Source: Nitrogeniibacter mangrovi (lineage in GTDB: Bacteria; Pseudomonadota; Gammaproteobacteria; Burkholderiales; Rhodocyclaceae). From it: DNA of 64,000 bases. The notes beneath the pieces were generated by a model, which worked only from the letters and a program-made list of their open reading frames with translations, searched no databases and had not been told where the DNA came from. How positions within the stretch are numbered: the stretch's first letter is position 1; each line of letters starts with the position of its first letter. Where the stretch lies: contig NZ_CP048836.1 of NCBI RefSeq assembly GCF_010983895.1, positions 1,302,001 to 1,366,000 of the forward strand, read 5' to 3'. The translations under genes and the position numbers were made by a program. This document shows positions 1-64,000 of the stretch, piece after piece.

Positions 1-2494
<2,494 letters not shown>

Positions 2495-2668
2495 GACAGG
2501 TCTCGAGTCGGGAACGAACGCCGATTGTGAACGCTGGCGCCGATGCACGCAATTTGCCGGGGATCGGGGGTTTCCCTGAGTCGCCAGACGGGTCGTACCC
2601 GGGCTGGGTGCGGGGCCGTGCTTGCGCTAGAATATATATTCGTCAGTTCTAATATTCAGGAGTCGCAC

Positions 2669-3031
2669 GTGAGCAAGTCGTTCGTCCAGATCACCCAAGA
2701 CGTATCCCAGGGGCTCGCCGCCATGCGCAAGGAAGTGCCCGAGGCCATGAAGGGTTTCAACGATCTGGCCAAGGCGGCCATGGCCGGTGGTGCCATCGAT
2801 CCGCTGCACAAGGAACTCATCGCCCTGGCCATCGGCATCGCCTCCCGCTGCGACGCCTGCATTGGCTTCCACATCAAGGCCCTGATCCGCCTGGGCATGA
2901 CGCGCGAGCAACTCATGGAGACCCTGGGCATCTGTACCTACATGGGCGGCGGCCCGACCCTGATGTACGCCGCCGAGGCGGTGCGGGCCTACGACGAGCT
3001 GCTGCCGCGCCTGAAGCCGGAATCCGCCTGA
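2669..3031 (+). CDS. AhpD-like carboxymuconolactone decarboxylase family protein
   Basis: 120-aa all-helical protein of the CMD/AhpD superfamily. It carries the redox CxxC with downstream His in SRCDACIGFH, as in alkylhydroperoxidase AhpD-like proteins, so a thiol peroxidase or disulfide reductase role is likely, but the substrate is unknown. The GTG start at 2669 is preferred over the longer open frame because CAGGAG sits 6 nt upstream and the protein then begins with MSKSFVQ, usual for this family. An A/T-rich stretch (TAGAATATATATT around 2630-2640) just upstream probably contains the promoter -10 region. It stands alone, between mltF and a tRNA gene. Confidence 0.85.
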   Translation: MSKSFVQITQDVSQGLAAMRKEVPEAMKGFNDLAKAAMAGGAIDPLHKELIALAIGIASRCDACIGFHIKALIRLGMTREQLMETLGICTYMGGGPTLMYAAEAVRAYDELLPRLKPESA

Positions 3032-3102
3032 CACTTGCCGCAGCGCACCCGGGCAGTGTTATAATCCGCAGCCTTCTCGCCGGAACGTCGATTCCGGCTC
3101 GC

Positions 3103-3195
3103 GGAGAGGTACCGAAGTGGTCATAACGGCGCCGACTCGAAATCGGATGGTCGGGGAAACCCGGCACGTGGGTTCGAATCCCACCCTCTCCGCCA
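3103..3195 (+). tRNA. serX: tRNA-Ser (anticodon CGA), CCA encoded
   Basis: A 93-nt class II tRNA. The acceptor arms GGAGAGG (3103-3109) and CCTCTCC (3185-3191) pair perfectly, followed by discriminator G and encoded CCA. The anticodon loop CTCGAAA places anticodon CGA at 3138-3140 (reads UCG). A long variable arm (GGTCGGGGAAACCCGGCAC) and the TTCGAATC T-loop are present. A hairpin with a T-run follows. The symbol is generic. Confidence 0.95.
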
Positions 3196-3204
3196 ACATT
3201 TTCC

Positions 3205-3240
3205 AAAAAAACGCCGCAGCTCATGCGGCGTTTTTCTTTT
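3205..3240 (+). terminator. Rho-independent terminator after tRNA-Ser (bidirectional)
   Basis: ACGCCGCA (3211-3218) and TGCGGCGT (3224-3231) form an 8-bp stem with a 5-nt loop, followed by TTTTTCTTTT. An A-run on the left side lets it also serve the histidine kinase gene converging from the right, whose stop is at 3273. Confidence 0.9.
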
Positions 3241-3272
3241 GGCCCATCACTGCGTCGATGCGCGAGAGCGCC

Positions 3273-5282
3273 TCACTCCTGTTTACCCGCGCCATCCGGA
3301 GCCTTGAGCGGCAGCTCGACGATGAAGCATGTGCCGGCGCCGGGGGTGCTTTCGACCCGTAGCTGGCCGCCCAGCATCTCCTTGACCAGGTCTTCGCAGA
3401 TGTTGAGCCCCAAGCCACCGCCGTGGTCCGTGCGGGTGGAGAAGAAGGGGGTGAAGATGCGTTCGAGGTCCGTTTCGCTGATGCCGCAGCCGTCGTCGCA
3501 GACGCGGATGACGACGCGCTCGTCGCCCTGTCTCCGGGCGTCGATGGTGACGGTGCCGCGTACCCGGTCGGCGAAGGCGTGTTGCAGGGCGTTGTTGATG
3601 AGGTTGCCGAGCACCTGGGCGAGCGCGCCGGGGGTGCTGTCCATGGGGATGTCGGGGGGGATGTCCTGGGTCACGGTATGGCCGCTGGCGCGGATGCCGG
3701 GGCCGAGCGTGGTGAGCGTCTCCGCGACCATCTCGGCCAGATCGAAGCGCCGCCGCCGTTCGCTGACCTGATCGATCGCCACGAGCTTGAAGCTGTTGAC
3801 CAGCTCGGCCGCGCGGGCGAGGTTGCGCATCACGATGGCGGCGGTGGTGTCGGTGCGTTCGACAAGGCGCGGGATCGCGCCGCCGGTGGTGTCGTCGCCG
3901 ACCTGTTCGGACAACTCCGCGGCCAGATCCTTCAGGGTGCTGGCGGCGATGATGCTGTTGCCGATGGGCGTGTTCAGTTCGTGGGCGATCCCCGCGACCA
4001 GGGCGCCGAGGGAGGCGAGGGTTTCGCGTTGGCGCAATTCCGAGCGCGCGTGCTCGAGCTTGTCGATGGCGCTCCTCAGATCCTCGTTGGAGCGGGTGAG
4101 CGCCTCGGTACGTTCGCGGACGCGCTCCTCGAGCAGTTTGTTGAGGGCCGCCATGTCCTGTTCGTGGCGGTGGATCGCGGTGATGTCCTGCTGGCTCACC
4201 AGGGCCAGCGTCTGGTCGCCATATTCGACCGTGCGCCCGGTGAAGCGACACAGGAAGGGCGCCCGGGCGCCCTTGGCCTTGACCCAGGCATCGTGCACCC
4301 CAACGTTTCCGGTCGCCTCGATCTGGTCGATGATCCGGCGCCGGTCCGCCGGATCGGTCCAGATGCCCAGGTCGACGCCGGTCTTGCCCAACGACTCCTC
4401 ACGGCTGAAGCCGAACTGGCGAACCCACTGGTCATTGACCTCGACGAAGGCGTAGTCGAGGTCGCGCCGGGCCACGCCGATGGCGATGGGGGAGGCGTTG
4501 AACAGGATGCGGAACTTTTCCTCGGCGTGGCGCAGGGCGTTTTCGGTGCTGATGCGTTCCTGCAGTTCCTGCTGCAGGCAGGCGTTCTTCTGGTCGATCT
4601 CGGCGATCAGATCGCGCAACTCCTGGCGCATGGTGTCCAGCCCGCCGGCCAGCTGGCCGATCTCGTCGTTGCGTTCCCAGTACAGCGGTTCGTCCAGCTC
4701 ACCGCGGGCCAGCCGGACGGCGTCGCGGCGCAGGCGCTGGATGGGGTGGATGACGCGCTGGTCCAGGAGGATGAAGACGATCCACACCGAGATGAGCACC
4801 TGGAGCAGCAAGGTGACGATGCTGGCGTTGATGTCCCGATGGATGCGTCCGTCCACGTTGGTGGTGTTGACGGTGACGATCGCGGCCCCGATCGGGTCGT
4901 TGCCGTGCACCACCAGGCGACGCACGTCGCGCGAGGTGTCGGGTTCGGGCGCCGCCCCGGCCCGTTGTTCGGCAAACACCGTCCCGTCCAGCTCCTCGAG
5001 GCGCACGCGGACGATGTCGGGGTTGCGCATGATCGCTTCGGTCAGGGTGGCGGCGGCCTCCCGGTTGAAATTCCACATCGGCGCCGCCGCGGCCTGGGCC
5101 AGCATGTCGGCATACTGGTTGGGCAGCGTGTCGACGAGGAGCGTCAACTCCTGGTCGTGGCGCTGCTTCAGGGACCAGGTGCCGATCAGCAACGCCGGAA
5201 GCAGAATACCCAGGCCGACCGTGATCAGCGCGAGCCGGCGGAGCGAATGGTATTTGTGGTGCTTTTCTGAGACCGGAGACAT
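3273..5282 (-). CDS. Membrane PAS-domain sensor histidine kinase (orphan)
   Basis: 669-aa hybrid-free sensor kinase. TM1 at about residues 15-33, a periplasmic sensor of about 120 residues, TM2 at about 157-175, HAMP about 176-230, one PAS domain about 252-370, a coiled coil, then the dimerisation/phosphoacceptor segment with His434 in ALVAGIAHELNTPIGN, and a HATPase_c domain with N-box (NLINNALQHA), G1 (DDGCGIS), F and G2 (GGGLGLNI) boxes. The start at 5282 is chosen because the longer frame adds 61 low-complexity residues before TM1. No response regulator is adjacent, so its output partner is unknown. It lies 136 bp downstream of a chemoreceptor gene; the ELNTPIGN-type H-box is shared with kinases that follow chemoreceptor-like sensors. 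Confidence 0.88.
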   Translation of the reverse strand: MSPVSEKHHKYHSLRRLALITVGLGILLPALLIGTWSLKQRHDQELTLLVDTLPNQYADMLAQAAAAPMWNFNREAAATLTEAIMRNPDIVRVRLEELDGTVFAEQRAGAAPEPDTSRDVRRLVVHGNDPIGAAIVTVNTTNVDGRIHRDINASIVTLLLQVLISVWIVFILLDQRVIHPIQRLRRDAVRLARGELDEPLYWERNDEIGQLAGGLDTMRQELRDLIAEIDQKNACLQQELQERISTENALRHAEEKFRILFNASPIAIGVARRDLDYAFVEVNDQWVRQFGFSREESLGKTGVDLGIWTDPADRRRIIDQIEATGNVGVHDAWVKAKGARAPFLCRFTGRTVEYGDQTLALVSQQDITAIHRHEQDMAALNKLLEERVRERTEALTRSNEDLRSAIDKLEHARSELRQRETLASLGALVAGIAHELNTPIGNSIIAASTLKDLAAELSEQVGDDTTGGAIPRLVERTDTTAAIVMRNLARAAELVNSFKLVAIDQVSERRRRFDLAEMVAETLTTLGPGIRASGHTVTQDIPPDIPMDSTPGALAQVLGNLINNALQHAFADRVRGTVTIDARRQGDERVVIRVCDDGCGISETDLERIFTPFFSTRTDHGGGLGLNICEDLVKEMLGGQLRVESTPGAGTCFIVELPLKAPDGAGKQE

Positions 5283-5371
5283 GCCGTGAGCGAGGTCCGT
5301 GAGACGGTGGCCGGATTGCGTGGTGGTGACGTCAACCTTTATTGCGGCACGGACGGTGCGGACTTGACCCC

Positions 5372-5402
5372 CGCTACCGCCCCCGCGGCGGGGGCGGTAG
5401 CG
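5372..5402. terminator. Strong GC hairpin between chemoreceptor and kinase genes
   Basis: Near-perfect inverted repeat CGCTACCGCCCCCGC / GCGGGGGCGGTAGCG, 17 bp past the chemoreceptor stop (5419). It has no T-run, so it is either a weak attenuator or an RNA-stabilising hairpin; the kinase start follows 90 bp later. Confidence 0.55.
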
Positions 5403-5418
5403 CAGATCGGGCCTCGTC

Positions 5419-7071
5419 TCAGAGCTTGAAGCGGTTGAACTGCTCCTGGGTGCCGCGGGCCACACTGGCGAGCTGGTCGATCGTGGAGCGGGCTTTCTGC
5501 AGGGCCCGGTCGGTCTCCTGCACGCGTACGGTGATGTCTTCGGTGCTCTTGGCGATGGCCGAGGTGGCGCCGCGCTGTTCGTTGATGGACAGGGCCACCT
5601 CGCTCATGCGGTCGGCCACGGCGTGGATCTTCTCGCCGATTTCGCCGATCTTGTGCCGTGCGTCGCCGGTCAGGCTGGCGCTGTGTTCGACGGTGGCCAC
5701 CGTCTTCTCCATGAACTGCACCGCCTGCTGGGTGTCCTGACGCATGCCGTCGAGCATGCCGGAGATTTCCACCGTGGCCGATCCGGTGCGCTCGGCCAGC
5801 TTGCGCACCTCGTCGGCGACGACGGCGAAGCCGCGCCCCTGTTCGCCGGCGCGCGCCGCCTCGATGGCGGCGTTCAGGGCCAGCAGGTTGGTCTGGTCGG
5901 CGATCTCGCGAATGGCGCCGACGATGCCGTGGATGCTTTGCGAGCGCTGATCCAGGCCGGAGAGCACCTGGGCGAGGTCGCGGACCCGTTCGGCGGAGCT
6001 CGCCGCTTCGTTGGCGATGCTGGCGATCTCGGCGGCGGTGTTGCCGGTCAGCGTGCCGGTCTCGCGCGCCAGCGAATCGGCGTCGGCGCTGTTGTCGGCG
6101 ATGTGCGAGACGCTGACGGTGATCTGCTCGATGCTGGCCGCGTTGGCCGTGGAGATGTCCGCCAGCGCCTCGGAGCGGCGGTTGATGTCGGCGATGATCG
6201 ATTCGAGCTGGTGCACGCCGCTGGCGAGGCGGTCCGCGTCGCCGTGCAGGCGGCCGAACATGCCGGCCAGATTCTCGAGCAGCTTGTTGACGCTATCGGC
6301 CATCTGCCCGAGCTCGTCCGACGACTTGACCGGCAGGCGCATGGTGAGGTCGCCGCCGCCGGTCGAAATGCCCTTGAGCAGGGTGTTCAGTTCGCCCAGC
6401 GGGCGCAGGACCAGGCGCGGCACGGTGAGGAGCACGAGCGCGATCAGGCCCAGCGCCACGACGGCGATGGTGATCGAGCCGGCGTAGGCCGCGCTGGTGG
6501 TGGTTTCGGCCGCCGATTCCGCATCCTTGGAGGCACTGCCGAGCAGTTCCGTCGCCTGGTTGATCTGCTCGCGCATCGCGTCGAAGTGCGTCGCCGCGTC
6601 GTTCAGGCTCAGCGCGCGGGCCTGTTCCAGTTCCGGGGCCTGGGCATGATCGAGCAGGCCGAGCATCCGGTCGATGTCCTTGTCCCACGCGGCGCGGTTG
6701 GCTTCATAGGTCTTGAACAGGGCGGCGGCCTTGTCGGCCACCGTGGGCATGGCCATCATCAGGGCGGTGGCCTTGGCAATGCGTTCGGCCGACTGCTGGC
6801 GGTTCTCGTCGATCTGCTTGCGCCAGGTTGCCGCCCGCCCGTCGTTGCCCTGGATGAGCCAGGAGCGCTCGGCTACCAGGATCTGATGCAGATCGCGATC
6901 GGCCTCGAGCAGCAGGCTCGTGGCGGGCAGGTAGCGGGACCCGATCTCGACGGTGAAGTCTTCGCTGTGTTTGGCGTTGACGATGCTGTAGAGCGCCAGG
7001 ACGAGGGTGATCAGGCCGAGCGCCAGGATCGGGCCGAGAATCTTCCAGCGGACGGAAAGCTGGTTCAGCAT
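5419..7071 (-). CDS. Methyl-accepting chemotaxis protein
   Basis: 550-aa transmembrane chemoreceptor that relays periplasmic signals to CheA/CheW. TM1 at about 11-31, a roughly 150-residue helical periplasmic domain (4HB-type), TM2 at about 185-205, HAMP, and a long methylated coiled coil with the conserved tip REIADQTNLLALNAAIEAAR. The C-terminus (EQFNRFKL) lacks the NWETF-type CheR-tethering pentapeptide. The start is fixed by GGAG 7 nt upstream of the ATG at 7071; a longer open frame to 7143 has no such site. A FliA-type promoter lies at 7180-7206. The ligand is unknown. Confidence 0.94.
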   Translation of the reverse strand: MLNQLSVRWKILGPILALGLITLVLALYSIVNAKHSEDFTVEIGSRYLPATSLLLEADRDLHQILVAERSWLIQGNDGRAATWRKQIDENRQQSAERIAKATALMMAMPTVADKAAALFKTYEANRAAWDKDIDRMLGLLDHAQAPELEQARALSLNDAATHFDAMREQINQATELLGSASKDAESAAETTTSAAYAGSITIAVVALGLIALVLLTVPRLVLRPLGELNTLLKGISTGGGDLTMRLPVKSSDELGQMADSVNKLLENLAGMFGRLHGDADRLASGVHQLESIIADINRRSEALADISTANAASIEQITVSVSHIADNSADADSLARETGTLTGNTAAEIASIANEAASSAERVRDLAQVLSGLDQRSQSIHGIVGAIREIADQTNLLALNAAIEAARAGEQGRGFAVVADEVRKLAERTGSATVEISGMLDGMRQDTQQAVQFMEKTVATVEHSASLTGDARHKIGEIGEKIHAVADRMSEVALSINEQRGATSAIAKSTEDITVRVQETDRALQKARSTIDQLASVARGTQEQFNRFKL

Positions 7072-7179
7072 GGCGTGTCTCCAATGCCCCTGAGGGCGCC
7101 ATTGGGTTGTTCGTGTTGTCGCTGCCTGACTCGCGTCGATCATGCGATCACTTGCAGGCGTCTGGCTTGCGTTTCGCTG

Positions 7180-7206
7180 TTCACGGCAGGGCTGGCGAAA
7201 GCTTTA
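7180..7206 (-). promoter_or_regulatory. Candidate sigma-28 (FliA) promoter of the chemoreceptor gene
   Basis: On the minus strand TAAA (7206-7203), exactly 15 nt, then GCCGTGAA (7187-7180), against the FliA consensus TAAA-N15-GCCGATAA (6 of 8 in the -10, perfect -35 and spacing). It lies about 110 bp upstream of the chemoreceptor start, the expected class of target for FliA. Confidence 0.55.
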
Positions 7207-7254
7207 CCTGCAGATACACTGTGTGTGGATGAGATTGCCGATGGATGGCCCGAG

Positions 7255-7518
7255 ATGGACGAGACGGACGATTGGGTGACGGTGGCGCGCAGCCTGACCC
7301 CCACCGAAGCCCACCTGTGGGGCGAGTGCCTGCGCGCGGCGGGGCTGGAGGTGATGGTGGCTGACGCCAATCTGGTGCAGACGCATTCGCTGATCGGCGT
7401 GGCGGTGGGGGGCGTTCGCGTCATGGTGCCGGCCTCGCAGGCCGACGAGGCGCAGGCCGTGCTCGAGGCCTTTCACCGTGGCGATTTCTCCCTGCCGGAG
7501 GACGAGCCGCCGCAGTGA
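7255..7518 (+). CDS. DUF2007 family small protein
   Basis: 87-aa soluble protein resembling the DUF2007 (putative prokaryotic signal-transducing) family. It has the typical layout of an EAHLWGECLRAAGLEVMV helix-strand unit followed by VGVAVGGVRVMVPASQADEAQAVL, a single ferredoxin-like fold. The precise role is unknown. The ATG at 7255 is assumed; an in-frame GTG at 7225 would add 10 residues, and neither has a strong ribosome binding site. It is divergent from the chemoreceptor gene and converges on the MFS gene, whose stop is 17 bp away. Confidence 0.75.
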   Translation: MDETDDWVTVARSLTPTEAHLWGECLRAAGLEVMVADANLVQTHSLIGVAVGGVRVMVPASQADEAQAVLEAFHRGDFSLPEDEPPQ

Positions 7519-7535
7519 GCGCCCCGTCGCAGGGG

Positions 7536-8738
7536 TCAGGGCATCGCGGGCGAGGCGTCCGCGGCGGCGTCGCGCCGTTCGACGCCCTTGAGCACGAGCA
7601 GCAGCACGGTGCCGACCATCATGACGACGGCGGCCATCCACAGGCCCGCCGAGTAGCTGCCGCCCAGCGATTCGGCCAGCTTGCCGGTGATCGCCGGGCC
7701 GAGGATCTGCGCCACGCCGTAGGAGACGGTCATCTTGCCCATCATCTTGGCCGGCCGGGTGGGGTAGTAGCGCCCGGCCATGGTCAGCACCAGGCTCACC
7801 AGGCCGATGAAGGTGCCGCCGAACAGGATCGCGCCGGCCACCGCCGCCGGCAGCGAGGGGCTCAGCGCCGGGAGCAGGATGCCGACGATCTGCAGCACGG
7901 CGGCGAGGATCAGCGCGTTCAGGTCGCCGGTGCGGCGCGCGACCAGATCCCACACGATGCAGGCCGGCGCCGCCGCCAGGCCGAGCACGAGGAACACCAG
8001 CGTGCCGCGCCCGTGCAGCGCCGGCAGGGCGTCCACGATGGCGACGATGAAGGTGGCCGAGACCACGTAGCCCACCCCGGCGCAGAAGTAGGCGGCCATG
8101 AACAGGCGCAGGAACAGGGGGCTGGGCGGTCTGTCGACCAGGGGCTGGCCGGTCTTGGTGACCGCGCTCGTGTCCGGTGGCGGCAGCCAGCGCAGGGCGG
8201 GGACCAGCAGCACCGCGGCGATGGCGGTGAACGCCAGCCACTGCGCACGCCAGTCCAGGGTCGGATGCATGAGGGTGACCGCGGCGGCGCAGCCGGCGAT
8301 GCCCAGGCCGATGCCGGCGAAGTGGATGCCCAGCTCGCTACGATGGTTGTGACGGATGAGCCAGTTGAGGATCAGACCGGTGCCCAGCAGCAGGGCCGCC
8401 GCGCTGGACAGCCCGGCGATGTAGCGCGAGACCACCCACACCGCCAGGTTGGTGCTGGTGGCCATCATCAGGGTGCTGAGCACCGCGACCCCCATGCCGA
8501 TACGGTAGAGCCGGTCCTTGAGCACGAGGTCGCTGATCTGCGAGGCGACCAGGGCGCCGGTCAGGTAGCCCATGTAGTTGATCGCCGCCAGCCAGCCGGC
8601 GTCGGCAACCCCGAGACCGGCCTGCTGCTGCATGATCGGCAGCAACGGCGTGTAGGCGAAGCGGGCCACGCCGAGGGCGAGGAGCAGGCTGCAGATGCCG
8701 GCCGTCAGGACGCGGGCGCGCTCGGCGTGATCGTTCAT
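7536..8738 (-). CDS. YbfB/YjiJ family MFS transporter
   Basis: 400-aa inner-membrane protein with 12 predicted hydrophobic segments. The N-terminal ALGVARFAYTPLLPIMQQQAGLGVADAGWLAAINYMGYLTGA signature region is characteristic of the YbfB/YjiJ (MFS_4) group. The substrate is unknown. The start is taken at 8738 (MNDHAERARV); the TTG two codons upstream is unlikely. It stands alone between DUF2007 and the GGDEF-EAL gene, and about 200 bp upstream hold no gene. Confidence 0.88.
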   Translation of the reverse strand: MNDHAERARVLTAGICSLLLALGVARFAYTPLLPIMQQQAGLGVADAGWLAAINYMGYLTGALVASQISDLVLKDRLYRIGMGVAVLSTLMMATSTNLAVWVVSRYIAGLSSAAALLLGTGLILNWLIRHNHRSELGIHFAGIGLGIAGCAAAVTLMHPTLDWRAQWLAFTAIAAVLLVPALRWLPPPDTSAVTKTGQPLVDRPPSPLFLRLFMAAYFCAGVGYVVSATFIVAIVDALPALHGRGTLVFLVLGLAAAPACIVWDLVARRTGDLNALILAAVLQIVGILLPALSPSLPAAVAGAILFGGTFIGLVSLVLTMAGRYYPTRPAKMMGKMTVSYGVAQILGPAITGKLAESLGGSYSAGLWMAAVVMMVGTVLLLVLKGVERRDAAADASPAMP

Positions 8739-8935
8739 GGGCAAGATCGGCTCGGAAGGGGAGCTTCACGCTACACAAAGCGCTGCCATGCTTCAAACGT
8801 TTTTTTTGCGCCGCATGACTGCGCCGGGCGCATGCGTGTGGCAGGGCGCATGGATGCTGGATCAACGCCCGGTTGGGCGCCGGCAAGCCGCGGGACCGAT
8901 GACCGGCGCTCATGATCCGGGGGCGGGCGAGCGGC

Positions 8936-11041
8936 TCAGGCGGTGGTTTCGTTGCTGCGCTGCGCCAGAAAGATCTCGAAGGCGTCGGCCGGCATCGGCC
9001 GGGCGAAGTGGTAGCCCTGACCGAAATCGCAGCCGGCCTCGCTGAGCGCGGTGCTGTGCGCTTCGGTTTCCACACCTTCGGCGATGACCTGGATGCCGAG
9101 CTTGTGGGCCATGGCGATCACGGCCTCGACGATGGCCCGGTCGCTGGGGTTGGAGAGCATGTCCTTGACGAAGGAACGGTCGATCTTGAGGGTGTCGATG
9201 GCGAACTTCTTCAGATAGGCCATGGCCGAGTAGCCGGTGCCGAAGTCGTCCAGGCTGATCTGCACGCCGCTGCGGCGGAAGGCTTCGAGCTTGCGCACCA
9301 CTTCGGCGCTGGCATCGAGCAGCAGCCCCTCGGTGATCTCGATGGCGACGTATTCCGGCGGAATCGCCGATTCGGTCAGATGATTGAGCCAGATCTCTTC
9401 GCTCTTGCCGGTGAGGATCTGGCGCGGGGACTTGTTGACGCTCACCTGGATCACCGGGCTGCCGGGCGAGCGGGCATCATTCCAGACGACCACGTCGTGA
9501 CTCGCCTGACGGAACACCCAGTCGCCGATCTCGCCGATGAGGTTGATCTCTTCGGCCAGCGGAATGAAGCGGTCGGGGGGGATCAGACCCAGGCGCGGAT
9601 GGTGCCAGCGGATCAGGGCCTCGGCCTTCACCACCGCCAGGTCGTCCAGTCGCACGATGGGCTGGTAGAGCAGCTGGAACTGATCGTTGGCCAGCGCCTC
9701 GCGCAGATCGCTGGCCAGCTCGCGCCGGGCCCGTGCGGCCGCCTGGTGGGCGGGAATGAACTGGCAAAAGCCGTTGCGTCCGGCCGTCTTGGCGATGTAC
9801 ATGCCCTGGTCGGCGTAGGACATCAGGGTCTCGACGGAGTCGCCGTCGTCGGGAAACAGGGCCATGCCCACGCTGGCGGTCACCGTGGTCGGCTGGCCGT
9901 CGAGGACGAAGGGCGCGGCGAGGGTGTCGAGAATGCGTTGGGCAATGCGACCCGCCGTGTCGGCGCTGCCCACCTCGGGCAGGGCGGCGATGAACTCGTC
10001 GCCGCTCCAGCGCGCGACCGTGTCGCCCGGCTGCAGACAGGCCTGGATCCGCTGGCCCGCCGCCGCCAGCAGCAGGTCGCCGGTGCGGTGGCCCAGGGTG
10101 TCATTGACGTCCTTGAAGCGGTCCAGATCGATGAACAGCAGCGCCAGGGTGCTGCCGTCGTGTCGTGCCTGCTCGAAGGCCTTGGCGACCCGTTCCTCGA
10201 ACAGGCGCCGGTTCGGCAGGCCGGTCAGGGTGTCGTAGTAGGCATCGCGCCGGATCTGCGCCTCCATGCGCTTGCGATCGGTGATGTCCAGCACCACCCC
10301 GAGCAGCCCGCCCAGCGCGCCGTCGGCCCGCTCGAAGGTCGCCTTGTAGAAGATCACGTCCCGGTACTCGCCGTCGGCTCCCTTGACCTGGGCCTCATAG
10401 ACCTGGGTGCCGGGGTGGTCGAACAGGGCCTGGTCGGCGGCGTGGTAGCGCGCCGCCAGCTCGGGGGGCGAGATCTCGAACACGGAGCGGCCGATCAGTG
10501 CTTCGCGCGGGGTGCCGAGGAAGGCCTCGAAGGCCTTGTTGCAGCCCAGGTAGCGGCCCTGCTCGTCCTTGTAGAACACCGGGTTGGGAATGGTCTCCAT
10601 CAGGCCGGCGATGAAGTGCAGCTTGTCGGCCAGATCCCGCTCGGCCACGCGCCGCTTGGTCACGTCGGTGAGGATGCCGATGATCGCGGTGCGACCCTGG
10701 AAGCGGGTGGCCACGCCGAACACTTCGGCGTCGAAGGTGCTGCCGTCCTTGCGCGTGCCCTGAAAGCCGTAGAAGCTCGCCTTGGCCTGTCCGGAGAGGC
10801 GCTTGTCGATCTCCGACTGGGCGATGGGCTGTTGGTCGGCGTCGGTCAGATCGAGGGGGCCGAGCTTGCCGCAGACTTCGTCCTGGGTATAGCCGAACAT
10901 GGCCGCCAGCGTCGCATTCACGTACACGAAGCGGTCGTCCTGGATCACGTAGACGCCCACCAGCGCGTTGTCGAAGAGGCCGAGCAGCAAGGTGTCGGCC
11001 TCGCTCATCAATGCGTTCAGCAGCGCGTCGGTGACGGTCAT
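8936..11041 (-). CDS. PAS-PAS-GGDEF-EAL cyclic-di-GMP signalling protein
   Basis: 701-aa cytoplasmic protein without membrane segments. Two PAS domains (about 15-130 and 140-255), a GGDEF domain (about 265-430) whose active-site signature is SGDEF (346-350), and an EAL domain (about 440-695) with EALIRW (474-479) and the catalytic loop DDFGTGYSAMAYL, so phosphodiesterase activity looks intact. The inhibitory RxxD site upstream of SGDEF is replaced by QPGD, so product inhibition is probably lost. A near-perfect FliA promoter sits 55 bp upstream, placing it in the flagellar regulon; it likely tunes c-di-GMP for the motile state. It is adjacent to fliR (120 bp). Confidence 0.93.
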   Translation of the reverse strand: MTVTDALLNALMSEADTLLLGLFDNALVGVYVIQDDRFVYVNATLAAMFGYTQDEVCGKLGPLDLTDADQQPIAQSEIDKRLSGQAKASFYGFQGTRKDGSTFDAEVFGVATRFQGRTAIIGILTDVTKRRVAERDLADKLHFIAGLMETIPNPVFYKDEQGRYLGCNKAFEAFLGTPREALIGRSVFEISPPELAARYHAADQALFDHPGTQVYEAQVKGADGEYRDVIFYKATFERADGALGGLLGVVLDITDRKRMEAQIRRDAYYDTLTGLPNRRLFEERVAKAFEQARHDGSTLALLFIDLDRFKDVNDTLGHRTGDLLLAAAGQRIQACLQPGDTVARWSGDEFIAALPEVGSADTAGRIAQRILDTLAAPFVLDGQPTTVTASVGMALFPDDGDSVETLMSYADQGMYIAKTAGRNGFCQFIPAHQAAARARRELASDLREALANDQFQLLYQPIVRLDDLAVVKAEALIRWHHPRLGLIPPDRFIPLAEEINLIGEIGDWVFRQASHDVVVWNDARSPGSPVIQVSVNKSPRQILTGKSEEIWLNHLTESAIPPEYVAIEITEGLLLDASAEVVRKLEAFRRSGVQISLDDFGTGYSAMAYLKKFAIDTLKIDRSFVKDMLSNPSDRAIVEAVIAMAHKLGIQVIAEGVETEAHSTALSEAGCDFGQGYHFARPMPADAFEIFLAQRSNETTA

Positions 11042-11095
11042 GTGGGGTCTGTTCCGGGGAGCGGGCTCGAACCGGGTCGGGCATCCATTGGGAGG

Positions 11096-11122
11096 TTATC
11101 GGCAGCGCCGGCGCATTCTTGA
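11096..11122 (-). promoter_or_regulatory. Sigma-28 (FliA) promoter of the GGDEF-EAL gene
   Basis: On the minus strand TCAA (11122-11119), 15 nt, then GCCGATAA (11103-11096). The -10 element matches the FliA consensus perfectly, the -35 has one mismatch (TCAAG for TAAAG), and the spacing is exact. The ATG is 55 bp downstream. Confidence 0.7.
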
Positions 11123-11161
11123 CCGTGTCACGGGGCGTCGGCCATCGGCCCGCGGCGGTGT

Positions 11162-11944
11162 TCAGTTCAGCGCCTGGAGCATGGTGGCGATGGTCTCGAA
11201 GCCGCGATCGTAGAACATCTGCATCACCGGCCCGAAGGCCTCGAGCGAGAGCATGAGGACCACGAAACCGGCCGTCAGGGTGATCGGGAAGCCCACCGCG
11301 AACAGGTTGATCTGCGGTGCTGCGCGAGTGAGCACGCCCATGGCGATGTTGGTGATGAGCAGCGCGGTGATGAGCGGCAGCGCCAGCAGCAGGCCGGCGG
11401 CGAACAGCAGGGCGCCGGTGCCGGCGACATGGGCCAGGCCCAGGGCCTTGATCGGCTCCGCGCGGATCGGCATCCACTCGAAGCTATGCACCATGGTCTC
11501 GATCATCATCAGGTGCCCGCCCAGGGCGAGGAAGATCAGCGAGGCGAGCAGGCTCATGAACTCGGCGAGCACGGCGGTCTGGGCGTTGGAGTCGGGGTCG
11601 AAGAAGGTGGCGAAGGACAGGCCCATCTGCAGCCCGATCAGCTCACCGGCCAGGTCGACGGCGGAGAACACCAGGCGCATCACGAAGCCGATCGCCACGC
11701 CGATGACGATCTGCTGCACGAAGATGGCGATGCCGAGCCCCGAGCCCGGGTCGATGGGCGGCAGCGGCGGGATGGCGGGGACGATTGCCACGCCGGCGGC
11801 GATGCCGAAGGCCACGCGGACCCGGATGGGCACCGCGCTGTTGGAGAACAGCGGCGCCGAGGACACCATGCCGAGCACGCGCCCCAGCGGCAGCATGAGC
11901 GCCGCGATCCAGGCATCGAGCTGGGCGCTGGTGACCTCGAACAT
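11162..11944 (-). CDS. fliR: Flagellar type III export protein FliR
   Basis: 260-aa integral membrane component of the flagellar export gate (FliPQR complex). It starts MFEVTSAQLDAWIAALMLPLGRVLGM, with six or so membrane segments, and ends FYDRGFETIATMLQALN. The start ATG at 11944 shares a base with the fliQ stop (TGATG), so the two are translationally coupled; a longer frame to 12013 lies inside fliQ and is rejected. Last gene of the fliOPQR unit; flhB, which usually follows in many clusters, is not downstream here. Confidence 0.96.
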   Translation of the reverse strand: MFEVTSAQLDAWIAALMLPLGRVLGMVSSAPLFSNSAVPIRVRVAFGIAAGVAIVPAIPPLPPIDPGSGLGIAIFVQQIVIGVAIGFVMRLVFSAVDLAGELIGLQMGLSFATFFDPDSNAQTAVLAEFMSLLASLIFLALGGHLMMIETMVHSFEWMPIRAEPIKALGLAHVAGTGALLFAAGLLLALPLITALLITNIAMGVLTRAAPQINLFAVGFPITLTAGFVVLMLSLEAFGPVMQMFYDRGFETIATMLQALN

Positions 11945-12213
11945 CAGCCGATCAGGGTCGGGATCGACGAGAACATGCGCTGGATGAAGTCGGTGAGCAT
12001 GGTGATCATCCACGGGCCGGCGACGATCAGGGTCACGAAGATGGCGACCACCTTGGGCACGAAAGACAGGGTCATCTCGTTGATCTGGGTGGCGGCCTGG
12101 AAGATGCTCACCAGCAAACCGGTGACCAGGGCGGCGCCGAACAGCGGCGCGGCCACCAGCAGGGTGACCTCGATGGCCTGGCGGCCGATGTCGATGACGG
12201 TGGTGGGGGTCAT
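11944..12213 (-). CDS. fliQ: Flagellar type III export protein FliQ
   Basis: 89 aa with two transmembrane helices (about 15-38 and 50-75), the normal FliQ length, with the family segment AATQINEMTLSFVPKVVA. Part of the FliP5Q4R1 export gate. It begins 11 nt after the fliP stop and overlaps fliR by one base. Confidence 0.96.
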   Translation of the reverse strand: MTPTTVIDIGRQAIEVTLLVAAPLFGAALVTGLLVSIFQAATQINEMTLSFVPKVVAIFVTLIVAGPWMITMLTDFIQRMFSSIPTLIG

Positions 12214-12224
12214 GGGTCAGGTCC

Positions 12225-12974
12225 TCACGCGGCGAAACTCTGCACCAGCGAGCCGATGAGCAGCGTCCAGCCGTCCACCAGCACGAAGAGCATGATCTTG
12301 AAGGGCAGCGACACGATCACCGGCGACATCATCATCATCCCCATGGACATGAGCACCGAGGCGACCACCATGTCGATGATCAGGAAGGGGATGAAGACGA
12401 TGAAGCCGATCTGGAACGCGGTCTTCAGTTCCGAGGTGACGAAGGCCGGCACGATCACCTTCATGGGCAGATCCTCGGCCTTGTCCACCGGCGGCACCTT
12501 GGCCATGCCGGCGAACAGGTTCAGGTCCGGCTCGCGCACCTGCTTGAGCATGAAGGCCTTCATGGGCACCGCGGCGCGCGTCGTCGCCTCCTGGAAGGTG
12601 ATGGTGTCCTGGGTCAGCGGCAGGTAGGCGTTGTCGTACACCTGCTCCAGCGTCGGCCCCATGATGAAGAAGCTCAGGAACAGGGCCATGCCGATGATGA
12701 TCTGGTTGGGCGGCGAGGTCTGCGTGCCCAGGGCGTGGCGCAGCAGCGAGAACACGATGATCAGCCGGGTGAAGCTGGTCATCATCAGCAGCACCGCCGG
12801 CAGGAAGGTCAGCGAGGTGAGCAGCACCAGCGTCTGCACGCTGAGGCTGTAGGTGGTGCCGCCGCCGCCCGAGGGCGTGCCGGTGATCGCCGGCACTGCC
12901 TGGGCGAAGGCCAGCTGCGGCAGCAGCCACAGCAGCGGCAGCGCAAGCCGGCGCATCAGGGCGCGATCAACCAT
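12225..12974 (-). CDS. fliP: Flagellar type III export protein FliP
   Basis: 249 aa. A cleavable signal peptide (residues about 1-24, ending AFA) is followed by the FliP core with [37 protein letters not shown] and the C-terminal membrane pair [24 protein letters not shown]. It forms the pentameric part of the export gate. The start overlaps the fliO stop by 8 bp. Confidence 0.97.
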
Positions 12975-13416
12975 GCTTGCGCGCCTCCATCATCTGCTTG
13001 AGGCGGCCGGCGAAACCGCCGGTCTCGGGGGTCGGGCCGGCCGGCGCCTGCAGGCCCGGCAACTGGGACGGATCGAGGGTGTGCAGGGTATTGACCCGGC
13101 CCGGTGCGACGCCGAGCACCAGCACCTTGTCGGCCACCTCCACCAGCACCACGCGCTCGCGCTGGCCCACCGGCGTGGCACCGAGCACCCGCAGCCCGCG
13201 GGCGCCGCCGCGCGGGGCGCTGATGCGCTTGAGCAGCCACAGGCAGGCCACCAGCACCGCCACCACCACGAGCAGCCCGAGCAGCATCTGCCCCAGCGAG
13301 CCGAGCAGATCGCCGCCGCCGACGCTCGAGGGCGGCAGCGTGCGCTTGGCGACATCGTCGGCCGCCTGCGCGAGGGCAGGGGCGAACGACAGCAGGATCA
13401 GGGAGCGATACAGCAT
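12967..13416 (-). CDS. fliO: Flagellar biosynthesis protein FliO
   Basis: 149 aa, the usual short and weakly conserved FliO: a signal-like N-terminus ([13 protein letters not shown]), a single transmembrane segment (about residues 41-63, [17 protein letters not shown]) and a cytoplasmic domain with [30 protein letters not shown]. It assists FliP assembly. First gene of fliOPQR; the genes that would normally precede it (fliN, fliM) are almost 9 kb away, beyond a metal-homeostasis gene block. A palindrome shared with other flagellar promoters lies about 73 bp upstream (13489-13505). Confidence 0.92.
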
Positions 13417-13488
13417 CGGGGGCCTCGAGACCGTTTGGTACGTGCTCGCAGCGTAGCCCGGCGGCGGTCAAGTCGAGGGCGGGAACAG

Positions 13489-13505
13489 GCGGCAAAAATT
13501 GCCGT
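13489..13505. promoter_or_regulatory. Palindromic site GCGGCA-N5-TGCCGt upstream of fliO
   Basis: GCGGCA (13489-13494), AAAAT, TGCCGT (13500-13505), 73 bp upstream of fliO. Same arm sequence and 5-bp spacer as sites at 31252-31268, 33628-33644 and 33649-33665, all at flagellar genes. Inferred binding site of the FleR-type regulator. No clear sigma-54 promoter could be located between it and fliO. Confidence 0.6.
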
Positions 13506-13558
13506 TATTCGGACGCTGGCCCAAGCTGGCGTGGCCGTGCGCCCCGTTCCACGGCGTC

Positions 13559-13578
13559 GGTTGGACTTCAGTCCGACC
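13559..13578. repeat. REP-like hairpin between doxX and fliO
   Basis: GGTTGGAC-TTCA-GTCCGACC, an 8-bp stem with one G-T pair, of the type found as scattered extragenic palindromes in proteobacteria. It lies 23 bp past the doxX stop and has no T-run, so termination between the buf operon and fliO is uncertain. Confidence 0.5.
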
Positions 13579-13601
13579 TACGGCGACTGGTGGTGTGCGC
13601 G

Positions 13602-14084
13602 TCACGACCGCGTGGCGGCATCCCGATCGGTCTGGCGCCCCAACAGCGTGTCGAGCGACAGTCGGCCCGGGCCGAAGGCGACCAGCACCAGCAGCAGGGC
13701 ACCCCAATAAAGGTGGTCGTTGATGGCGGCGGGGCACTCGAACTGGAACAGGGCCGGATAGCTGATCACCGCCATGGCATTGACCGCGAACAAGCCCAGC
13801 GCCGCGGGGCGGGAGAACAGCCCCACGAACAGCAGCGCCGGGAACACCAGCTCGCCGAAGGTACCCGCCACCGCCGCCACCTCGGGCGGCAGCACCGGGA
13901 CGGAATATTCGTCGCGGAACAGGAACAGGGTGCTGTCCCAGTCGTTCAGTTTGGTCAGGCCAGCCTTGAAGAACTGCCAGCCCACGTAGAGCCGGATGGC
14001 GAGGGCGAGCAGGCTGCCGCCCCAGCGGGTCAGGCGCTCGTCGCAGCAGGTGCTCAGGCGGTGGAGGCGGATCAGTGCGTTCAT
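13602..14084 (-). CDS. DoxX family membrane protein of the bufferin operon
   Basis: 160-aa four-helix integral membrane protein (DoxX/DoxD-like: LAIRLYVGWQFFKAGLTKLNDW, then FGELVFPALLFVGLFSRPAALGL and YWGALLLVLVAFGP). The ATG at 14084 overlaps the bufC stop in an ATGA, so it is the fourth gene of the buf operon. DoxX proteins are frequent partners of DUF692/DUF2063/DUF2282 genes; a role in membrane redox or delivery for peptide modification is plausible but unproven. A longer open frame runs back through bufC and is rejected. Confidence 0.88.
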   Translation of the reverse strand: MNALIRLHRLSTCCDERLTRWGGSLLALAIRLYVGWQFFKAGLTKLNDWDSTLFLFRDEYSVPVLPPEVAAVAGTFGELVFPALLFVGLFSRPAALGLFAVNAMAVISYPALFQFECPAAINDHLYWGALLLVLVAFGPGRLSLDTLLGRQTDRDAATRS

Positions 14085-14869
14085 GGGGTGATGTCCTTGT
14101 CGTGGGAATGGTCCGGGTGCGCGATGAGCAGGCCGGCGAGCAACCAGCGGGGCAGGGCCTGTCCGGGATCGAAGCCGGGTTCGGCGGTGAGCCCCGTTTC
14201 GAGGGCCGCGCCGAGCGGCAAGCCCCGGGCGATCGCCGAGAGCGCGGCATGTTCGCCGGCGCTCAGCGGCTGGACCTGCGCGCGCCAGCGCGGCCGGCAC
14301 ACGGCCACATGGCAGGCCCGCGCGAGCGGGTCGGGCCAGGGCGGGCCGTCGGGTTGATGGGCCAGCCACAGGGCGTCGATGGCCCACTCGGAGCGCATCA
14401 GGGCGACGGCGGGGTGCAGGTCGAGGCGGATGCCGTCGAGGCCGGCGACGTCGAGCGCCGCGAGCCACGGCGCGTCGATGGCCGGGGCGTCGGCGGCGCC
14501 GTGAGCGACATGCAGCGCCCATTCCAGGCGCGCCATGTCGGGCAGATAGGGGTAGTCGGCCACCGGGGCGAACCCGGCCAGGAAGTCGGGCAGTGCCGCG
14601 CCGAAGCGGTTCAGGTCGCCTTCCGCGTGGGGGTGGGCACGGCCGAATGCGCGCGCCATGGCGCGGAAGAAGTCATCGCCCAGCATCTGCCGGATCACCG
14701 GGCAGGCGTTGCCCAGGGCGCGATCCCAGTGGGCGGTGAGGTTGCCGCGGTAGAGCGCGAAGCGCCGCGCAGCGAGCCCGGCGTCGCCCCGGAACAGTGC
14801 CGCCGGTGTCTCGTCGGCGTCCAGCAGGCCGGCGGCAAAGCGGGTCTGCAGCTCGGCCAGCTCAGACAT
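14081..14869 (-). CDS. bufC: DUF2063 protein, MNIO partner (BufC/MbnC-like)
   Basis: 262 aa. The N-terminal DUF2063 domain (about residues 5-95) shows the family features [24 protein letters not shown] and [18 protein letters not shown]2063 proteins bind the DUF692 enzyme and present the precursor peptide to it, as MbnC does for MbnB in methanobactin synthesis. The gene overlaps bufB by 8 bp and doxX by 4 bp, indicating coupled translation. Symbol assigned by family and synteny with described bufferin operons. Confidence 0.9.
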
Positions 14870-15710
14870 GGGTGGCCTCCGTCGCGAGCACCACGGTACG
14901 CACCTCGCGGGCGCGTGCCGCCTCGGCGAGCAGCACCGGCAGCGCAGGCAGCTCGGTGTCCCACTCGATCAGCGTCGGCACGTCGCCGAAGCGCTCGAGG
15001 CTGGCGCGATACAGCGCCCACACCACCTCGGCCACCGGCGCGCCATGGTGGTCGATCACCGCATCCTCGGTGACCCGATGGCCCGCCAGATGGATCTCGC
15101 CCACGGTGCCGGGCCGGATCGCCTCCATGGCCGCGCGGGCCGCCTCGCCATGGTTGCATTCGTTCACGTACAGGTTGTTCACGTCGAGCAGCACGCCGCA
15201 GCCGGTGCGGCGCGCCACTTCGGCGAGGAATTCGGTTTCTGCGAGGGTGTCGGCGGCAAAGCGCAGGCCGGTGGACACGTTCTCCAGCAGGAGGTGGCCG
15301 AGCACCGCCTGGGCCTGATCCACGCGGGCGCACACCAGGTGCAGGGCCTCGGTGGTCAGCGGCAGGGGCAGCAGGTCGTTCAGGTGCCGGCCGGGCACGG
15401 CGGCCCAGCACAGGTGTTCGGAGATCAGCGCCGGTTCGACGCGGCGCGCGAGGGTACGGATCCGGGCCAGGTGGGCAGCGAAGTGGGCCGCGCTGGCCGA
15501 GCCGATGCCCAGGCCCACGCCATGCAGGCTGAGCGGGTAGTCGGGCCGCAGGCGTTCGAGCACGTGCAGGTCCCAGCCGCCGGCGGCGAAGTAGTTCTCG
15601 CTATGGACCTCGAGCCAGTCGACGACGGGGCGCTGTGCGAGGAAGTCGCGATAGTGCGCCGCGCGCAGACCGACGCCGACGCCGCGAAGCGGATGAGCGG
15701 TGAATGCCAT
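14862..15710 (-). CDS. bufB: DUF692 multinuclear non-haem iron oxidase (BufB/MbnB-like)
   Basis: 282-aa TIM-barrel enzyme of the MNIO family. Metal-ligand candidates follow the family pattern: EVHSENYF (E37-N39 region), [10 protein letters not shown] (His63), SEHLCW (Glu98/His99), LLENVS (Glu143), [10 protein letters not shown] (Asp176, Asn179), IHLAGH (His207), DHHG (His221/222) and LIEWDTELP (Glu249). Members oxidise cysteines of precursor peptides into heterocycles; in bufferins these are copper-binding thiooxazoles. The start at 15710 ([16 protein letters not shown]) is the conserved family start; the long upstream frame overlaps bufA antisense to its codons and is rejected. It lies 43 bp after bufA across a strong hairpin. 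Confidence 0.95.
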
Positions 15711-15718
15711 GATGTGCC

Positions 15719-15743
15719 GGGGCGCCGCCGGAGGGGGCGCCCC
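15719..15743 (-). promoter_or_regulatory. GC hairpin between bufA1 and bufB
   Basis: Perfect 8-bp inverted repeat GGGGCGCC (15719-15726) / GGCGCCCC (15736-15743) with a 9-nt loop, filling most of the 43-bp gap between precursor and enzyme genes. There is no T-run. It probably acts as a partial attenuator or 3' stabiliser giving much more bufA1 than bufBC mRNA. Confidence 0.6.
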
Positions 15744-15753
15744 GTCCGCTCGC

Positions 15754-16017
15754 TTACTGCTTGCCGCCCGGCTTGAGGCTGCCGCCCATGTCGGCGCAGG
15801 TGCCCTTGGCCACGTACTTCCACTCTTTCGGGTCGTTGTCCCGGCTGGCCTGGCCAGCGCAGGAATGGGTGCCGGTGACGCTGGCGCAGTCGTTGGCGCC
15901 GGCCTTGGCGATGCCGAAGCATTTTTCCTTGCCGGCGTCCGCCGCATGGGCGGGCAGGGCACTGGCGGCGGCGACGCCGGCCAGGGCGGCGGTGATGAGG
16001 ATTTGACGCGTGTTCAT
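15754..16017 (-). CDS. bufA1: Bufferin-type precursor peptide (DUF2282, BufA1)
   Basis: 87-aa secreted precursor. Residues 1-25 form a Sec signal peptide ([20 protein letters not shown], cleavage after AHA). The core has four cysteines (33, 44, 53, 74) in [22 protein letters not shown] and GTCADMGG, and the family segment [13 protein letters not shown]. This is the DUF2282 pattern of bufferins, RiPPs in which a DUF692 enzyme modifies cysteines to give a copper-chelating periplasmic peptide. AGGAG 7 nt upstream of the ATG at 16017 fixes the start over an upstream in-frame ATG. First gene of bufA1-bufB-bufC-doxX. Confidence 0.93.
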
Positions 16018-16093
16018 GAGGGTTCTCCTGTGGGTCTCGGGGGGCAAACGCAGAGTGCGGTTGGGCGGCGAACGGTGCGTCGTTCGCTTGCCA

Positions 16094-16126
16094 GATGAGA
16101 CCCAGGAGGGGTGTCAGGTCTTACAG
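16094..16126 (-). promoter_or_regulatory. Candidate ECF-type promoter of the buf operon
   Basis: On the minus strand TGTAAGACC (ending 16117) and GTCTCAT (starting 16101) are separated by 15-16 nt, about 85 bp upstream of bufA1. GTAA...GTCT-type element pairs resemble ECF sigma promoters (bufferin operons of other bacteria can be under ECF control). No sigma or anti-sigma gene is in the window, so this is tentative. Confidence 0.3.
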
Positions 16127-16170
16127 CGTCATCGGAAAAAATGCGATCGGGGTGGGGTGATGAGGCGGGT

Positions 16171-16728
16171 TCAGATGGCCTTGCCGCGCGCGAAACAGGC
16201 CTGCAGCAAGGCACGCATGTGCTCGGCACCGAGGGCTTCGACGGTCTCGATGTTGCGTGCCGGGATGTTCTCCGGATCGGGATAGTTCATGACCGCCGCC
16301 TCGAGGCTGGCCTCGCGGATCAGGTGCAGCATGGGGTAGGGCGAGCGGTTGGTGGTGTTCTCCACGTCGTCGGCTTCGGTGCCGGCGAACTGGTAGTCCG
16401 GATGAAAGCTGGCCACCTGCAGTTCGCCGCTCAGGCGCATCTGCGACAGAAGCACGTCGGCCACGTCGAGGAACTGGTTGTAGTCGTCGAAATCGGTCAG
16501 CGCCTGCGGGTGGATCAGCAGCGTGGTCTCGACCGCGTCGTTGTCCTGCAGCCACTGCAGCTCGCGCTCCAGATCGTCGACGAGGGTGTCCGCGTCGTCG
16601 GCCTCGGAGACCACGAAACGGATGCGATCGCGCACCAGCTCGCGCTTGGCGAAGGGGCACAGGTTGAGGTCGACGACCACGGTCTCGACCCAGTGGCGGG
16701 TGGCGGCGATGACGGCTTCGGGAGTCAC
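16171..16728 (-). CDS. DUF1415 family protein
   Basis: 185-aa soluble protein of the DUF1415 family: VVDLNLCPFAKRELV near the start, LLIHPQALTDFDDYNQFLDVAD in the middle and HLIREASLEAAVMNYPDPENIPARNIETVEALG at the end. Function unknown; the conserved LCPFA cysteine may be functional. The GTG at 16728 is chosen because it overlaps the mscS stop (GTGA), showing coupling, and gives the family N-terminus VTPEAVIAATRHWVE. The 3' end is 45 bp from the proposed buf promoter, same strand. Confidence 0.9.
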   Translation of the reverse strand: MTPEAVIAATRHWVETVVVDLNLCPFAKRELVRDRIRFVVSEADDADTLVDDLERELQWLQDNDAVETTLLIHPQALTDFDDYNQFLDVADVLLSQMRLSGELQVASFHPDYQFAGTEADDVENTTNRSPYPMLHLIREASLEAAVMNYPDPENIPARNIETVEALGAEHMRALLQACFARGKAI

Positions 16729-18062
16729 GGATTCGGGTCCAGGTCGGGCAGCGCTCGGCCGGGCGGGGCGGGCTTGAGATGCACGTCGCGCTGCGGGTAG
16801 GGGATGGTGATGCCGGCGGCCTTGAAGGCGCGCCAGATCGCCAGGTTGATGTCGGTGCGCACGTTGCCGATGCCGTTTTCCGGATCGGCGATCCACACCC
16901 GCAGCTCCAGCTCGATGCCGTTGTCGCCGAAGGCGAGCAGACGGGCGGTCGGCACCGGATCGCCGAGCACCCGCGGCGAGGCCTGGGCGGCCGCCTCGAG
17001 CAGCGCGATGGCCTGCTCCGGATCGTCATCGTAGCTGATCTGCACCGGCAGGCGGATGCGGGTGTTCTTGTCGGTGTAGCTCCAGTTGATCACTTCCGAG
17101 GTGATCAGGTTCTCGTTCGGGATCAGGCGTTCGACGCCGTCGCGGTCGCGCACCACCACGTAGCGGGCGCGCAACTCCTGCACCCAGCCGTACTTGCTGC
17201 CGTCGGTGCCGACCGAGATCACGTCGCCGGGCTTGATGGAGCGGTCCAGCACCAGGATGAAGCCGCTGATGAAGTTGCTGGTGATGCGTTGCAGGCCGAA
17301 GCCGATGCCCACCCCGAGGGCGCCGCCGAACACCGCGAAGGTGGTCAGGTCGATGCCGACCGCGTCGATGGCCACCAGGAACGCCAGCGCGATCAGGAAC
17401 ACCCGCGCGAACTTGGCGAAGGCCACCTGCAGCGAGGGCGTCATGTTGGGCGAGGCGCGCATGCGCCGCTCGATCACGCCGGAGATCCAGAAGGCGAGGG
17501 TCAGCAGCAGCGCGATGAGGCCGAACAGCTTGATCGTGGCCAGCAGCGAGATGCGGGTCTCGCCCATGGTGAAGGCCACCGCGTCGAGCGCCGCCGCCAC
17601 CGCCGGCAGCCAGCCGAGCAGGTGCAGCGCCACCGCCGACCAGATGCCGATGACGAAGAGGTTCTCCCAGGCCTTGAGCGCGCGGGTGACGCGAAAGCCC
17701 TTGCGCAGCAGGTAGACGCCGATGCGGATGGTCGCCAGCGAGGTGAGCAGCGGCACCGCCACGTCGAGCACCGGCGTGGCCTGGGGTCGGGCCTGCAGGG
17801 CGATGCGGGCGACGAACACCACCACCAGCATCGACACCGGCCACAGCACGCGCTGCAGGCTGCGGATGGCGAGGTGATGGAGGCTGCCCTGGCGGGTCGC
17901 CTCGGCGCGTCGGGTCAATGCCCGGCGCGCCAGATGGTGCGCGACCAGCGCGAGCACGCCGGCCAGCACCAGGGCGAGCAGTTCGTGCTGCACCTCGGCG
18001 CGGGCGAGCTGCTCACCCACGAGGGGGAGCTGTGCGATCAGGGTTTCGAAAGCGTCGGGCAT
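16725..18062 (-). CDS. MscS family mechanosensitive ion channel
   Basis: 445-aa inner-membrane channel with about six hydrophobic segments in residues 25-245 and the MscS core: the pore-lining helix region VFGGALGVGIGFGLQRITSNFISGFILVLDRSIKPGD, then the beta domain with VQELRARYVVVRDRDGVERLIPNENLITSEVINWS. It opens under membrane tension or mediates small-solute efflux. The start at 18062 gives MPDAFETLIAQ; GGAG-like bases precede it. It is followed by DUF1415 with a 4-bp overlap. Confidence 0.92.
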   Translation of the reverse strand: MPDAFETLIAQLPLVGEQLARAEVQHELLALVLAGVLALVAHHLARRALTRRAEATRQGSLHHLAIRSLQRVLWPVSMLVVVFVARIALQARPQATPVLDVAVPLLTSLATIRIGVYLLRKGFRVTRALKAWENLFVIGIWSAVALHLLGWLPAVAAALDAVAFTMGETRISLLATIKLFGLIALLLTLAFWISGVIERRMRASPNMTPSLQVAFAKFARVFLIALAFLVAIDAVGIDLTTFAVFGGALGVGIGFGLQRITSNFISGFILVLDRSIKPGDVISVGTDGSKYGWVQELRARYVVVRDRDGVERLIPNENLITSEVINWSYTDKNTRIRLPVQISYDDDPEQAIALLEAAAQASPRVLGDPVPTARLLAFGDNGIELELRVWIADPENGIGNVRTDINLAIWRAFKAAGITIPYPQRDVHLKPAPPGRALPDLDPNP

Positions 18063-18086
18063 GGGAGGAGTGTACTGCGAGCGGGC

Positions 18087-18890
18087 TCAGCGCGAGCGGG
18101 TCGCGAGCCGGTCGAGGCGCAGCCGCTCGCGCTCGTCGAACAGGCGCCGGCTCGCCGCCATGACCGCGGCCATGGTACCGAAACCGGTGCCCACGGTGAT
18201 GGTGAACATGATGAGGATCTGGTACTTGACCGCCACCGCCGGCGCCGCACCGGCGAGGATCTGGCCGGTCATCATGCCCGGCAGGCTGACGATGCCGGCG
18301 GCGGCCATGGAGTTGACGATCGGGATCAGGCCACTGCGCATGGCGTCGCGGCGGGCGTCGCCGACGGCCTCCTGCCAGCGTGCGCCGAGCATGAGCCGGT
18401 TCTCGATGAGCGCGCGCTGGCGCCACACCGCGTCGGTGAGCCGGTCCAGGCCGAGGGCGACGCCGGTCATGGTGTTGCCCAGCATCATGCCCAGCAGCGG
18501 AATGGCGTATTGCGGCTCGTACCAGGGCGCGGGTTGCACCACCGCCACCAGGGTGAGCACGGTGACGCTGAAGGCCGAGATGAACATCGACAGGGTGCCG
18601 ATGCCGAAACCCCAGCCGCCGGCGAGCCGGTACTTCTGCCGGGCATTGACCTCGCGCCCGGCCATGAGCAGCATCACCAGCGCCATCAGGGCGATCCACG
18701 GCAGGGCGGCGACCGCGAACAGGGCCTCGAGCACCACCCCGATCAGGCTCAGCTGCACCACCGTGCGCAGCGCCCCGACCAGCACGGTCCGCCCCATCTC
18801 CAGGCGCAGCGCCCAGGTGCTGGCGGCCAGCGCGATCACCAGGGTGGCGGCGAGGCCGAGCTGGCCGACGGACAGGTCGATGACGTTCAT
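18087..18890 (-). CDS. fetB: FetB/YbbM-type ABC transporter permease
   Basis: 267-aa membrane protein of the UPF0014 family, permease of the FetAB (YbbLM) exporter that moves iron out of E. coli. Family marks: ALRTVVQLSLIGVVLEALF, AGREVNARQKYRL, LLGMMLGNTMTGVALGLDRL, and GLIPIVNSMAAAGIVSLPGMMTGQILAGAAPAVAVKYQI. About seven hydrophobic segments. The start ATG overlaps the fetA stop (ATGA). It lies 24 bp upstream of mscS on the same strand. Iron as substrate is from family knowledge; other metals or thiols are possible. Confidence 0.9.
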   Translation of the reverse strand: MNVIDLSVGQLGLAATLVIALAASTWALRLEMGRTVLVGALRTVVQLSLIGVVLEALFAVAALPWIALMALVMLLMAGREVNARQKYRLAGGWGFGIGTLSMFISAFSVTVLTLVAVVQPAPWYEPQYAIPLLGMMLGNTMTGVALGLDRLTDAVWRQRALIENRLMLGARWQEAVGDARRDAMRSGLIPIVNSMAAAGIVSLPGMMTGQILAGAAPAVAVKYQILIMFTITVGTGFGTMAAVMAASRRLFDERERLRLDRLATRSR

Positions 18891-19519
18891 GCCACCTCCG
18901 CGAGCGTGTGACCGTCGATGCGCAGGTGGTGGTCGGCAACGCGCTCGACCTGGGCGCGGTCGTGGCTCACCCACAGCGTCGGCCAGCCGTGTGTGCGGAT
19001 CAACTCGAGCAGCCACTGCTCGACCTGTCGGGTCGTCTCGGCGTCGAGATTGGCGGTCGGCTCATCCAGCAACAGCGCCTGCGGGCCATGGGCGACGGCG
19101 CGCAGCAGCGCCAGGCGCTGGCGTTCGCCGGAGGACAGGCGGCTGATCTGCCAGTCGGCCACCGCCGGCTCGAAGCCCAGCGGCGCCCAGTCCACCCGGG
19201 CCGGATCGGGCAGGTGCTCGCCCACCGTGTCGGCCCACCACTGACTGTCAGCGGGCACCAGCATGACGCGCCGGCGCCACTGGTGCGCCGGGGTGCGGGA
19301 CTGGCAGGTCGGCCCCAGCCACACCTCGCCATCGTGCGCGTCCAGATCGGCCAGGGCCCGCAGCAGGCGGCTCTTGCCCGAGCCGGACGGGCCGGACAGG
19401 GCGGTGACGCGGCCGGGGGCGATGCTGAAGTCGGTGGGCTGCAAGGGGCCGACCGCGACCTGGACCACGCGCAAGGCCGCTTCGGTGTCGGTGGGCAGGT
19501 CGGGATGGGATGCCGTCAT
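18887..19519 (-). CDS. fetA: FetA/YbbL-type ABC transporter ATP-binding protein
   Basis: 210-aa ATPase: Walker A GPSGSGKSRL (about residues 43-52), ABC signature LSSGERQRLALLRA, Walker B ALLLDEPTANLD and the H-loop WVSHDRAQ. Short linker insertions match YbbL/FetA. The ATG at 19519 is taken because the longer frame runs into the divergent regulator promoter region. Operon fetA-fetB, probably continuing into mscS and DUF1415 (gaps of 24 bp or overlaps). Confidence 0.9.
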   Translation of the reverse strand: MTASHPDLPTDTEAALRVVQVAVGPLQPTDFSIAPGRVTALSGPSGSGKSRLLRALADLDAHDGEVWLGPTCQSRTPAHQWRRRVMLVPADSQWWADTVGEHLPDPARVDWAPLGFEPAVADWQISRLSSGERQRLALLRAVAHGPQALLLDEPTANLDAETTRQVEQWLLELIRTHGWPTLWVSHDRAQVERVADHHLRIDGHTLAEVA

Positions 19520-19588
19520 GGTCCGATGATACGGTGTCGCAAACGCCCGTGGCGAGCCGTTCATGCACGATTCGTCTACTATCGAAGC

Positions 19589-20272
19589 ATGAGAGATATG
19601 CCTCACATCGCGCCGGTGGCGGCCTTGATCGGCGATGCCGCCCGCGCCGACATGCTCACCGCGCTCATGGCCGATCGCGCCCTCACCGCCACCGAGCTGG
19701 CCATGGTGGCGGGCGTGACCCGGCAGACCGCGAGCGCGCATCTGGCCAAGCTGTGCGAGGCGGGGCTGGTGATCATGCAACGCCAGGGGCGGCATCGCTA
19801 TTTCCGCCTCTCGGGGCACGATGTGGCGGTGCTCATCGAGGCCTTGATGGGGGTGGCCTTTCGCACCGGCGCGGTGAGGCCGCGTGCCCCGGTGCGCGCG
19901 CCGGCCCTGCGCAAGGCGCGGCTGTGCTACGACCACATGGCCGGCGATCTGGCCGTGGCCGCCTTCGAGGCGATGCTCATGCGCGGCTGGTTCTGTGCCC
20001 GTCCGGGCGAACTGGCGCTGTCGGGATTCGGCCGGACGGCGCTGGTGGCGCTGGGTGTCGATGCCGCGGGGCTCGAGGCCGGGCGGCGCGTGACCTGCCG
20101 CATGTGCGCGGACTGGGGCGAGGGGCGCCAGCATCTGGCCGGCGCCCTGGGGGCGCGTGTGCTCGATCATGTGCTCGAGGCCGGGTGGGCGGTGCGCGAT
20201 CCCGATTCGCGGGCGCTGCGCTTCAGCGCCGCGGGGGAGGCCGCGTTCCGCTCGGCGTTCCTGCTCGACTGA
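19589..20272 (+). CDS. ArsR-type winged-helix transcriptional regulator
   Basis: 227 aa. The N-terminal winged HTH (about residues 8-85) shows ARADMLTALMADRALTATELAMVAGVTRQTASAHLAKL with a wing RQGRHRYFRLS; a C-terminal domain of about 110 residues has VTCRMCADWGEGRQHLAGALGARVL, typical of the larger ArsR proteins. The paired Cys (CxxC-like CRMC) could sense metal or redox. Divergent from fetAB with a 69-bp intergenic region, so fetAB is its likely target. The ATG at 19589 is used; an ATG three codons later is possible. It abuts the next gene tail to tail. Confidence 0.85.
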   Translation: MRDMPHIAPVAALIGDAARADMLTALMADRALTATELAMVAGVTRQTASAHLAKLCEAGLVIMQRQGRHRYFRLSGHDVAVLIEALMGVAFRTGAVRPRAPVRAPALRKARLCYDHMAGDLAVAAFEAMLMRGWFCARPGELALSGFGRTALVALGVDAAGLEAGRRVTCRMCADWGEGRQHLAGALGARVLDHVLEAGWAVRDPDSRALRFSAAGEAAFRSAFLLD

Positions 20273-20515
20273 TCAGCGCCGCCGGAACACCAGCTCCAGT
20301 CCGAACCAGAGCACGCCCACGATCGCGCCGAGGCCGCCGGCCAGGGTCCCGAACATGGCCAGCAGGGCGACCCGGGTGGCACCGCCGTCGGCATCGCCGA
20401 ACTGCAGGGTCAGCCACAGGGGCAGGGCGCTGAGGGTTCCCAGCACCAGGCTGGTGACCAGGATCTTGATGCCGGTGCGCGCCGGGGAGCGATAGAAATT
20501 GACGATGGCCTTCAT
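20273..20515 (-). CDS. Small two-helix membrane protein, unknown
   Basis: 80 aa with two predicted transmembrane segments (about residues 16-36 and 47-73; ALLAMFGTLAGGLGAIVGVLWFGLELVF) and a basic C-terminus RRR. No family recognised. Its stop abuts the stop of the ArsR-type gene without a gap. A longer frame to 20686 would cross the terminator of the next gene and is rejected. The ATG at 20515 lacks a strong ribosome binding site. Confidence 0.65.
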   Translation of the reverse strand: MKAIVNFYRSPARTGIKILVTSLVLGTLSALPLWLTLQFGDADGGATRVALLAMFGTLAGGLGAIVGVLWFGLELVFRRR

Positions 20516-20588
20516 GACGGGTGCCGACCGAGGTGCGTGAGTTTCCACCATAGCAAACCGGCTCGCCCGTGTGACTTGACCCAGGTTC

Positions 20589-20616
20589 AAAAAAAAACGC
20601 CGCCCGAAGGCGGCGT
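20589..20616 (-). terminator. Rho-independent terminator of the PEP-CTERM gene
   Basis: 8-bp stem ACGCCGCC (20597-20604) / GGCGGCGT (20609-20616) with a CGAA loop, followed on the minus strand by nine T. It lies 39 bp past the stop of the PEP-CTERM gene. Confidence 0.92.
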
Positions 20617-20654
20617 GTTTCACGTGCCCGCGCGCGGGCGGCCGGCGACGCCGA

Positions 20655-22049
20655 TCAGGCGGCGCGACGGCGGCGGGCGATGGCACCCACCAGGCCGAGA
20701 CCGGCCAGCAGCATGGCGTAGGACTCGGGTTCCGGCACGGCGGAGACGCTGATCTTCATCAGACGGTCGTTGTCGCTGCCCGGATGCTGGATGTTGAGGT
20801 AGGCGGTGTTCGGATCGTAGGGATCGAAGAACAGGCCGGTGGGCTCGGCGCCGGCCACCTGAAGGGCGGCCCAGCGCTTGACGCCTTCGGCCACGCCGTC
20901 GCCGTCGCTGTCGATGACCTGCCAGATGTCGGCGTTGGGCACGCCCTGGTCCTCGACGATGTAGAGGTTGCCGTCGGCGTCGATGGCGATGTTGTCCGGG
21001 CTGGTGAAGTCGGAGCCGACCGCCAGGCCGGTGGCCACGTCGATGGTGTTGCGGGTCACCAGTTCGGTGATCGACATGTCGGACAGGTCCACCGTCCAGG
21101 TGGTGTGGGTGCCGGTGGCGTTGAAGGCGATGGCCTCGTGACCGTTGCCCAGGGTGAACACCTCCATGTCCTCCGGACGGTTGAAGGCGGTCGCGCCGGC
21201 GGCGTCGGCCAGCGTGCGGCCGTCCTGGCCGGCGCCGCTCACGCCGATGTCGACCCAGTTGAAGCTGCCGCCGACATCGGCGTTGCTGCCGGTGCCGACC
21301 TGCAGGGCGTAGGTGGTGCCGTTGGCGAAGAAGTCGTCACCGTTGGCGGCGTTGGGGTTGGCGGAGACGAACTTGTAGAAGGAGCCGCCGCTGTTCTCGT
21401 CGATGAAGTAGAAGTTGTTGGCGCTGTCGAAGGCCAGGCCTTCGTGCGACACCAGCGGCAGCATGGTGTTGCGCTGGACCAGATTGCCGTTGCCGTTGGT
21501 CAGGGTGGTGGCGGTGGCGGTCACCGGGTTGGTGACTTCGAACAGGCGGCCGGTGGCCGAACCGGCGACCCCGTTGAAGTTCTCTTCGCCGGTCATCCAG
21601 CCACCCCAGGGGGCCCAGCGCGAGGCGTCGCCACGCTGCCAGTTCTGGGTGCCGACCGCGACGATCGTGGTGGTGGCGCCGGTGAGTTTGTCGTAGCGCA
21701 GCGCGCCGGAGCCGGTGTTGGCGCCCGACTGGTTGCTGGGCTCGAAGGGCATGAACAGGTAGCGGCCCTGATCGGCACCGGTGCGGTTGGTGTCGATCAT
21801 GTCCCAATAACGGCCGACGTTGATGTCGGACAGGCTGCCCACGGTGCTGCGCGACGCCAGCGTGCTCTGGGTGACGGTGATGCCCGGGGCGGTCGACAGC
21901 AGCAGGGCCTGGGTGGCTTCGTCGGCGACCGACACGGCCGACGAGGGCGCGGTGAGCGGATCGAGTTCGTCGAAGAGGGTGTTGCCGGCAGCGAACGCCT
22001 GGGCGGAGGCGAACACGCCGAACACGGCGAGGGCGAGCGGTTTGACCAT
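20655..22049 (-). CDS. PEP-CTERM-anchored beta-propeller-like secreted protein
   Basis: 464 aa. Signal peptide about 1-21 (LALAVFGVFASAQAFA). The body resembles the DUF839/PhoX-like propeller proteins: YWDMIDTNRTGADQGRYLFMP, WAPWGGWMTGEENFNG, MLPLVSHEGLAFDSANNFYFIDEN and SPDNIAIDADGNLYIVEDQG; DSDGDGVAEG may bind calcium. The C-terminus (about 438-464) is a PEP-CTERM sorting signal: VPEPES, a hydrophobic helix, then RRRR. Such proteins are processed by exosortase (EpsH/XrtA type) and exported to the surface; no exosortase is in this window. Function unknown; possibly a phosphatase-like or matrix protein. Confidence 0.88.
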   Translation of the reverse strand: MVKPLALAVFGVFASAQAFAAGNTLFDELDPLTAPSSAVSVADEATQALLLSTAPGITVTQSTLASRSTVGSLSDINVGRYWDMIDTNRTGADQGRYLFMPFEPSNQSGANTGSGALRYDKLTGATTTIVAVGTQNWQRGDASRWAPWGGWMTGEENFNGVAGSATGRLFEVTNPVTATATTLTNGNGNLVQRNTMLPLVSHEGLAFDSANNFYFIDENSGGSFYKFVSANPNAANGDDFFANGTTYALQVGTGSNADVGGSFNWVDIGVSGAGQDGRTLADAAGATAFNRPEDMEVFTLGNGHEAIAFNATGTHTTWTVDLSDMSITELVTRNTIDVATGLAVGSDFTSPDNIAIDADGNLYIVEDQGVPNADIWQVIDSDGDGVAEGVKRWAALQVAGAEPTGLFFDPYDPNTAYLNIQHPGSDNDRLMKISVSAVPEPESYAMLLAGLGLVGAIARRRRAA

Positions 22050-22199
22050 GGCTACAATCCTATGTTTGGCTAGGTGGGGTTGTGGAACGGTCGATCGGAA
22101 CGAGGCGTGTTCCGACCGCCGCCAAAGCTAGCCTGCGGATGTAACTGGGCGATGAACCGGGGTGTAGTCCGTTGGTATGATGCGCGCCGCAAAAGCGAA

Positions 22200-22226
22200 G
22201 GGCCGCGGCATGGCTGCCGCGGCCCC
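22200..22226 (-). terminator. Terminator-like hairpin after fliN
   Basis: 11-bp inverted repeat GGGCCGCGGCA (22200-22210) / TGCCGCGGCCC (22216-22226), followed on the minus strand by TTCGCTTTTGC. It lies 21 bp past the fliN stop and separates the fliLMN transcript from the PEP-CTERM gene. Confidence 0.75.
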
Positions 22227-22246
22227 GATGGATCGGTGCTCGCGCG

Positions 22247-22771
22247 TCAGTGGCGCAGTTTGCGCATGCGTTCGGCGGGCGTGATGATGTCGGTCAGGCG
22301 GATGCCGAACTTCTCGTTCACCACCACCACTTCGCCCTGGGCGATGAGGGTGCCGTTGACGAGGACGTCCATGGGCTCGCCGGCGAGCCCGTCCAGTTCC
22401 ACCACCGAGCCGTGCGCCAGCTGCAGCAGGTTGCGGATCGACAGCTTGGTGCGGCCCAGCTCCACGGTGATCTGCACCGGGATGTCGAGGATCATGTCCA
22501 GCTCGGCGTTGCCGCCGGCGCTGCCGCCTTCGGCGCCGAAGTCCGGAAACAGCTGGCTGGCGGGCTTGGCCTGGTAGGGCGAGTCGGCCGAATCGGCGGC
22601 GGCCTGCAGGTCGGAGGCCACCTGTTCGGCGTCGGCCTGCTCCTGCATGGCGGCGGCCCAGTCGTCCTCGGCCGCGGCGTCGCCGCCACCCTCGGTGTCG
22701 GCCTGTTCCTGCATGGCGGCAGCCCAGTCGTCGTCGGAGACCTGGTTTTCGTCGGTGTCGGTATCAGCCAT
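22247..22771 (-). CDS. fliN: Flagellar motor switch protein FliN
   Basis: 174 aa, longer than the usual 110-140. The C-terminal SpoA domain (about 90-170) is typical: LDIPVQITVELGRTKLSIRNLLQLAHGSVVELDGLAGEPMDVLVNGTLIAQGEVVVVNEKFGIRLTDI. The acidic N-terminal arm carries the block DDWAAAMQEQAD twice (residues 14-25 and 36-47), a tandem duplication. It forms the lower C-ring with FliM. The start overlaps the fliM stop by 8 bp. In relatives fliOPQR follows directly, whereas here a terminator hairpin and unrelated genes follow. Confidence 0.96.
   Translation of the reverse strand: MADTDTDENQVSDDDWAAAMQEQADTEGGGDAAAEDDWAAAMQEQADAEQVASDLQAAADSADSPYQAKPASQLFPDFGAEGGSAGGNAELDMILDIPVQITVELGRTKLSIRNLLQLAHGSVVELDGLAGEPMDVLVNGTLIAQGEVVVVNEKFGIRLTDIITPAERMRKLRH
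22631..22737 (-). repeat. Tandem duplication within fliN (66-bp period)
   Basis: Two near-identical 41-bp copies at 22631-22671 and 22697-22737 differ by a few bases and encode the DDWAAAMQEQAD block twice. In-frame, so the protein stays intact. Confidence 0.85.
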
Positions 22772-23774
22772 GGTTTTCTCCCGGTGGCGGGGGCTCGTTG
22801 GTGTCTTCGGGCGGAATCATGCGCTCGACGCGGATGGCGTACTGCCCGTTTTGCACGCCGTACCGCCCCTCGAGGACGGCCACGCCGTCGACCTCGGCCC
22901 GGATGGCTTCGGGGACCTCGATCGGAATGACGTCGCCCACGCGCATGTTGACGATGTCGCGCAGGGTGACGGTGGCTTGACCCAGGTTGACCGTCAGCTC
23001 CACGGGGGCCGACTTGATCTGCTTGGTCATGGTGCCGATCCAGCGCTTGTCCTGGGTGATGTGGTCGCTCTGCATGGTGGAGTAGAGCGTCTCGCGGATC
23101 GGTTCGAGCATGGAGTAGGGGAAGCAGATGTGCATGTCTGCCTGGGCCCCGCCCAGTTCGAGGGAGAACGCGGTGGAGACCACGATCTCCGAAGGGGTCG
23201 CGATGTTGGCGAACTGGGAGTTCATCTCCGAGCGCAGGTACTCGAGCTTGAGCTTGTACACCGGCGCCCAGGCACGCTCGTATTCGGCGAACACCGTCTC
23301 GAGCATGCCCATGATGATGCGCTGTTCGGTGGCGGTGAAGTCGCGCCCCTCGACCCGGGTGTGGAAGCGGCCGTCGCCGCCGAACATGTTGTCCACCACC
23401 AGGAACACGAGGTTGGGATCGAAGACCACCAGCCCGGTGCCGCGCAGCGGCCTGGCGTTGACCAGGTTGAGGTTGGTGGGCACCACCAGGTTGCGCACGA
23501 ATTCGCTGTACTTCTGCACCTTGATCGAACCGACCGAGATCTCGGCGTTGCGGTGCATGAAGTTGAACAGGCCGATGCGCAGGTAACGGGCGAAGCGCTC
23601 GTTGATGAGCTCCATCGTGGGCATGCGCCCACGGACGATGCGTTCCTGCGTGCCGAGGTTGTATGGGCGAACGCCGCCTTCGTCGCCGTCATCGGCGTCG
23701 CTTTCCTCGGTTTCCCCGGTCACGCCGCGCAGCAGCGCGTCGACTTCGTCCTGGGAGAGAAAATCGGCTGACAT
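22764..23774 (-). CDS. fliM: Flagellar motor switch protein FliM
   Basis: 336 aa, normal length. The N-terminal CheY-P binding segment LSQDEVDALLRGV, then the CheC-like middle domain (about 50-230) with GTGLVVFDPNLVFLVVDNMFGGDGRFHTRVEGRDFTATEQRI, and the C-terminal SpoA domain. Switches rotor direction on binding phospho-CheY. It follows fliL by 23 bp and overlaps fliN. Confidence 0.97.
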   Translation of the reverse strand: MSADFLSQDEVDALLRGVTGETEESDADDGDEGGVRPYNLGTQERIVRGRMPTMELINERFARYLRIGLFNFMHRNAEISVGSIKVQKYSEFVRNLVVPTNLNLVNARPLRGTGLVVFDPNLVFLVVDNMFGGDGRFHTRVEGRDFTATEQRIIMGMLETVFAEYERAWAPVYKLKLEYLRSEMNSQFANIATPSEIVVSTAFSLELGGAQADMHICFPYSMLEPIRETLYSTMQSDHITQDKRWIGTMTKQIKSAPVELTVNLGQATVTLRDIVNMRVGDVIPIEVPEAIRAEVDGVAVLEGRYGVQNGQYAIRVERMIPPEDTNEPPPPGENHG

Positions 23775-23797
23775 GGTCGCCCGTTACCCCGTCTGGT

Positions 23798-24361
23798 TCA
23801 TTGCACGATGAACGAATTGAACAACACCGAAATCACCGGTCCCCATGGGCCCGGATTGCGCTTCATCTGTTCGGCGCTCGGCTTCTCGAAGCCGAGCACG
23901 TAGTTGATGCGTTCCATGGCCTCCTTGGCCAGTTCCTCGCGGCCATCCACGGTGGAAATCTCCGAGGGCAGCTTGCTCGAGAGCACCAGGTTCACCTCGT
24001 GGCGAATCTCCGGCATGTAGCCCTTCATCTGTTCGGCCACTTCCGGATCGACCACCTTGAGCACCATCACCACCTGCAGGAAGTGATCCCCTTCGGCCGG
24101 TGCCAGGTTGACCGTGAACGGCTCCAGGGTCACGAAGGTGGGCGGATGCGACAGGTCCACCTTCAGATGCGTTTCTTCCTTCGCGTGCGCGTCGGTGGCG
24201 CCATCCTCGCCCTGATTCTTCTTGAGCAGCAGCACCACCACCGCGCCGCCGGCCACCACCAGCAGCAGCACCACCACAAGGATGATGATCAACAGTTTCT
24301 TGCCACCCTTCTTGGGCGGTGCTTCTCCTTCGGCCTCCGGTTTGGCGGCTGCTTTCGACAT
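23798..24361 (-). CDS. fliL: Flagellar basal body-associated protein FliL
   Basis: 187 aa. A lysine/proline-rich cytoplasmic head, one transmembrane helix (about residues 22-47, LLIIILVVVLLLVVAGGAVVVLLL), and a periplasmic domain with FVTLEPFTVNLAPAEGDHFLQVVMVLKVVDPEVAEQM. Surrounds stator units and supports torque. First gene of fliLMN, since the preceding fliK is followed by a terminator. Upstream at 24410-24404 lies a perfect sigma-54 -24 element (TGGCACG), but the -12 element (CCGG) is poor. Confidence 0.94.
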   Translation of the reverse strand: MSKAAAKPEAEGEAPPKKGGKKLLIIILVVVLLLVVAGGAVVVLLLKKNQGEDGATDAHAKEETHLKVDLSHPPTFVTLEPFTVNLAPAEGDHFLQVVMVLKVVDPEVAEQMKGYMPEIRHEVNLVLSSKLPSEISTVDGREELAKEAMERINYVLGFEKPSAEQMKRNPGPWGPVISVLFNSFIVQ

Positions 24362-24423
24362 GCCTATCGTCTCCAGTTACTACAATCGAATTGTCCCGGA
24401 CACCGTGCCAGTCGAATGCCGCG

Positions 24424-24449
24424 AAAAGCGGGGCTCAAGACCCGCTTTT
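24424..24449. terminator. Terminator-like hairpin after fliK
   Basis: Perfect 9-bp inverted repeat AAAAGCGGG (24424-24432) / CCCGCTTTT (24441-24449) with an 8-nt loop, 8 bp past the fliK stop. It separates the fliFGHIJK and fliLMN transcripts. Confidence 0.75.
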
Positions 24450-24456
24450 CCCGCGC

Positions 24457-25785
24457 TCAGGCGAAGGTGTCGATCATGCCTTCTCCGCGCGAGATCCAAT
24501 GGCCCGCCGGGGTGCCGACCGCGCCGACGGCCAGTTCGCCACCGGCGCCATGACGGCCCCCGTGGAACTGTCCGCCCTGGCCGCGTTCGCCGGGCTGGTC
24601 CTGGGGCGCGGTGTTCACGTTACTGTCGGCCAGCATCACGCCGGCCTGTTCGAGCATCTCGCGCAGCCGCGGCATGGCCTGTTCCAGGGCCTCGCGCGCG
24701 GCCGGCGTGGCCGCGGTGAAGTGGGCCGTGGTGGTGTCGCCCGACATGTGCAGCGAGATTTCCAGCTTGCCCAGGCTCGGCGGGGTCAGGATCAGCTCGG
24801 CGCGCGATTCGTCCTTGCCGGCCATCCACATCACCCGGTTGCCCACCGCGTCCGGCCAGTCGGCGCTGTCGACGGGCGTGCCCAGGTGGGTGGGCAGCAC
24901 GGGTTGCGACAGCCGGGCCGCCTGGGCCGTCTGACTCGGCGCGGCGGCGGCCAGGGCCGCATGGGCATTGACGCCGGGCGAGGCGGCGCCGGGGGTGTTC
25001 ATCTGGATCGCGTCGCCGGGCTTGGCGGTACCGAGCTGCTTGTCCAGTTGCGCGGCGAAGTTGGCGATGCCGTCGCGGATGGGGGCGGGCTTGGTGCGCA
25101 GGTCGGTGTTGGTGTCGGCGTCGGCGGCACGAGCTTGTGCGCCGGTCAGCCCAGCGTCCTTGCCTGGACGATCGCCACTGGGGTCGGTGGCGGTTTTGGC
25201 GGCGTCGTCGCTCACCCGCGCCGTCAGATCGACCACCGTGGTGGCTTTGCGGTTGCCCGATGCGGTCGCGGCGACGGCCGCGCCAGAGTTGGCGTCGGCG
25301 GCGGGCAGGGCGGCGTCCTTTGCCGGCGTGGCGGCAACGGCTGCCGGTGCGGCAATCACGGTCGCCGGATCGACGGCCGGATCGGCTGCCGGGGTGGTGC
25401 TGGTCGCCGCGTCGGCCGCCGCTGCGGTCTTGCTGTCGTCGCTGGCCTGGGTGTCCTTGGTGGCCGCCTTGGTGTCGCCGTCGGCCTGGGCCTGCTTGCC
25501 GTCGGCTGCCGGGGCCTCGTCGCGCCCGGGCGCGTCGGCGGTCTGCGCGGATTCGGGCGCCTTGTCCTGAACCGGCTGATTTTCCTGGGGTTTGTCGGCG
25601 TTCTGGCGCGCCTGGGCGCGTGCTTCGGGCGGGCGCTCCGGTGCCGCCATCTTGCGTTCCAGGGTGTTGGAGAAGGTCTCTTGCGTGGCGCCATTGCCCT
25701 CGCTGCCACGCGCGCCGGCACCCTTGCTCGGGGTCGGGGTGGCTTGCAGCATCTGCGTCAGGGTCTGTTTCACCATTGCGGCCAT
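24457..25785 (-). CDS. fliK: Flagellar hook-length control protein FliK
   Basis: 442 aa. Residues about 20-330 are low complexity, rich in Ala, Asp, Thr and Pro, as usual for the ruler portion. The C-terminal Flg_hook domain (about 330-420) is clear: SRAELILTPPSLGKLEISLHMSGDTTTAHFTAATPAAREALEQAMPRLREMLEQAGVMLADSNV. It measures hook length and switches export specificity through FlhB. Start 25785; Met4 (25776) is an alternative. Gap of 58 bp to fliJ. Confidence 0.93.
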   Translation of the reverse strand: MAAMVKQTLTQMLQATPTPSKGAGARGSEGNGATQETFSNTLERKMAAPERPPEARAQARQNADKPQENQPVQDKAPESAQTADAPGRDEAPAADGKQAQADGDTKAATKDTQASDDSKTAAAADAATSTTPAADPAVDPATVIAAPAAVAATPAKDAALPAADANSGAAVAATASGNRKATTVVDLTARVSDDAAKTATDPSGDRPGKDAGLTGAQARAADADTNTDLRTKPAPIRDGIANFAAQLDKQLGTAKPGDAIQMNTPGAASPGVNAHAALAAAAPSQTAQAARLSQPVLPTHLGTPVDSADWPDAVGNRVMWMAGKDESRAELILTPPSLGKLEISLHMSGDTTTAHFTAATPAAREALEQAMPRLREMLEQAGVMLADSNVNTAPQDQPGERGQGGQFHGGRHGAGGELAVGAVGTPAGHWISRGEGMIDTFA

Positions 25786-25843
25786 GGCCGTTGTCCTTGA
25801 GTGGATGAGTCAGACCGTATGCTGCAAACCCCGTGCCAGTTGC

Positions 25844-26296
25844 TTACTCGTCGTCCGATTGCCGGTCGCGGAACTGCTTGCTGGCGTGCTCGTCGGTCAT
25901 GCGCTGTTCGCGCTTGAGCTCGTCCCGCGCCTCCTTGGCCTGATGACGCTTCGACAGGGCGTCGAAGGCCTTGGCCCGGGTGCGCTGGTCCATCCACGCC
26001 TGCTGCCCCTTGACCGTGCGCTGCTTGGACTGCGTGACCGTGTCCCGCTGCGCCGCGATGGCCTCGTCCAGCTTGCCGATGAACAGGCTGTAGTTGCGCA
26101 TGGCCTGCGGATCGATGCCGTTGCGCAGCGCCTCGGCGAACTTCGCCTGATATTCGGCCCGGTAGTTCTCGAGCAGTTCCAGCTTGCGACAATCTTCCGT
26201 CTCGTTGGCGATCAGTTCGCCCAGACGGCGCGCGGCGTCGTCCATGCGGCTGTTGGCCATGTCGAGCAGGGTCTGCAACGGAAACGGTTTGGTCAT
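25844..26296 (-). CDS. fliJ: Flagellar export chaperone/stalk protein FliJ
   Basis: 150 aa, almost wholly helical coiled coil, starting MTKPFPLQTLLDMANSRMDDAARRLGELI, the FliJ pattern, with the charged tail KREQRMTDEHASKQFRDRQ. Links the FliI ATPase ring to FlhA. The start at 26296 (ATG) is chosen over an upstream frame rich in Arg with no family match. 98 bp separate it from the fliI stop. Confidence 0.93.
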   Translation of the reverse strand: MTKPFPLQTLLDMANSRMDDAARRLGELIANETEDCRKLELLENYRAEYQAKFAEALRNGIDPQAMRNYSLFIGKLDEAIAAQRDTVTQSKQRTVKGQQAWMDQRTRAKAFDALSKRHQAKEARDELKREQRMTDEHASKQFRDRQSDDE

Positions 26297-26394
26297 CCGT
26301 CTGCTCCGTTGCCGATGGCGGCACGAGGCCGCCATGCAAGCCGTTCAACGGCCAGGGGGGCGAATTCTTTAGGGGCGGGGCAGGCCGGCATGGT

Positions 26395-27798
26395 TCAGAT
26401 CTCGTCGCCGAACAGCCGGTGCAGCTTGGCGACCGCATCCTCGTAGCCTTCGCGCTCGTCGATGGCCTGCTGCAGGTAGGCCTCGAGGGCCGGGTAGGCC
26501 TCGACCGCCTGGTCGAGCACCGGGTCGGAGCCGGGCTGGTAGGCGCCCACGGCGATGAGATCGCGCGAGCGCTGGTAGCGCGAGAACAGTTGCTTGAACT
26601 TGCGCACATGCTCGAAGTGGGCCGGCTTGACCAGGTTGTGCATGGCCCGGCTGATGGACTGTTCGATGTCGATGGCCGGGTAGTGCCCCTGATCGGCCAG
26701 CGCGCGCGAGAGCACGATGTGGCCGTCGAGGATGGCGCGCGCCGAGTCGGCGATCGGGTCCTGCTGATCGTCGCCCTCGGCGAGCACGGTGTAGAAGGCG
26801 GTGATGGAGCCGCCGCCGTCGGGGCCGTTGCCGGCACGCTCGACCAGGGCCGGCAGGCGGGCGAACACCGAGGGCGGATAGCCGCGGGTGACCGGCGGTT
26901 CGCCGATGGCCAGGGCGATCTCGCGCTGGGCCATGGCGTAGCGGGTGAGCGAGTCCATGATCAGCAGCACCTGCTTGCCCTGGTCGCGGAAGTATTCGGC
27001 GATGGTGGTGGCGTAGGCGGCGCCCTGCAGGCGCATCAGCGGGCTGGTGTCGGCGGGGGCGGCGACCACCACCGAGCGGGCGCGGCCTTCCTCGCCCAGG
27101 TTCTGCTCGATGAATTCCTTGACCTCGCGGCCCCGTTCGCCGATCAGCCCGACCACGATCACGTCGGCCTTGGTGTAGCGGGCCATCATGCCGATGAGCA
27201 CCGACTTGCCCACGCCGGAGCCGGCGAACAGGCCCATGCGCTGGCCGCGGCCGATGGTGAGCAGGGCGTTGATGGCGCGGATGCCCACATCCAGCGACTG
27301 GCTGATGGGGGCGCGCTGCAGCGGGTTGAAGGGGCGGCTCTGGAGCGAGCGGCTGTGTTCGGCTTCCAGCGGCCCGAGGCCGTCCAGCGGACGACCGGCA
27401 CCGTCGACCACGCGGCCGAGCAGGGCGTCGTCGAGCGGCAGGTGCTTGGCGCGGTCGGAGGCGCGCCGGCGCGGCACCGTGCGCTGGCCGGCGATGAGCT
27501 TGGGCTGCACGGGTTCGATGGGCAGCACCTGGGCGCCGGGGGCGAGGCCGAACACATCGTCGGTGGGCATCATGTAGATGCGCTCGCCGTTGAAGCCGAC
27601 CACCTCGGCTTCCACCGAGCCGCCGCCGGGCACCACGATGCGGCAGCCGGAGCCGAGCGGCAGCTTGAGGCCGGCCGCTTCCATCACCAGGCCGTTGATG
27701 CGGGTGAGACGGCCGGACATCTGGAACGGACTGGTCGCGCCGGCCAGGCGCTGTGCGTCGGACAGGAATCGGCGCCAGGTGTCCGTGTGACGCTCCAT
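26395..27798 (-). CDS. fliI: Flagellum-specific ATP synthase FliI
   Basis: 467 aa ATPase of the export apparatus, related to F1 beta. Walker A is in [19 protein letters not shown] (about residue 185) and the family stretch [15 protein letters not shown] follows; Walker B region [26 protein letters not shown]. The 5' end lies 1 bp beyond the fliH stop, so the pair is coupled. Confidence 0.97.
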
Positions 27799-27799
27799 G

Positions 27800-28483
27800 T
27801 CAGTCCTGCGCCTCCCACTCGGTGTCGTCGCGGCCGAGGTTTTCCATGATGCGGCGCCAGCGGGTCTGCACGGTGGCGTCGACCATGGAGCCGGCGGCTT
27901 CGACGCGGCAGCCGCCGCGTGCCACGGTGTCGTCCTCGACCAGGCGGTGTTCGTTGTGCTTGAGCTGTTCGCCCAGGTACTCGCGCACCAGGGAGGCGTC
28001 CTCGGGGTTCAGGTGGATGAGGGCGCGCCCCTGGGGCAGGTGATGCAGGGCCTCGCGCACCACGTCCACCACCATGGCCGGATGCTCGTGCATGCTGTGC
28101 TGGACCATCTGGCGGGCCACTTCGAGGGACAGAGCGAGCACTTCCTCGGCCACGTCCTGGTCGAGCTGGGTCATGGCGGCGTCGAGGTTTTCGACCAGGG
28201 TGTGCAGTTGCAGGGCTTCCATGCGACCGCGCGCGGTCGCCTCCTCGTAGCCGGCGGCGTAGCCTTCCTTGCGCGCTTCGTCGTGGATGCGTTCGATGTC
28301 CTCGGCCGTGGGCAGCTTGAACGGCGGTTCGGCGTCCGCCTCGGGTTCGAAGGTCTCGGGTTCCGGCGGCGGTTCGGGGGAGTCGAGCTCGACCGGTGCC
28401 GGCTCGGGTTCGGGCGGGGCGTCGAAGCTGGGCGGGTCCCAGCGGCGATAGGCGCCGGCGGCCTGGTTGCGATGAAAGCTCAC
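27800..28483 (-). CDS. fliH: Flagellar assembly protein FliH
   Basis: 227 aa. N-terminal Pro/Glu-rich disordered segment (about 15-55), a helical stalk with [29 protein letters not shown] (GxxxG-type spacing), and the C-terminal V-type-ATPase-E-like domain ending [12 protein letters not shown]-like ([16 protein letters not shown]). Binds and regulates FliI. 18 bp from fliG. Confidence 0.94.
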
Positions 28484-28501
28484 GGCCGGCCCCCGCTGCG
28501 A

Positions 28502-29500
28502 TTACACGAAGGCATCGTCGCCTCCCTTGCCGCCGAGCATGATCTGGCCTTCCTCGGCCAGGCGGCGGACGATCTTGAGGATTTCCTTCTGCTCCGCTTC
28601 CACTTCGGACAGGCGCACCGGGCCGCGCGATTCGAGGTCCTCGCGCAGCATCTCGGCGGCGCGCTGGGACATGTTCTTGAAGATCTTCTCGCGCATCTCC
28701 TCGGTGGCGCCCTTGAGGGCCACCACCAGCGAGTCGGACTGCACCTCGCGCAGGATGGTCTGGATGCCGCGGTCGTCGATGTCCATGAGGTTGTCGAACA
28801 CGAACATCTCGTCGAGGATCTTCTGCGCCAGGTCGGGGTCGTATTCGCGCACGTTGTCGATGACGGCCGTCTCGGCCGCGGCGCCGACGAAGTTGAGGAT
28901 GTCGGCGGCATGGCGCACGCCACCCATGGCCGCCTTCTTGACCGTGGAGGCGCCGGACAGGGTGCGCGAGAGGGCGTCGTTCAGTTCCTTGAGCGCGGTC
29001 GGCTGCACCCCGTCGAGGGTGGCGATGCGCAGCACCACGTCGTTGCGCAGGCGGTCGGTGAAATGCTTGAGGATCTCGCCGGCCTGGTCGTATTCCAGAT
29101 GCACCAGGATGGTGGCGATGATCTGCGGGTGTTCGTTCTTGATCAGATCGGCCGCGGTGGCCGCGTCCATCCACTTGAGGCTTTCGATGCCGGCGGTGTC
29201 GGAGCCCTGCAGCACGCGCGAGATGATGTGCGCGGCGCGGTCGTCGCCGAGCGCCTTGGTGAGCATGGCGCGGATCTCTTCCTCGTTCGCCTCGATGGGC
29301 GAGCCCTTCTCGCTGTGGGTTTCCAGCTCGTCGAGCAGGGGTTCGACCTTGGAGCGCGGATGCGAGGGCAGCTTGGCCATGGTGAGGCCGAGCTTCTGCA
29401 CTTCCTTCGGGCCGAGGTGCTTGAGCACTTCGGCCGCTTCGTCCGACCCGAGCGACAGCAGCAGCAGGGCGCCTTTTTCGGTGCCGTCTTCAGCGCTCAT
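28502..29500 (-). CDS. fliG: Flagellar motor switch protein FliG
   Basis: 332 aa, normal length, all-helical. Contains KGALLLLSLGSDEAAEVLKHLGPKEVQKLG at the N-terminus, the EHPQIIATILVHLEYDQAGEIL armadillo repeat in the middle, and the C-terminal torque helix with LVVALKGATEEMREKIFKNMSQRAAEMLREDLESRGPVRLSEVE, carrying the charged residues that meet MotA. The ATG overlaps the fliF stop (ATGA). Confidence 0.97.
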   Translation of the reverse strand: MSAEDGTEKGALLLLSLGSDEAAEVLKHLGPKEVQKLGLTMAKLPSHPRSKVEPLLDELETHSEKGSPIEANEEEIRAMLTKALGDDRAAHIISRVLQGSDTAGIESLKWMDAATAADLIKNEHPQIIATILVHLEYDQAGEILKHFTDRLRNDVVLRIATLDGVQPTALKELNDALSRTLSGASTVKKAAMGGVRHAADILNFVGAAAETAVIDNVREYDPDLAQKILDEMFVFDNLMDIDDRGIQTILREVQSDSLVVALKGATEEMREKIFKNMSQRAAEMLREDLESRGPVRLSEVEAEQKEILKIVRRLAEEGQIMLGGKGGDDAFV

Positions 29501-31173
29501 TTGCGCGCCTCCTCATTGACGCCCATCCATTCCTTGATCAGGTTGGCGACCATCTTGGGGTCGCCCTTGGCCAGCTCGCGCGCCCGCGCCAGCTTGGCTT
29601 CGTAGCTGGAGGCCACCTGGGCGGCGTGCGACAGGGTCGTGCGGGCGCCTTCCTCTCCTTCCTCGCCTTCGGCCATGGCCGCGTCCTCCTCTTCGTCTCC
29701 GGCCGCGCGCGGCGGCGGGGTGATCGACTTCATCAGCGGCTTGATCACGCCGAAGGCCACGTAGGCGAGCACTGCCGCCAGGATGAGGTAGCGCAGCGCC
29801 TCCTTGGCCATGGCGATCATGTCCGGATCCTTCCAGATCGGCAACGCGGGTGCGGTCTCGAAGGTCTCCGGCGCGAACGCGCTGGCTGCCACGTTGAGTG
29901 TATCGCCACGGGCGGCGTTGAAGCCGACGGCCTCGCGCACCAGCTTGTTGATGCGCTCCAGTTCCGCGTCGCTGGGCGCGACCATGGTCTCCTTGCCGTT
30001 GCGATCCGTCTGCTTGCGGTGATTGACCAGCACCGCCACCGACAGCCGCTTGATGGCGCCCATGGCGTGGCGGGTGTGGGAGATGGTCTTGTCCACCTCG
30101 TAGTTGGTGGTGACGCTGGTGTTCTTGGTCTGGAAGTTGTCCTGCGTGGTCGCGGTGCCGCTGGCCGGGTTGGTGATCGGTGCGGTCGCCGGCACCGGCG
30201 GCTGGTTGGACAGCGCGCCGGGCACGCCCTTGGCGTTGGGGTCCCGGGTGATCGCCTCGCTCTTCTGCTGCGAGCGGATCGCCTGGTCCGGCTCCGGATT
30301 GGGCTTGTAGATCTCGTCGGTCTGCTCGACCCGGTTGAAGTCCACGTCCGCGGCCACCTGCACGCGGAAGTTGCCCTTGCCCACGAGAGGTTCGAGGATG
30401 GTGTCGACCCGGCGGGCGTAGGTGTCTTCGAGTTCCTGCACGTAGCTGATCTGGGTGGGGTCGAGGCCGGCCGCGCGCAGCGGGTCGGCCTTGTTGGTGA
30501 GCAGCTTGCCGGTCTCGTCGATGACGCTCACGTCGTCGTTCGACATGTTGGGCACGCTCGCAGCCACCAGATGGACGATGCCGGCCACCTGGGCGGCGTC
30601 CAGATTGCGTCCCGGATAGAGGTTCACAAACACCGAGGCGGTCGGCTGCTTGGCGTCGCGCAGGAAGGCGGTGCGCTTCGGAATCGCCAGATGCACCCGC
30701 GCGCCGGCCACCGAGGAGATGGACTGGATGGTGCGCGCCAGCTCACCCTCGAGGCCGCGTTGGTAGTTGATCTGTTCATGGAACTGGGAGACCCCGAGCT
30801 TCTGGTTCTCCATCAGCTCGAAACCGACCAGACCGCCCCGGGGCAGGCCCTGGGCTGCCAGCTGCAGGCGGATGTCGTGCACCCGGTCGGCCGGCACCAT
30901 GATCGCCGCGCCGCCCGCGCCGAACTTGTAGGGCACGTTCTGCTGCTGCAGGGCGGTGACGATGGCGCCGCCATCACGCTCTTCCAGATTGGAGAACAGC
31001 ACGGCGTAGTCGGGGGTGCGGCTCCACAGCAGCACGCCCACCGCCAGCGCGATCGCCGCGGCGAGCGCGGCCATCATCGCCAGCTTCTGGCGTGCGGGCA
31101 GGGCGTTGAAGTTCTGAAACGCTTGCTGCAGGGGCGAGGCGCCGGCTGCAGCGGCATCTTGCGCGGTGGCCAT
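29497..31173 (-). CDS. fliF: Flagellar MS-ring protein FliF
   Basis: 558 aa. Two transmembrane helices (about 30-52 and 450-470, YLILAAVLAYVAFGVIKPLM), the periplasmic ring-building motifs with FSNLEERDGGAIVTALQQQNVPYKF and INYQRGLEGELARTI, and the FliG-binding C-terminal tail (SYEAKLARARELAKGDPKMVANLIKEWM). The start at 31173 follows AAGGA by 8 nt; a longer frame covers the divergent fleS promoter region. First gene of fliFGHIJK. Confidence 0.97.
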   Translation of the reverse strand: MATAQDAAAAGASPLQQAFQNFNALPARQKLAMMAALAAAIALAVGVLLWSRTPDYAVLFSNLEERDGGAIVTALQQQNVPYKFGAGGAAIMVPADRVHDIRLQLAAQGLPRGGLVGFELMENQKLGVSQFHEQINYQRGLEGELARTIQSISSVAGARVHLAIPKRTAFLRDAKQPTASVFVNLYPGRNLDAAQVAGIVHLVAASVPNMSNDDVSVIDETGKLLTNKADPLRAAGLDPTQISYVQELEDTYARRVDTILEPLVGKGNFRVQVAADVDFNRVEQTDEIYKPNPEPDQAIRSQQKSEAITRDPNAKGVPGALSNQPPVPATAPITNPASGTATTQDNFQTKNTSVTTNYEVDKTISHTRHAMGAIKRLSVAVLVNHRKQTDRNGKETMVAPSDAELERINKLVREAVGFNAARGDTLNVAASAFAPETFETAPALPIWKDPDMIAMAKEALRYLILAAVLAYVAFGVIKPLMKSITPPPRAAGDEEEDAAMAEGEEGEEGARTTLSHAAQVASSYEAKLARARELAKGDPKMVANLIKEWMGVNEEARK

Positions 31174-31251
31174 CGGGTCGGTCCTTCGCGATGTCGCTTT
31201 TTTCGATGGAGGCATTCTCGCTGCGCAATTGCAAAAGCGTATGGCAAAAAA

Positions 31252-31280
31252 GCGGCAGTTTTTGCCGCCTATTTGCCGCC
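31252..31280. promoter_or_regulatory. Palindromic site GCGGCA-N5-TGCCGC in the fliF/fleS divergent region
   Basis: GCGGCA (31252-31257), GTTTT, TGCCGC (31263-31268), followed by another half-site TTTGCCGCC (31272-31280). It lies in the 173-bp space between divergent fliF and fleS, about 80 bp from each. On the minus strand weak GG-N10-GC spacing (CGGCAAATAGGCGGCA) could act as a poor sigma-54 promoter, but no convincing promoter is visible. Inferred FleR-type site. Confidence 0.6.
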
Positions 31281-31346
31281 TCTTCCGGGCCCGTCCACCC
31301 TTAGGCTTCGCACTGTGCATCACACCGACAGCCACCCGGACACCCC

Positions 31347-32480
31347 GTGACCGAAACCACGACACCGCCGCTCAATGCGGCCCAGTTGGCCGAAGCCTTC
31401 GAACAGTTCAACCGCGTCTCGGCGGAACTGACGGAGGCCTATGCCGGCCTGCAGGGGCAGGTCGCCCAGCTCAACGAGCGCCTCTCGGTGCTCATGACCG
31501 CTCTGCCGGCCGGGGTGGTCGTGCTCGACCGCGAGGGCTGCGTGGTGCAGATCAACCGGGCGGCGAGCGCCTGGCTGGGCGAGGATCTCGACGGCCAGCC
31601 GTGGGCGATGGCGAGCACCCGTTTCACGGCCACCGAGACGCCGGGCGAGATGGAGCTGGAGGCCGCGCCCGGCGCCGCGCCGCGCCGCATCGCGCTGTCG
31701 GCCACGGCGCTCGATTCGGGCGAGGGCAGCATCGTGCTCATGCACGATGTGACCGACACCCATCGCATGCAGCGCGAGGCCGAGCGCAACGCGCGCCTCG
31801 CGGCCATGGGCGAGATGGTCGCCGGCCTTGCGCATCAGCTGCGCACGCCGTTGTCCGCGGCCCTGTTGTACACCAGCTCCCTGGGCAAGCCCCAGCTCGC
31901 CGGCGAGGAGCGCACCCGCGTGGCCGGCCGCGCCGTCGAGCGCCTGCGTCATCTCGAACGCCTGATCCGCGACATGCTGCTGTTCGCGCGCGGTGACTGC
32001 CTCGGACGCGAGCCGGTGCCCGTGTGCGCGTTGGTCGAGGAGCTGGCTCACACCCTCGAGCCGATCGCACGCGAGCGCGGCATCGACTTCGAGCACGCCT
32101 GCGGGTGTGGCCAGACCCGGCTGGTCGCGGATCGCAAGGCCCTGGCCGGCGCGCTCACCAACCTGCTCGAAAACGCGCTGCAATTCACCCCCGAGTCGGG
32201 GCAGGTCCGGCTCGACGCGCAGCGCGATGGCCGCCAGGTGGTGTTCACCGTGTCCGATACCGGCAAGGGTATCGCCCCGGAGCAGCAGCAACGGCTGTTC
32301 GAGCCCTTCTTCACCACCCGTGCCGAAGGCACCGGCCTCGGCCTGGCCATCGCGCGCGGCGTCGCCCGCGCCCATGGGGGCGACATCGATCTGACCTCCC
32401 GCCCCGAGGCGGGCACCACCTTCCGCCTGAGCGTGCCCCTGGCCGCCGAGGGCGACGACAACGAGACCCCTCATGAGTGA
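31347..32480 (+). CDS. fleS: Flagellar sensor histidine kinase FleS/FlrB-type
   Basis: 377-aa soluble kinase without transmembrane segments. A helical N-terminus, a PAS domain (about 45-135), HisKA with the phosphoacceptor His in MGEMVAGLAHQLRTPLSAAL (about residue 163), and a HATPase_c with NLLENALQF (N), DTGKGIAPE (G1), FEPFFTT (F) and GTGLGLAI (G2). GTG start at 31347. It overlaps fleR by 8 bp. FleS phosphorylates FleR to switch on class III flagellar genes. Assigned by architecture and neighbours. Confidence 0.92.
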   Translation: MTETTTPPLNAAQLAEAFEQFNRVSAELTEAYAGLQGQVAQLNERLSVLMTALPAGVVVLDREGCVVQINRAASAWLGEDLDGQPWAMASTRFTATETPGEMELEAAPGAAPRRIALSATALDSGEGSIVLMHDVTDTHRMQREAERNARLAAMGEMVAGLAHQLRTPLSAALLYTSSLGKPQLAGEERTRVAGRAVERLRHLERLIRDMLLFARGDCLGREPVPVCALVEELAHTLEPIARERGIDFEHACGCGQTRLVADRKALAGALTNLLENALQFTPESGQVRLDAQRDGRQVVFTVSDTGKGIAPEQQQRLFEPFFTTRAEGTGLGLAIARGVARAHGGDIDLTSRPEAGTTFRLSVPLAAEGDDNETPHE

Positions 32481-33852
32481 AGCCCTGAACCTGCTGCTCG
32501 TCGAAGACGACGACGCCCTGCGTGATGCGGTCGGCCTGACCCTGGAGATGGAGGGCCATCAGGTCACCGCCGTGGATGGCGGCCCCGCCGCGCTCGAGGC
32601 GCTGGAGCACGGGGTGTTCAACCTCGTCGTCAGCGACCTCAAGATGGATCCCATGGACGGGCTGACCCTGCTGGGCGAGATCCGCGCCCGCCTGCCGCAG
32701 CTGCCGGTCATGCTGATGACCGCCTTCGGCGATGTGGAAAAGGCGGTGTCGGCCATGCAGGGCGGAGCCTGCGACTTCCTCCTCAAACCCTTCGAACCCG
32801 AAGTGCTGCTGGCCCATGTACGCCGTTATGCCACCCCGGTGGCCAGTGGCGACGGCACCATCGCCGAGGATGCGCGCACCCGCGAGCTGACCGCGCTCGC
32901 CGCGCGGGTGGCCGAGACCGACGCCACCGTGCTGCTCACCGGTGAATCGGGCACCGGCAAGGAAGTGTTCGCGCGCTACATCCATGCTCACTCGCCGCGG
33001 CGCGCCAAGCCTTTCGTGGCGATCAACTGCGCCGCGATTCCCGACAACCTGCTCGAGGCGACGCTGTTCGGTTACGAGAAAGGGGCCTTCACCGGCGCCC
33101 AGACCGCCCAGGCGGGCAAGTTCGAACAGGCCGACGGCGGCACCTTGCTGCTCGACGAGATTTCGGAGATGCCCCTGGGCCTGCAGGCCAAGCTGCTGCG
33201 GGTGCTGCAGGAGCGCGAAGTGGAGCGGGTGGGCGGCAAGAAACCCATTCACCTGGACATCCGCGTGCTGGCCACGAGCAACCGCGACATGGTCGCGGAG
33301 GTCGCCGCCGGGCGCTTCCGCGAGGATCTGTACTACCGCCTCAACGTGTTTCCGCTGGCGATCCCGGCGCTGCGCGAACGGCCGGGCGACATCATTGCCC
33401 TGGGTCGGCACTTCCTCGCGCGCCACGGCGAACGGATCGGGCGTCAGGCGTCGCTGGCAGCCGATGCGGCCGAACTGATGGTGCGCTATCCGTGGCCGGG
33501 CAACGCCCGCGAGCTGGACAACGCCATGCAGCGGGCGCTGATTCTCGCCACCGGGGGCGTCATCGGCGCCGACACGCTGCGCCTGTGTCTCGGCCATACG
33601 CCGACCATCGGCGCCAGCCCGGGCGTGGCGGCAAGCGCTGCCGCCGAAGCGGCAAATCTTGCCGCCGTCGCGCCCGCACCGCCGGCCGGCAGCGCCACCA
33701 ACATGAAGGATCTGGAACGTGAGCACATCCTGTCGACGCTGCGCGCCGTGGGCGGGTCACGCAAGAAAGCCGTTGAAAAACTGGGCATTTCCGAGCGCAC
33801 GCTGCGCTACAAGCTGCAGCAGTACCGTGAAGAGGGCCACAGCATCGATTGA
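32473..33852 (+). CDS. fleR: Sigma-54-dependent flagellar response regulator FleR/FlrC-type
   Basis: 459 aa, NtrC architecture: receiver domain (about 5-118) with phospho-Asp55 in [12 protein letters not shown]+ domain with Walker A GESGTGKE, the sigma-54-contacting loop GAFTGA, Walker [13 protein letters not shown], and a Fis-type HTH ([19 protein letters not shown]). The linker between the last two is Ala/Pro-rich. The DNA encoding that linker holds two tandem palindromes that also occur upstream of other flagellar genes. Together with fleS it forms a two-gene unit reading toward fliE. Confidence 0.95.
33628..33665. promoter_or_regulatory. Two tandem GCGGCA-N5-TGCCGC palindromes within the 3' part of fleR
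   Basis: Site 1: GCGGCA (33628-33633), AGCGC, TGCCGC (33639-33644). Site 2: GCGGCA (33649-33654), AATCT, TGCCGC (33660-33665). Their centres are 21 bp apart, two helical turns, about 200-235 bp upstream of the fliE sigma-54 promoter, a usual distance for enhancers. The bases also encode part of the Ala-rich FleR linker. Confidence 0.65.
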
Positions 33853-33864
33853 TGCGGCTTGCGA

Positions 33865-33880
33865 TGGCACGCGCCTTGCA
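33865..33880 (+). promoter_or_regulatory. Sigma-54 promoter of fliE
   Basis: TGGCAC (33865-33870), GCGCC, TTGCA (33876-33880): a full match to the sigma-54 -24/-12 consensus, 43 bp upstream of the fliE ATG. It starts 13 bp past the fleR stop. Confidence 0.9.
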
Positions 33881-33922
33881 ACCATACTGTCGACACATCA
33901 CACATATCTGGACTGATCTGGC

Positions 33923-34243
33923 ATGGATACCGGGGGAATCGACAAGGTTCTGAGCGAATTGCGCGCCACCGCCCAGGCGGCCGGCGGCAAGAGCGCGTCC
34001 GCCGCGCAGGCGACCGACGGCCCCAGCTTCGGCGATGCGCTGCAAAACGCCCTGGCCGAGGTCAGCGCGGCCCAGCAGGATGCCCAGCAGATGGCCAAGT
34101 CCTTCAGCGCCGGCGATCCGAACGTCAATCTCCAGGACGTGATGGTCAATCTGCAGAAGGCGAACCTCAGTTTTCAGCAGATGACCCAGGTGCGCAACAA
34201 ACTCGTTTCCGCCTATCAGGACATCATGAACATGCAGGTGTAA
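33923..34243 (+). CDS. fliE: Flagellar hook-basal body protein FliE
   Basis: 106 aa, typical length. C-terminal half carries FGDALQNALAEVSAAQQDAQQMAKSF and the family end LSFQQMTQVRNKLVSAYQDIMNMQV. It joins the MS ring to the rod. A sigma-54 promoter precedes it and a terminator follows, so it is a single-gene unit, divergently separated from fliF by fleSR. Not in the fliF operon as in many species. Confidence 0.96.
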   Translation: MDTGGIDKVLSELRATAQAAGGKSASAAQATDGPSFGDALQNALAEVSAAQQDAQQMAKSFSAGDPNVNLQDVMVNLQKANLSFQQMTQVRNKLVSAYQDIMNMQV

Positions 34244-34268
34244 GGGCGCATCGCCCCGCACCCGATCA

Positions 34269-34291
34269 GGCCGCCCGCGGGGCGGCTTTTT
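34269..34291 (+). terminator. Rho-independent terminator of fliE
   Basis: GCCGCC (34270-34275) / GGCGGC (34281-34286) with a 5-nt loop, followed by five T. 26 bp past the fliE stop. Confidence 0.88.
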
Positions 34292-34481
34292 CGTGTCTGC
34301 AGGAGGCGTATCCGGTGCGGAAAAAGATTCGGTTTCAATGGCCGCCGTATGGCCACCTAGACCGGCCAGCATTGGTCGTCGGCTTGACTATACTGAGTCT
34401 TTGTCATGGTCAGCGGTGTCTTGCGATACCCCTCGTCGTGGGCGCGGCAGTCATCGCTGCGAATCTTCCCGGAGGTTGCCA

Positions 34482-34784
34482 ATGGGACAGGAATCCATCT
34501 GGTCGGTGGTGTTGGTCGTGGCCGTGGTGTCACTCGGACTCGGCTTCTATTTCGGGCGGCTGGGTCGTGGGACGGCCCGGGTGATCGATCCGCCGGGGCC
34601 GCCGTCGGCGTCCGACAGCACGGCGTCAAGGCGTGCGGATGATGGCTTGGGCGACCAGGCGTCCCCGGCCATGCCCGAGGGCGAGCCCTTGATCGATGTG
34701 CGCCAGATCGGCGAGCCGCTGATCCCGGAAGCCGAGCGGCGGGAACGGCCCAGGGGGGCCGCTGCGATCTTGCCGACCGCCTGA
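34482..34784 (+). CDS. Short YhcB/ZapG-like membrane protein, apparent internally deleted paralogue
   Basis: 100 aa. One N-terminal transmembrane helix (about 6-27, IWSVVLVVAVVSLGLGFYFGRLGRG) ending in the GFxxGR motif seen in DUF1043 (YhcB/ZapG) proteins, and a C-terminal tail DGLGDQASPAMPEGEP ... IPEAERRER almost identical to that of the next gene. The central coiled coil of DUF1043 is missing. GGAGG lies 6 nt upstream of the ATG. A stand-alone small protein, probably arisen by duplication and internal deletion; function unknown. Confidence 0.75.
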   Translation: MGQESIWSVVLVVAVVSLGLGFYFGRLGRGTARVIDPPGPPSASDSTASRRADDGLGDQASPAMPEGEPLIDVRQIGEPLIPEAERRERPRGAAAILPTA

Positions 34785-34993
34785 CGGCGCTTGCCGGCAG
34801 CCGGCAACGGTTCCGCCGGCGTCGGGGCCTGACACCGTCAGGCGCGTCCAGCCTTCATGGGCGTTGCCGCACTCAGTGATGGTGCGGCGCAGCACCGGTC
34901 TTCGTTATACTGGATTCCTTCGTTGTCGGACGACGCGGGGGCCTGACGGCCGCCTTGCGCAACGACGGTTATTGGTGATCTGGGAGGAATGAG

Positions 34994-35557
34994 ATGACGA
35001 CCGAAATCTTCTGGCCGGTGCTGATCGTGGGCGTGCTGGTGGCCCTTGCCGTCGGCTTCCTGATCGGGCGGTTCGCCGGGGGCGTGCGCAAGCGCGCCGA
35101 CGGGTTGGCTGCGGAACTGGAGCAGCAGAAGGACGAGGCGGCTCGCTATCGCAAGGCAGTCGACGAACACTTCGAGGAGACGGCGACCCTGTTCGCGTCC
35201 ATGGCCGGTTCCTACAAGGCCTTGTTCAACCATCTGTCCACCAGCCACAAGGCCTTGTCGGCGGATGCGGAACGGGATCTGTTCCGTGACCGTGTCGGCA
35301 TCCAGCTCGCGGGTGCCGAGGTGCCGTCGCTGATGATTGCCGGTGCCGGCGCGGTCGAAACTCCGTCGTCGGCGGGATCCGACGAGGCTGCAGCGGAAGC
35401 GCCTGCCGGCGCCGAAGACCTGGGTGACCAGGCGTCTCCCGCGATGCCGGACGGGGCGCCGGTGGTCGAGGCGGCACCCATTGAGGCGCCGGCCATTCCC
35501 GAGGCGGAACGACGGGAGCACAGTCGGAGCGATGAGGAGAAATCGCAGAACGCATGA
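34994..35557 (+). CDS. YhcB/ZapG-like DUF1043 protein
   Basis: 187 aa. N-terminal transmembrane helix (about 7-28, FWPVLIVGVLVALAVGFLIGRF), cytoplasmic coiled coil (about 32-90, AAELEQQKDEAARYRKAVDEHFEETATLFASMAGSYKALFNHLSTS), which is the DUF1043 core, then an Ala/Glu/Pro-rich tail with LGDQASPAMPDGAP and IPEAERREHSR. Members in E. coli (YhcB/ZapG) link envelope growth and division. GGGAGG precedes the ATG. It sits 209 bp after the short paralogue with a terminator downstream. Confidence 0.88.
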   Translation: MTTEIFWPVLIVGVLVALAVGFLIGRFAGGVRKRADGLAAELEQQKDEAARYRKAVDEHFEETATLFASMAGSYKALFNHLSTSHKALSADAERDLFRDRVGIQLAGAEVPSLMIAGAGAVETPSSAGSDEAAAEAPAGAEDLGDQASPAMPDGAPVVEAAPIEAPAIPEAERREHSRSDEEKSQNA

Positions 35558-35561
35558 ACGA

Positions 35562-35588
35562 AAAACCCCGCCGGACCGGCGGGGTTTT
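35562..35588. terminator. Bidirectional rho-independent terminator
   Basis: AAAACCCCGCCGG / CCGGCGGGGTTTT, 13-bp arms around a single A (35562-35588); it closes both the DUF1043 gene and the convergent TRAP binding-protein gene (stop at 35609). Confidence 0.93.
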
Positions 35589-35608
35589 CGCATTGGCGTC
35601 TCGCCCGA

Positions 35609-36691
35609 TCAGCGCTTGCGCGTCTGCATGTAGCGGTCGAAGTTGCCTTCCGCCACGCTGTGCCAGAGGTTCTGGTCGTCGCGGAACTTCGAATACGCCT
35701 CGTACATGTTCTTGAAGGTCGCGTTGCTGGCGCTGGTTTCCGCATAGACTTCCAGGGCGGCCTTGTAGCAGGCATCCATGACCGACTTCGGGAAGGGGCG
35801 CAGCTTGGCTCCATTGGCCACCAGGCGTTTCAGGGCGTCCGGGTTCTTGGCATCGTACTTGGCGAGCATGTCCACGTTCGCTTCGGCTGCAGCGGCTTCG
35901 ACGATGGCCTTGTACTCGTCGGGCAGCGCCTTCCACTTGTCGTGGTTAATGTACAGGGAGAGGTTGGCACCCCCTTCCCACCAGCCCGGGTAGTAGTAGT
36001 ACTGGGCCACTTTCTGGAAACCGAGTTTCTCGTCATCGTAGGGGCCGATCCACTCGGCCGCGTCGATGGTCCCTTTCTCCAGGGACGGATAGACGTCCCC
36101 GCCGGGAATCTGTTGCGGCACAGCGCCGAGTTTCGACAGCACCTTGCCGGCGAAGCCCCCCACGCGGACCTTCAGATCCTTCAGATCGGCGGGCGACTTG
36201 ATTTCCTTGCGGAACCAGCCACCCATCTGGGCACCGGTGTTGCCCATCGGGAAGTTCATGATGTTGTAGGTGCCGAAGAACTCGCGCAACAACTTGTCGC
36301 CGCCGCCATGCATGAACCATGCGTTGAACTCTCGGGCGTTCATGCCGAAGGGCACCGCCGTGTCGAACGCGAACGTGGGGTCCTTGCCGAAGAAATAGTA
36401 GGAGGCCGTATGCCCGGCTTCCACTGTGGCGTCCTTCACTGCATCCATGACCGAGAAGGCCGGCACGATCTCGCCACCGGCGAAGACGCGGATCTGGAAC
36501 TTGCCGCCCGTTGCGGCAGAGACGCGATTGGCGAAGACTTCGGCCGCACCGTAGATGGTGTCGAGACTCTTCGGGAAACTGGAGGCCAGACGCCAGTTCA
36601 GCGTCGGCATGGACTGGGCGATGGCCGGTGCGGCGACGGCGCCGGCAGCAATGCCAACACCCGTTTTTTTCAGAAAGGAACGGCGTTCCAT
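35609..36691 (-). CDS. TRAP transporter substrate-binding protein (DctP family), orphan
   Basis: 360 aa periplasmic binding protein. Twin-arginine signal MERRSFLKKTGVGIAAGAVA with cleavage near AIAQ, then the DctP fold with GKFQIRVFAGGEIVPAFSVMDAVKDATVEAGH, the PGGDVYPSLEKGTIDAAEWIGPYDDEKLGFQKVAQYYYYPGWW region and the arginine-bearing ligand segment KVRVGGFAGKV. Resembles the alpha-keto-acid binding (TakP-like) subgroup. No dctQ/dctM permease genes are adjacent, so its partner is elsewhere or absent. Substrate unknown. Confidence 0.9.
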   Translation of the reverse strand: MERRSFLKKTGVGIAAGAVAAPAIAQSMPTLNWRLASSFPKSLDTIYGAAEVFANRVSAATGGKFQIRVFAGGEIVPAFSVMDAVKDATVEAGHTASYYFFGKDPTFAFDTAVPFGMNAREFNAWFMHGGGDKLLREFFGTYNIMNFPMGNTGAQMGGWFRKEIKSPADLKDLKVRVGGFAGKVLSKLGAVPQQIPGGDVYPSLEKGTIDAAEWIGPYDDEKLGFQKVAQYYYYPGWWEGGANLSLYINHDKWKALPDEYKAIVEAAAAEANVDMLAKYDAKNPDALKRLVANGAKLRPFPKSVMDACYKAALEVYAETSASNATFKNMYEAYSKFRDDQNLWHSVAEGNFDRYMQTRKR

Positions 36692-36951
36692 AAGTCTCCT
36701 CGCTCTTTAGTGGATCGTAATGACGGCTATGTTTTTGTGATGAAGCGGTCCTGATTATAGGAACCGCCAATCGGCCGCAGAAATAGGGGTTTCCCACAAG
36801 CGCCAATCGGCGCAGGGCATCGGGAGGGCGCTGGCCGAGCCCGGGCGCGGGGATCGCCCTCGGAATATGGGCTGAGCTGACGGCGCATCGGTAATGACCA
36901 AGGCATTTTCGTTGGGTGTTTCGCCTTGAGTGGCGAACGCCGCCGAGAGGC
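36692..36951. other. 260-bp non-coding stretch upstream of the TRAP gene
   Basis: No credible gene. Just upstream of the TRAP-gene ATG (minus strand) lie AT-richer bases (36715-36760) likely to include its promoter. Nothing else is recognised before the tandem repeat starts at 36952. Confidence 0.5.
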
Positions 36952-37164
36952 AAGGTCGGCGCAGCCCCCTCGGGGGGCAGCGAGCGGATGCGAACGTGGG
37001 GGCCGTGCGCGCCGTCCGCCGGGCCGCCCCAAGGTCGGCGCAGCCCCCTCGGGGGGCAGCGAGCGGATGCGAACGTGGGGGCCGTGCGCGCCGAGCGCCG
37101 GGCCGCCCCAAGGTCGGCGCAGCCCCCTCGGGGGGCAGCGAGCGGATGCGAGCGTGGGGGCCGT
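36952..37164. repeat. 79-bp tandem repeat, 2.7 copies
   Basis: Copies begin at 36952, 37031 and 37110 (the third is cut at 37164). Units are nearly identical; each has the stem-forming core GCCCCCTCGGGGGGC. It reads up to the pmbA stop codon at 37165. Small ORFs within it are artefacts of the repetition. Confidence 0.9.
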
Positions 37165-38505
37165 TTACTCCCCGCCCACCATCATCCGGTCGATGAGGAT
37201 GGAACCGGTCTGTCGGGCGCCGCGGTGGAGGACGTCGTTGCCGATGGCCTGGATGCCGAGGAACATGTCGCGCAGGTTGCCAGCGATGGTGATTTCCTGC
37301 ACCGGGTAGGCGATCTGGCCGTTTTCGACCCAAAAGCCGGCGGCACCGCGGGAGTAGTCGCCGGTCACGGTGTTGACGCCGTGACCGAGCAGTTCGGTGA
37401 CCACCAGGCCGCGGCCCATGCGACGCAGCAGGCCGTCGAAGTCGTCTTCACCCGGATGCAGGATCAGGTTGTGCGCACCGCCGGCATTGCCGGTGGTCTG
37501 CATGCCGAGCTTGCGGGCCGAGTAGGTGCTCAGGAAGTAGCCTTGCAGCATGCCGTCGACGATGACCTCGCGGTCGCGGGTCTGCACGCCGTCGTCGTCG
37601 AAGGGGCCGGAGCCGAAGCCTTTCTTCAGGTAGGCGCGTTCGGACAGGTTGACGATGGGCGAGAACACCTGTTGGCCGAGGCTGTCGAGCAGGAAGCTGG
37701 ATTTGCGGTACAGCGCGCCGCCACTGACGGCGCCGACGAAACTGCCGATGAGGCCGGCGGCGACCGGGGCTTCGAAGAGTACCGGCACTTCGGCGGTGCC
37801 CACCTGACGGGCGCCCAGGCGCGCCACCGCCCGTTCGGCGGCCTTGCGGCCGATGGCCTCGGCCGCCATCAGTTTGGTCGCGTCACGCTTGCTGTCGTAC
37901 CAGAACTCGCGCTGCATGGCATCGCCCTCGCCGGCGATCACCGAGCACGAGGTGGAGTGACGCGAGGTCGCATAGCCGCCCATGAAGCCGAGGCTGTTGG
38001 CGGAGACGAACTGGGATTCCTGGATCGACACGCCGGCCCCTTCGGAGTTGGTGATCAGGTCCGAGGTGTCGTAGGCCGCGGCCTCGCAGGCCTGGGCCAG
38101 TTCGATGGCCGACTCGACCGGCAGCTGCCAGGGGTGGTGCAGGTCCAGATCCGGAAACTCGGTGGCCATCAACGCTGGATCGGCGAGCCCGGCGCAGTCG
38201 TCCGCGGCGGTGAAGCGCGCGATCGACAGGGCGGCTTCGACGGTCTTCTCCAGCGCCTCGGGGGCAAAGTCCGAGGTGCTGGCGTAGCCGCGCTGCTGGC
38301 CCAGGTAGACAGTGACCCCGACCCCCTTGTCGCGGTTGTACTCGATGGTATCCACTTCGCCCTTGCGCACGCTCACGGAGGCGCCGAAGCCTTCGGAGAC
38401 GTCGGTCTCGCAGGCGCTGGCGCCCTTGGCCTTGGCATGCCTGAGAATATCGGCGGCGATCTGGCGCAGGTGCGCCTGCGTGTAGCTGAATCCTGGCTGG
38501 GACAT
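37165..38505 (-). CDS. pmbA: Metalloprotease subunit PmbA/TldE
   Basis: 446 aa, normal TldE length. Shows MSQPGFSYTQAHLRQIAADILRHAKAKGASACETDVSEGFGASVSVRKGEVDTIEY, the SGLYSRKLGM-like STYSARKLGMQTTGNAGGAHNL, and the C-terminal TGDYSRGAAGFWVENGQIAYPVQEITIAGNLRDM. TldD/TldE degrade antitoxins and mature peptides (for example microcin B17). Divergent from darP by 66 bp; the tandem repeat reaches its stop codon. Confidence 0.96.
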   Translation of the reverse strand: MSQPGFSYTQAHLRQIAADILRHAKAKGASACETDVSEGFGASVSVRKGEVDTIEYNRDKGVGVTVYLGQQRGYASTSDFAPEALEKTVEAALSIARFTAADDCAGLADPALMATEFPDLDLHHPWQLPVESAIELAQACEAAAYDTSDLITNSEGAGVSIQESQFVSANSLGFMGGYATSRHSTSCSVIAGEGDAMQREFWYDSKRDATKLMAAEAIGRKAAERAVARLGARQVGTAEVPVLFEAPVAAGLIGSFVGAVSGGALYRKSSFLLDSLGQQVFSPIVNLSERAYLKKGFGSGPFDDDGVQTRDREVIVDGMLQGYFLSTYSARKLGMQTTGNAGGAHNLILHPGEDDFDGLLRRMGRGLVVTELLGHGVNTVTGDYSRGAAGFWVENGQIAYPVQEITIAGNLRDMFLGIQAIGNDVLHRGARQTGSILIDRMMVGGE

Positions 38506-38571
38506 GAAATCTCTTGGGCTGGGGCGGTAAAGCTATAATCTTAACCCTTTCGCACCACGGCCCGAGGGCAA

Positions 38572-39108
38572 ATGAATCCGCATTCACCGGACGACCACGA
38601 CGACGAGGAGTTCGACGCCTACGACGGGCCGAGCAAGTCCCAGCGCAAGCGGGAGAGCCACGCCCTGCAGGATCTGGGCGCGGAGCTTGTCAGACTCAAC
38701 GCCGACCAGCTCGCCCGCATTCCGATGCCGGACGATCTGCTCGACGCGATCCGCGATCACCAGCGCTTCCGGAAGAACGAAGCGAAGCGCCGCCAGCTGC
38801 AATACATCGGCAAGCTCATGCGCAGCATCGATCCGGAACCGATCCAGGCCGCGCTCGATGCGCTCAAGGGGGTGTCGGCGGAGGAGGTGGCGCGCCAGCA
38901 CCGGCTCGAGCGACTGCGCGAGCGCCTGCTGGAGGACGAGGGTGTGCTGTTCGAGGTGGCGGAGTCCCATCCGGGCGCCGATCTGCAGCGATTGCGGGTG
39001 CTCCGGCGCAATGCACTCAAGGAACGGGAGGCGGGCAAGCCGCCCAGAGCCTATCGGGACATCTTCCGCGTGCTGCGCGATATCGACGAAGCCGGCAGCG
39101 GCGACTGA
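38572..39108 (+). CDS. darP: Ribosome-associated protein DarP (YjgA, DUF615)
   Basis: 178 aa. DUF615 signature: SKSQRKRESHALQDLGAELVRLNADQLARIPMPDDLLDAI and KNEAKRRQLQYIGKLMRSIDPEPI. It binds late 50S precursors. Start 38572 with an AT-rich promoter-like region just upstream (TATAATCTTAA at 38532-38542), giving a likely -10. Followed 16 bp later by mog, same strand. Confidence 0.94.
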   Translation: MNPHSPDDHDDEEFDAYDGPSKSQRKRESHALQDLGAELVRLNADQLARIPMPDDLLDAIRDHQRFRKNEAKRRQLQYIGKLMRSIDPEPIQAALDALKGVSAEEVARQHRLERLRERLLEDEGVLFEVAESHPGADLQRLRVLRRNALKEREAGKPPRAYRDIFRVLRDIDEAGSGD

Positions 39109-39124
39109 AACAAGGGGAGGAAAC

Positions 39125-39715
39125 ATGAGTGGCGATCTGATTCGCATCGGCCTGGTATCCATCAGCGACCGGGCCTCGAGTGGCGGTTACGAAGACGAGG
39201 GCATTCCGGCGCTCAAGAACTGGTTCGGCGGTGCGCTCACCTCGCCGTGGGAGGCCGTGGAACGGCTGATCCCCGACGAGCAGCCGATCATCGAGCAGAC
39301 CCTGATCGAGTTGTGCGACACGGCCGGCTGCGATCTGGTACTCACCACCGGCGGGACCGGACCGGCGCCGCGAGACGTGACCCCCGAGGCCACCGTGGCG
39401 GTGGCCGACAAGGTGATGCCGGGCTTTGGCGAGCAGATGCGCCAGATCAGTCTCAATTTCGTGCCCACCGCGATCCTCTCGCGTCAGGTGGCGGTCATCC
39501 GCGGCAAGACCCTCATCATCAATCTGCCCGGTCAGCCCAAGGCCATCCGCGAGACGCTCGAAGGTGCGCGCGACAAGGCCGGTGCGCTCATCGCCGAGGG
39601 CATCTTCGCGGCCGTGCCCTACTGTATCGATCTGATCGGCGGGCCCTACGTGGAAACCAACGAGGCAGTCACGCGGGCCTGGCGCCCCAAGCACGCCATC
39701 CGCAAGCCGGCCTGA
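39125..39715 (+). CDS. mog: Molybdopterin adenylyltransferase MogA
   Basis: 196 aa. MoaB/Mog fold: IRIGLVSISDRASSGGYEDEGIPALKNWF, the TTGGTGPAPRDVTPEAT loop, and AVIRGKTLIINLPGQPKAIRETL. Adenylates molybdopterin before molybdenum insertion. The ATG at 39125 is preceded by GGGGAGG 4 nt upstream; earlier in-frame ATGs fall inside darP. A bidirectional terminator follows and the next gene cluster, msrQP, encodes a molybdoenzyme. Confidence 0.95.
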   Translation: MSGDLIRIGLVSISDRASSGGYEDEGIPALKNWFGGALTSPWEAVERLIPDEQPIIEQTLIELCDTAGCDLVLTTGGTGPAPRDVTPEATVAVADKVMPGFGEQMRQISLNFVPTAILSRQVAVIRGKTLIINLPGQPKAIRETLEGARDKAGALIAEGIFAAVPYCIDLIGGPYVETNEAVTRAWRPKHAIRKPA

Positions 39716-39733
39716 CGGGCTGCGGCGCAGTGA

Positions 39734-39759
39734 AAAAGGCGTGCCGCGGCACGCCTTTT
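39734..39759. terminator. Bidirectional terminator between mog and msrQ
   Basis: AAAAGGCGTGCCG/CGGCACGCCTTTT, a perfect palindrome with A-run and T-run on either side, 18 bp after the mog stop and 2 bp from the msrQ stop. Confidence 0.93.
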
Positions 39760-39760
39760 C

Positions 39761-40477
39761 TTATTTCGGATGGATCGGGATGATTCGACCGTCGATCTTC
39801 GGTCCGCCCGGGGCGCGCGTCGCGTAGGCGCCGCCCAACTGGCGCTTGCGCTCCTCGTTGCGCCAGTGGGCGCGTACGCCCAGCAGGCCGGCGAGGATGA
39901 GCCCATAGAGGATCGGCTCGGTCAGATCCGCCTTCACCAGCCACCAGTAGTGCACCACGCCGAGGATGGCGATGGCGTACACCGACCGGTGCAGGGCTTG
40001 CCAGCGTTTGCCGCCCAGGCGTTTGATCATCCGGTTGGTGCTCGTGACCGCCAGCGGGATCAGCAGCACGAAGGCGGCGAAACCGACGGTAATGTACGGG
40101 CGCTTGAGCACGTCGAGCACGATCGCCCAGCCGTCGAAGAACTGGTCCAGCACCACATAGGTGAGGAAGTGCAGGGTGGCGTAGAAAAAGGCGTACAGGC
40201 CCAGCATGCGCCGCAGCCGGATCAGCCAGTGCCAGCCGGTCAGGCGCCGCAGGGGCGTCACCGCGAGCGTGATGAGCAGGAAGCGCAGGGTCCAGTCGCC
40301 GGTGGCGTGGGTGATGGTCTCGATCGGGTTGGCGCCCAGATCGTCATGGAAGAAGCGCGCCACCAGCAGGCTCAGCGGCACCAGGCAGACGATGAACAGC
40401 ACCGACTTGACGATGCGGATGTGCGTAGGCGACAGCATGCGCAGGCCGCCGTGACGGGGTTGGGTTGCGGTGTTCAT
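39761..40477 (-). CDS. msrQ: Haem-binding electron donor MsrQ
   Basis: 238-aa inner-membrane b-type cytochrome feeding electrons from the quinone pool to MsrP. Six-helix ferric-reductase-like domain with conserved His: TGWHWLIRLRRMLGLYAFFYATLHFLTYVVLDQ and GKRWQALHRSVYAIAILGVVHYWW. The start is taken at 40477 (MNTATQPRHGGLRM); the longer frame extends into msrP and is rejected. It lies 4 bp after the msrP stop. Confidence 0.94.
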   Translation of the reverse strand: MNTATQPRHGGLRMLSPTHIRIVKSVLFIVCLVPLSLLVARFFHDDLGANPIETITHATGDWTLRFLLITLAVTPLRRLTGWHWLIRLRRMLGLYAFFYATLHFLTYVVLDQFFDGWAIVLDVLKRPYITVGFAAFVLLIPLAVTSTNRMIKRLGGKRWQALHRSVYAIAILGVVHYWWLVKADLTEPILYGLILAGLLGVRAHWRNEERKRQLGGAYATRAPGGPKIDGRIIPIHPK

Positions 40478-40481
40478 GGGC

Positions 40482-41420
40482 TCAGAAGTTGGCGCGCAGG
40501 TCCATGCCAGCATACAGCGAGGCGACCTGGTCGGCATAGCCGTTGAAGGGCAAGGTCGGGCGCTTGAAGAAATCGCCGATGCGGCGCTCCTTGGCCTGGC
40601 TCCAGCGCGGGTGATCGACCTTCGGGTTCACGTTGGAGTAGAAGCCGTATTCGTTCGGTGCCGCATCGTTCCATGCGGTGTGGGGCTGCTTGTCGGTGAG
40701 GCGGATGCGCACGATCGACTTGGCGCTCTTGAAGCCGTACTTCCACGGCACCACCAGACGCAGCGGCGCGCCGTTCTGGTTCGGCAGCTCGTCGCCATAC
40801 AGGCCCACCGCCATCAGAGTCAGCGGATGCATGGCCTCGTCCAGGCGCAGCCCCTCGGTGTAGGGCCAGTGCAGGATCGGCAGGCGGGTCATGATCTTCG
40901 GGTCGTAGAGGGAGGTGAATTCCACGTACTTCGCGCTGCCCAGCGGATCGACCTGCTTGAGCAGGGCCGAGAGCGGAAAACCCACCCAGGGGATGACCAT
41001 GGACCACGCCTCCACGCAACGCAGCCGGTAGATGCGCTCCTCGAGCGGGGCCAGCTTGATGATCTCGTCGATGTCGAAGGTGCGCGGCTTGCCCACCAGC
41101 CCGTCCACCGTCACCGTCCACGGCCGGGTCTTCATCACGCCGGCGTTTTCCGCCGGGTCGGACTTGTCGGTGCCGAACTCGTAGAAGTTGTTGTAGCTGG
41201 TCGCGTCCTTGCGGGGCGTGAGCGCCTCCATGGTGCTCAGCGGGCTCTTGAGGAACGGGCCGGGCAGTTGTGACTCGGCCGCGAGCAACCGCCCCGGGCG
41301 GGCCAGGGTGAGGCCGGCCGCGCCCAGGCCGGCGAGCTTCAGAAACTCGCGGCGGCGCGCGTACAGCTCGGGGGCGGTGATCTCGGAAGGGCGGATATCG
41401 TCGGGGCGTTTGATGAGCAT
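40482..41420 (-). CDS. msrP: Periplasmic methionine sulfoxide reductase MsrP (molybdoenzyme)
   Basis: 312 aa. Twin-arginine signal [19 protein letters not shown] (about 23-41), then the sulfite-oxidase fold with the Mo-ligating Cys in [20 protein letters not shown]. The tail ends [19 protein letters not shown]. It repairs oxidised methionine in envelope proteins. The ATG at 41420 follows the family N-terminus [26 protein letters not shown]; an upstream ATG at 41450 is weaker. It lies next to mog, which serves its cofactor. Confidence 0.95.
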
Positions 41421-41699
41421 GTCGGTTCTCGTTCGGGTGGCTTCCCCCATTGGACCGATCGGGCCCGCGCTTTCTTACACACGGGGGCCGATCATGTTCG
41501 CAATCGGGGTTGCAGGGTTGACCGGTCGCGCCGGGCATCGTTCGGCCGTGGGAGGTCGCCGTCCCACGGGGGGTGAGGATCGCACGGACGACCCGGTTGC
41601 CCGTCATCGGGTTTCGCAATCGGCGCGACAGCGACAATCAATGGGGGATTGGGCTACACTTGAGCGCTTGTTTTTACACCAGTTTTTTCAGGAAGCCCG
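41421..41699. other. 279-bp divergent msrP/aroG intergenic region
   Basis: Contains no gene. Upstream of aroG the stretch around 41652-41690 is AT-richer (GGCTACACTTGAG, then TTTTTACACC and TTTTTTCAGGAAG), with a TACACT box near 41653 as a possible -10 and AGGAAG as the aroG ribosome binding site. No attenuator could be identified. Confidence 0.45.
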
Positions 41700-42776
41700 A
41701 TGCCCGAGTCCCTCAAACCCATCGACGACGTCCGTATCAAGGAGATCAAGGAACTGGCCCCGCCGGCCCATGTCCTGCGCGAATTTCCGGCCACCGAGAC
41801 GGCCGCCGCCACGGCGTGGGAAACCCGTCGGAACCTGCACCGGATCCTGCACGGCATGGACGACCGGCTGCTCGTCATCATCGGCCCGTGCTCCATCCAC
41901 GACTACGACGCCGCGATGGAATACGCCCGCCTGCTCAAGGACGAGGCCGACCGGCTCAAGGACGACCTGGTCATCGTCATGCGCGTCTACTTCGAAAAGC
42001 CGCGCACCACGGTGGGCTGGAAGGGGCTCATCAACGATCCCTACCTGGACGGCAGCTTCAAGATCAACGAAGGCCTGCGCCTGGCGCGCAAGCTGCTGTG
42101 GGAAATCAACGAACTCGGCCTGCCCGCCGGCACCGAGTTCCTCGACATGATCACCCCGCAGTACGTGGCCGACCTCATCAGCTGGGGCGCCATCGGCGCG
42201 CGCACCACGGAAAGCCAGGTGCACCGCGAGCTGGCGTCCGGCCTGTCCTGCCCGGTGGGTTTCAAGAACGGCACCGACGGCAACATCAAGATCGCCGTGG
42301 ACGCCATCAAGGCCGCCCAATCGCCGCACCACTTCCTCTCGGTGACCAAGGCCGGGCACTCGGCCATCGTGTCCACCAGCGGCAACGAGGACTGCCACGT
42401 GATCCTGCGTGGCGGCAAGAGCACCAACTTCGACGCCGAGAGCGTGGACGCCGCCTGCAAGGAGCTGGCTGCCAGTTCGGTGCCGGCACGGGTGATGATC
42501 GACTTCTCCCATGCCAACAGCCGCAAGCAGCACCGGCTGCAGATCGAGGTGGCCAACGACGTGGCCGGCCAGATGAGCGCCGGTGACGATCGCATCATCG
42601 GCGTGATGATCGAGTCCCACCTCAAGGAAGGCCGCCAGGACCTCAAGCCCGGCTGCGAGCTCGAATACGGCAAGAGCATCACCGACGCCTGCATCGGCTG
42701 GGACGACAGCGTGCAGGTGCTCGAGACCCTGGCCGAGGCGGTGCGCAACCGCCGGGTGCAGAAAGCCAGCGCCTGA
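41700..42776 (+). CDS. aroG: 3-deoxy-7-phosphoheptulonate synthase (DAHP synthase, type I-alpha)
   Basis: 358 aa, usual length. Condenses phosphoenolpyruvate and erythrose 4-phosphate as the first shikimate step. Motifs: LVIIGPCSIHDYDAAMEYARLL (metal Cys), RVYFEKPRTTVGWKGLINDP, GARTTESQVHRELASGLSCPVGFKNGTDGN, and the end CIGWDDSVQVLETLAEAVRNRR. AGGAAG precedes the ATG. Which aromatic amino acid inhibits it cannot be read here. Confidence 0.96.
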   Translation: MPESLKPIDDVRIKEIKELAPPAHVLREFPATETAAATAWETRRNLHRILHGMDDRLLVIIGPCSIHDYDAAMEYARLLKDEADRLKDDLVIVMRVYFEKPRTTVGWKGLINDPYLDGSFKINEGLRLARKLLWEINELGLPAGTEFLDMITPQYVADLISWGAIGARTTESQVHRELASGLSCPVGFKNGTDGNIKIAVDAIKAAQSPHHFLSVTKAGHSAIVSTSGNEDCHVILRGGKSTNFDAESVDAACKELAASSVPARVMIDFSHANSRKQHRLQIEVANDVAGQMSAGDDRIIGVMIESHLKEGRQDLKPGCELEYGKSITDACIGWDDSVQVLETLAEAVRNRRVQKASA

Positions 42777-42779
42777 GCC

Positions 42780-42840
42780 GCGAGCTTGTGACCCGTCCTG
42801 ACTAGGTGTCAACGCTATTTAGGACAGGTCACGGACGCTC
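42780..42840. mobile_element. Possible insertion-sequence end relic
   Basis: Directly after aroG the bases GTCCTGACTAGGTGTC and AACGCTATTTAGGACAGGTC contain an inverted pair GTCCT/AGGAC and resemble terminal repeats of IS21-like elements. No transposase is present. It marks the left edge of a lower-GC segment. Low certainty. Confidence 0.25.
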
Positions 42841-42896
42841 TGATACGGGTTCGATCGGGCGTCGCTGAAAACGTCGCCCGCCCGGATGGCCCCTGG

Positions 42897-43724
42897 CTAG
42901 GGTGAGTCATTGCTCGCCTGGCCATCGTCGTGAGCGGCATGCCCGCTCAGGCCTGCGGTGATTGCCGGGACAGGCCCTGCATCGACACCACGTTCACGGA
43001 GCTGACGAACAATCGACGCCGCGATGGCACCAATACCTCTTCTGAAACCTTCGATCAGATCGGTTTGGTGTTCCACCGCTTCGCCAAAAGATCCATAGGC
43101 ATACTTTGGATCCGCGGGGATTTCCTCGTCATTGTGTTCGTCGGCGTCGACACCGTACTCAATCGACTGCGAGAAGACTTCCGACTGATCGATTCGACCG
43201 AGCAGCTCGACATCCACGTTCAAACGCGGCATGAACTTGGTGGACGTCACGCCCGAGTAGATCCCCATTTCATCCAGTTCCACGACAAGAAAGGCGTCCG
43301 CATCCGTTTGGATGGCATCAAAGAGAATGTCGGATGGATCCTCAAGATCACGGGGCACCGTGCGGAGATATTCGATTGAATAGCCCTTGTCCCGCAGTTC
43401 TGCGAGCAGTGCGTTTGTCAGCTCGTCTCCGGGCAGAAACGCCTGGTTCCGGAAAACCTGTTCGAGGAATTGGCCGCGGTTGGCGTTGATGTGCCGCTGT
43501 GCTATCCAGCCAACGGCACCGAGCAAGGGAAGTGGGCCGCCCCGATTCTCCGCGGTGAGTTCGACAGGATTCAGTACGCGAATCAACGCAATCTTGTGGA
43601 TGGCGGCGGGGGAGAGGGGCTGTTCTTCCTCTGCGACGTCCTTGCTGGGATTCGACGTGCACGCAGCCATGACGATCGAGCACATGGCGATGGCACCGAG
43701 GCGCCTGAGAAATGGAATATGCAT
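42897..43724 (-). CDS. Lipoprotein of unknown function, low GC
   Basis: 275 aa. Lipobox AIAMCSIVMAAC (Cys22) gives a lipidated periplasmic or outer-membrane protein. The middle, about 110-175, has LFDAIQTDADAFLVVELDEMGIYSGVTSTKFMPRLNVDVELLGRIDQSEVFS, reminiscent of the TolB/GNA1162-type beta folds, but no family is recognised. Base composition is visibly lower in GC (near 55%) than the neighbours (near 70%), and codon use differs, suggesting recent acquisition. The ATG at 43724 follows no strong site. Confidence 0.75.
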   Translation of the reverse strand: MHIPFLRRLGAIAMCSIVMAACTSNPSKDVAEEEQPLSPAAIHKIALIRVLNPVELTAENRGGPLPLLGAVGWIAQRHINANRGQFLEQVFRNQAFLPGDELTNALLAELRDKGYSIEYLRTVPRDLEDPSDILFDAIQTDADAFLVVELDEMGIYSGVTSTKFMPRLNVDVELLGRIDQSEVFSQSIEYGVDADEHNDEEIPADPKYAYGSFGEAVEHQTDLIEGFRRGIGAIAASIVRQLRERGVDAGPVPAITAGLSGHAAHDDGQASNDSP

Positions 43725-43908
43725 GATGTCGTACGTGGTGAATGTTTCACGGGTCGGGTTCGTCTTCGTTGCAGACTAGAACATAAAGCGGCGTTCTTGG
43801 ATATGCAGTAATCCCACCCGTTGCAGTCGATGGAAGGGTTGCGCACTCCGCGCGCGTGATCTGGAACGCACGGGGTTGAGGTAGAACGCATCGGGTGTTG
43901 TGGCCGGA

Positions 43909-45252
43909 TCAACGCGCTGTGGCGGACCGGTCCGGTCGTAGCACCTTCCGGTGAGTGCGTTCCCCGCCAGTCGCGATGTTCGCCAGCCGCGCCGGCGTTG
44001 CCACGCCCCTGCGCACGATCATGCGGTCGCCGTGCACGGCGACCCGCAGTTCCGGGTCGTCGCTGCGCAACGTGACCGCCCGTCCGGCCTGCCAGTCGGC
44101 CACGGAGCCGGTCTCGAAGCGCAGCTGGCCGCGCTGGAGGCGGTTCAGGGAATCGAGCAGCGCCACGAACCGGATCCGGCCGTCGCCGGTCGGGGTCAGT
44201 CTGACGCCGTCCCAGGCCAGGTCACCCCGTCCCGTCACCACCCGACCGGCCACGGTGTGCGTGCCGTGCATCAGGCGCTCTTCCATGAGCGTGCGTGCCG
44301 AGTGCAGGCGGAACAGGCCGGGTGCGATGCGGACGAATTCCATGCGGCTGTCGAGCTGCTGGATCTGCCGACTCAGTCCGTCGTCCGGCAGCAGGCCGAG
44401 CTGATCGAGGCGCTGGTACCCGTCGGCGGCATCCTTGGCCTTGCCGAACAGTTCCAGCGCCGGATCGTCCCGGGCGCTCAGGTCGATCAGCGGGGTGCCA
44501 TCCGCGAGGACCCCCGGGGACTCGCGCAGCGCCGGCTTGGCCGCTTCGACGGCCTCGGGCACCGCGCCCTTGAAGGTCTTGACTGCGGCGGGGCCGGCGT
44601 TGTCGGCGAACTTGGCCAGCGGGATCAGGATCACGAACGCGAGAACGATGAATCCCTTGGCGATCTTTCCGGCCCGTGGCATGGCCGCCGCTGGCGGCCC
44701 ACGCCTGAGCCACACACCGAGCAGTACGAGCGGCGCCGCGAGGATGAGCAGCCCGGCCATGACCGCCACCGGATCAGCCGGCAGGCGCGCGTCGTCGAGG
44801 CAGGCGCGGGTGCCGAGCCGGTTCGTCGGATCGACCCGGGCGAGCGCACGTCGCGCCTGCCGGTGGCATTCGGTGGACTGTCGTCCGGTGACGGCGATGC
44901 GGATGCCGTCGTCGACCCGGTCCGGCGGCTCGAGGCGCTCGGCGAGCCGGTCGGCCGGCAACCGGAGCAGGGCGCGCGGGTAGGCATCGTCCGCCAGCGG
45001 GCGTGCGGCGGAAAACAGGGGGATGAGGTAATGCCCGTCGATCGCCCGGATGCGCCAGCGGCCGTCGGGCGCAAGCTGCGCGTGGGCCAACGACAGGTAG
45101 AGATCGTCGTCGAGCGCGGCGGGCGGGGCCGTCGGCCAGTCGGCCAGTTCGGCGTAGACGGCGCGGCGGGTGTCGAGCAGGGCCGACACCGACACCAGGG
45201 CAAACAGCACCGCCGTGAGGATCAGGAGGGCGAGGCCGATGAATCGTCGCAT
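43909..45252 (-). CDS. Uncharacterised membrane protein
   Basis: 447 aa with three hydrophobic segments: about 5-25 (LALLILTAVLFALVSVSALL), 165-182 (AVMAGLLILAAPLVLLGVWL) and 201-217 (FIVLAFVILIPLAKFA). The regions between (about 26-160 and 218-447) are hydrophilic; no family recognised. GC content is high, like the genome. It lies beside the low-GC lipoprotein gene, same strand, 184 bp apart, and upstream of it (to the right) is the fba terminator. Confidence 0.7.
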   Translation of the reverse strand: MRRFIGLALLILTAVLFALVSVSALLDTRRAVYAELADWPTAPPAALDDDLYLSLAHAQLAPDGRWRIRAIDGHYLIPLFSAARPLADDAYPRALLRLPADRLAERLEPPDRVDDGIRIAVTGRQSTECHRQARRALARVDPTNRLGTRACLDDARLPADPVAVMAGLLILAAPLVLLGVWLRRGPPAAAMPRAGKIAKGFIVLAFVILIPLAKFADNAGPAAVKTFKGAVPEAVEAAKPALRESPGVLADGTPLIDLSARDDPALELFGKAKDAADGYQRLDQLGLLPDDGLSRQIQQLDSRMEFVRIAPGLFRLHSARTLMEERLMHGTHTVAGRVVTGRGDLAWDGVRLTPTGDGRIRFVALLDSLNRLQRGQLRFETGSVADWQAGRAVTLRSDDPELRVAVHGDRMIVRRGVATPARLANIATGGERTHRKVLRPDRSATAR

Positions 45253-45320
45253 GCCGGTCTCCGTGCGTGCTTCGTTTCAAGGACAGGAGCATAGCGGCTC
45301 GGGGCGGTTTTGCCGAGGGC

Positions 45321-45345
45321 AAAAAAAGCCCGCCACGAGGGCGGG
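45321..45345 (-). terminator. Rho-independent terminator of the cbb operon
   Basis: On the minus strand CCCGCC-CTCGT-GGCGGG then seven T (45329-45345 stem, 45321-45327 T-run). It lies 70 bp past the fba stop and closes the Calvin operon. Confidence 0.9.
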
Positions 45346-45416
45346 TCGGAAACAACGGCCTGGGCGCCGGGATCGGGACGAGTCTTGCGCTGTGGCCGGG
45401 TCAATGCTCCAAATCG

Positions 45417-46460
45417 TTACTTGCCCGCGTACTGGCGGGCGAGGGCCTCGAGCGGCAGCGGGCGGATGCGGCTGGCGTGGCCGGCCGAGCCGAAGGCCTC
45501 GAAGCGGGCCTGGCAGATGTCGCGGGCGGCGTCGCGGGCGGCCTTGAAGAACTTGCGCGGATCGAATTCGGCCTTCTTTTCCACCGCGAGGCGGCGCATG
45601 GCGCCGGTCATGGCCAGGCGCAGGTCGGTGTCGATGTTGACCTTGCGCACGCCGCTCTTGATGCCTTCGACGATGGCTTCGACCGGCACGCCGTAGGTTT
45701 CGCCGATCTCGCCGCCGAACTCGCGGATGATGGCGAGCCACTCCTGCGGCACGCTGGAGGAGCCGTGCATCACCAGGTGGGTGTCGGGGATCCGCGCATG
45801 GATGGCGCGGATGCGGTCGATGGCGAGGATGTCGCCGGTGGGCGGGCGGGTGAACTTGTAGGCGCCGTGGCTGGTGCCGATGGCCACCGCGAGGGCGTCG
45901 ACACCGGTGGCGGCGACGAAGTCGGCGGCTTCGGACGGATCGGTGAGCAGCTGGTCGTGGGCCAGCGTGCCTTCGGCGCCGACACCGTCTTCCTCGCCGG
46001 CCTGGCCGGTTTCCAGCGAGCCGAGGCAGCCCAGCTCGCCCTCCACGCTCACGCCCACGGCATGGGCCATCTCGACCACCTTGCGGGTGACCTCGACGTT
46101 GTAGTCGTAGCTGGCGGGCGTTTTCATGTCCTCGCGCAGGGAGCCGTCCATCATCACGCTGGTGAAGCCCGAGCGGATGGACTGCTGGCAGATGGCCGGG
46201 CTGGCGCCGTGGTCCTGGTGCATGCACACGGGAATCTGCGGGTGCTGCTCGACTGCCGCCTCCACCATCTTGCGCAGATAGGGCTCGCCGGCGTAGCCGC
46301 GGGCGCCGGCACTGGCCTGGAGGATCACCGGGCTGTCGGTCGCCTCGGCGGCGGCCATGATGGCCTGGATCTGTTCCATGTTGTTGATGTTGAAGGCCGG
46401 CACGCCGTAGCCGTGCTCGGCGGCGTGGTCCAGCAGTTGGCGTAGTGCAATCATGGCCAT
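45417..46460 (-). CDS. cbbA: Class II fructose-bisphosphate aldolase, Calvin-cycle type
   Basis: 347 aa zinc aldolase that also makes sedoheptulose bisphosphate in the Calvin cycle. Marks: [29 protein letters not shown], zinc ligand in [28 protein letters not shown] (the Calvin-type loop), [15 protein letters not shown], and [12 protein letters not shown]. 25 bp after tkt; last gene of the operon. Confidence 0.95.
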
Positions 46461-46485
46461 GGGGGATTCTCCTGGGATGGGGTGT

Positions 46486-48513
46486 TCACGGTTCGATCAG
46501 CGCGCGTGCGGCGCCGGTCACGGCCTCGGCGGTGAAGCCGAAGCGCTGCATGAGGGCGCCGGCGGGGGCTGAGGCGCCGAAGTGGTCGATGCCGACCACG
46601 GCGCTGCGCGGTGCGCCGGCCAGATACTTCCACCACAGATCGGGCTGGGCGGCTTCCACGGCCAGGCGGGGGATGTCGCCGGGCAGCACGCTGCGCTTCC
46701 ACGCGTCGTCCTGGCGATCGAAGACATTGGTGCAGGGCATGGACACCACGCGCACGCCGATGCCGTCGGCGGTCAGGGCGTCGCGGGCGGCCATGGCCAG
46801 CGCCACTTCGGAGCCGGTGGCGAGGATGATCAATTGCGGATCGTGGGCGTCGGCGAGCACATAGCCGCCCCGTTCGATGGCCGCGAGCTGGGCTTCGCTG
46901 CGCGCCTGGTGGGGCAGGGCCTGGCGTGACAGGGCCAGCAGCGCGGGGCCGTCCCGGCGGGTGATGCCGGCGTTCCAGGCGGCCTGGGTCTCCACCGCGT
47001 CGCAGGGGCGCCACACGTCCAGGTTGGGGATCAGGCGCAGGCTGGGCACATGCTCGACCGGCTGGTGGGTGGGGCCGTCCTCGCCCAGGCCGATGGAGTC
47101 GTGGGTCATCACGTAAACCACCCGCTGGCGCATCAGCGCACTCATGCGGATGGCGTTGCGGGCGTAGTCGGAGAACACCAGGAAGGTGGCGCCGAAGGGC
47201 AGATAGCCGCCATGCAGGCTGATGCCATTGAGTGCTGCCGCCATGCCGAATTCGCGCACCCCCCAGTTGATGTGGCGGCCGAACTGGTCGGCGCGCACGG
47301 CGCCGCATTCAGGCCAGTCGGTGAGGTTGGAATGGGTCAGGTCGGCGGAGCCGCCGAGCAGTTCGGGCAGGGCGCGGGCGAGGCGCTCGATGGCCGTCTG
47401 GCTGGCTTTGCGGGTGGCGACGGTGGCCGCTTCGTTGTCGGCACGGCGCACCAGGGCCGGCGCCAGGGCGCGCCAGCTGGAGGGGAGATCGCCACGGACC
47501 CGACGGGAGAACTCGGCGGCCAGTTCCGGGTGGGCGGCGCGGTAGGCCTCGAAGCGGGCCTGCCACTCGATGCGGGCCGCTTCGCCGCGGTCGCGGGCGT
47601 CGAAGCTCGCGCGGATCTCGTCCGGCACCTCGAAGGGGGCATGGGGCCAGTCGAGCGCGGTGCGCGTGGCGGCGATCTCGTCCGCCCCCAGCGGCGCCCC
47701 ATGCACGCCAGCGCTGCCGGCCTTGGCGGGGCTGCCCTTGCCGATGGTGGTGAGGCAGCAGATCAGCGTCGGGCCGATGTCGTTGTCCATGTTGGCCTGC
47801 GCCTCGCGGATGGCGCGGTCCACGTCCTCCACGTCATGGCCGTCGACGCCTTCGATCACGTTCCAGCCGTAGGCACGGAAGCGGGCCGGGGTGTCGTCGG
47901 TGAACCAGCCGGCGACGTTGCCGTCGATGGAGATGCGGTTGTCGTCCCAGAAGCACACCAGTTTGGACAGGCGCTGCACGCCGGCCAGGCTGGCGGCCTC
48001 GTGGCTGATGCCTTCCATGAGGCAGCCGTCGCCCATGAACACCCAGGTGCGGTGGTCGACGACGGTGTGGCCGGGGCGGTTGAATTCCGCGGCCAGCAGC
48101 TTCTCGGCCATGGCCATGCCGACGGCGTTGGCCAGGCCCTGGCCGAGCGGGCCGGTGGTGGTCTCCACGCCTGGCGTGTGCCCCACCTCCGGGTGGCCGG
48201 CGGTGCGGCTGTCGAGCTGACGGAACTGCTTGATATCGTCCAGCGTGAGGTCGTAGCCGCTCAGGTGCAGCAGTCCGTAGAGCAGCATGGAGCCGTGCCC
48301 GTTGGAGAGCACGAAGCGGTCGCGGTCGGCCCACTCCGGGGTGGCCGGATCGTGCTTGAGGTGGCGCGTCCAGAGCGCAACGGCGATCTCGGCCATGCCC
48401 ATCGGCATGCCGGGATGGCCGGACTGGGCGGCCTCGACCGCATCGATCGCCAGGAAGCGCAGGGCGTTGGCGCGCAGGGTGTCGATGGCGGCGGTGGAAA
48501 GGCGGGTGTTCAT
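46486..48513 (-). CDS. cbbT: Transketolase
   Basis: 675 aa, thiamine-diphosphate enzyme regenerating pentose phosphates. [43 protein letters not shown], the ThDP-binding [21 protein letters not shown], and [12 protein letters not shown] are conserved. Between prk (33 bp) and fba. Confidence 0.96.
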
Positions 48514-48546
48514 GAGCGATCTCCGTGACGTTCGTGGGAATGCGGG

Positions 48547-49425
48547 TCAGAGCAACTTGCGGCGCTCTTCCATCAGGCGCCAGACGAACGGCGTGAAGAT
48601 GAGCTGCATGGCCAGCTCCATCTTTCCGCCCGGCACCACGATGGTGTTGGCCCGGCTCATGAAGCTGTCGTGCACCATGCTGAGCAGGTACTGGAAGTCG
48701 ATGCCCTTCGGGTTGGCGAAGCGGATCACCACCATCGACTCGTCCGCGGTGGGGATGGTGCGGGTGATGAAGGGGTTGGAGGTGTCCACCATGGGCACGC
48801 GCTGGAAGTTCACATGGGTGCGCGCGAACTGGGGCACGATGTAGTGCACATAGTCGTGCATGCGTCGCAGGATGGTGTCGGTGACCGCCTCCGTGGAGTA
48901 GCCGCGCATGCTCTTGTCGCGATGCAGCTTCTGGATCCATTCGAGGTTCACCACCGGCACCACGCCGATGAGCAGGTCCGGGTGCTGGGCGACGTTGATG
49001 TCGCCATCGACCACGGCGCCGTGCAGGCCCTCGTAGAACAGCAGGTCGGTGCCGGTGGGCAGGTCCTCCCACGGCGTGAAGGTGCCGGGTTCCTGGCCGT
49101 AGGGGGCGGCTTCGTCATGGTCGTGCAGGTACTTGCGGCGCTTGCCGCGGCCGCTTTCGCCATAACTGCGGAACAGGGTCTCGAGCTCGCCGAACAGGTT
49201 GGCCTCGGGGCCGAAGTGGGAGAGCTTGCATTCGCCGTCGGCGGTCTCGCAGGCAGCCATGCGCTCGCGCATCTCCATGCGGTTGTAGGCATGGAAGCTG
49301 TCGCCCTCGATGACGGCGGCGGTGACCCCCTCGCGGCGGAAGATCTGCTCGAAGGTGCGTTGCACCGTGCTGGTGCCGGCGCCGGACGAGCCGGTGATGG
49401 CGATGATGGGATGGCGTTCGGACAT
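48547..49425 (-). CDS. cbbP: Phosphoribulokinase (proteobacterial PrkB type)
   Basis: 292 aa. P-loop ITGSSGAGTSTV, and YEGLHGAVVDGDINVAQHPDLLIGVVPVVNLEWIQKLHRDKSMRGYS, VMVHDSFMSRANTIVVPGG. Makes ribulose 1,5-bisphosphate for RuBisCO. The ATG at 49425 gives MSERHPIIAITGSSGAG; the longer frame to 49512 covers a REP-like element and is rejected. Confidence 0.96.
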   Translation of the reverse strand: MSERHPIIAITGSSGAGTSTVQRTFEQIFRREGVTAAVIEGDSFHAYNRMEMRERMAACETADGECKLSHFGPEANLFGELETLFRSYGESGRGKRRKYLHDHDEAAPYGQEPGTFTPWEDLPTGTDLLFYEGLHGAVVDGDINVAQHPDLLIGVVPVVNLEWIQKLHRDKSMRGYSTEAVTDTILRRMHDYVHYIVPQFARTHVNFQRVPMVDTSNPFITRTIPTADESMVVIRFANPKGIDFQYLLSMVHDSFMSRANTIVVPGGKMELAMQLIFTPFVWRLMEERRKLL

Positions 49426-49473
49426 GATCGTGCCCTCGTGGCGATGGATGGATCTTGGGTGCGTGGTCGTCCG

Positions 49474-49565
49474 TAGCCCGGCGGGAGGCCGCAGGCCGGT
49501 ATCCGGGAACACTTGCCCGTAGGGGGCGTTGGTCCCGGATTCCGCTTCGCGGCATCCGGGCTACG
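49474..49565. repeat. REP-like element between prk and fbp
   Basis: Ends in inverted GTAGCCCGG (about 49482) and CCGGGCTAC (about 49555), with inner CCGGTATCCGGGAA and CCCGGATTCC arms. Typical of scattered betaproteobacterial extragenic elements. It fills the 143-bp prk/fbp gap. Confidence 0.7.
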
Positions 49566-49568
49566 GCG

Positions 49569-50645
49569 TCAGGTCGTCAGGAACAGGCCGCGCGAGTGGA
49601 ACAGCGGTAGCTCATGCGTCTCGCTGCCGAACAGCGGCTCGGCGTGGTAGCGCTCGATGCGTTCGACCTCCTCGCTGGATCCGAAGACGAAGCCGATGCG
49701 CTGATGCAGCGATTCCGGTTCGACTTCCAGCACCGGCAGCAGGCCGGTGGAGGCCCGCCCGCCCGCCTGCTCGATGAGGTAGCCGATCGGGTTGGCCTCG
49801 TAGAGCAGGCGCAGGCGCCCCGGTTTGCTCGGGTCCTTGCGGTCGCGCGGGTAGAGGAAGACGCCGCCACGGGTGAGGATGCGGTGGGTTTCGGCCACTA
49901 GCGAGGCGACCCAGCGCATGTTGAAATCCTTGCCGCGCGGACCGCTCTTGCCGGCCAGGCATTCCTCCACGTAGCGGCGCACCGGCGACTCCCAGAAACG
50001 CGAGTTGGAGGCGTTGATGGCGAACTCCTGGGTCACCGTGGGCACACGGATGTCCGCATGGGTGAGGAAGAACTCGCCGAGGATGGGATCGAAGGTGAAG
50101 CCGGCCACGCCGTTGCCCACCGAGAGCACCAGCATGGTCGACGGGCCGTAGATGGCGTAGCCCGCCGCCACCTGCTTGACGCCGGCCTGGAGGAAGTCGT
50201 CTGCCTCCGCATGTTTGCCGGGGGTCGGTGCGCGCAGGATCGAGAAGATGGAGCCGACCGCCACGTTGACGTCGATGTTGGAGGAGCCGTCGAGCGGGTC
50301 GAACACCAGCAGGTACTTGCCCAGCTTGTGGCCCTCGGGGATCGGCACCGGGGCCTCGTTCTCCTCCGACACCATGCCGGCGAGGGCGCCGCCCCAGTGG
50401 GTGGCGCGGCAGAAGATCTCGTCGGCCATCACGTCCAGTTTCTTCTGGGTTTCGCCCTGCACGTTCTCGGTGCCGGCGGAACCGAGCACGCCGGCCAGGG
50501 CGCCGTGGGCGACCGCCCGGGAGATGGCCTTGCAGGCCTGGGCGACCTGCAGGATCAGGGCGTTGAACTCGCCGGTGGCGCCGGGGTGCTGGCGGCGCTG
50601 AGAGATCAGGTACTCGGTGAGCGTGGTGCGTTCCAGGCTGAACAT
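49569..50645 (-). CDS. cbbF: Class I fructose-1,6-bisphosphatase
   Basis: 358 aa, usual length. Metal site motifs [23 protein letters not shown] and [24 protein letters not shown]; substrate segment [25 protein letters not shown] 6 nt before the ATG at 50645. The longer frame extends into cbbX codons and is rejected. Confidence 0.96.
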
Positions 50646-50709
50646 GGGTGTCTCCTCAATCGCTGTGGTCGCGGGCGCTTCTGCGGCGCCTCGCGGCCGT
50701 GGAATCCGT

Positions 50710-51654
50710 CTAGGGTTTGGCGTGCCCGGCGGTGTCGGCAAAATGCCGGCTGCTGCGCACATCGGCCGCCGTCAGGGTCTGCAGGGCGTCCACGCTGATG
50801 GTCTGCTCGCCGGCGTTGAACAGGCGCAGGGCCTGGCGCAGGCGCATGCGGTCGAGCGCGTTGCGCACGCTGCGGGCATTGGCGAAATGGGGCTGGCGAC
50901 GACGCAGGACGAGGTATTCCTCGAAGGCCTCCTGGCCGCCCTCGTCGAAGCGGTAGTTCCAGTCGGCGAGCATGCGCTCGGCGATCTGTACCAGTTCGTC
51001 GTTGTCGTAATCGGGGAAGTCCACATGGTGGGCGATGCGCGACTTCATTCCCGGGTTGGAGGCGAAGAAGCGCTCCATGCGGTCGGCGTAGCCGGCCAGG
51101 ATCACCACCAGATCGTCGCGCTGGTTCTCCATCACCTGAAGCAGGATCTCGATGGCCTCCTGGCCGTAATCCTTTTCGTTTTCCGGGCGGTACAGGTAGT
51201 AGGCCTCGTCGATGAACAGCACCCCGCCCATGGCGCGCTTGAGCACGTCCTTGGTCTTGGGCGCGGTGTGGCCGATGAACTGGCCCACCAGATCGTCGCG
51301 GGTGACCGACACCACGTGGCCCTTGCGCACGTAGCCGAGCCGGTGCAGCACTTCGGCCATGCGCAGGGCGAGGGTGGTCTTGCCGGTGCCGGGGTTGCCG
51401 GTGAAGCACATGTGCAGGGAGGGCGGCTCGGTGGCCAGGCCCACGCGCTGGCGCACCCGGTCCACCAGCAGCAGGGCGGCGATCTCGCGCACCCGCTGCT
51501 TGACCGGGGCGAGGCCGACGAGCTCGTTGTCGAGGCGTTCGAGCACGTCGGCGACACCGGCCTCGCGGTATTCCGCGGCCAGGTCGATGCGCTCCGCCGG
51601 CGGCGGCGCCGGGCGTTGTTCAGTCGTGTCGGCAAGGGCTTCGGTGGTGCTCAT
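50710..51654 (-). CDS. cbbX: RuBisCO activase CbbX (red-type, AAA+)
   Basis: 314 aa. Walker [21 protein letters not shown], the family [61 protein letters not shown] (Walker B LFIDEA). Removes inhibitory sugar phosphates from red-type RuBisCO by pulling on the large-subunit C-terminus. Between cbbS and fbp. Confidence 0.96.
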
Positions 51655-51760
51655 GATGCAATCCCGTTCGGTTGTGAGGTGGGGCGGAGTGCGTCCATCG
51701 CTGCGCACCCCGCCCCGGCTTCCCTGAGGGAGGGGAAGACGGTGGCGCTTCGGCGGGGAC

Positions 51761-52183
51761 TCAGCCGTAGCGCGCGCCCTCGGGCTGGCGGTTCACCGCG
51801 TAGCTCTCGAGCGTGTAGTGCAGGGTGCGGCCGGCGCCTTCGCGGCGGACCAGGCGGAAGCCCGGCTCGACGCTCGGGCGATTGACGATGAAGGACAGCC
51901 GCACCGTCTCCCAGCCCTTGGTGGAGTCGAAGGCGTTGATGCGGATGTAGTGCTCCGGGTTGTGGGCCCGGCACTCGTTGAGTTCCATCATGGCGCCGGC
52001 GGCGTCCTGCAGGTCGAACATGGGGTTGCCCCACATGTTCCAGTAGGTGTTGCGCGGATGGGCATCGTCGGTGTACTCGATGGCCACGGCCCACTCGTTG
52101 CGCAGGCAGTACTCGATCTGCGCCGCGATCTGGGCGTCGGTCAGGTCGGGCAGGAAGGAAAAGGTGCCTTGGGTGATTCGCAT
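51761..52183 (-). CDS. cbbS: RuBisCO small subunit, form IC
   Basis: 140 aa. [61 protein letters not shown] and the long C-terminal extension [32 protein letters not shown] typical of red-type small subunits, which forms a hairpin in the central channel. 72 bp after cbbL. Confidence 0.97.
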
Positions 52184-52255
52184 TTTGAGTCTCCAGTCAT
52201 TCCGTGTTCTTTGCGTCGACCGGATGCCGACCGGCGGCCGGCATCCGTGCGGCGG

Positions 52256-54739
<2,484 letters not shown>

Positions 54740-54755
<16 letters not shown>

Positions 54756-55729
54756 ACCTGCTTGGCGTAGATGGCCAGCATCAGGCAGGCCAGGGTGATG
54801 AGCCAGCCGATCACGTAGACGATGGTGACCTTGCGCGCCCGCTCGGCCTCCACCCCCTTGCGCGGATGAATGCCCTTGGCGAGGAACACCAGCTTGGCGG
54901 CCAGGTTGATGCACACGATGTTGACCGCCAGCAGCAGCGCGGCGCCGACGGCGTCCTGCCAGTGGGCGCTGCCCACCATGAGCCCGACCGCCGCCGCCGG
55001 GGGGAGCAGGGCCACGGCAACCATCACCCCCACCAGCACGCTCGACAGGCCGGTGGTGAGCGACAGCGCGGCGGCTGCGCCCGAGGCCAGCGCCAGCGCC
55101 ACCGAGTCCATGCCCACCAGGGTGCGGGCGCCCAGTTCGTGGCTGCCGGCGAAGCTGGACGGCCACAGCAGGCCGACGCCGATCGAGACCGCCAGGGAGA
55201 TGAGCACGCCGACCAGCAGGGTCCGTGCCGATTGGCGCACCAGTTTCAGTTCGCCCAGCGCGGTGCCCAGCGAGAGCGCCAGGTTGGGGCCCAGCAACGG
55301 TGCGATCACCATGGCGCCGATCACCACCGCCGGGCTGTCTTCGATCAGGCCGATGGTGGCGACCAGCGCGGAGAGGAAGATCAGGCCGACCACATCGCGA
55401 TCGAGGCGGCAGTTGCGCTCGACATTGGAGAGCAGGGTTTCGCGCAGCTCCGGGGCCTTGTCCTCGGCTTCCTCCTCTTCGAGCTCCGGTTTGGGCACCA
55501 CGGCCTCGACCGGCAGCACGATGACGCGGGCCTGCGCCTGGGCGCCAAGCAGGGTCTGAGCGAGATCGAGGGTTTCCTGGACGCGGTCGTCGCGCAGCAG
55601 CAGACGCGCCTGGCGCATGCCGTCATCGCCGATCGGTCCGAAACGCACATCGAGCGCCCGGACCTTGTCCGCGACGCCGATGAGGGTCTGGGTGCTGGAA
55701 GCTTCGGCGACGATCTCGACGTATTTCAT
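54740..55729 (-). CDS. TIGR00341/DUF389 family membrane protein
   Basis: 329 aa. N-terminal soluble region (about 1-105), then six hydrophobic segments with the family core GLIFLSALVATIGLIEDSPAVVIGAMVIAPLLGPNLALSLGTALG and GVMVAVALLPPAAAVGLMVG. Function unknown; the family is widespread. Ends 16 bp inside cbbR's 3' end. Start 55729. Confidence 0.9.
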
Positions 55730-55804
55730 GCAGGGTCGGGCACACGGAGAGGGGAATGCCTCATTGTCATGAAAAGCGCTCCGTTCGCCAAGGTACGCCC
55801 GGAT

Positions 55805-56170
55805 TCAGCCACCCAGCAGCCCCCACGCGGCCAGCGCCGTTGCCAGGCCGGCCAGCACCAGCGCGAGGCGGGCGCGGCGCCGGGCGCGGTCGAGGGCGGT
55901 CACCAGCTGCTCCTGCTGTTCGGCGAGGCGGGTGATCAGCTCGGTCTGGGCTTCGTTGCGCTGCTCCATGGTGAGCACCACGCGGGTCAGCGCGTCGAGC
56001 CGGGCCTCGGGGCTGGCCGCCGCCTCGGCGTCGTCCGGGGTGTCCTCGGGCTTCGGATCGGTGCGCATGCGTTTCCACAGATCGCGGGCGCCCTTGGCGA
56101 GGGTCGGTGCCGCGCTGATGACGTCGGTCCAGGGAATGGCCTTGGCGGCTGCGGCCCAGGGAAATGGCAT
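55805..56170 (-). CDS. Small hypothetical coiled-coil membrane protein
   Basis: 121 aa: a conserved-looking start MPFPWAAAAKAIPWTDVISAAP, a coiled-coil stretch (about 55-95, LDALTRVVLTMEQRNEAQTELITRLAEQQEQLVTALDRA) and one C-terminal transmembrane segment (about 100-119). No family recognised. AGGAG 6 nt upstream of the ATG at 56170 supports it being a gene. Confidence 0.7.
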   Translation of the reverse strand: MPFPWAAAAKAIPWTDVISAAPTLAKGARDLWKRMRTDPKPEDTPDDAEAAASPEARLDALTRVVLTMEQRNEAQTELITRLAEQQEQLVTALDRARRRARLALVLAGLATALAAWGLLGG

Positions 56171-56327
56171 GGGGTTCTCCTCGCGTCAGCGGTGAGTCCA
56201 TGCTATCAGCGCCGGATGACGCGTGCGTGGTCGCGTTCCCGGCCCGGTCACGGTCCGAGGGCGATGGCCAAAGAGAACGGCCCCGCGCCGGGTGGGCGGC
56301 GGGGCCGTTGGCGCGGGTGGGGATGCC

Positions 56328-59294
56328 TCAGCGGCTCGCCAGCTTCTCCAGCTGCGGCTTGAGCTTGGCCAGGGTGTCGCGGAACGCGGCGAGGCGCTCG
56401 CGTTCCTGGGCCACCACCGCCTCGGGGGCACGGGCGACGAAGTTCTCGTTGGCGAGCTTGCCCTCGGCCTTCCTGACTTCGCCTTCGAGGCGAGCCACTT
56501 CCTTGCCCAGGCGCTCACGCTCGGCGGCGACGTCGATCTCGACCTTGAGCATGAGCTTGAAGTCACCCACCACGGCCACCGGCGCCAGTTCGTCGGCGCC
56601 GATGTCGGCCACCACATCCACCGCCTCGAGCTTGGCCAGGCCCTTGAGGTAGGGGGCGAAGGCGGTCAGGGCTTCGGCCGGTCCGGTGGCCACCAGCGGC
56701 AGGCGCTTGGCCGGGGAAATGCTCATCTCGCCGCGCAGGTTGCGACAGGCGTGGGTGAGGCGCTTCAGTTCCGCCATCTGCGCTTCGCAGGCGGCGTCCA
56801 CGCGGTTCATGTCGGCGAGCGGATAGGGCGCCTGCATGATGCTGTCCGTGCCCTTGCGGCGGGCCAGCGGGGCGACCGTCTGCCACAGCTCTTCGGTGAT
56901 GAAGGGCATGAGCGGATGCGCCAGGCGCAGCACGGTCTCGAGCACCCGCAGCAGGGTGCGGCGGGTGGCGCGTTGCTGGGCGTCGGTGCCGTCCTGCATC
57001 TGCACCTTGGCCACTTCCAGGTACCAGTCGCAGTACTCGTCCCACACGAACTCATAGACCGATTTGGCGAGCAGATCGAAGCGGTAGTCGGCGAACTGGC
57101 GCGCCACCTCGGCCTCGGTGCGCTGCAGCTGGGAGACGATCCAGCGGTCGGCGAAGGAGAAATCCAGGTAGCTGCCCTCGCAGGCGGCGGCGTCGTGGTT
57201 CTCGAGGCCGCAGTCCTGGTCCTGCACGTTCATGAGCACGAAGCGGGTGGCATTCCACAGCTTGTTGCAGAAGTTGCGGTAGCCCTCGCAGCGGGAGAGG
57301 TCGAACTTGATGTCGCGGCCCGGGCTGGCCAGCGAGGCGAAGGTGAAGCGCAGCGCGTCGGTGCCGAAGGCGGGAATGCCCTCGGGGAACTCCTTGCGCG
57401 TCTTCTTCTCGATGCTCGCGGCCTGCTTGGGGTTCATCAGGCCGGTGGTGCGCTTGGCGATCAGATCGTCCAGGGCGATGCCGTCGATGAGGTCGATCGG
57501 GTCGAGCACGTTGCCCTTGGACTTGGACATCTTCTGGCCTTCCGCGTCGCGGATCAGACCGTGCACGTAGACATCCCGGAACGGGATCTTGCCGGTGATG
57601 TGCTTGGTCATCATGACCATGCGCGCCACCCAGAAGAAGATGATGTCGAAGCCGGTGACCAGCACGCTGGAGGGCAGGTAGAGGTCGAGCGCCGGGTTGC
57701 TCTTCTGCGGCCATTCGGGCGTCCAGTCGAGCGTGGAGAACGGCCATAGCGCGGAGGAGTACCAGGTGTCGAGCACGTCCTCGTCGCGGCGCAGGCCCTT
57801 GTCGCGCAGCCGGCCGATCAGGGCACGCAGCTCGGCCGCCTCGTCGGCCTGGTGCTGTTGCTCGGCGCCATGGGCGCGATCTTCCAGCGCGGCGAGGGTG
57901 GCGTCGAACTGCGCCAGCGCCTCGGCTTCGGAATGCGCCACATAGACGTTCTCCAGCCCGTCGTACCAGGCCGGAATCTGGTGGCCCCACCACAGCTGGC
58001 GCGAGATGCACCAGTCCTGGATGTTGTTGAGCCACTGGTTGTAGGTGTTGACCCAATTCTCGGGATGGAACTTGATCTCGCCCGAGGCGACGCATTCGAG
58101 CGCCTTCTCGGTGATGCTCTTGCCGTCCGCGCCGGGCGCGCTCATGGCGACGAACCACTGGTCGGTGAGCATGGGCTCGATGACCACGCCGGTGCGATCG
58201 CCGCGCGGCACCTTGAGGCTGTGTTTCTCGATTTCGACGAGCACGCCGGCCGCTTCCAGGTCGGCCACCACCTGCTTGCGGGCCTCGAAGCGGTCGAGTC
58301 CGGTCAGGTTGGCCGGCAGGTTGGCACTGCCCTTGGCCTGGCCCTTGGTGTCGAACACCTCGGCCACGGCCGGCACCGTACCATCCAGGTTGAGGATGAC
58401 GATCATGTCGAGGCCGTGACGCTGGCCGACGGCATAGTCGTTGAAGTCATGCGCTGGCGTGACCTTGACGCAGCCGGTGCCGAACTCGCGGTCCACGTAG
58501 TCGTCGGCGATGATGGGGATCTGGCGGCCGGTGAGCGGCAGGGTGACGGTCTTGCCGATCAGCTCGGCGTAGCGTTCGTCTTCCGGATGCACCATCACCG
58601 CCACGTCGCCGAGCATGGTCTCGGGCCGGGTGGTGGCCACGGTCAGGCCCTTGAGCGCGCCCACCGGACCGTCGGTGAAGGGATAGAGGATGTGCCACAG
58701 GTGGCCGGCTTCCTCTTCCTGCTCGACTTCCAGGTCGGAGACGGCGGTGCCCAGCTTCGGGTCCCAGTTCACCAGGCGCTTGCCCCGGTAGATCAGGCCT
58801 TCCTCGTACAGGCGCACGAAGGTCTCGGTGACGATCTTCGACAGCCCGTCGTCCATGGTGAAGCGTTCGCGCTTCCAGTCGGGGCTGGTGCCGAGGCGGC
58901 GCATCTGGCGGGTGATGGTGCCGCCGGAGTATTCCTTCCACTCCCACACCTTTTCCAGGAACTGCTCGCGACCGAGATCGTGGCGGCTCACGCCCTGGGC
59001 GTCGAGCTGGCGCTCGACCACGATCTGGGTGGCGATGCCCGCATGGTCGCAACCCGGCTGCCACAGGGTGTTGGCGCCGCGCATGCGGTGGTAGCGGGTG
59101 AGCGCATCCATGATGGTCTGGTTGAAGCCGTGGCCCATGTGCAGGGTGCCGGTGACGTTGGGCGGCGGCAGCAGGATGCAGAAGGCGTCGGTGTTGGTGG
59201 TATCGAGGCCGGCGTCGAAGTAGCCGCGTGATTCCCACTCGGGATACCAGCGGCGTTCGATGTCCGCCGGCTCAAAGCTTTTGGCCAGTTCCAT
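56328..59294 (-). CDS. valS: Valine--tRNA ligase
   Basis: 988 aa, a little longer than E. coli ValRS. HIGH motif in [19 protein letters not shown] motif in [16 protein letters not shown]; editing domain between; C-terminal coiled coil about 925-985 ([47 protein letters not shown]). The ATG at 59294 gives [25 protein letters not shown], the family start. Follows DUF2486 by 97 bp. Confidence 0.97.
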
Positions 59295-59391
59295 GGTGTG
59301 CGAGAAACTCAGTGTTGGGTGTGAGGCGAATCCGCCATTATAGCGGAGCCGACGCGGCTGTTCCGGCGGCGGGGCGCGCCATGTGACCGGT

Positions 59392-59856
59392 TTATCGGCT
59401 GCGCGGGTCGTTGGCGTCGAGCAGTTCGGAAATTTCCTGGGAGATGTCCGAGAGCAGGGTGGTGCGCACGTGGGCGTGGATCTCGTCGCGGATGCGCGTC
59501 TTGGCGGCGTCGATCTGCGCCGAGAGCACCGCGGGCAGCTCGTTGTTGAGCCAGTCGTCCACCCGGCGGTGGATGATCGCATCGAGTTCGATGAGCTGCT
59601 CGACGAAATCGGGCGGCACCGTCTCGGCGACGGCGGCGGTGTGGGTGACCGGTTCGGGGTGCGCGGGGTCGACGGCGCTGGTCAGGACCGGCATGTCCTC
59701 GTCCTCGACCACTTCGGTGAGCATGGGCAGGTCGTCGGCCTCCGCGGCCGGCGCGCCGGGGCGGTGCCGTTGCAGCAGGGCGTCGGCCTGGCTGATGAGG
59801 CGGTCGGCTTCCTCGGTCTCCGGCAGGAAGACGAAGGGATCCTTGCGTTCGCTCAC
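59392..59856 (-). CDS. DUF2486 family protein
   Basis: 154-aa acidic protein seen between holC and valS in betaproteobacteria. Starts [32 protein letters not shown]; the C-terminal half is helical with [35 protein letters not shown] and [14 protein letters not shown]. Function unknown. The GTG at 59856 overlaps the holC stop (GTGA), so start is well supported. Confidence 0.85.
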
Positions 59857-60287
59857 CGTCCCTCTCCCTTCACGTTGTGAGCCTGCGGCGGGAGGCCGGC
59901 AGCGGCATAGTGCTTCCAGCGCGCGCGGGCAGGGCCACGCTGCCGGTCGTCCTGGCCGACCACCTCCACGATCATCTTGAACTGCGCAAAGTCGGGCGGG
60001 ACCGCATCGCACAGATTGATGAGCACGTCGTCCTGGGTCCAGCCGGTGTCGGGGACCGAGGTGCCCAGGGTGATCGGGGTCTCGGCCGCCAGCGGCGAGT
60101 GCAGCCCGACATGGGGCAGGAAGCTGCCCGGCTGGCGCACCCACAGCATCTGGTCGAGCTGGCGGGCGAGGGTGTCGTCGGGCAGCAGCACGGTCACCCG
60201 CCGGCCGGCGTTGAACGCCTTGGCCGTGAGGTGGCAGGCGACCCCGGCCAGGTCCGCCGCATCGTGGTAGAAGTGGACCTCGGTCAC
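59853..60287 (-). CDS. holC: DNA polymerase III chi subunit
   Basis: 144 aa. Starts VTEVHFYHDAADLAGVACHLTAKAFNAGRRVTVLLPD; middle TLGTSVPDTGWTQDDVLINLCDAVPPDFAQFKMIVEVVGQDD, the chi fold. Links the clamp loader to SSB. GTG start at 60287. Follows pepA by 8 bp and overlaps DUF2486, the pepA-holC-valS order of E. coli. Confidence 0.94.
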   Translation of the reverse strand: MTEVHFYHDAADLAGVACHLTAKAFNAGRRVTVLLPDDTLARQLDQMLWVRQPGSFLPHVGLHSPLAAETPITLGTSVPDTGWTQDDVLINLCDAVPPDFAQFKMIVEVVGQDDRQRGPARARWKHYAAAGLPPQAHNVKGEGR

Positions 60288-60295
60288 GACCCGGC

Positions 60296-61810
60296 TCAGG
60301 CAGCGCCACCCGCGCGCGCGATCAGGAACTCGGCCAGCAGAGGGACCGGCCGGCCGGTGGCCCCCTTGGCGTCGCCCGACACCCAGGCGGTGCCGGCGAT
60401 GTCCAGATGCGCCCAGGTGTAGTCCTTGGTGAAGCGCGACAGGAAGCAGGCCGCCGTGATGGAGCCGGCGTCGCGCCCGCCGATGTTGGCCATGTCGGCG
60501 AAGTTGCTCTTGAGCTGGTCCTGGTACTCGTCCCACAGGGGCAGTTGCCAGACCCGGTCGCCGGTGCGCTCGCCCACCGCGATCAGCTCCTGCGCGAGGG
60601 CGTCGTCGTTGGCCAGGAGACCGGTGGGCACCTTGCCCAGGGCGATGATGACCGCACCGGTGAGGGTCGCGATGTCGATGACGCAGGCAGGCTTGAATTT
60701 CTCCGCGTAGGTGAGGGCGTCACACAGGATCAGCCGGCCCTCGGCGTCGGTGTTGAGGATTTCGATGGTCTGCCCCGACATGGAGGTGACCACGTCACCC
60801 GGGCGCGTGGCGTTGCCGCCGGGCATGTTCTCGGTGCTGGGCACGATGCCGACCACGTTGATCGGCAGTGCCATGGCGGTGATCGCCTTCAGGGTGCCGA
60901 ACACGGTGGCCGCGCCGCACATGTCGTATTTCATCTCGTCCATGGCCGCGCCGGGCTTGAGCGAGATGCCGCCGGAATCGAAGGTGACGCCCTTGCCCAC
61001 CAGCACCACCGGTGCGTCCTTGGCCTTGCCGCCCTTGTACTCCATGACGATGAGTTTGGGGGGCGTGTGGGCGCCGCGCGCCACCGATAGCAGCGAGCCC
61101 ATGCCGAGCTTTTCCATGTCGGCCTGCTCGAGCACGGTGACCTTGAGCTTGGTCTGCTTGCCGAGCTTGACCGCGGTGTCGGCCAGATAGGTGGGGTTGC
61201 ACACGTTGGCGGGCAGGTTGCCCAGGTCGCGCGTCAGCGCCATGCCCTCGGCGATCGCCAGCCCCTGCGCCACGGCATTCTTGAGGGCCGTGCTCGCGCT
61301 GCCGGTCACGAGGAACTGGATCTTGCCGATGCCGGTATCGGCAGGGGCGTCGTCGGTCTTCTTGCGCGGGGCGTCGAACTTGTAGGCGGCCGCGGCGATG
61401 ATGCGCGCGGCCTGCTGCAGGCACCAGGCCGTGTCGCGCCCCGGCACCTCGACATCGAGGCACACCGAGGCGTCCTTGCCGGGCAGCTTGGCGAGCACCT
61501 TGCCCACCGCCGCGACGGCATCGCGGAAGGCCTTGTCGTTCAGTTCGTCCGCCTTGCCGAGGCTGACGACCAGCACCCGTTGAGCCTTGATGCCCGGCAA
61601 CGCCGGCAGCAGCAGGGTGCTACCCGCCTTCTTGTCCAGATCGCCCTGTTTGAGCACGCCGGCCAGCACGCCCTGCGAGGCCTGGTCCACCGCCTGCGCG
61701 GCCGTGGTGAGGCTGCCGTCGCTGAACGCGCCGACGACGATGCAGGCGCGCTTGAGTTGTTCGGGGGTGCCGGTCTTTATGGTAAATTCCACGTGCTGTT
61801 CCTCTGCCAT
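60296..61810 (-). CDS. pepA: Leucyl aminopeptidase PepA
   Basis: 504 aa. M17 peptidase: KGVTFDSGGISLKPGAAMDEMKYDMCGAATVFGTL (metal ligands and catalytic Lys) and signature NTDAEGRLILCDALTYAE. N-terminal macro-like domain about 1-165. The start at 61810 gives MAEEQHVEFTIKTGTPEQL. First gene of pepA-holC-DUF2486-valS, divergent from lptF by 96 bp. Confidence 0.96.
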   Translation of the reverse strand: MAEEQHVEFTIKTGTPEQLKRACIVVGAFSDGSLTTAAQAVDQASQGVLAGVLKQGDLDKKAGSTLLLPALPGIKAQRVLVVSLGKADELNDKAFRDAVAAVGKVLAKLPGKDASVCLDVEVPGRDTAWCLQQAARIIAAAAYKFDAPRKKTDDAPADTGIGKIQFLVTGSASTALKNAVAQGLAIAEGMALTRDLGNLPANVCNPTYLADTAVKLGKQTKLKVTVLEQADMEKLGMGSLLSVARGAHTPPKLIVMEYKGGKAKDAPVVLVGKGVTFDSGGISLKPGAAMDEMKYDMCGAATVFGTLKAITAMALPINVVGIVPSTENMPGGNATRPGDVVTSMSGQTIEILNTDAEGRLILCDALTYAEKFKPACVIDIATLTGAVIIALGKVPTGLLANDDALAQELIAVGERTGDRVWQLPLWDEYQDQLKSNFADMANIGGRDAGSITAACFLSRFTKDYTWAHLDIAGTAWVSGDAKGATGRPVPLLAEFLIARAGGAA

Positions 61811-61906
61811 GGGCGGATCCTGAATCGGATTCGATTATGGCCCGACACCACAGTGCCGTCAAAACGCCGGCCCCCCGCCCACAACCATTCTTTCGTCATT
61901 CGCGCA

Positions 61907-62992
61907 ATGATCTTTCTGCGCGCTGCCCAGCGTGAATTTGCCAATGCCGCCATCGCGGTGTTCGTCGCCCTGTTCGCCATTCTGGTGACGACGGTGCTCA
62001 TCCGTCTGCTGGGGCAGGCGGCCGGCGGCTCGGTGCCGTCCGAGGCGGTGCTGGCGCTGATCGGCTTCGGCGCGCTCGCCCAGCTGCCCATCGTGCTCTC
62101 CCTGACGGTCTTCATCGCGGTGCTGATGACGCTCTCGCGCGTCTATCGCGATTCGGAGATGGTGGTCTGGTTCGCCTCCGGCGTACCGCTGACGCGCTGG
62201 ATCCGGCCGGTGCTGCGCTTCGTGCTGCCGGTGGTGATCGGCATCGCCGGCGTGACCTTCGTGCTCGCCCCCTGGGCGCAGTACAAGAGCGTCGAGTACA
62301 AGACCCGACTGAACAACCAGGATGACGCCGCGCGGGTCGCGCCGGGCGTGTTCCGCGAGTCGTCCGGCGCGCAGCGGGTGTTCTTCGTCGAGGTGGGCGC
62401 AGGGGACGACGGCCGTGTCAAGAACGTGTTCGTCAGCACCATGCAGGACGGCAAGCTCGGGGTCATGGTGGCCGAGGAGGGCTTCGTCGAGACCCGGCCC
62501 GATGGCCAGCGCTTCGTGGTCCTCGAGCGCGGACGGCGCTACGAGGGCACACCCGGGTCGCCCGATTACGGGGTGATGCATTTCGAGCGCTACTCGGTGC
62601 GGCTCGAAGCCAAGGCGGTCACCAAGCTGCCCACACGGACGCGCATGGTGCCGACGGTGGAACTGTTGCGCACGCCGCAGCCGGACCATCTCGGCGAGCT
62701 GTCCTCGCGCATCGGCCTGCCGCTGGCGGCGCTGATCCTGTCGCTGCTCGCGATCCCGCTCTCCTACGTCAATCCGCGCGCGGGGCGGACCAACAACCTC
62801 ATCATGGCGATCCTGATCTACCTGATCTACTCGAACATGATCAGCGTCGCCCAGGCCTGGATCACCCACGGAAAGATCGGATTCGTGGCCGGGCTGATCG
62901 CGCCGCATGCGCTCATGTTGACGGTCCTGCTGCTGTTCTTCTACCGGCGCATGGTGGTGGTGGCGCCGTGGCGGCGGAGGGCGGCCCCATGA
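61907..62992 (+). CDS. lptF: LPS export permease LptF
   Basis: 361 aa. YjgP/YjgQ family: two N-terminal membrane helices, a periplasmic beta-jellyroll (about 120-260), and C-terminal helices with LGELSSRIGLPLAALILSLLAIPLSYVNPRAGR. Partner of LptG and LptB2 in moving LPS to the outer membrane. The ATG at 61907 gives MIFLRAAQREFANAAIAVFV. The stop overlaps lptG (ATGA). Confidence 0.95.
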   Translation: MIFLRAAQREFANAAIAVFVALFAILVTTVLIRLLGQAAGGSVPSEAVLALIGFGALAQLPIVLSLTVFIAVLMTLSRVYRDSEMVVWFASGVPLTRWIRPVLRFVLPVVIGIAGVTFVLAPWAQYKSVEYKTRLNNQDDAARVAPGVFRESSGAQRVFFVEVGAGDDGRVKNVFVSTMQDGKLGVMVAEEGFVETRPDGQRFVVLERGRRYEGTPGSPDYGVMHFERYSVRLEAKAVTKLPTRTRMVPTVELLRTPQPDHLGELSSRIGLPLAALILSLLAIPLSYVNPRAGRTNNLIMAILIYLIYSNMISVAQAWITHGKIGFVAGLIAPHALMLTVLLLFFYRRMVVVAPWRRRAAP

Positions 62993-64000
62993 ACATCCTG
63001 CGTCGCTACATCGCCCGCGAGATCATCGTGGCCACGCTCACGGTGCTGGTCGCCTTCCTCGGCCTGTTCGCCTTCTTCGACTTCGTCAACGAGCTGGACA
63101 GCATCGGCAAGGACGGCTACCAGATCCATCATGCGCTCATCTACGTGGCGCTGATCATGCCGGGGCGGGTCTACGAGCTCATGCCGATCGCGGTGCTGAT
63201 CGGTACCCTGTACGCGCTGACCACGCTGGCGCGCCATTCCGAGATCACGGTCATGCGCGCCTCGGGCCTGTCCACCGGGCGCCTGCTGCGCCTGCTGGTG
63301 TCCATCGGCCTGATGTTCGTGGTATTCACCTTCGTGTTCGGCGAATACGTGGCCCCGCCGGCAGAGAAGGCGGCGCAACAGTGGCGCCTGACCGCCACCG
63401 GCTCGAGTGTCTCCAACGAGCTGCGCTCCGGCCTGTGGGTCCGCGACGGCCAGCGCTTCATCAACGTCCAGACGCTGACCCCGGAGCGCACCATGAAGGG
63501 CGTGCGCATCTACGAATTCGACGACGCGCTGACGCTGCGCTCGATCAGCTTTGCCGAGTCCGGGGTCTACCGGCCGCGCGAGGGCTGGCACCTGACCGAC
63601 ATCTCGCGCACGGTGTTCGAGACCGACCGGACCCGCATCGAGCACGTGCCCGAGCTGCGCTGGCAGTCCGATCTCACCCCGGAGGTGCTCAGCGTGCTGA
63701 TGGTGTCGCCCGAACGCATGTCGGTCACCACCCTGTACGCCTACCTGCGCCACCTCGAGGAGAACGCGCAGAAGACCGATCGCTACGAGATCGCCTTGTG
63801 GAAGAAGCTGGTCTATCCCTTCGCGGTGCTGGTGATGATGGCGCTGGCGCTGCCCTTCGCGTACAGCCACGACCGCATGGGGGGGTGAGCGTCAAGGTCT
63901 TCGTCGGCATCATGCTCGGCGTGGCCTTCCATCTGCTCAACGGGCTGTTCTCCAACCTGGGGGTGATCAATTCCTGGTCGGCGCCAGTGGCCGCCCTGGC
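62989..64000 (+). CDS. lptG: LPS export permease LptG, apparent frameshift, 3' end outside window
   Basis: YjgQ family: MNILRRYIAREIIVATLTVLVAFLGLFAFFDFVNELDSIGK, jellyroll, then LPFAYSHDRMGG. The frame stops at 63886-63888 (TGA, 299 residues), right after seven G (63879-63885). One extra G would restore GVSVKVFVGIMLGVAFHLLNGLFSNLGVINSWSAPVAAL, the normal LptG ending, which runs to the window edge. So either a sequencing error or a true disruption; LptG is usually essential, so an error or slippage is likelier. ATGA overlap with lptF. Confidence 0.9.

Follow-up and report, generated by a model that had tools for sequence, protein, structure and literature searches.

The operon bufA1-bufB-bufC-doxX of Nitrogeniibacter mangrovi is an ordinary member of the Buf1 bufferin operons, and its novelty lies in its setting: very probably it belongs, with four other transcription units, to a small regulon of an ECF sigma factor, a single circuit that would join both bufferin families with the periplasmic repair of methionine sulfoxide and a radical SAM gene. 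A chance finding is ruled out. A preliminary description of the window (the whole stretch of 64,000 nucleotides analysed) had presented the four genes as a complete operon with a right limit at 16126, one base past a putative promoter site at 16125-16098; added here are a second bufferin operon, a common ECF-type site, an msrP gene bearing the same site, and the insertion of buf1 beside fliO.

All four genes lie on the minus strand with intact frames: bufA1 (16017-15754) encodes an 87-residue DUF2282 (Buf1) precursor with cysteines at positions 33, 44, 53 and 74, bufB (15710-14862) an MNIO enzyme of 282 residues, bufC (14869-14081) a DUF2063 partner protein of 262, and doxX (14084-13602) a DoxX-family membrane protein of 160. 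A gap of 43 bp separates the first two genes, and the overlaps of 8 bp (bufB/bufC, 14862-14869) and 4 bp (bufC/doxX, 14081-14084) described earlier are borne out by the coordinates. The lack of a DUF2282 or DUF692 profile match had been named in advance as evidence against a bufferin operon; in the search both matched, and each product has its own Pfam family, BufA1 matching PF10048 (DUF2282) at 88.4 bits (cut-off 22.4), BufB MbnB_TglH_ChrH at 323.4 (25), BufC PF09836 (DUF2063) at 80.3 (27.2) and DoxX PF07681 at 58.4 (23.6). Among NCBIfam models, BufB exceeds the cut-off of NF050167 MNIO_BufB (349.4 bits against 310), BufC scores below the cut-off against HvfC, as does DoxX against HvfX, and no match was found for BufA1. 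The precursor carries a Sec-type signal ending in AHA, as judged by eye, and its four cysteines are shared by all 25 aligned precursors. The ligand residues attributed to the DUF692 enzyme are likewise in place: H63, H99, E143, D176, N179, H207, D220, H222 and E249 of BufB, nine positions that we take to be iron ligands, are kept in all 102 aligned homologues. An AlphaFold2 model of BufC (pLDDT 92.5) finds its nearest PDB folds, in whole-length comparison, in two partner proteins of MNIO enzymes, TglI (8hi7, E 3.3e-6) and NGO1945 (3dee, E 3.2e-3), and by this model the protein is assigned as a DUF2063 partner with a predicted RRE-type second domain (PME-type 1). In content, order, signal, cysteines, MNIO residues and partner fold the cluster thus agrees with published operons, as the preliminary description had held; the order bufA-bufB-bufC, often followed by doxX, is the bufferin layout given in excerpts of PMC12452194.

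While genes, families and conserved residues can be read directly from the DNA, and the partner fold from a model, we infer the chemistry and the metal from homology to Caulobacter bufferin 1, according to which the product would be a periplasmic copper buffer carrying thiooxazoles. BufA1 would be made with its Sec signal, and while it is still in the cytoplasm a BufB-BufC complex would oxidise its central pair of cysteines, with 5-thiooxazoles as the likeliest products. After export the outer two cysteines would form a disulfide, on which the low-confidence BufA1 model (pLDDT 64.4, pTM 0.44) is uninformative, and the periplasmic product would bind excess copper, with DoxX providing membrane support for the process.

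The regulatory setting is defined by a promoter-like ECF-type site, TGTAAG-N17-GGTCT, on the minus strand at 16098-16125, 80 bp before bufA1. A second site in the window, TGTAAG-N17-GGTCC (41452-41479, minus strand), stands 31 bp before an msrP-like gene (40482-41420, minus strand) for a YedY-type methionine sulfoxide reductase (Oxidored_molyb, PF00174, 118.8 bits, cut-off 24), a putative regulon member together with buf1. Over the 4.24-Mb genome TGTAAG-N17-GGTCY occurs five times, against once for the reversed control, and the site precedes the gene start by 80 bp at bufA1, 60 at bufA2, 57 at arsS, 31 at msrP and 22 at ecf. Because the site was first derived from bufA upstream regions its match at bufA is not independent, and GGTCT was widened to GGTCY after the ecf and msrP sites had been seen; the test in eight sister species is independent, and there TGTAAG-N17-GGTCT gave 59 sites against 3 for the reversed control. 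Genus-wide, 63 of 67 sites fall within 120 bp of the start chosen by our rule; of the four beyond that distance, three are taken as msrP genes whose chosen start is too far in, and one as a gene for an NPCAAK-repeat peptide read in the wrong frame. The proposed members are buf1, the second operon (Buf2) with msrB, msrP, an ArsS-type radical SAM gene, and a sigma/DUF3379 pair. Buf2 lies elsewhere in the genome and is followed by SelR/msrB; its precursor BufA2, with six cysteines, matches NF050166 (93.4 bits, cut-off 60), its MNIO enzyme matches NF050167 MNIO_BufB (377.3 bits, cut-off 310), and the adjoining gene is a DUF2063 gene (PF09836). With one site before both bufferin operons, the repair genes and the sigma gene, the cell probably turns on copper binding at the same time as oxidative repair.

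We also infer the specificity of the ECF factor (regions 2 and 4), which would read all five sites and would have its putative anti-sigma factor in the DUF3379 protein encoded by the following gene. The ECF gene is located 2.1 Mb from buf1, and the source genome holds five matches to ECF-like factors. The DUF3379 protein bears an H-x3-C-x2-C motif, which we take to be typical of zinc anti-sigma factors; a regular expression found it in 12 of 15 ECF loci, including that of the source genome, and missed it in three. Given this motif, the trigger is probably an attack on the thiols by Cu(I) or an oxidant. A site precedes the ECF gene in all nine genus genomes in which that gene was found, exact in seven and with one mismatch to GGTCT in the source genome and in G008, the other bufferin-bearing species of the genus. 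Beyond the genus the ECF gene was found in 6 of 51 genomes, all six with DUF2282 genes, which occur in 25 of the 51 (the overall DUF2282 tally of 27 includes a match with an internal stop in G024) and in three of the ECF genomes lie 0.5-1.6 kb from the ECF gene. The exact site is present at the ECF gene in G022, G016 and G014; none was seen at the ECF loci of G052 and G058, whose factors are only 48-51% identical. The association of this ECF with bufA is also imperfect: despite an ECF gene, the bufA copies read lack the strict site in G014, which has a near match, in G033 (two on contig 36) and in G052 (two on contig 4). In the literature searched, no description of this type of ECF-DUF3379 circuit was found, nor anything on DUF3379, alone or with an ECF sigma factor, or on a regulon combining ECF, MsrP and copper.

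In Caulobacter, CC2907 is presumably a Buf2 precursor too. Excerpts of PMC3511200 list it as DUF2282 and place its DUF2282-DUF692-DUF2063 operon (CC2907-2905) and the YedY gene CC2748 under the same ECF factor, sigmaF, as the DUF2282-DUF692-DUF2063-DoxX operon CC3254-3257 of C. crescentus/vibrioides. There, as proposed here, one ECF factor presides over a four-gene bufferin operon, a second operon and YedY; the Caulobacter site, however, is GTAACC-N16-CGAA and the anti-sigma factor is NrsF (DUF1109), in contrast to TGTAAG-N17-GGTCY, the DUF3379 partner and the additional arsS and msrB of this genome. Since Caulobacter serves similar targets through another sigma/anti-sigma pair, this set of genes may have come under joint control on several occasions, a hint that copper buffering goes hand in hand with oxidation repair. 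The NrsF profile (PF06532) had no match in the source genome and detected the Caulobacter positive control. A CGAA-type sigmaF promoter ahead of bufA was also considered and set aside for TGTAAG-N17-GGTCT; it appeared in 2 of 100 upstream regions (102 precursor hits less two without a start codon by our rule) against 0.38 expected, and is absent from the window. A CGAA element also marks the promoters of Sinorhizobium meliloti RpoE7 (TGTAAC...CGAA, as opposed to TGTAAG...GGTCT at buf1), which controls the DUF692/DUF2063 operon SMb20530-20527 and has an anti-sigma gene (PMC6180224, excerpts).

An alternative that agrees with the preferred explanation except on the main function would cast the operon chiefly as protection from reactive chlorine or thiol oxidants and treat copper binding as secondary, bufferin and methionine sulfoxide reductases acting together on periplasmic oxidation. 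Its appeal stems from the regulon partners, msrP and msrB here and, among the site-linked genes of sister species, msrA and glutaredoxin-domain proteins, and from Haemophilus influenzae, where RpoE2 ties HOCl to its control of MsrAB and a DoxX-like gene (PMC7907618, excerpts). The oxazolins (Hvf) of that organism likewise depend on an MNIO enzyme and its partner protein, as proposed for the buf1 product, but derive from an EGKCG-repeat precursor, and its anti-sigma factor HrsE is a cytoplasmic protein of 67 residues (PMC7907618, excerpts). This order of functions is nonetheless unlikely, though it deserves to be kept in mind, since bufferin 1 binds Cu(I) and Cu(II) and aids growth in copper excess (PMC12452194, excerpts), the gig operon of Cupriavidus metallidurans is copper-induced (PMC10304878, excerpts), and the sigmaF-dependent genes of Caulobacter are not induced by agents generating reactive oxygen (PMC3511200, excerpts).

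More doubtful still is a reading in which the bufferin operon answers to a copper regulator of the classical CueR or CopR type, or to read-through from upstream genes, the TGTAAG site being incidental. The gig operons, termed bufferin clusters in excerpts of PMC12452194, lend this some weight: gigPABT, a betaproteobacterial operon induced by copper and gold, has an ECF gene, rpoQ, and a gene for an anti-sigma factor beside it, yet deletion of rpoQ raised rather than lowered gig expression, and dependence of gig on RpoQ is not shown there (PMC10304878, excerpts). The sigma gene adjoins gig, as opposed to the distant ECF gene here. Read-through into buf1 is conceivable in that the upstream DUF1415 and mscS genes share its strand and no terminator-like site was found on the minus strand of 13380-16300 (the one weak site on the other strand is matched by about as many in shuffles). 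Against this reading stand the recurrence of the same site at bufA1 and bufA2 in both bufferin genomes, the position of all five genome-wide sites before stress-type genes, the excess in sister species over the reversed control, and the absence of any sigma-70-like promoter in a scan of 13380-16300. The stretch from doxX to fliO likewise showed no terminator-like site, so that read-through from buf1 may extend into fliOPQR.

The buf1 operon is inserted between a DUF1415 gene (16171-16719, minus strand, the part used as query, with a provisional start; PF07209, 238.8 bits) and fliO (12967-13416, minus strand; PF04347, 82 bits), which is followed by fliP, fliQ and fliR. DUF1415 adjoins fliO or buf1 in all ten genus genomes, two of them with an extra gene between DUF1415 and fliO, and the operon was found in two (the source genome and G008), the gap being free of buf genes in the eight sister species. 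This patchy distribution would suit a silent insertion, or one redundant with Buf2, whose peptide stays unmodified, a highly improbable reading given that the frames are intact, the conserved residues kept and the same site retained in G008, where BufB is 70% identical to that of the source genome.

No MNIO gene was found in the eight sister species, of which G004 and G007 are only 86% complete, and in all eight a secreted Cys-repeat (NPCAAK) peptide is encoded downstream of the site. Strict exclusion of this peptide from bufferin genomes was rejected, as an NPCA-rich protein with a remote match (E 2.2e-4) is encoded in the source genome, in another context and lacking the site; in G008 the search gave no significant match (best E 0.40), and an ECF-driven NPCAAK gene was found in neither bufferin-bearing species. 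NPCAAK did not appear in the literature searched. With the site standing before the repeat-peptide gene in eight species lacking a detected MNIO gene, and before two bufferin operons in the other two, it may tentatively be proposed, with the odds somewhat against it, that one ECF-DUF3379 circuit serves two interchangeable periplasmic cysteine buffers, either the NPCAAK peptide or two bufferin operons, and that the repeat peptide would be an unmodified functional counterpart of bufferins. The sister species thereby offer a natural comparison of bufferin and Cys-repeat peptide behind one site, which addresses the added value of the costly modification. In the tree bearing on gain versus loss of buf1 in the genus, the two bufferin genomes group together (97.2/99), but the root is weak (79.5/61). 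Gammaproteobacterial loci with a readable bufA carry the site in none of four cases. The 102 rows of the BufB tree are sufficiently long MNIO frames, drawn from the 80 loci retained among 389 relatives and from stretches of further relatives. Horizontal transfer into this genome from Chromatiaceae was rejected, as these nest, with one gammaproteobacterial MAG, inside the clade of Zoogloeaceae MAGs, G008 and the window; transfer out of this lineage would be the more plausible reading of these sequences.

The four genes of the buf1 operon lie on the minus strand of the window in the order bufA1 (16017–15754), bufB (15710–14862), bufC (14869–14081) and doxX (14084–13602), with a 43 bp gap between the first two and overlaps of 8 bp (bufB/bufC) and 4 bp (bufC/doxX), bearing out the layout proposed in the preliminary description. 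Its family assignment of the four products holds as well, because of profile matches, conserved residues, and the structural matches of BufB and BufC. All four Pfam scores are well above the curated cut-offs: DUF2282 for the precursor BufA1 (88.4 bits), MbnB_TglH_ChrH for the MNIO enzyme BufB (323.4 bits), DUF2063 for its partner BufC (80.3 bits), and DoxX (58.4 bits); the two profiles singled out earlier for a check, DUF2282 and DUF692, are thus both matched. Among NCBIfam models BufB is identified as MNIO_BufB (349.4 bits, cut-off 310), BufC and DoxX score below the cut-offs of HvfC (32.9 bits, cut-off 142) and HvfX (51.9 bits, cut-off 80), respectively, and BufA1 has no match. An alignment of 25 precursors has all four BufA1 cysteines unchanged in every sequence (25 of 25), and nine BufB residues (H63, H99, E143, D176, N179, H207, D220, H222, E249), which we take to be the iron ligands, are conserved in 102 of 102 aligned homologues. 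The BufB sequence matches the solved MNIO structures 3bww, TglH and MbnB. The predicted structure of BufA1 is of low confidence. That of BufC (pLDDT 92.5) finds its closest solved folds in TglI (8hi7, E 3.3e-6) and NGO1945 (3dee, E 3.2e-3), both MNIO partner proteins according to PMC12452194. In Buf1 systems, as described in two reports (PMC12452194, PMC13097082), BufB–BufC converts the central cysteines to thiooxazoles, the outer cysteines form a disulfide, and the product, a Sec substrate, binds copper. By analogy, BufB–BufC of the window would convert the central BufA1 cysteines to thiooxazoles, the outer pair forming a disulfide, and BufA1 would then bind copper following Sec export.

A promoter-like site, TGTAAG-N17-GGTCT, is found 59 to 114 bp upstream of the start codons of bufA1 and of bufA2, the precursor gene of a second bufferin operon, both in this genome (G000) and in the other bufferin-bearing genome of the genus (G008). 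As the site was read off these very upstream regions, it was tested elsewhere, the independent test being the remaining eight species in the genus, where it occurs 59 times vs. three for the reversed pattern. All ten genus genomes together hold 67 such sites vs. four reversed, 63 of the 67 having a start codon (chosen by a fixed rule) within 120 bp. Relaxation to TGTAAG-N17-GGTCY, made post hoc with two of the five resulting sites already seen, yields exactly five copies in G000 vs. one for the reversed control, located 80 bp before bufA1, 60 bp before bufA2, 57 bp before arsS (TIGR04167, 447 bits, cut-off 300), 22 bp before an ECF sigma factor gene, and 31 bp before msrP (41420–40482 in the window; PF00174, 118.8 bits, cut-off 24). 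Since only ~4% of random sites, by a hand estimate, would fall that near a start in the correct direction, the placement of all five is not due to chance.

A tally by genome of the genes following the 67 exact genus sites, with one member per named family scanned, found the arsS family in nine genomes, ECF, msrP and msrA in seven each, and DUF302-type secreted proteins, a glutaredoxin-domain protein and AraC-cupin in six each. A cysteine-containing NPCAAK-repeat peptide follows in seven genomes plus one misread, hence eight, bufA1 and bufA2 in two each, and three genes, an msrB among them, occur singly. Judged by sequence, these genes appear to constitute a regulon; the ArsS-type radical SAM gene (G000:C1 2546835; L140, L171) is an apparent member in nine of the ten genomes. 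MsrP- and MsrB-type enzymes repair oxidised methionine, so that one signal would be expected for the whole regulon: either Cu(I) or an oxidant would attack the putative zinc-type anti-sigma and thereby set the ECF factor free.

The gene following the ECF site in G000 encodes sigma-70 regions 2 and 4, and the gene 3' of it matches DUF3379 (121.2 bits, 116 in G008, cut-off 33.2) and contains an H-x3-C-x2-C motif, found by regular expression in 12 of 15 ECF loci and missed in three. Nine of the ten genus genomes carry the ECF, the exception, G007, being 86% complete. Outside the genus (E up to 1e-20) it occurs in six of 51 genomes, all six of which possess DUF2282, vs. 25 of the 51 overall (hypergeometric chance ~0.01, by hand). 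In three of these (G033, G052, G058) the ECF has a DUF2282 gene nearby, at a distance of 0.5 to 1.6 kb, the ECFs of the latter two being only 48–51% identical. The exact site precedes the ECF gene in G022, G016 and G014 and the ECF-adjacent bufA of G033; in G052 and G058 no exact copy was seen at the ECF locus. Of 24 regions upstream of bufA, taken from relatives and the window, nine contain a looser form and four the strict form ([GT]GTCT), the latter all in ECF-bearing genomes (G000, G008, G016, G022); other bufA copies of ECF-bearing genomes lack the strict form (G014, with a near match only, G033 contig 36, and G052 contig 4). Of 34 other beta loci, 23 have the looser form and one the strict form, and neither was found in 38 Burkholderiaceae or four gamma loci.

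ECF control of bufferin-type operons is already known, and one of the two DUF2282–MNIO operons under Caulobacter sigmaF is presumably Buf2. Caulobacter sigmaF, the closest precedent, controls both operons and a YedY gene through the site GTAACC-N16-CGAA, together with NrsF (PMC3511200). Further precedents are S. meliloti RpoE7 (PMC6180224), C. metallidurans, with gig beside rpoQ (PMC10304878), and RpoE2 of H. influenzae, whose targets include MsrAB and a DoxX-like gene (PMC7907618). NrsF was not found in G000. No description of the ECF–DUF3379 pair or the TGTAAG-N17-GGTCY site was found in the literature searched, which included few subscription papers.

The G000 genome (4.24 Mb, one contig) contains two MNIO matches and one DUF2282 match. 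Its second MNIO gene (3034451–3035236) has a six-Cys BufA2 precursor (NF050166, 93.4 bits, cut-off 60) as its 5' neighbour, and DUF2063 and SelR/MsrB genes downstream. Within the genus, MNIO was found in G000 and G008 (two matches each), DUF2282 likewise in two of ten genomes, and MNIO was not found in the remaining eight, of which G004 and G007 are only 86% complete. In each of these eight species the secreted NPCAAK-repeat peptide follows the site. The G004 copy has no match in Pfam or NCBIfam, and in a related G002 protein the repeats flank on both sides a CxxCH-containing segment, which we read as a probable cytochrome c (loci L227, L221 and L231, of G004, G001 and G002, respectively). No significant match to the peptide exists in G008 (best E 0.40). 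In G000 there is only a distant match (E 2.2e-4), a secreted NPCA-rich protein of a second type, encoded at G000:C1 4096746–4097024 (L229) and lacking the ECF site. The boldest reading, offered tentatively and with the odds somewhat against it, is that one cysteine buffer was swapped for another behind one site; the swap may be a single event, since the two bufferin-bearing genomes group together. Among 61 genomes examined, DUF2282 occurs in 27 and MNIO in 32. In the BufB tree the window clusters with Chromatiaceae (79% identity to Lamprocystis), adjoining G008 and two Zoogloeaceae MAGs. MNIO relatives are present on 350 of 72,556 plasmid records, the best among the matches listed being from Burkholderia glumae (61%).

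The buf1 operon is flanked by DUF1415 and fliO in G000 as well as in G008. These two genes adjoin in six sister species (gap ~0.13 kb). Between them in G004 and G007 lies an opposite-strand gene of ~0.55 kb, taken from its sequence as phasin-like (L133 5425–6446, L134 7971–9009), so that the gap has taken up different cargo. Upstream of fliO, every one of the ten genus genomes retains a stretch like GAATAGCGGCAATTTTTGCCGC with minor differences, placing buf1 upstream of an unbroken fliO leader. A palindrome-like element, GCGGCAATTTTTGCCGC, precedes fliO in the window (13488–13506, slightly altered) and in the nine other genus genomes, and could form a hairpin or be bound by a regulator. On a larger scale (window 12967–23774), fliM-fliN is separated from fliO-fliR by a block comprising a PhoX/PEP-CTERM gene, an HTH gene, an ABC ATPase with a UPF0014 membrane gene (FetAB-like), mscS, DUF1415 and buf1; sister species display a similar split with different contents.
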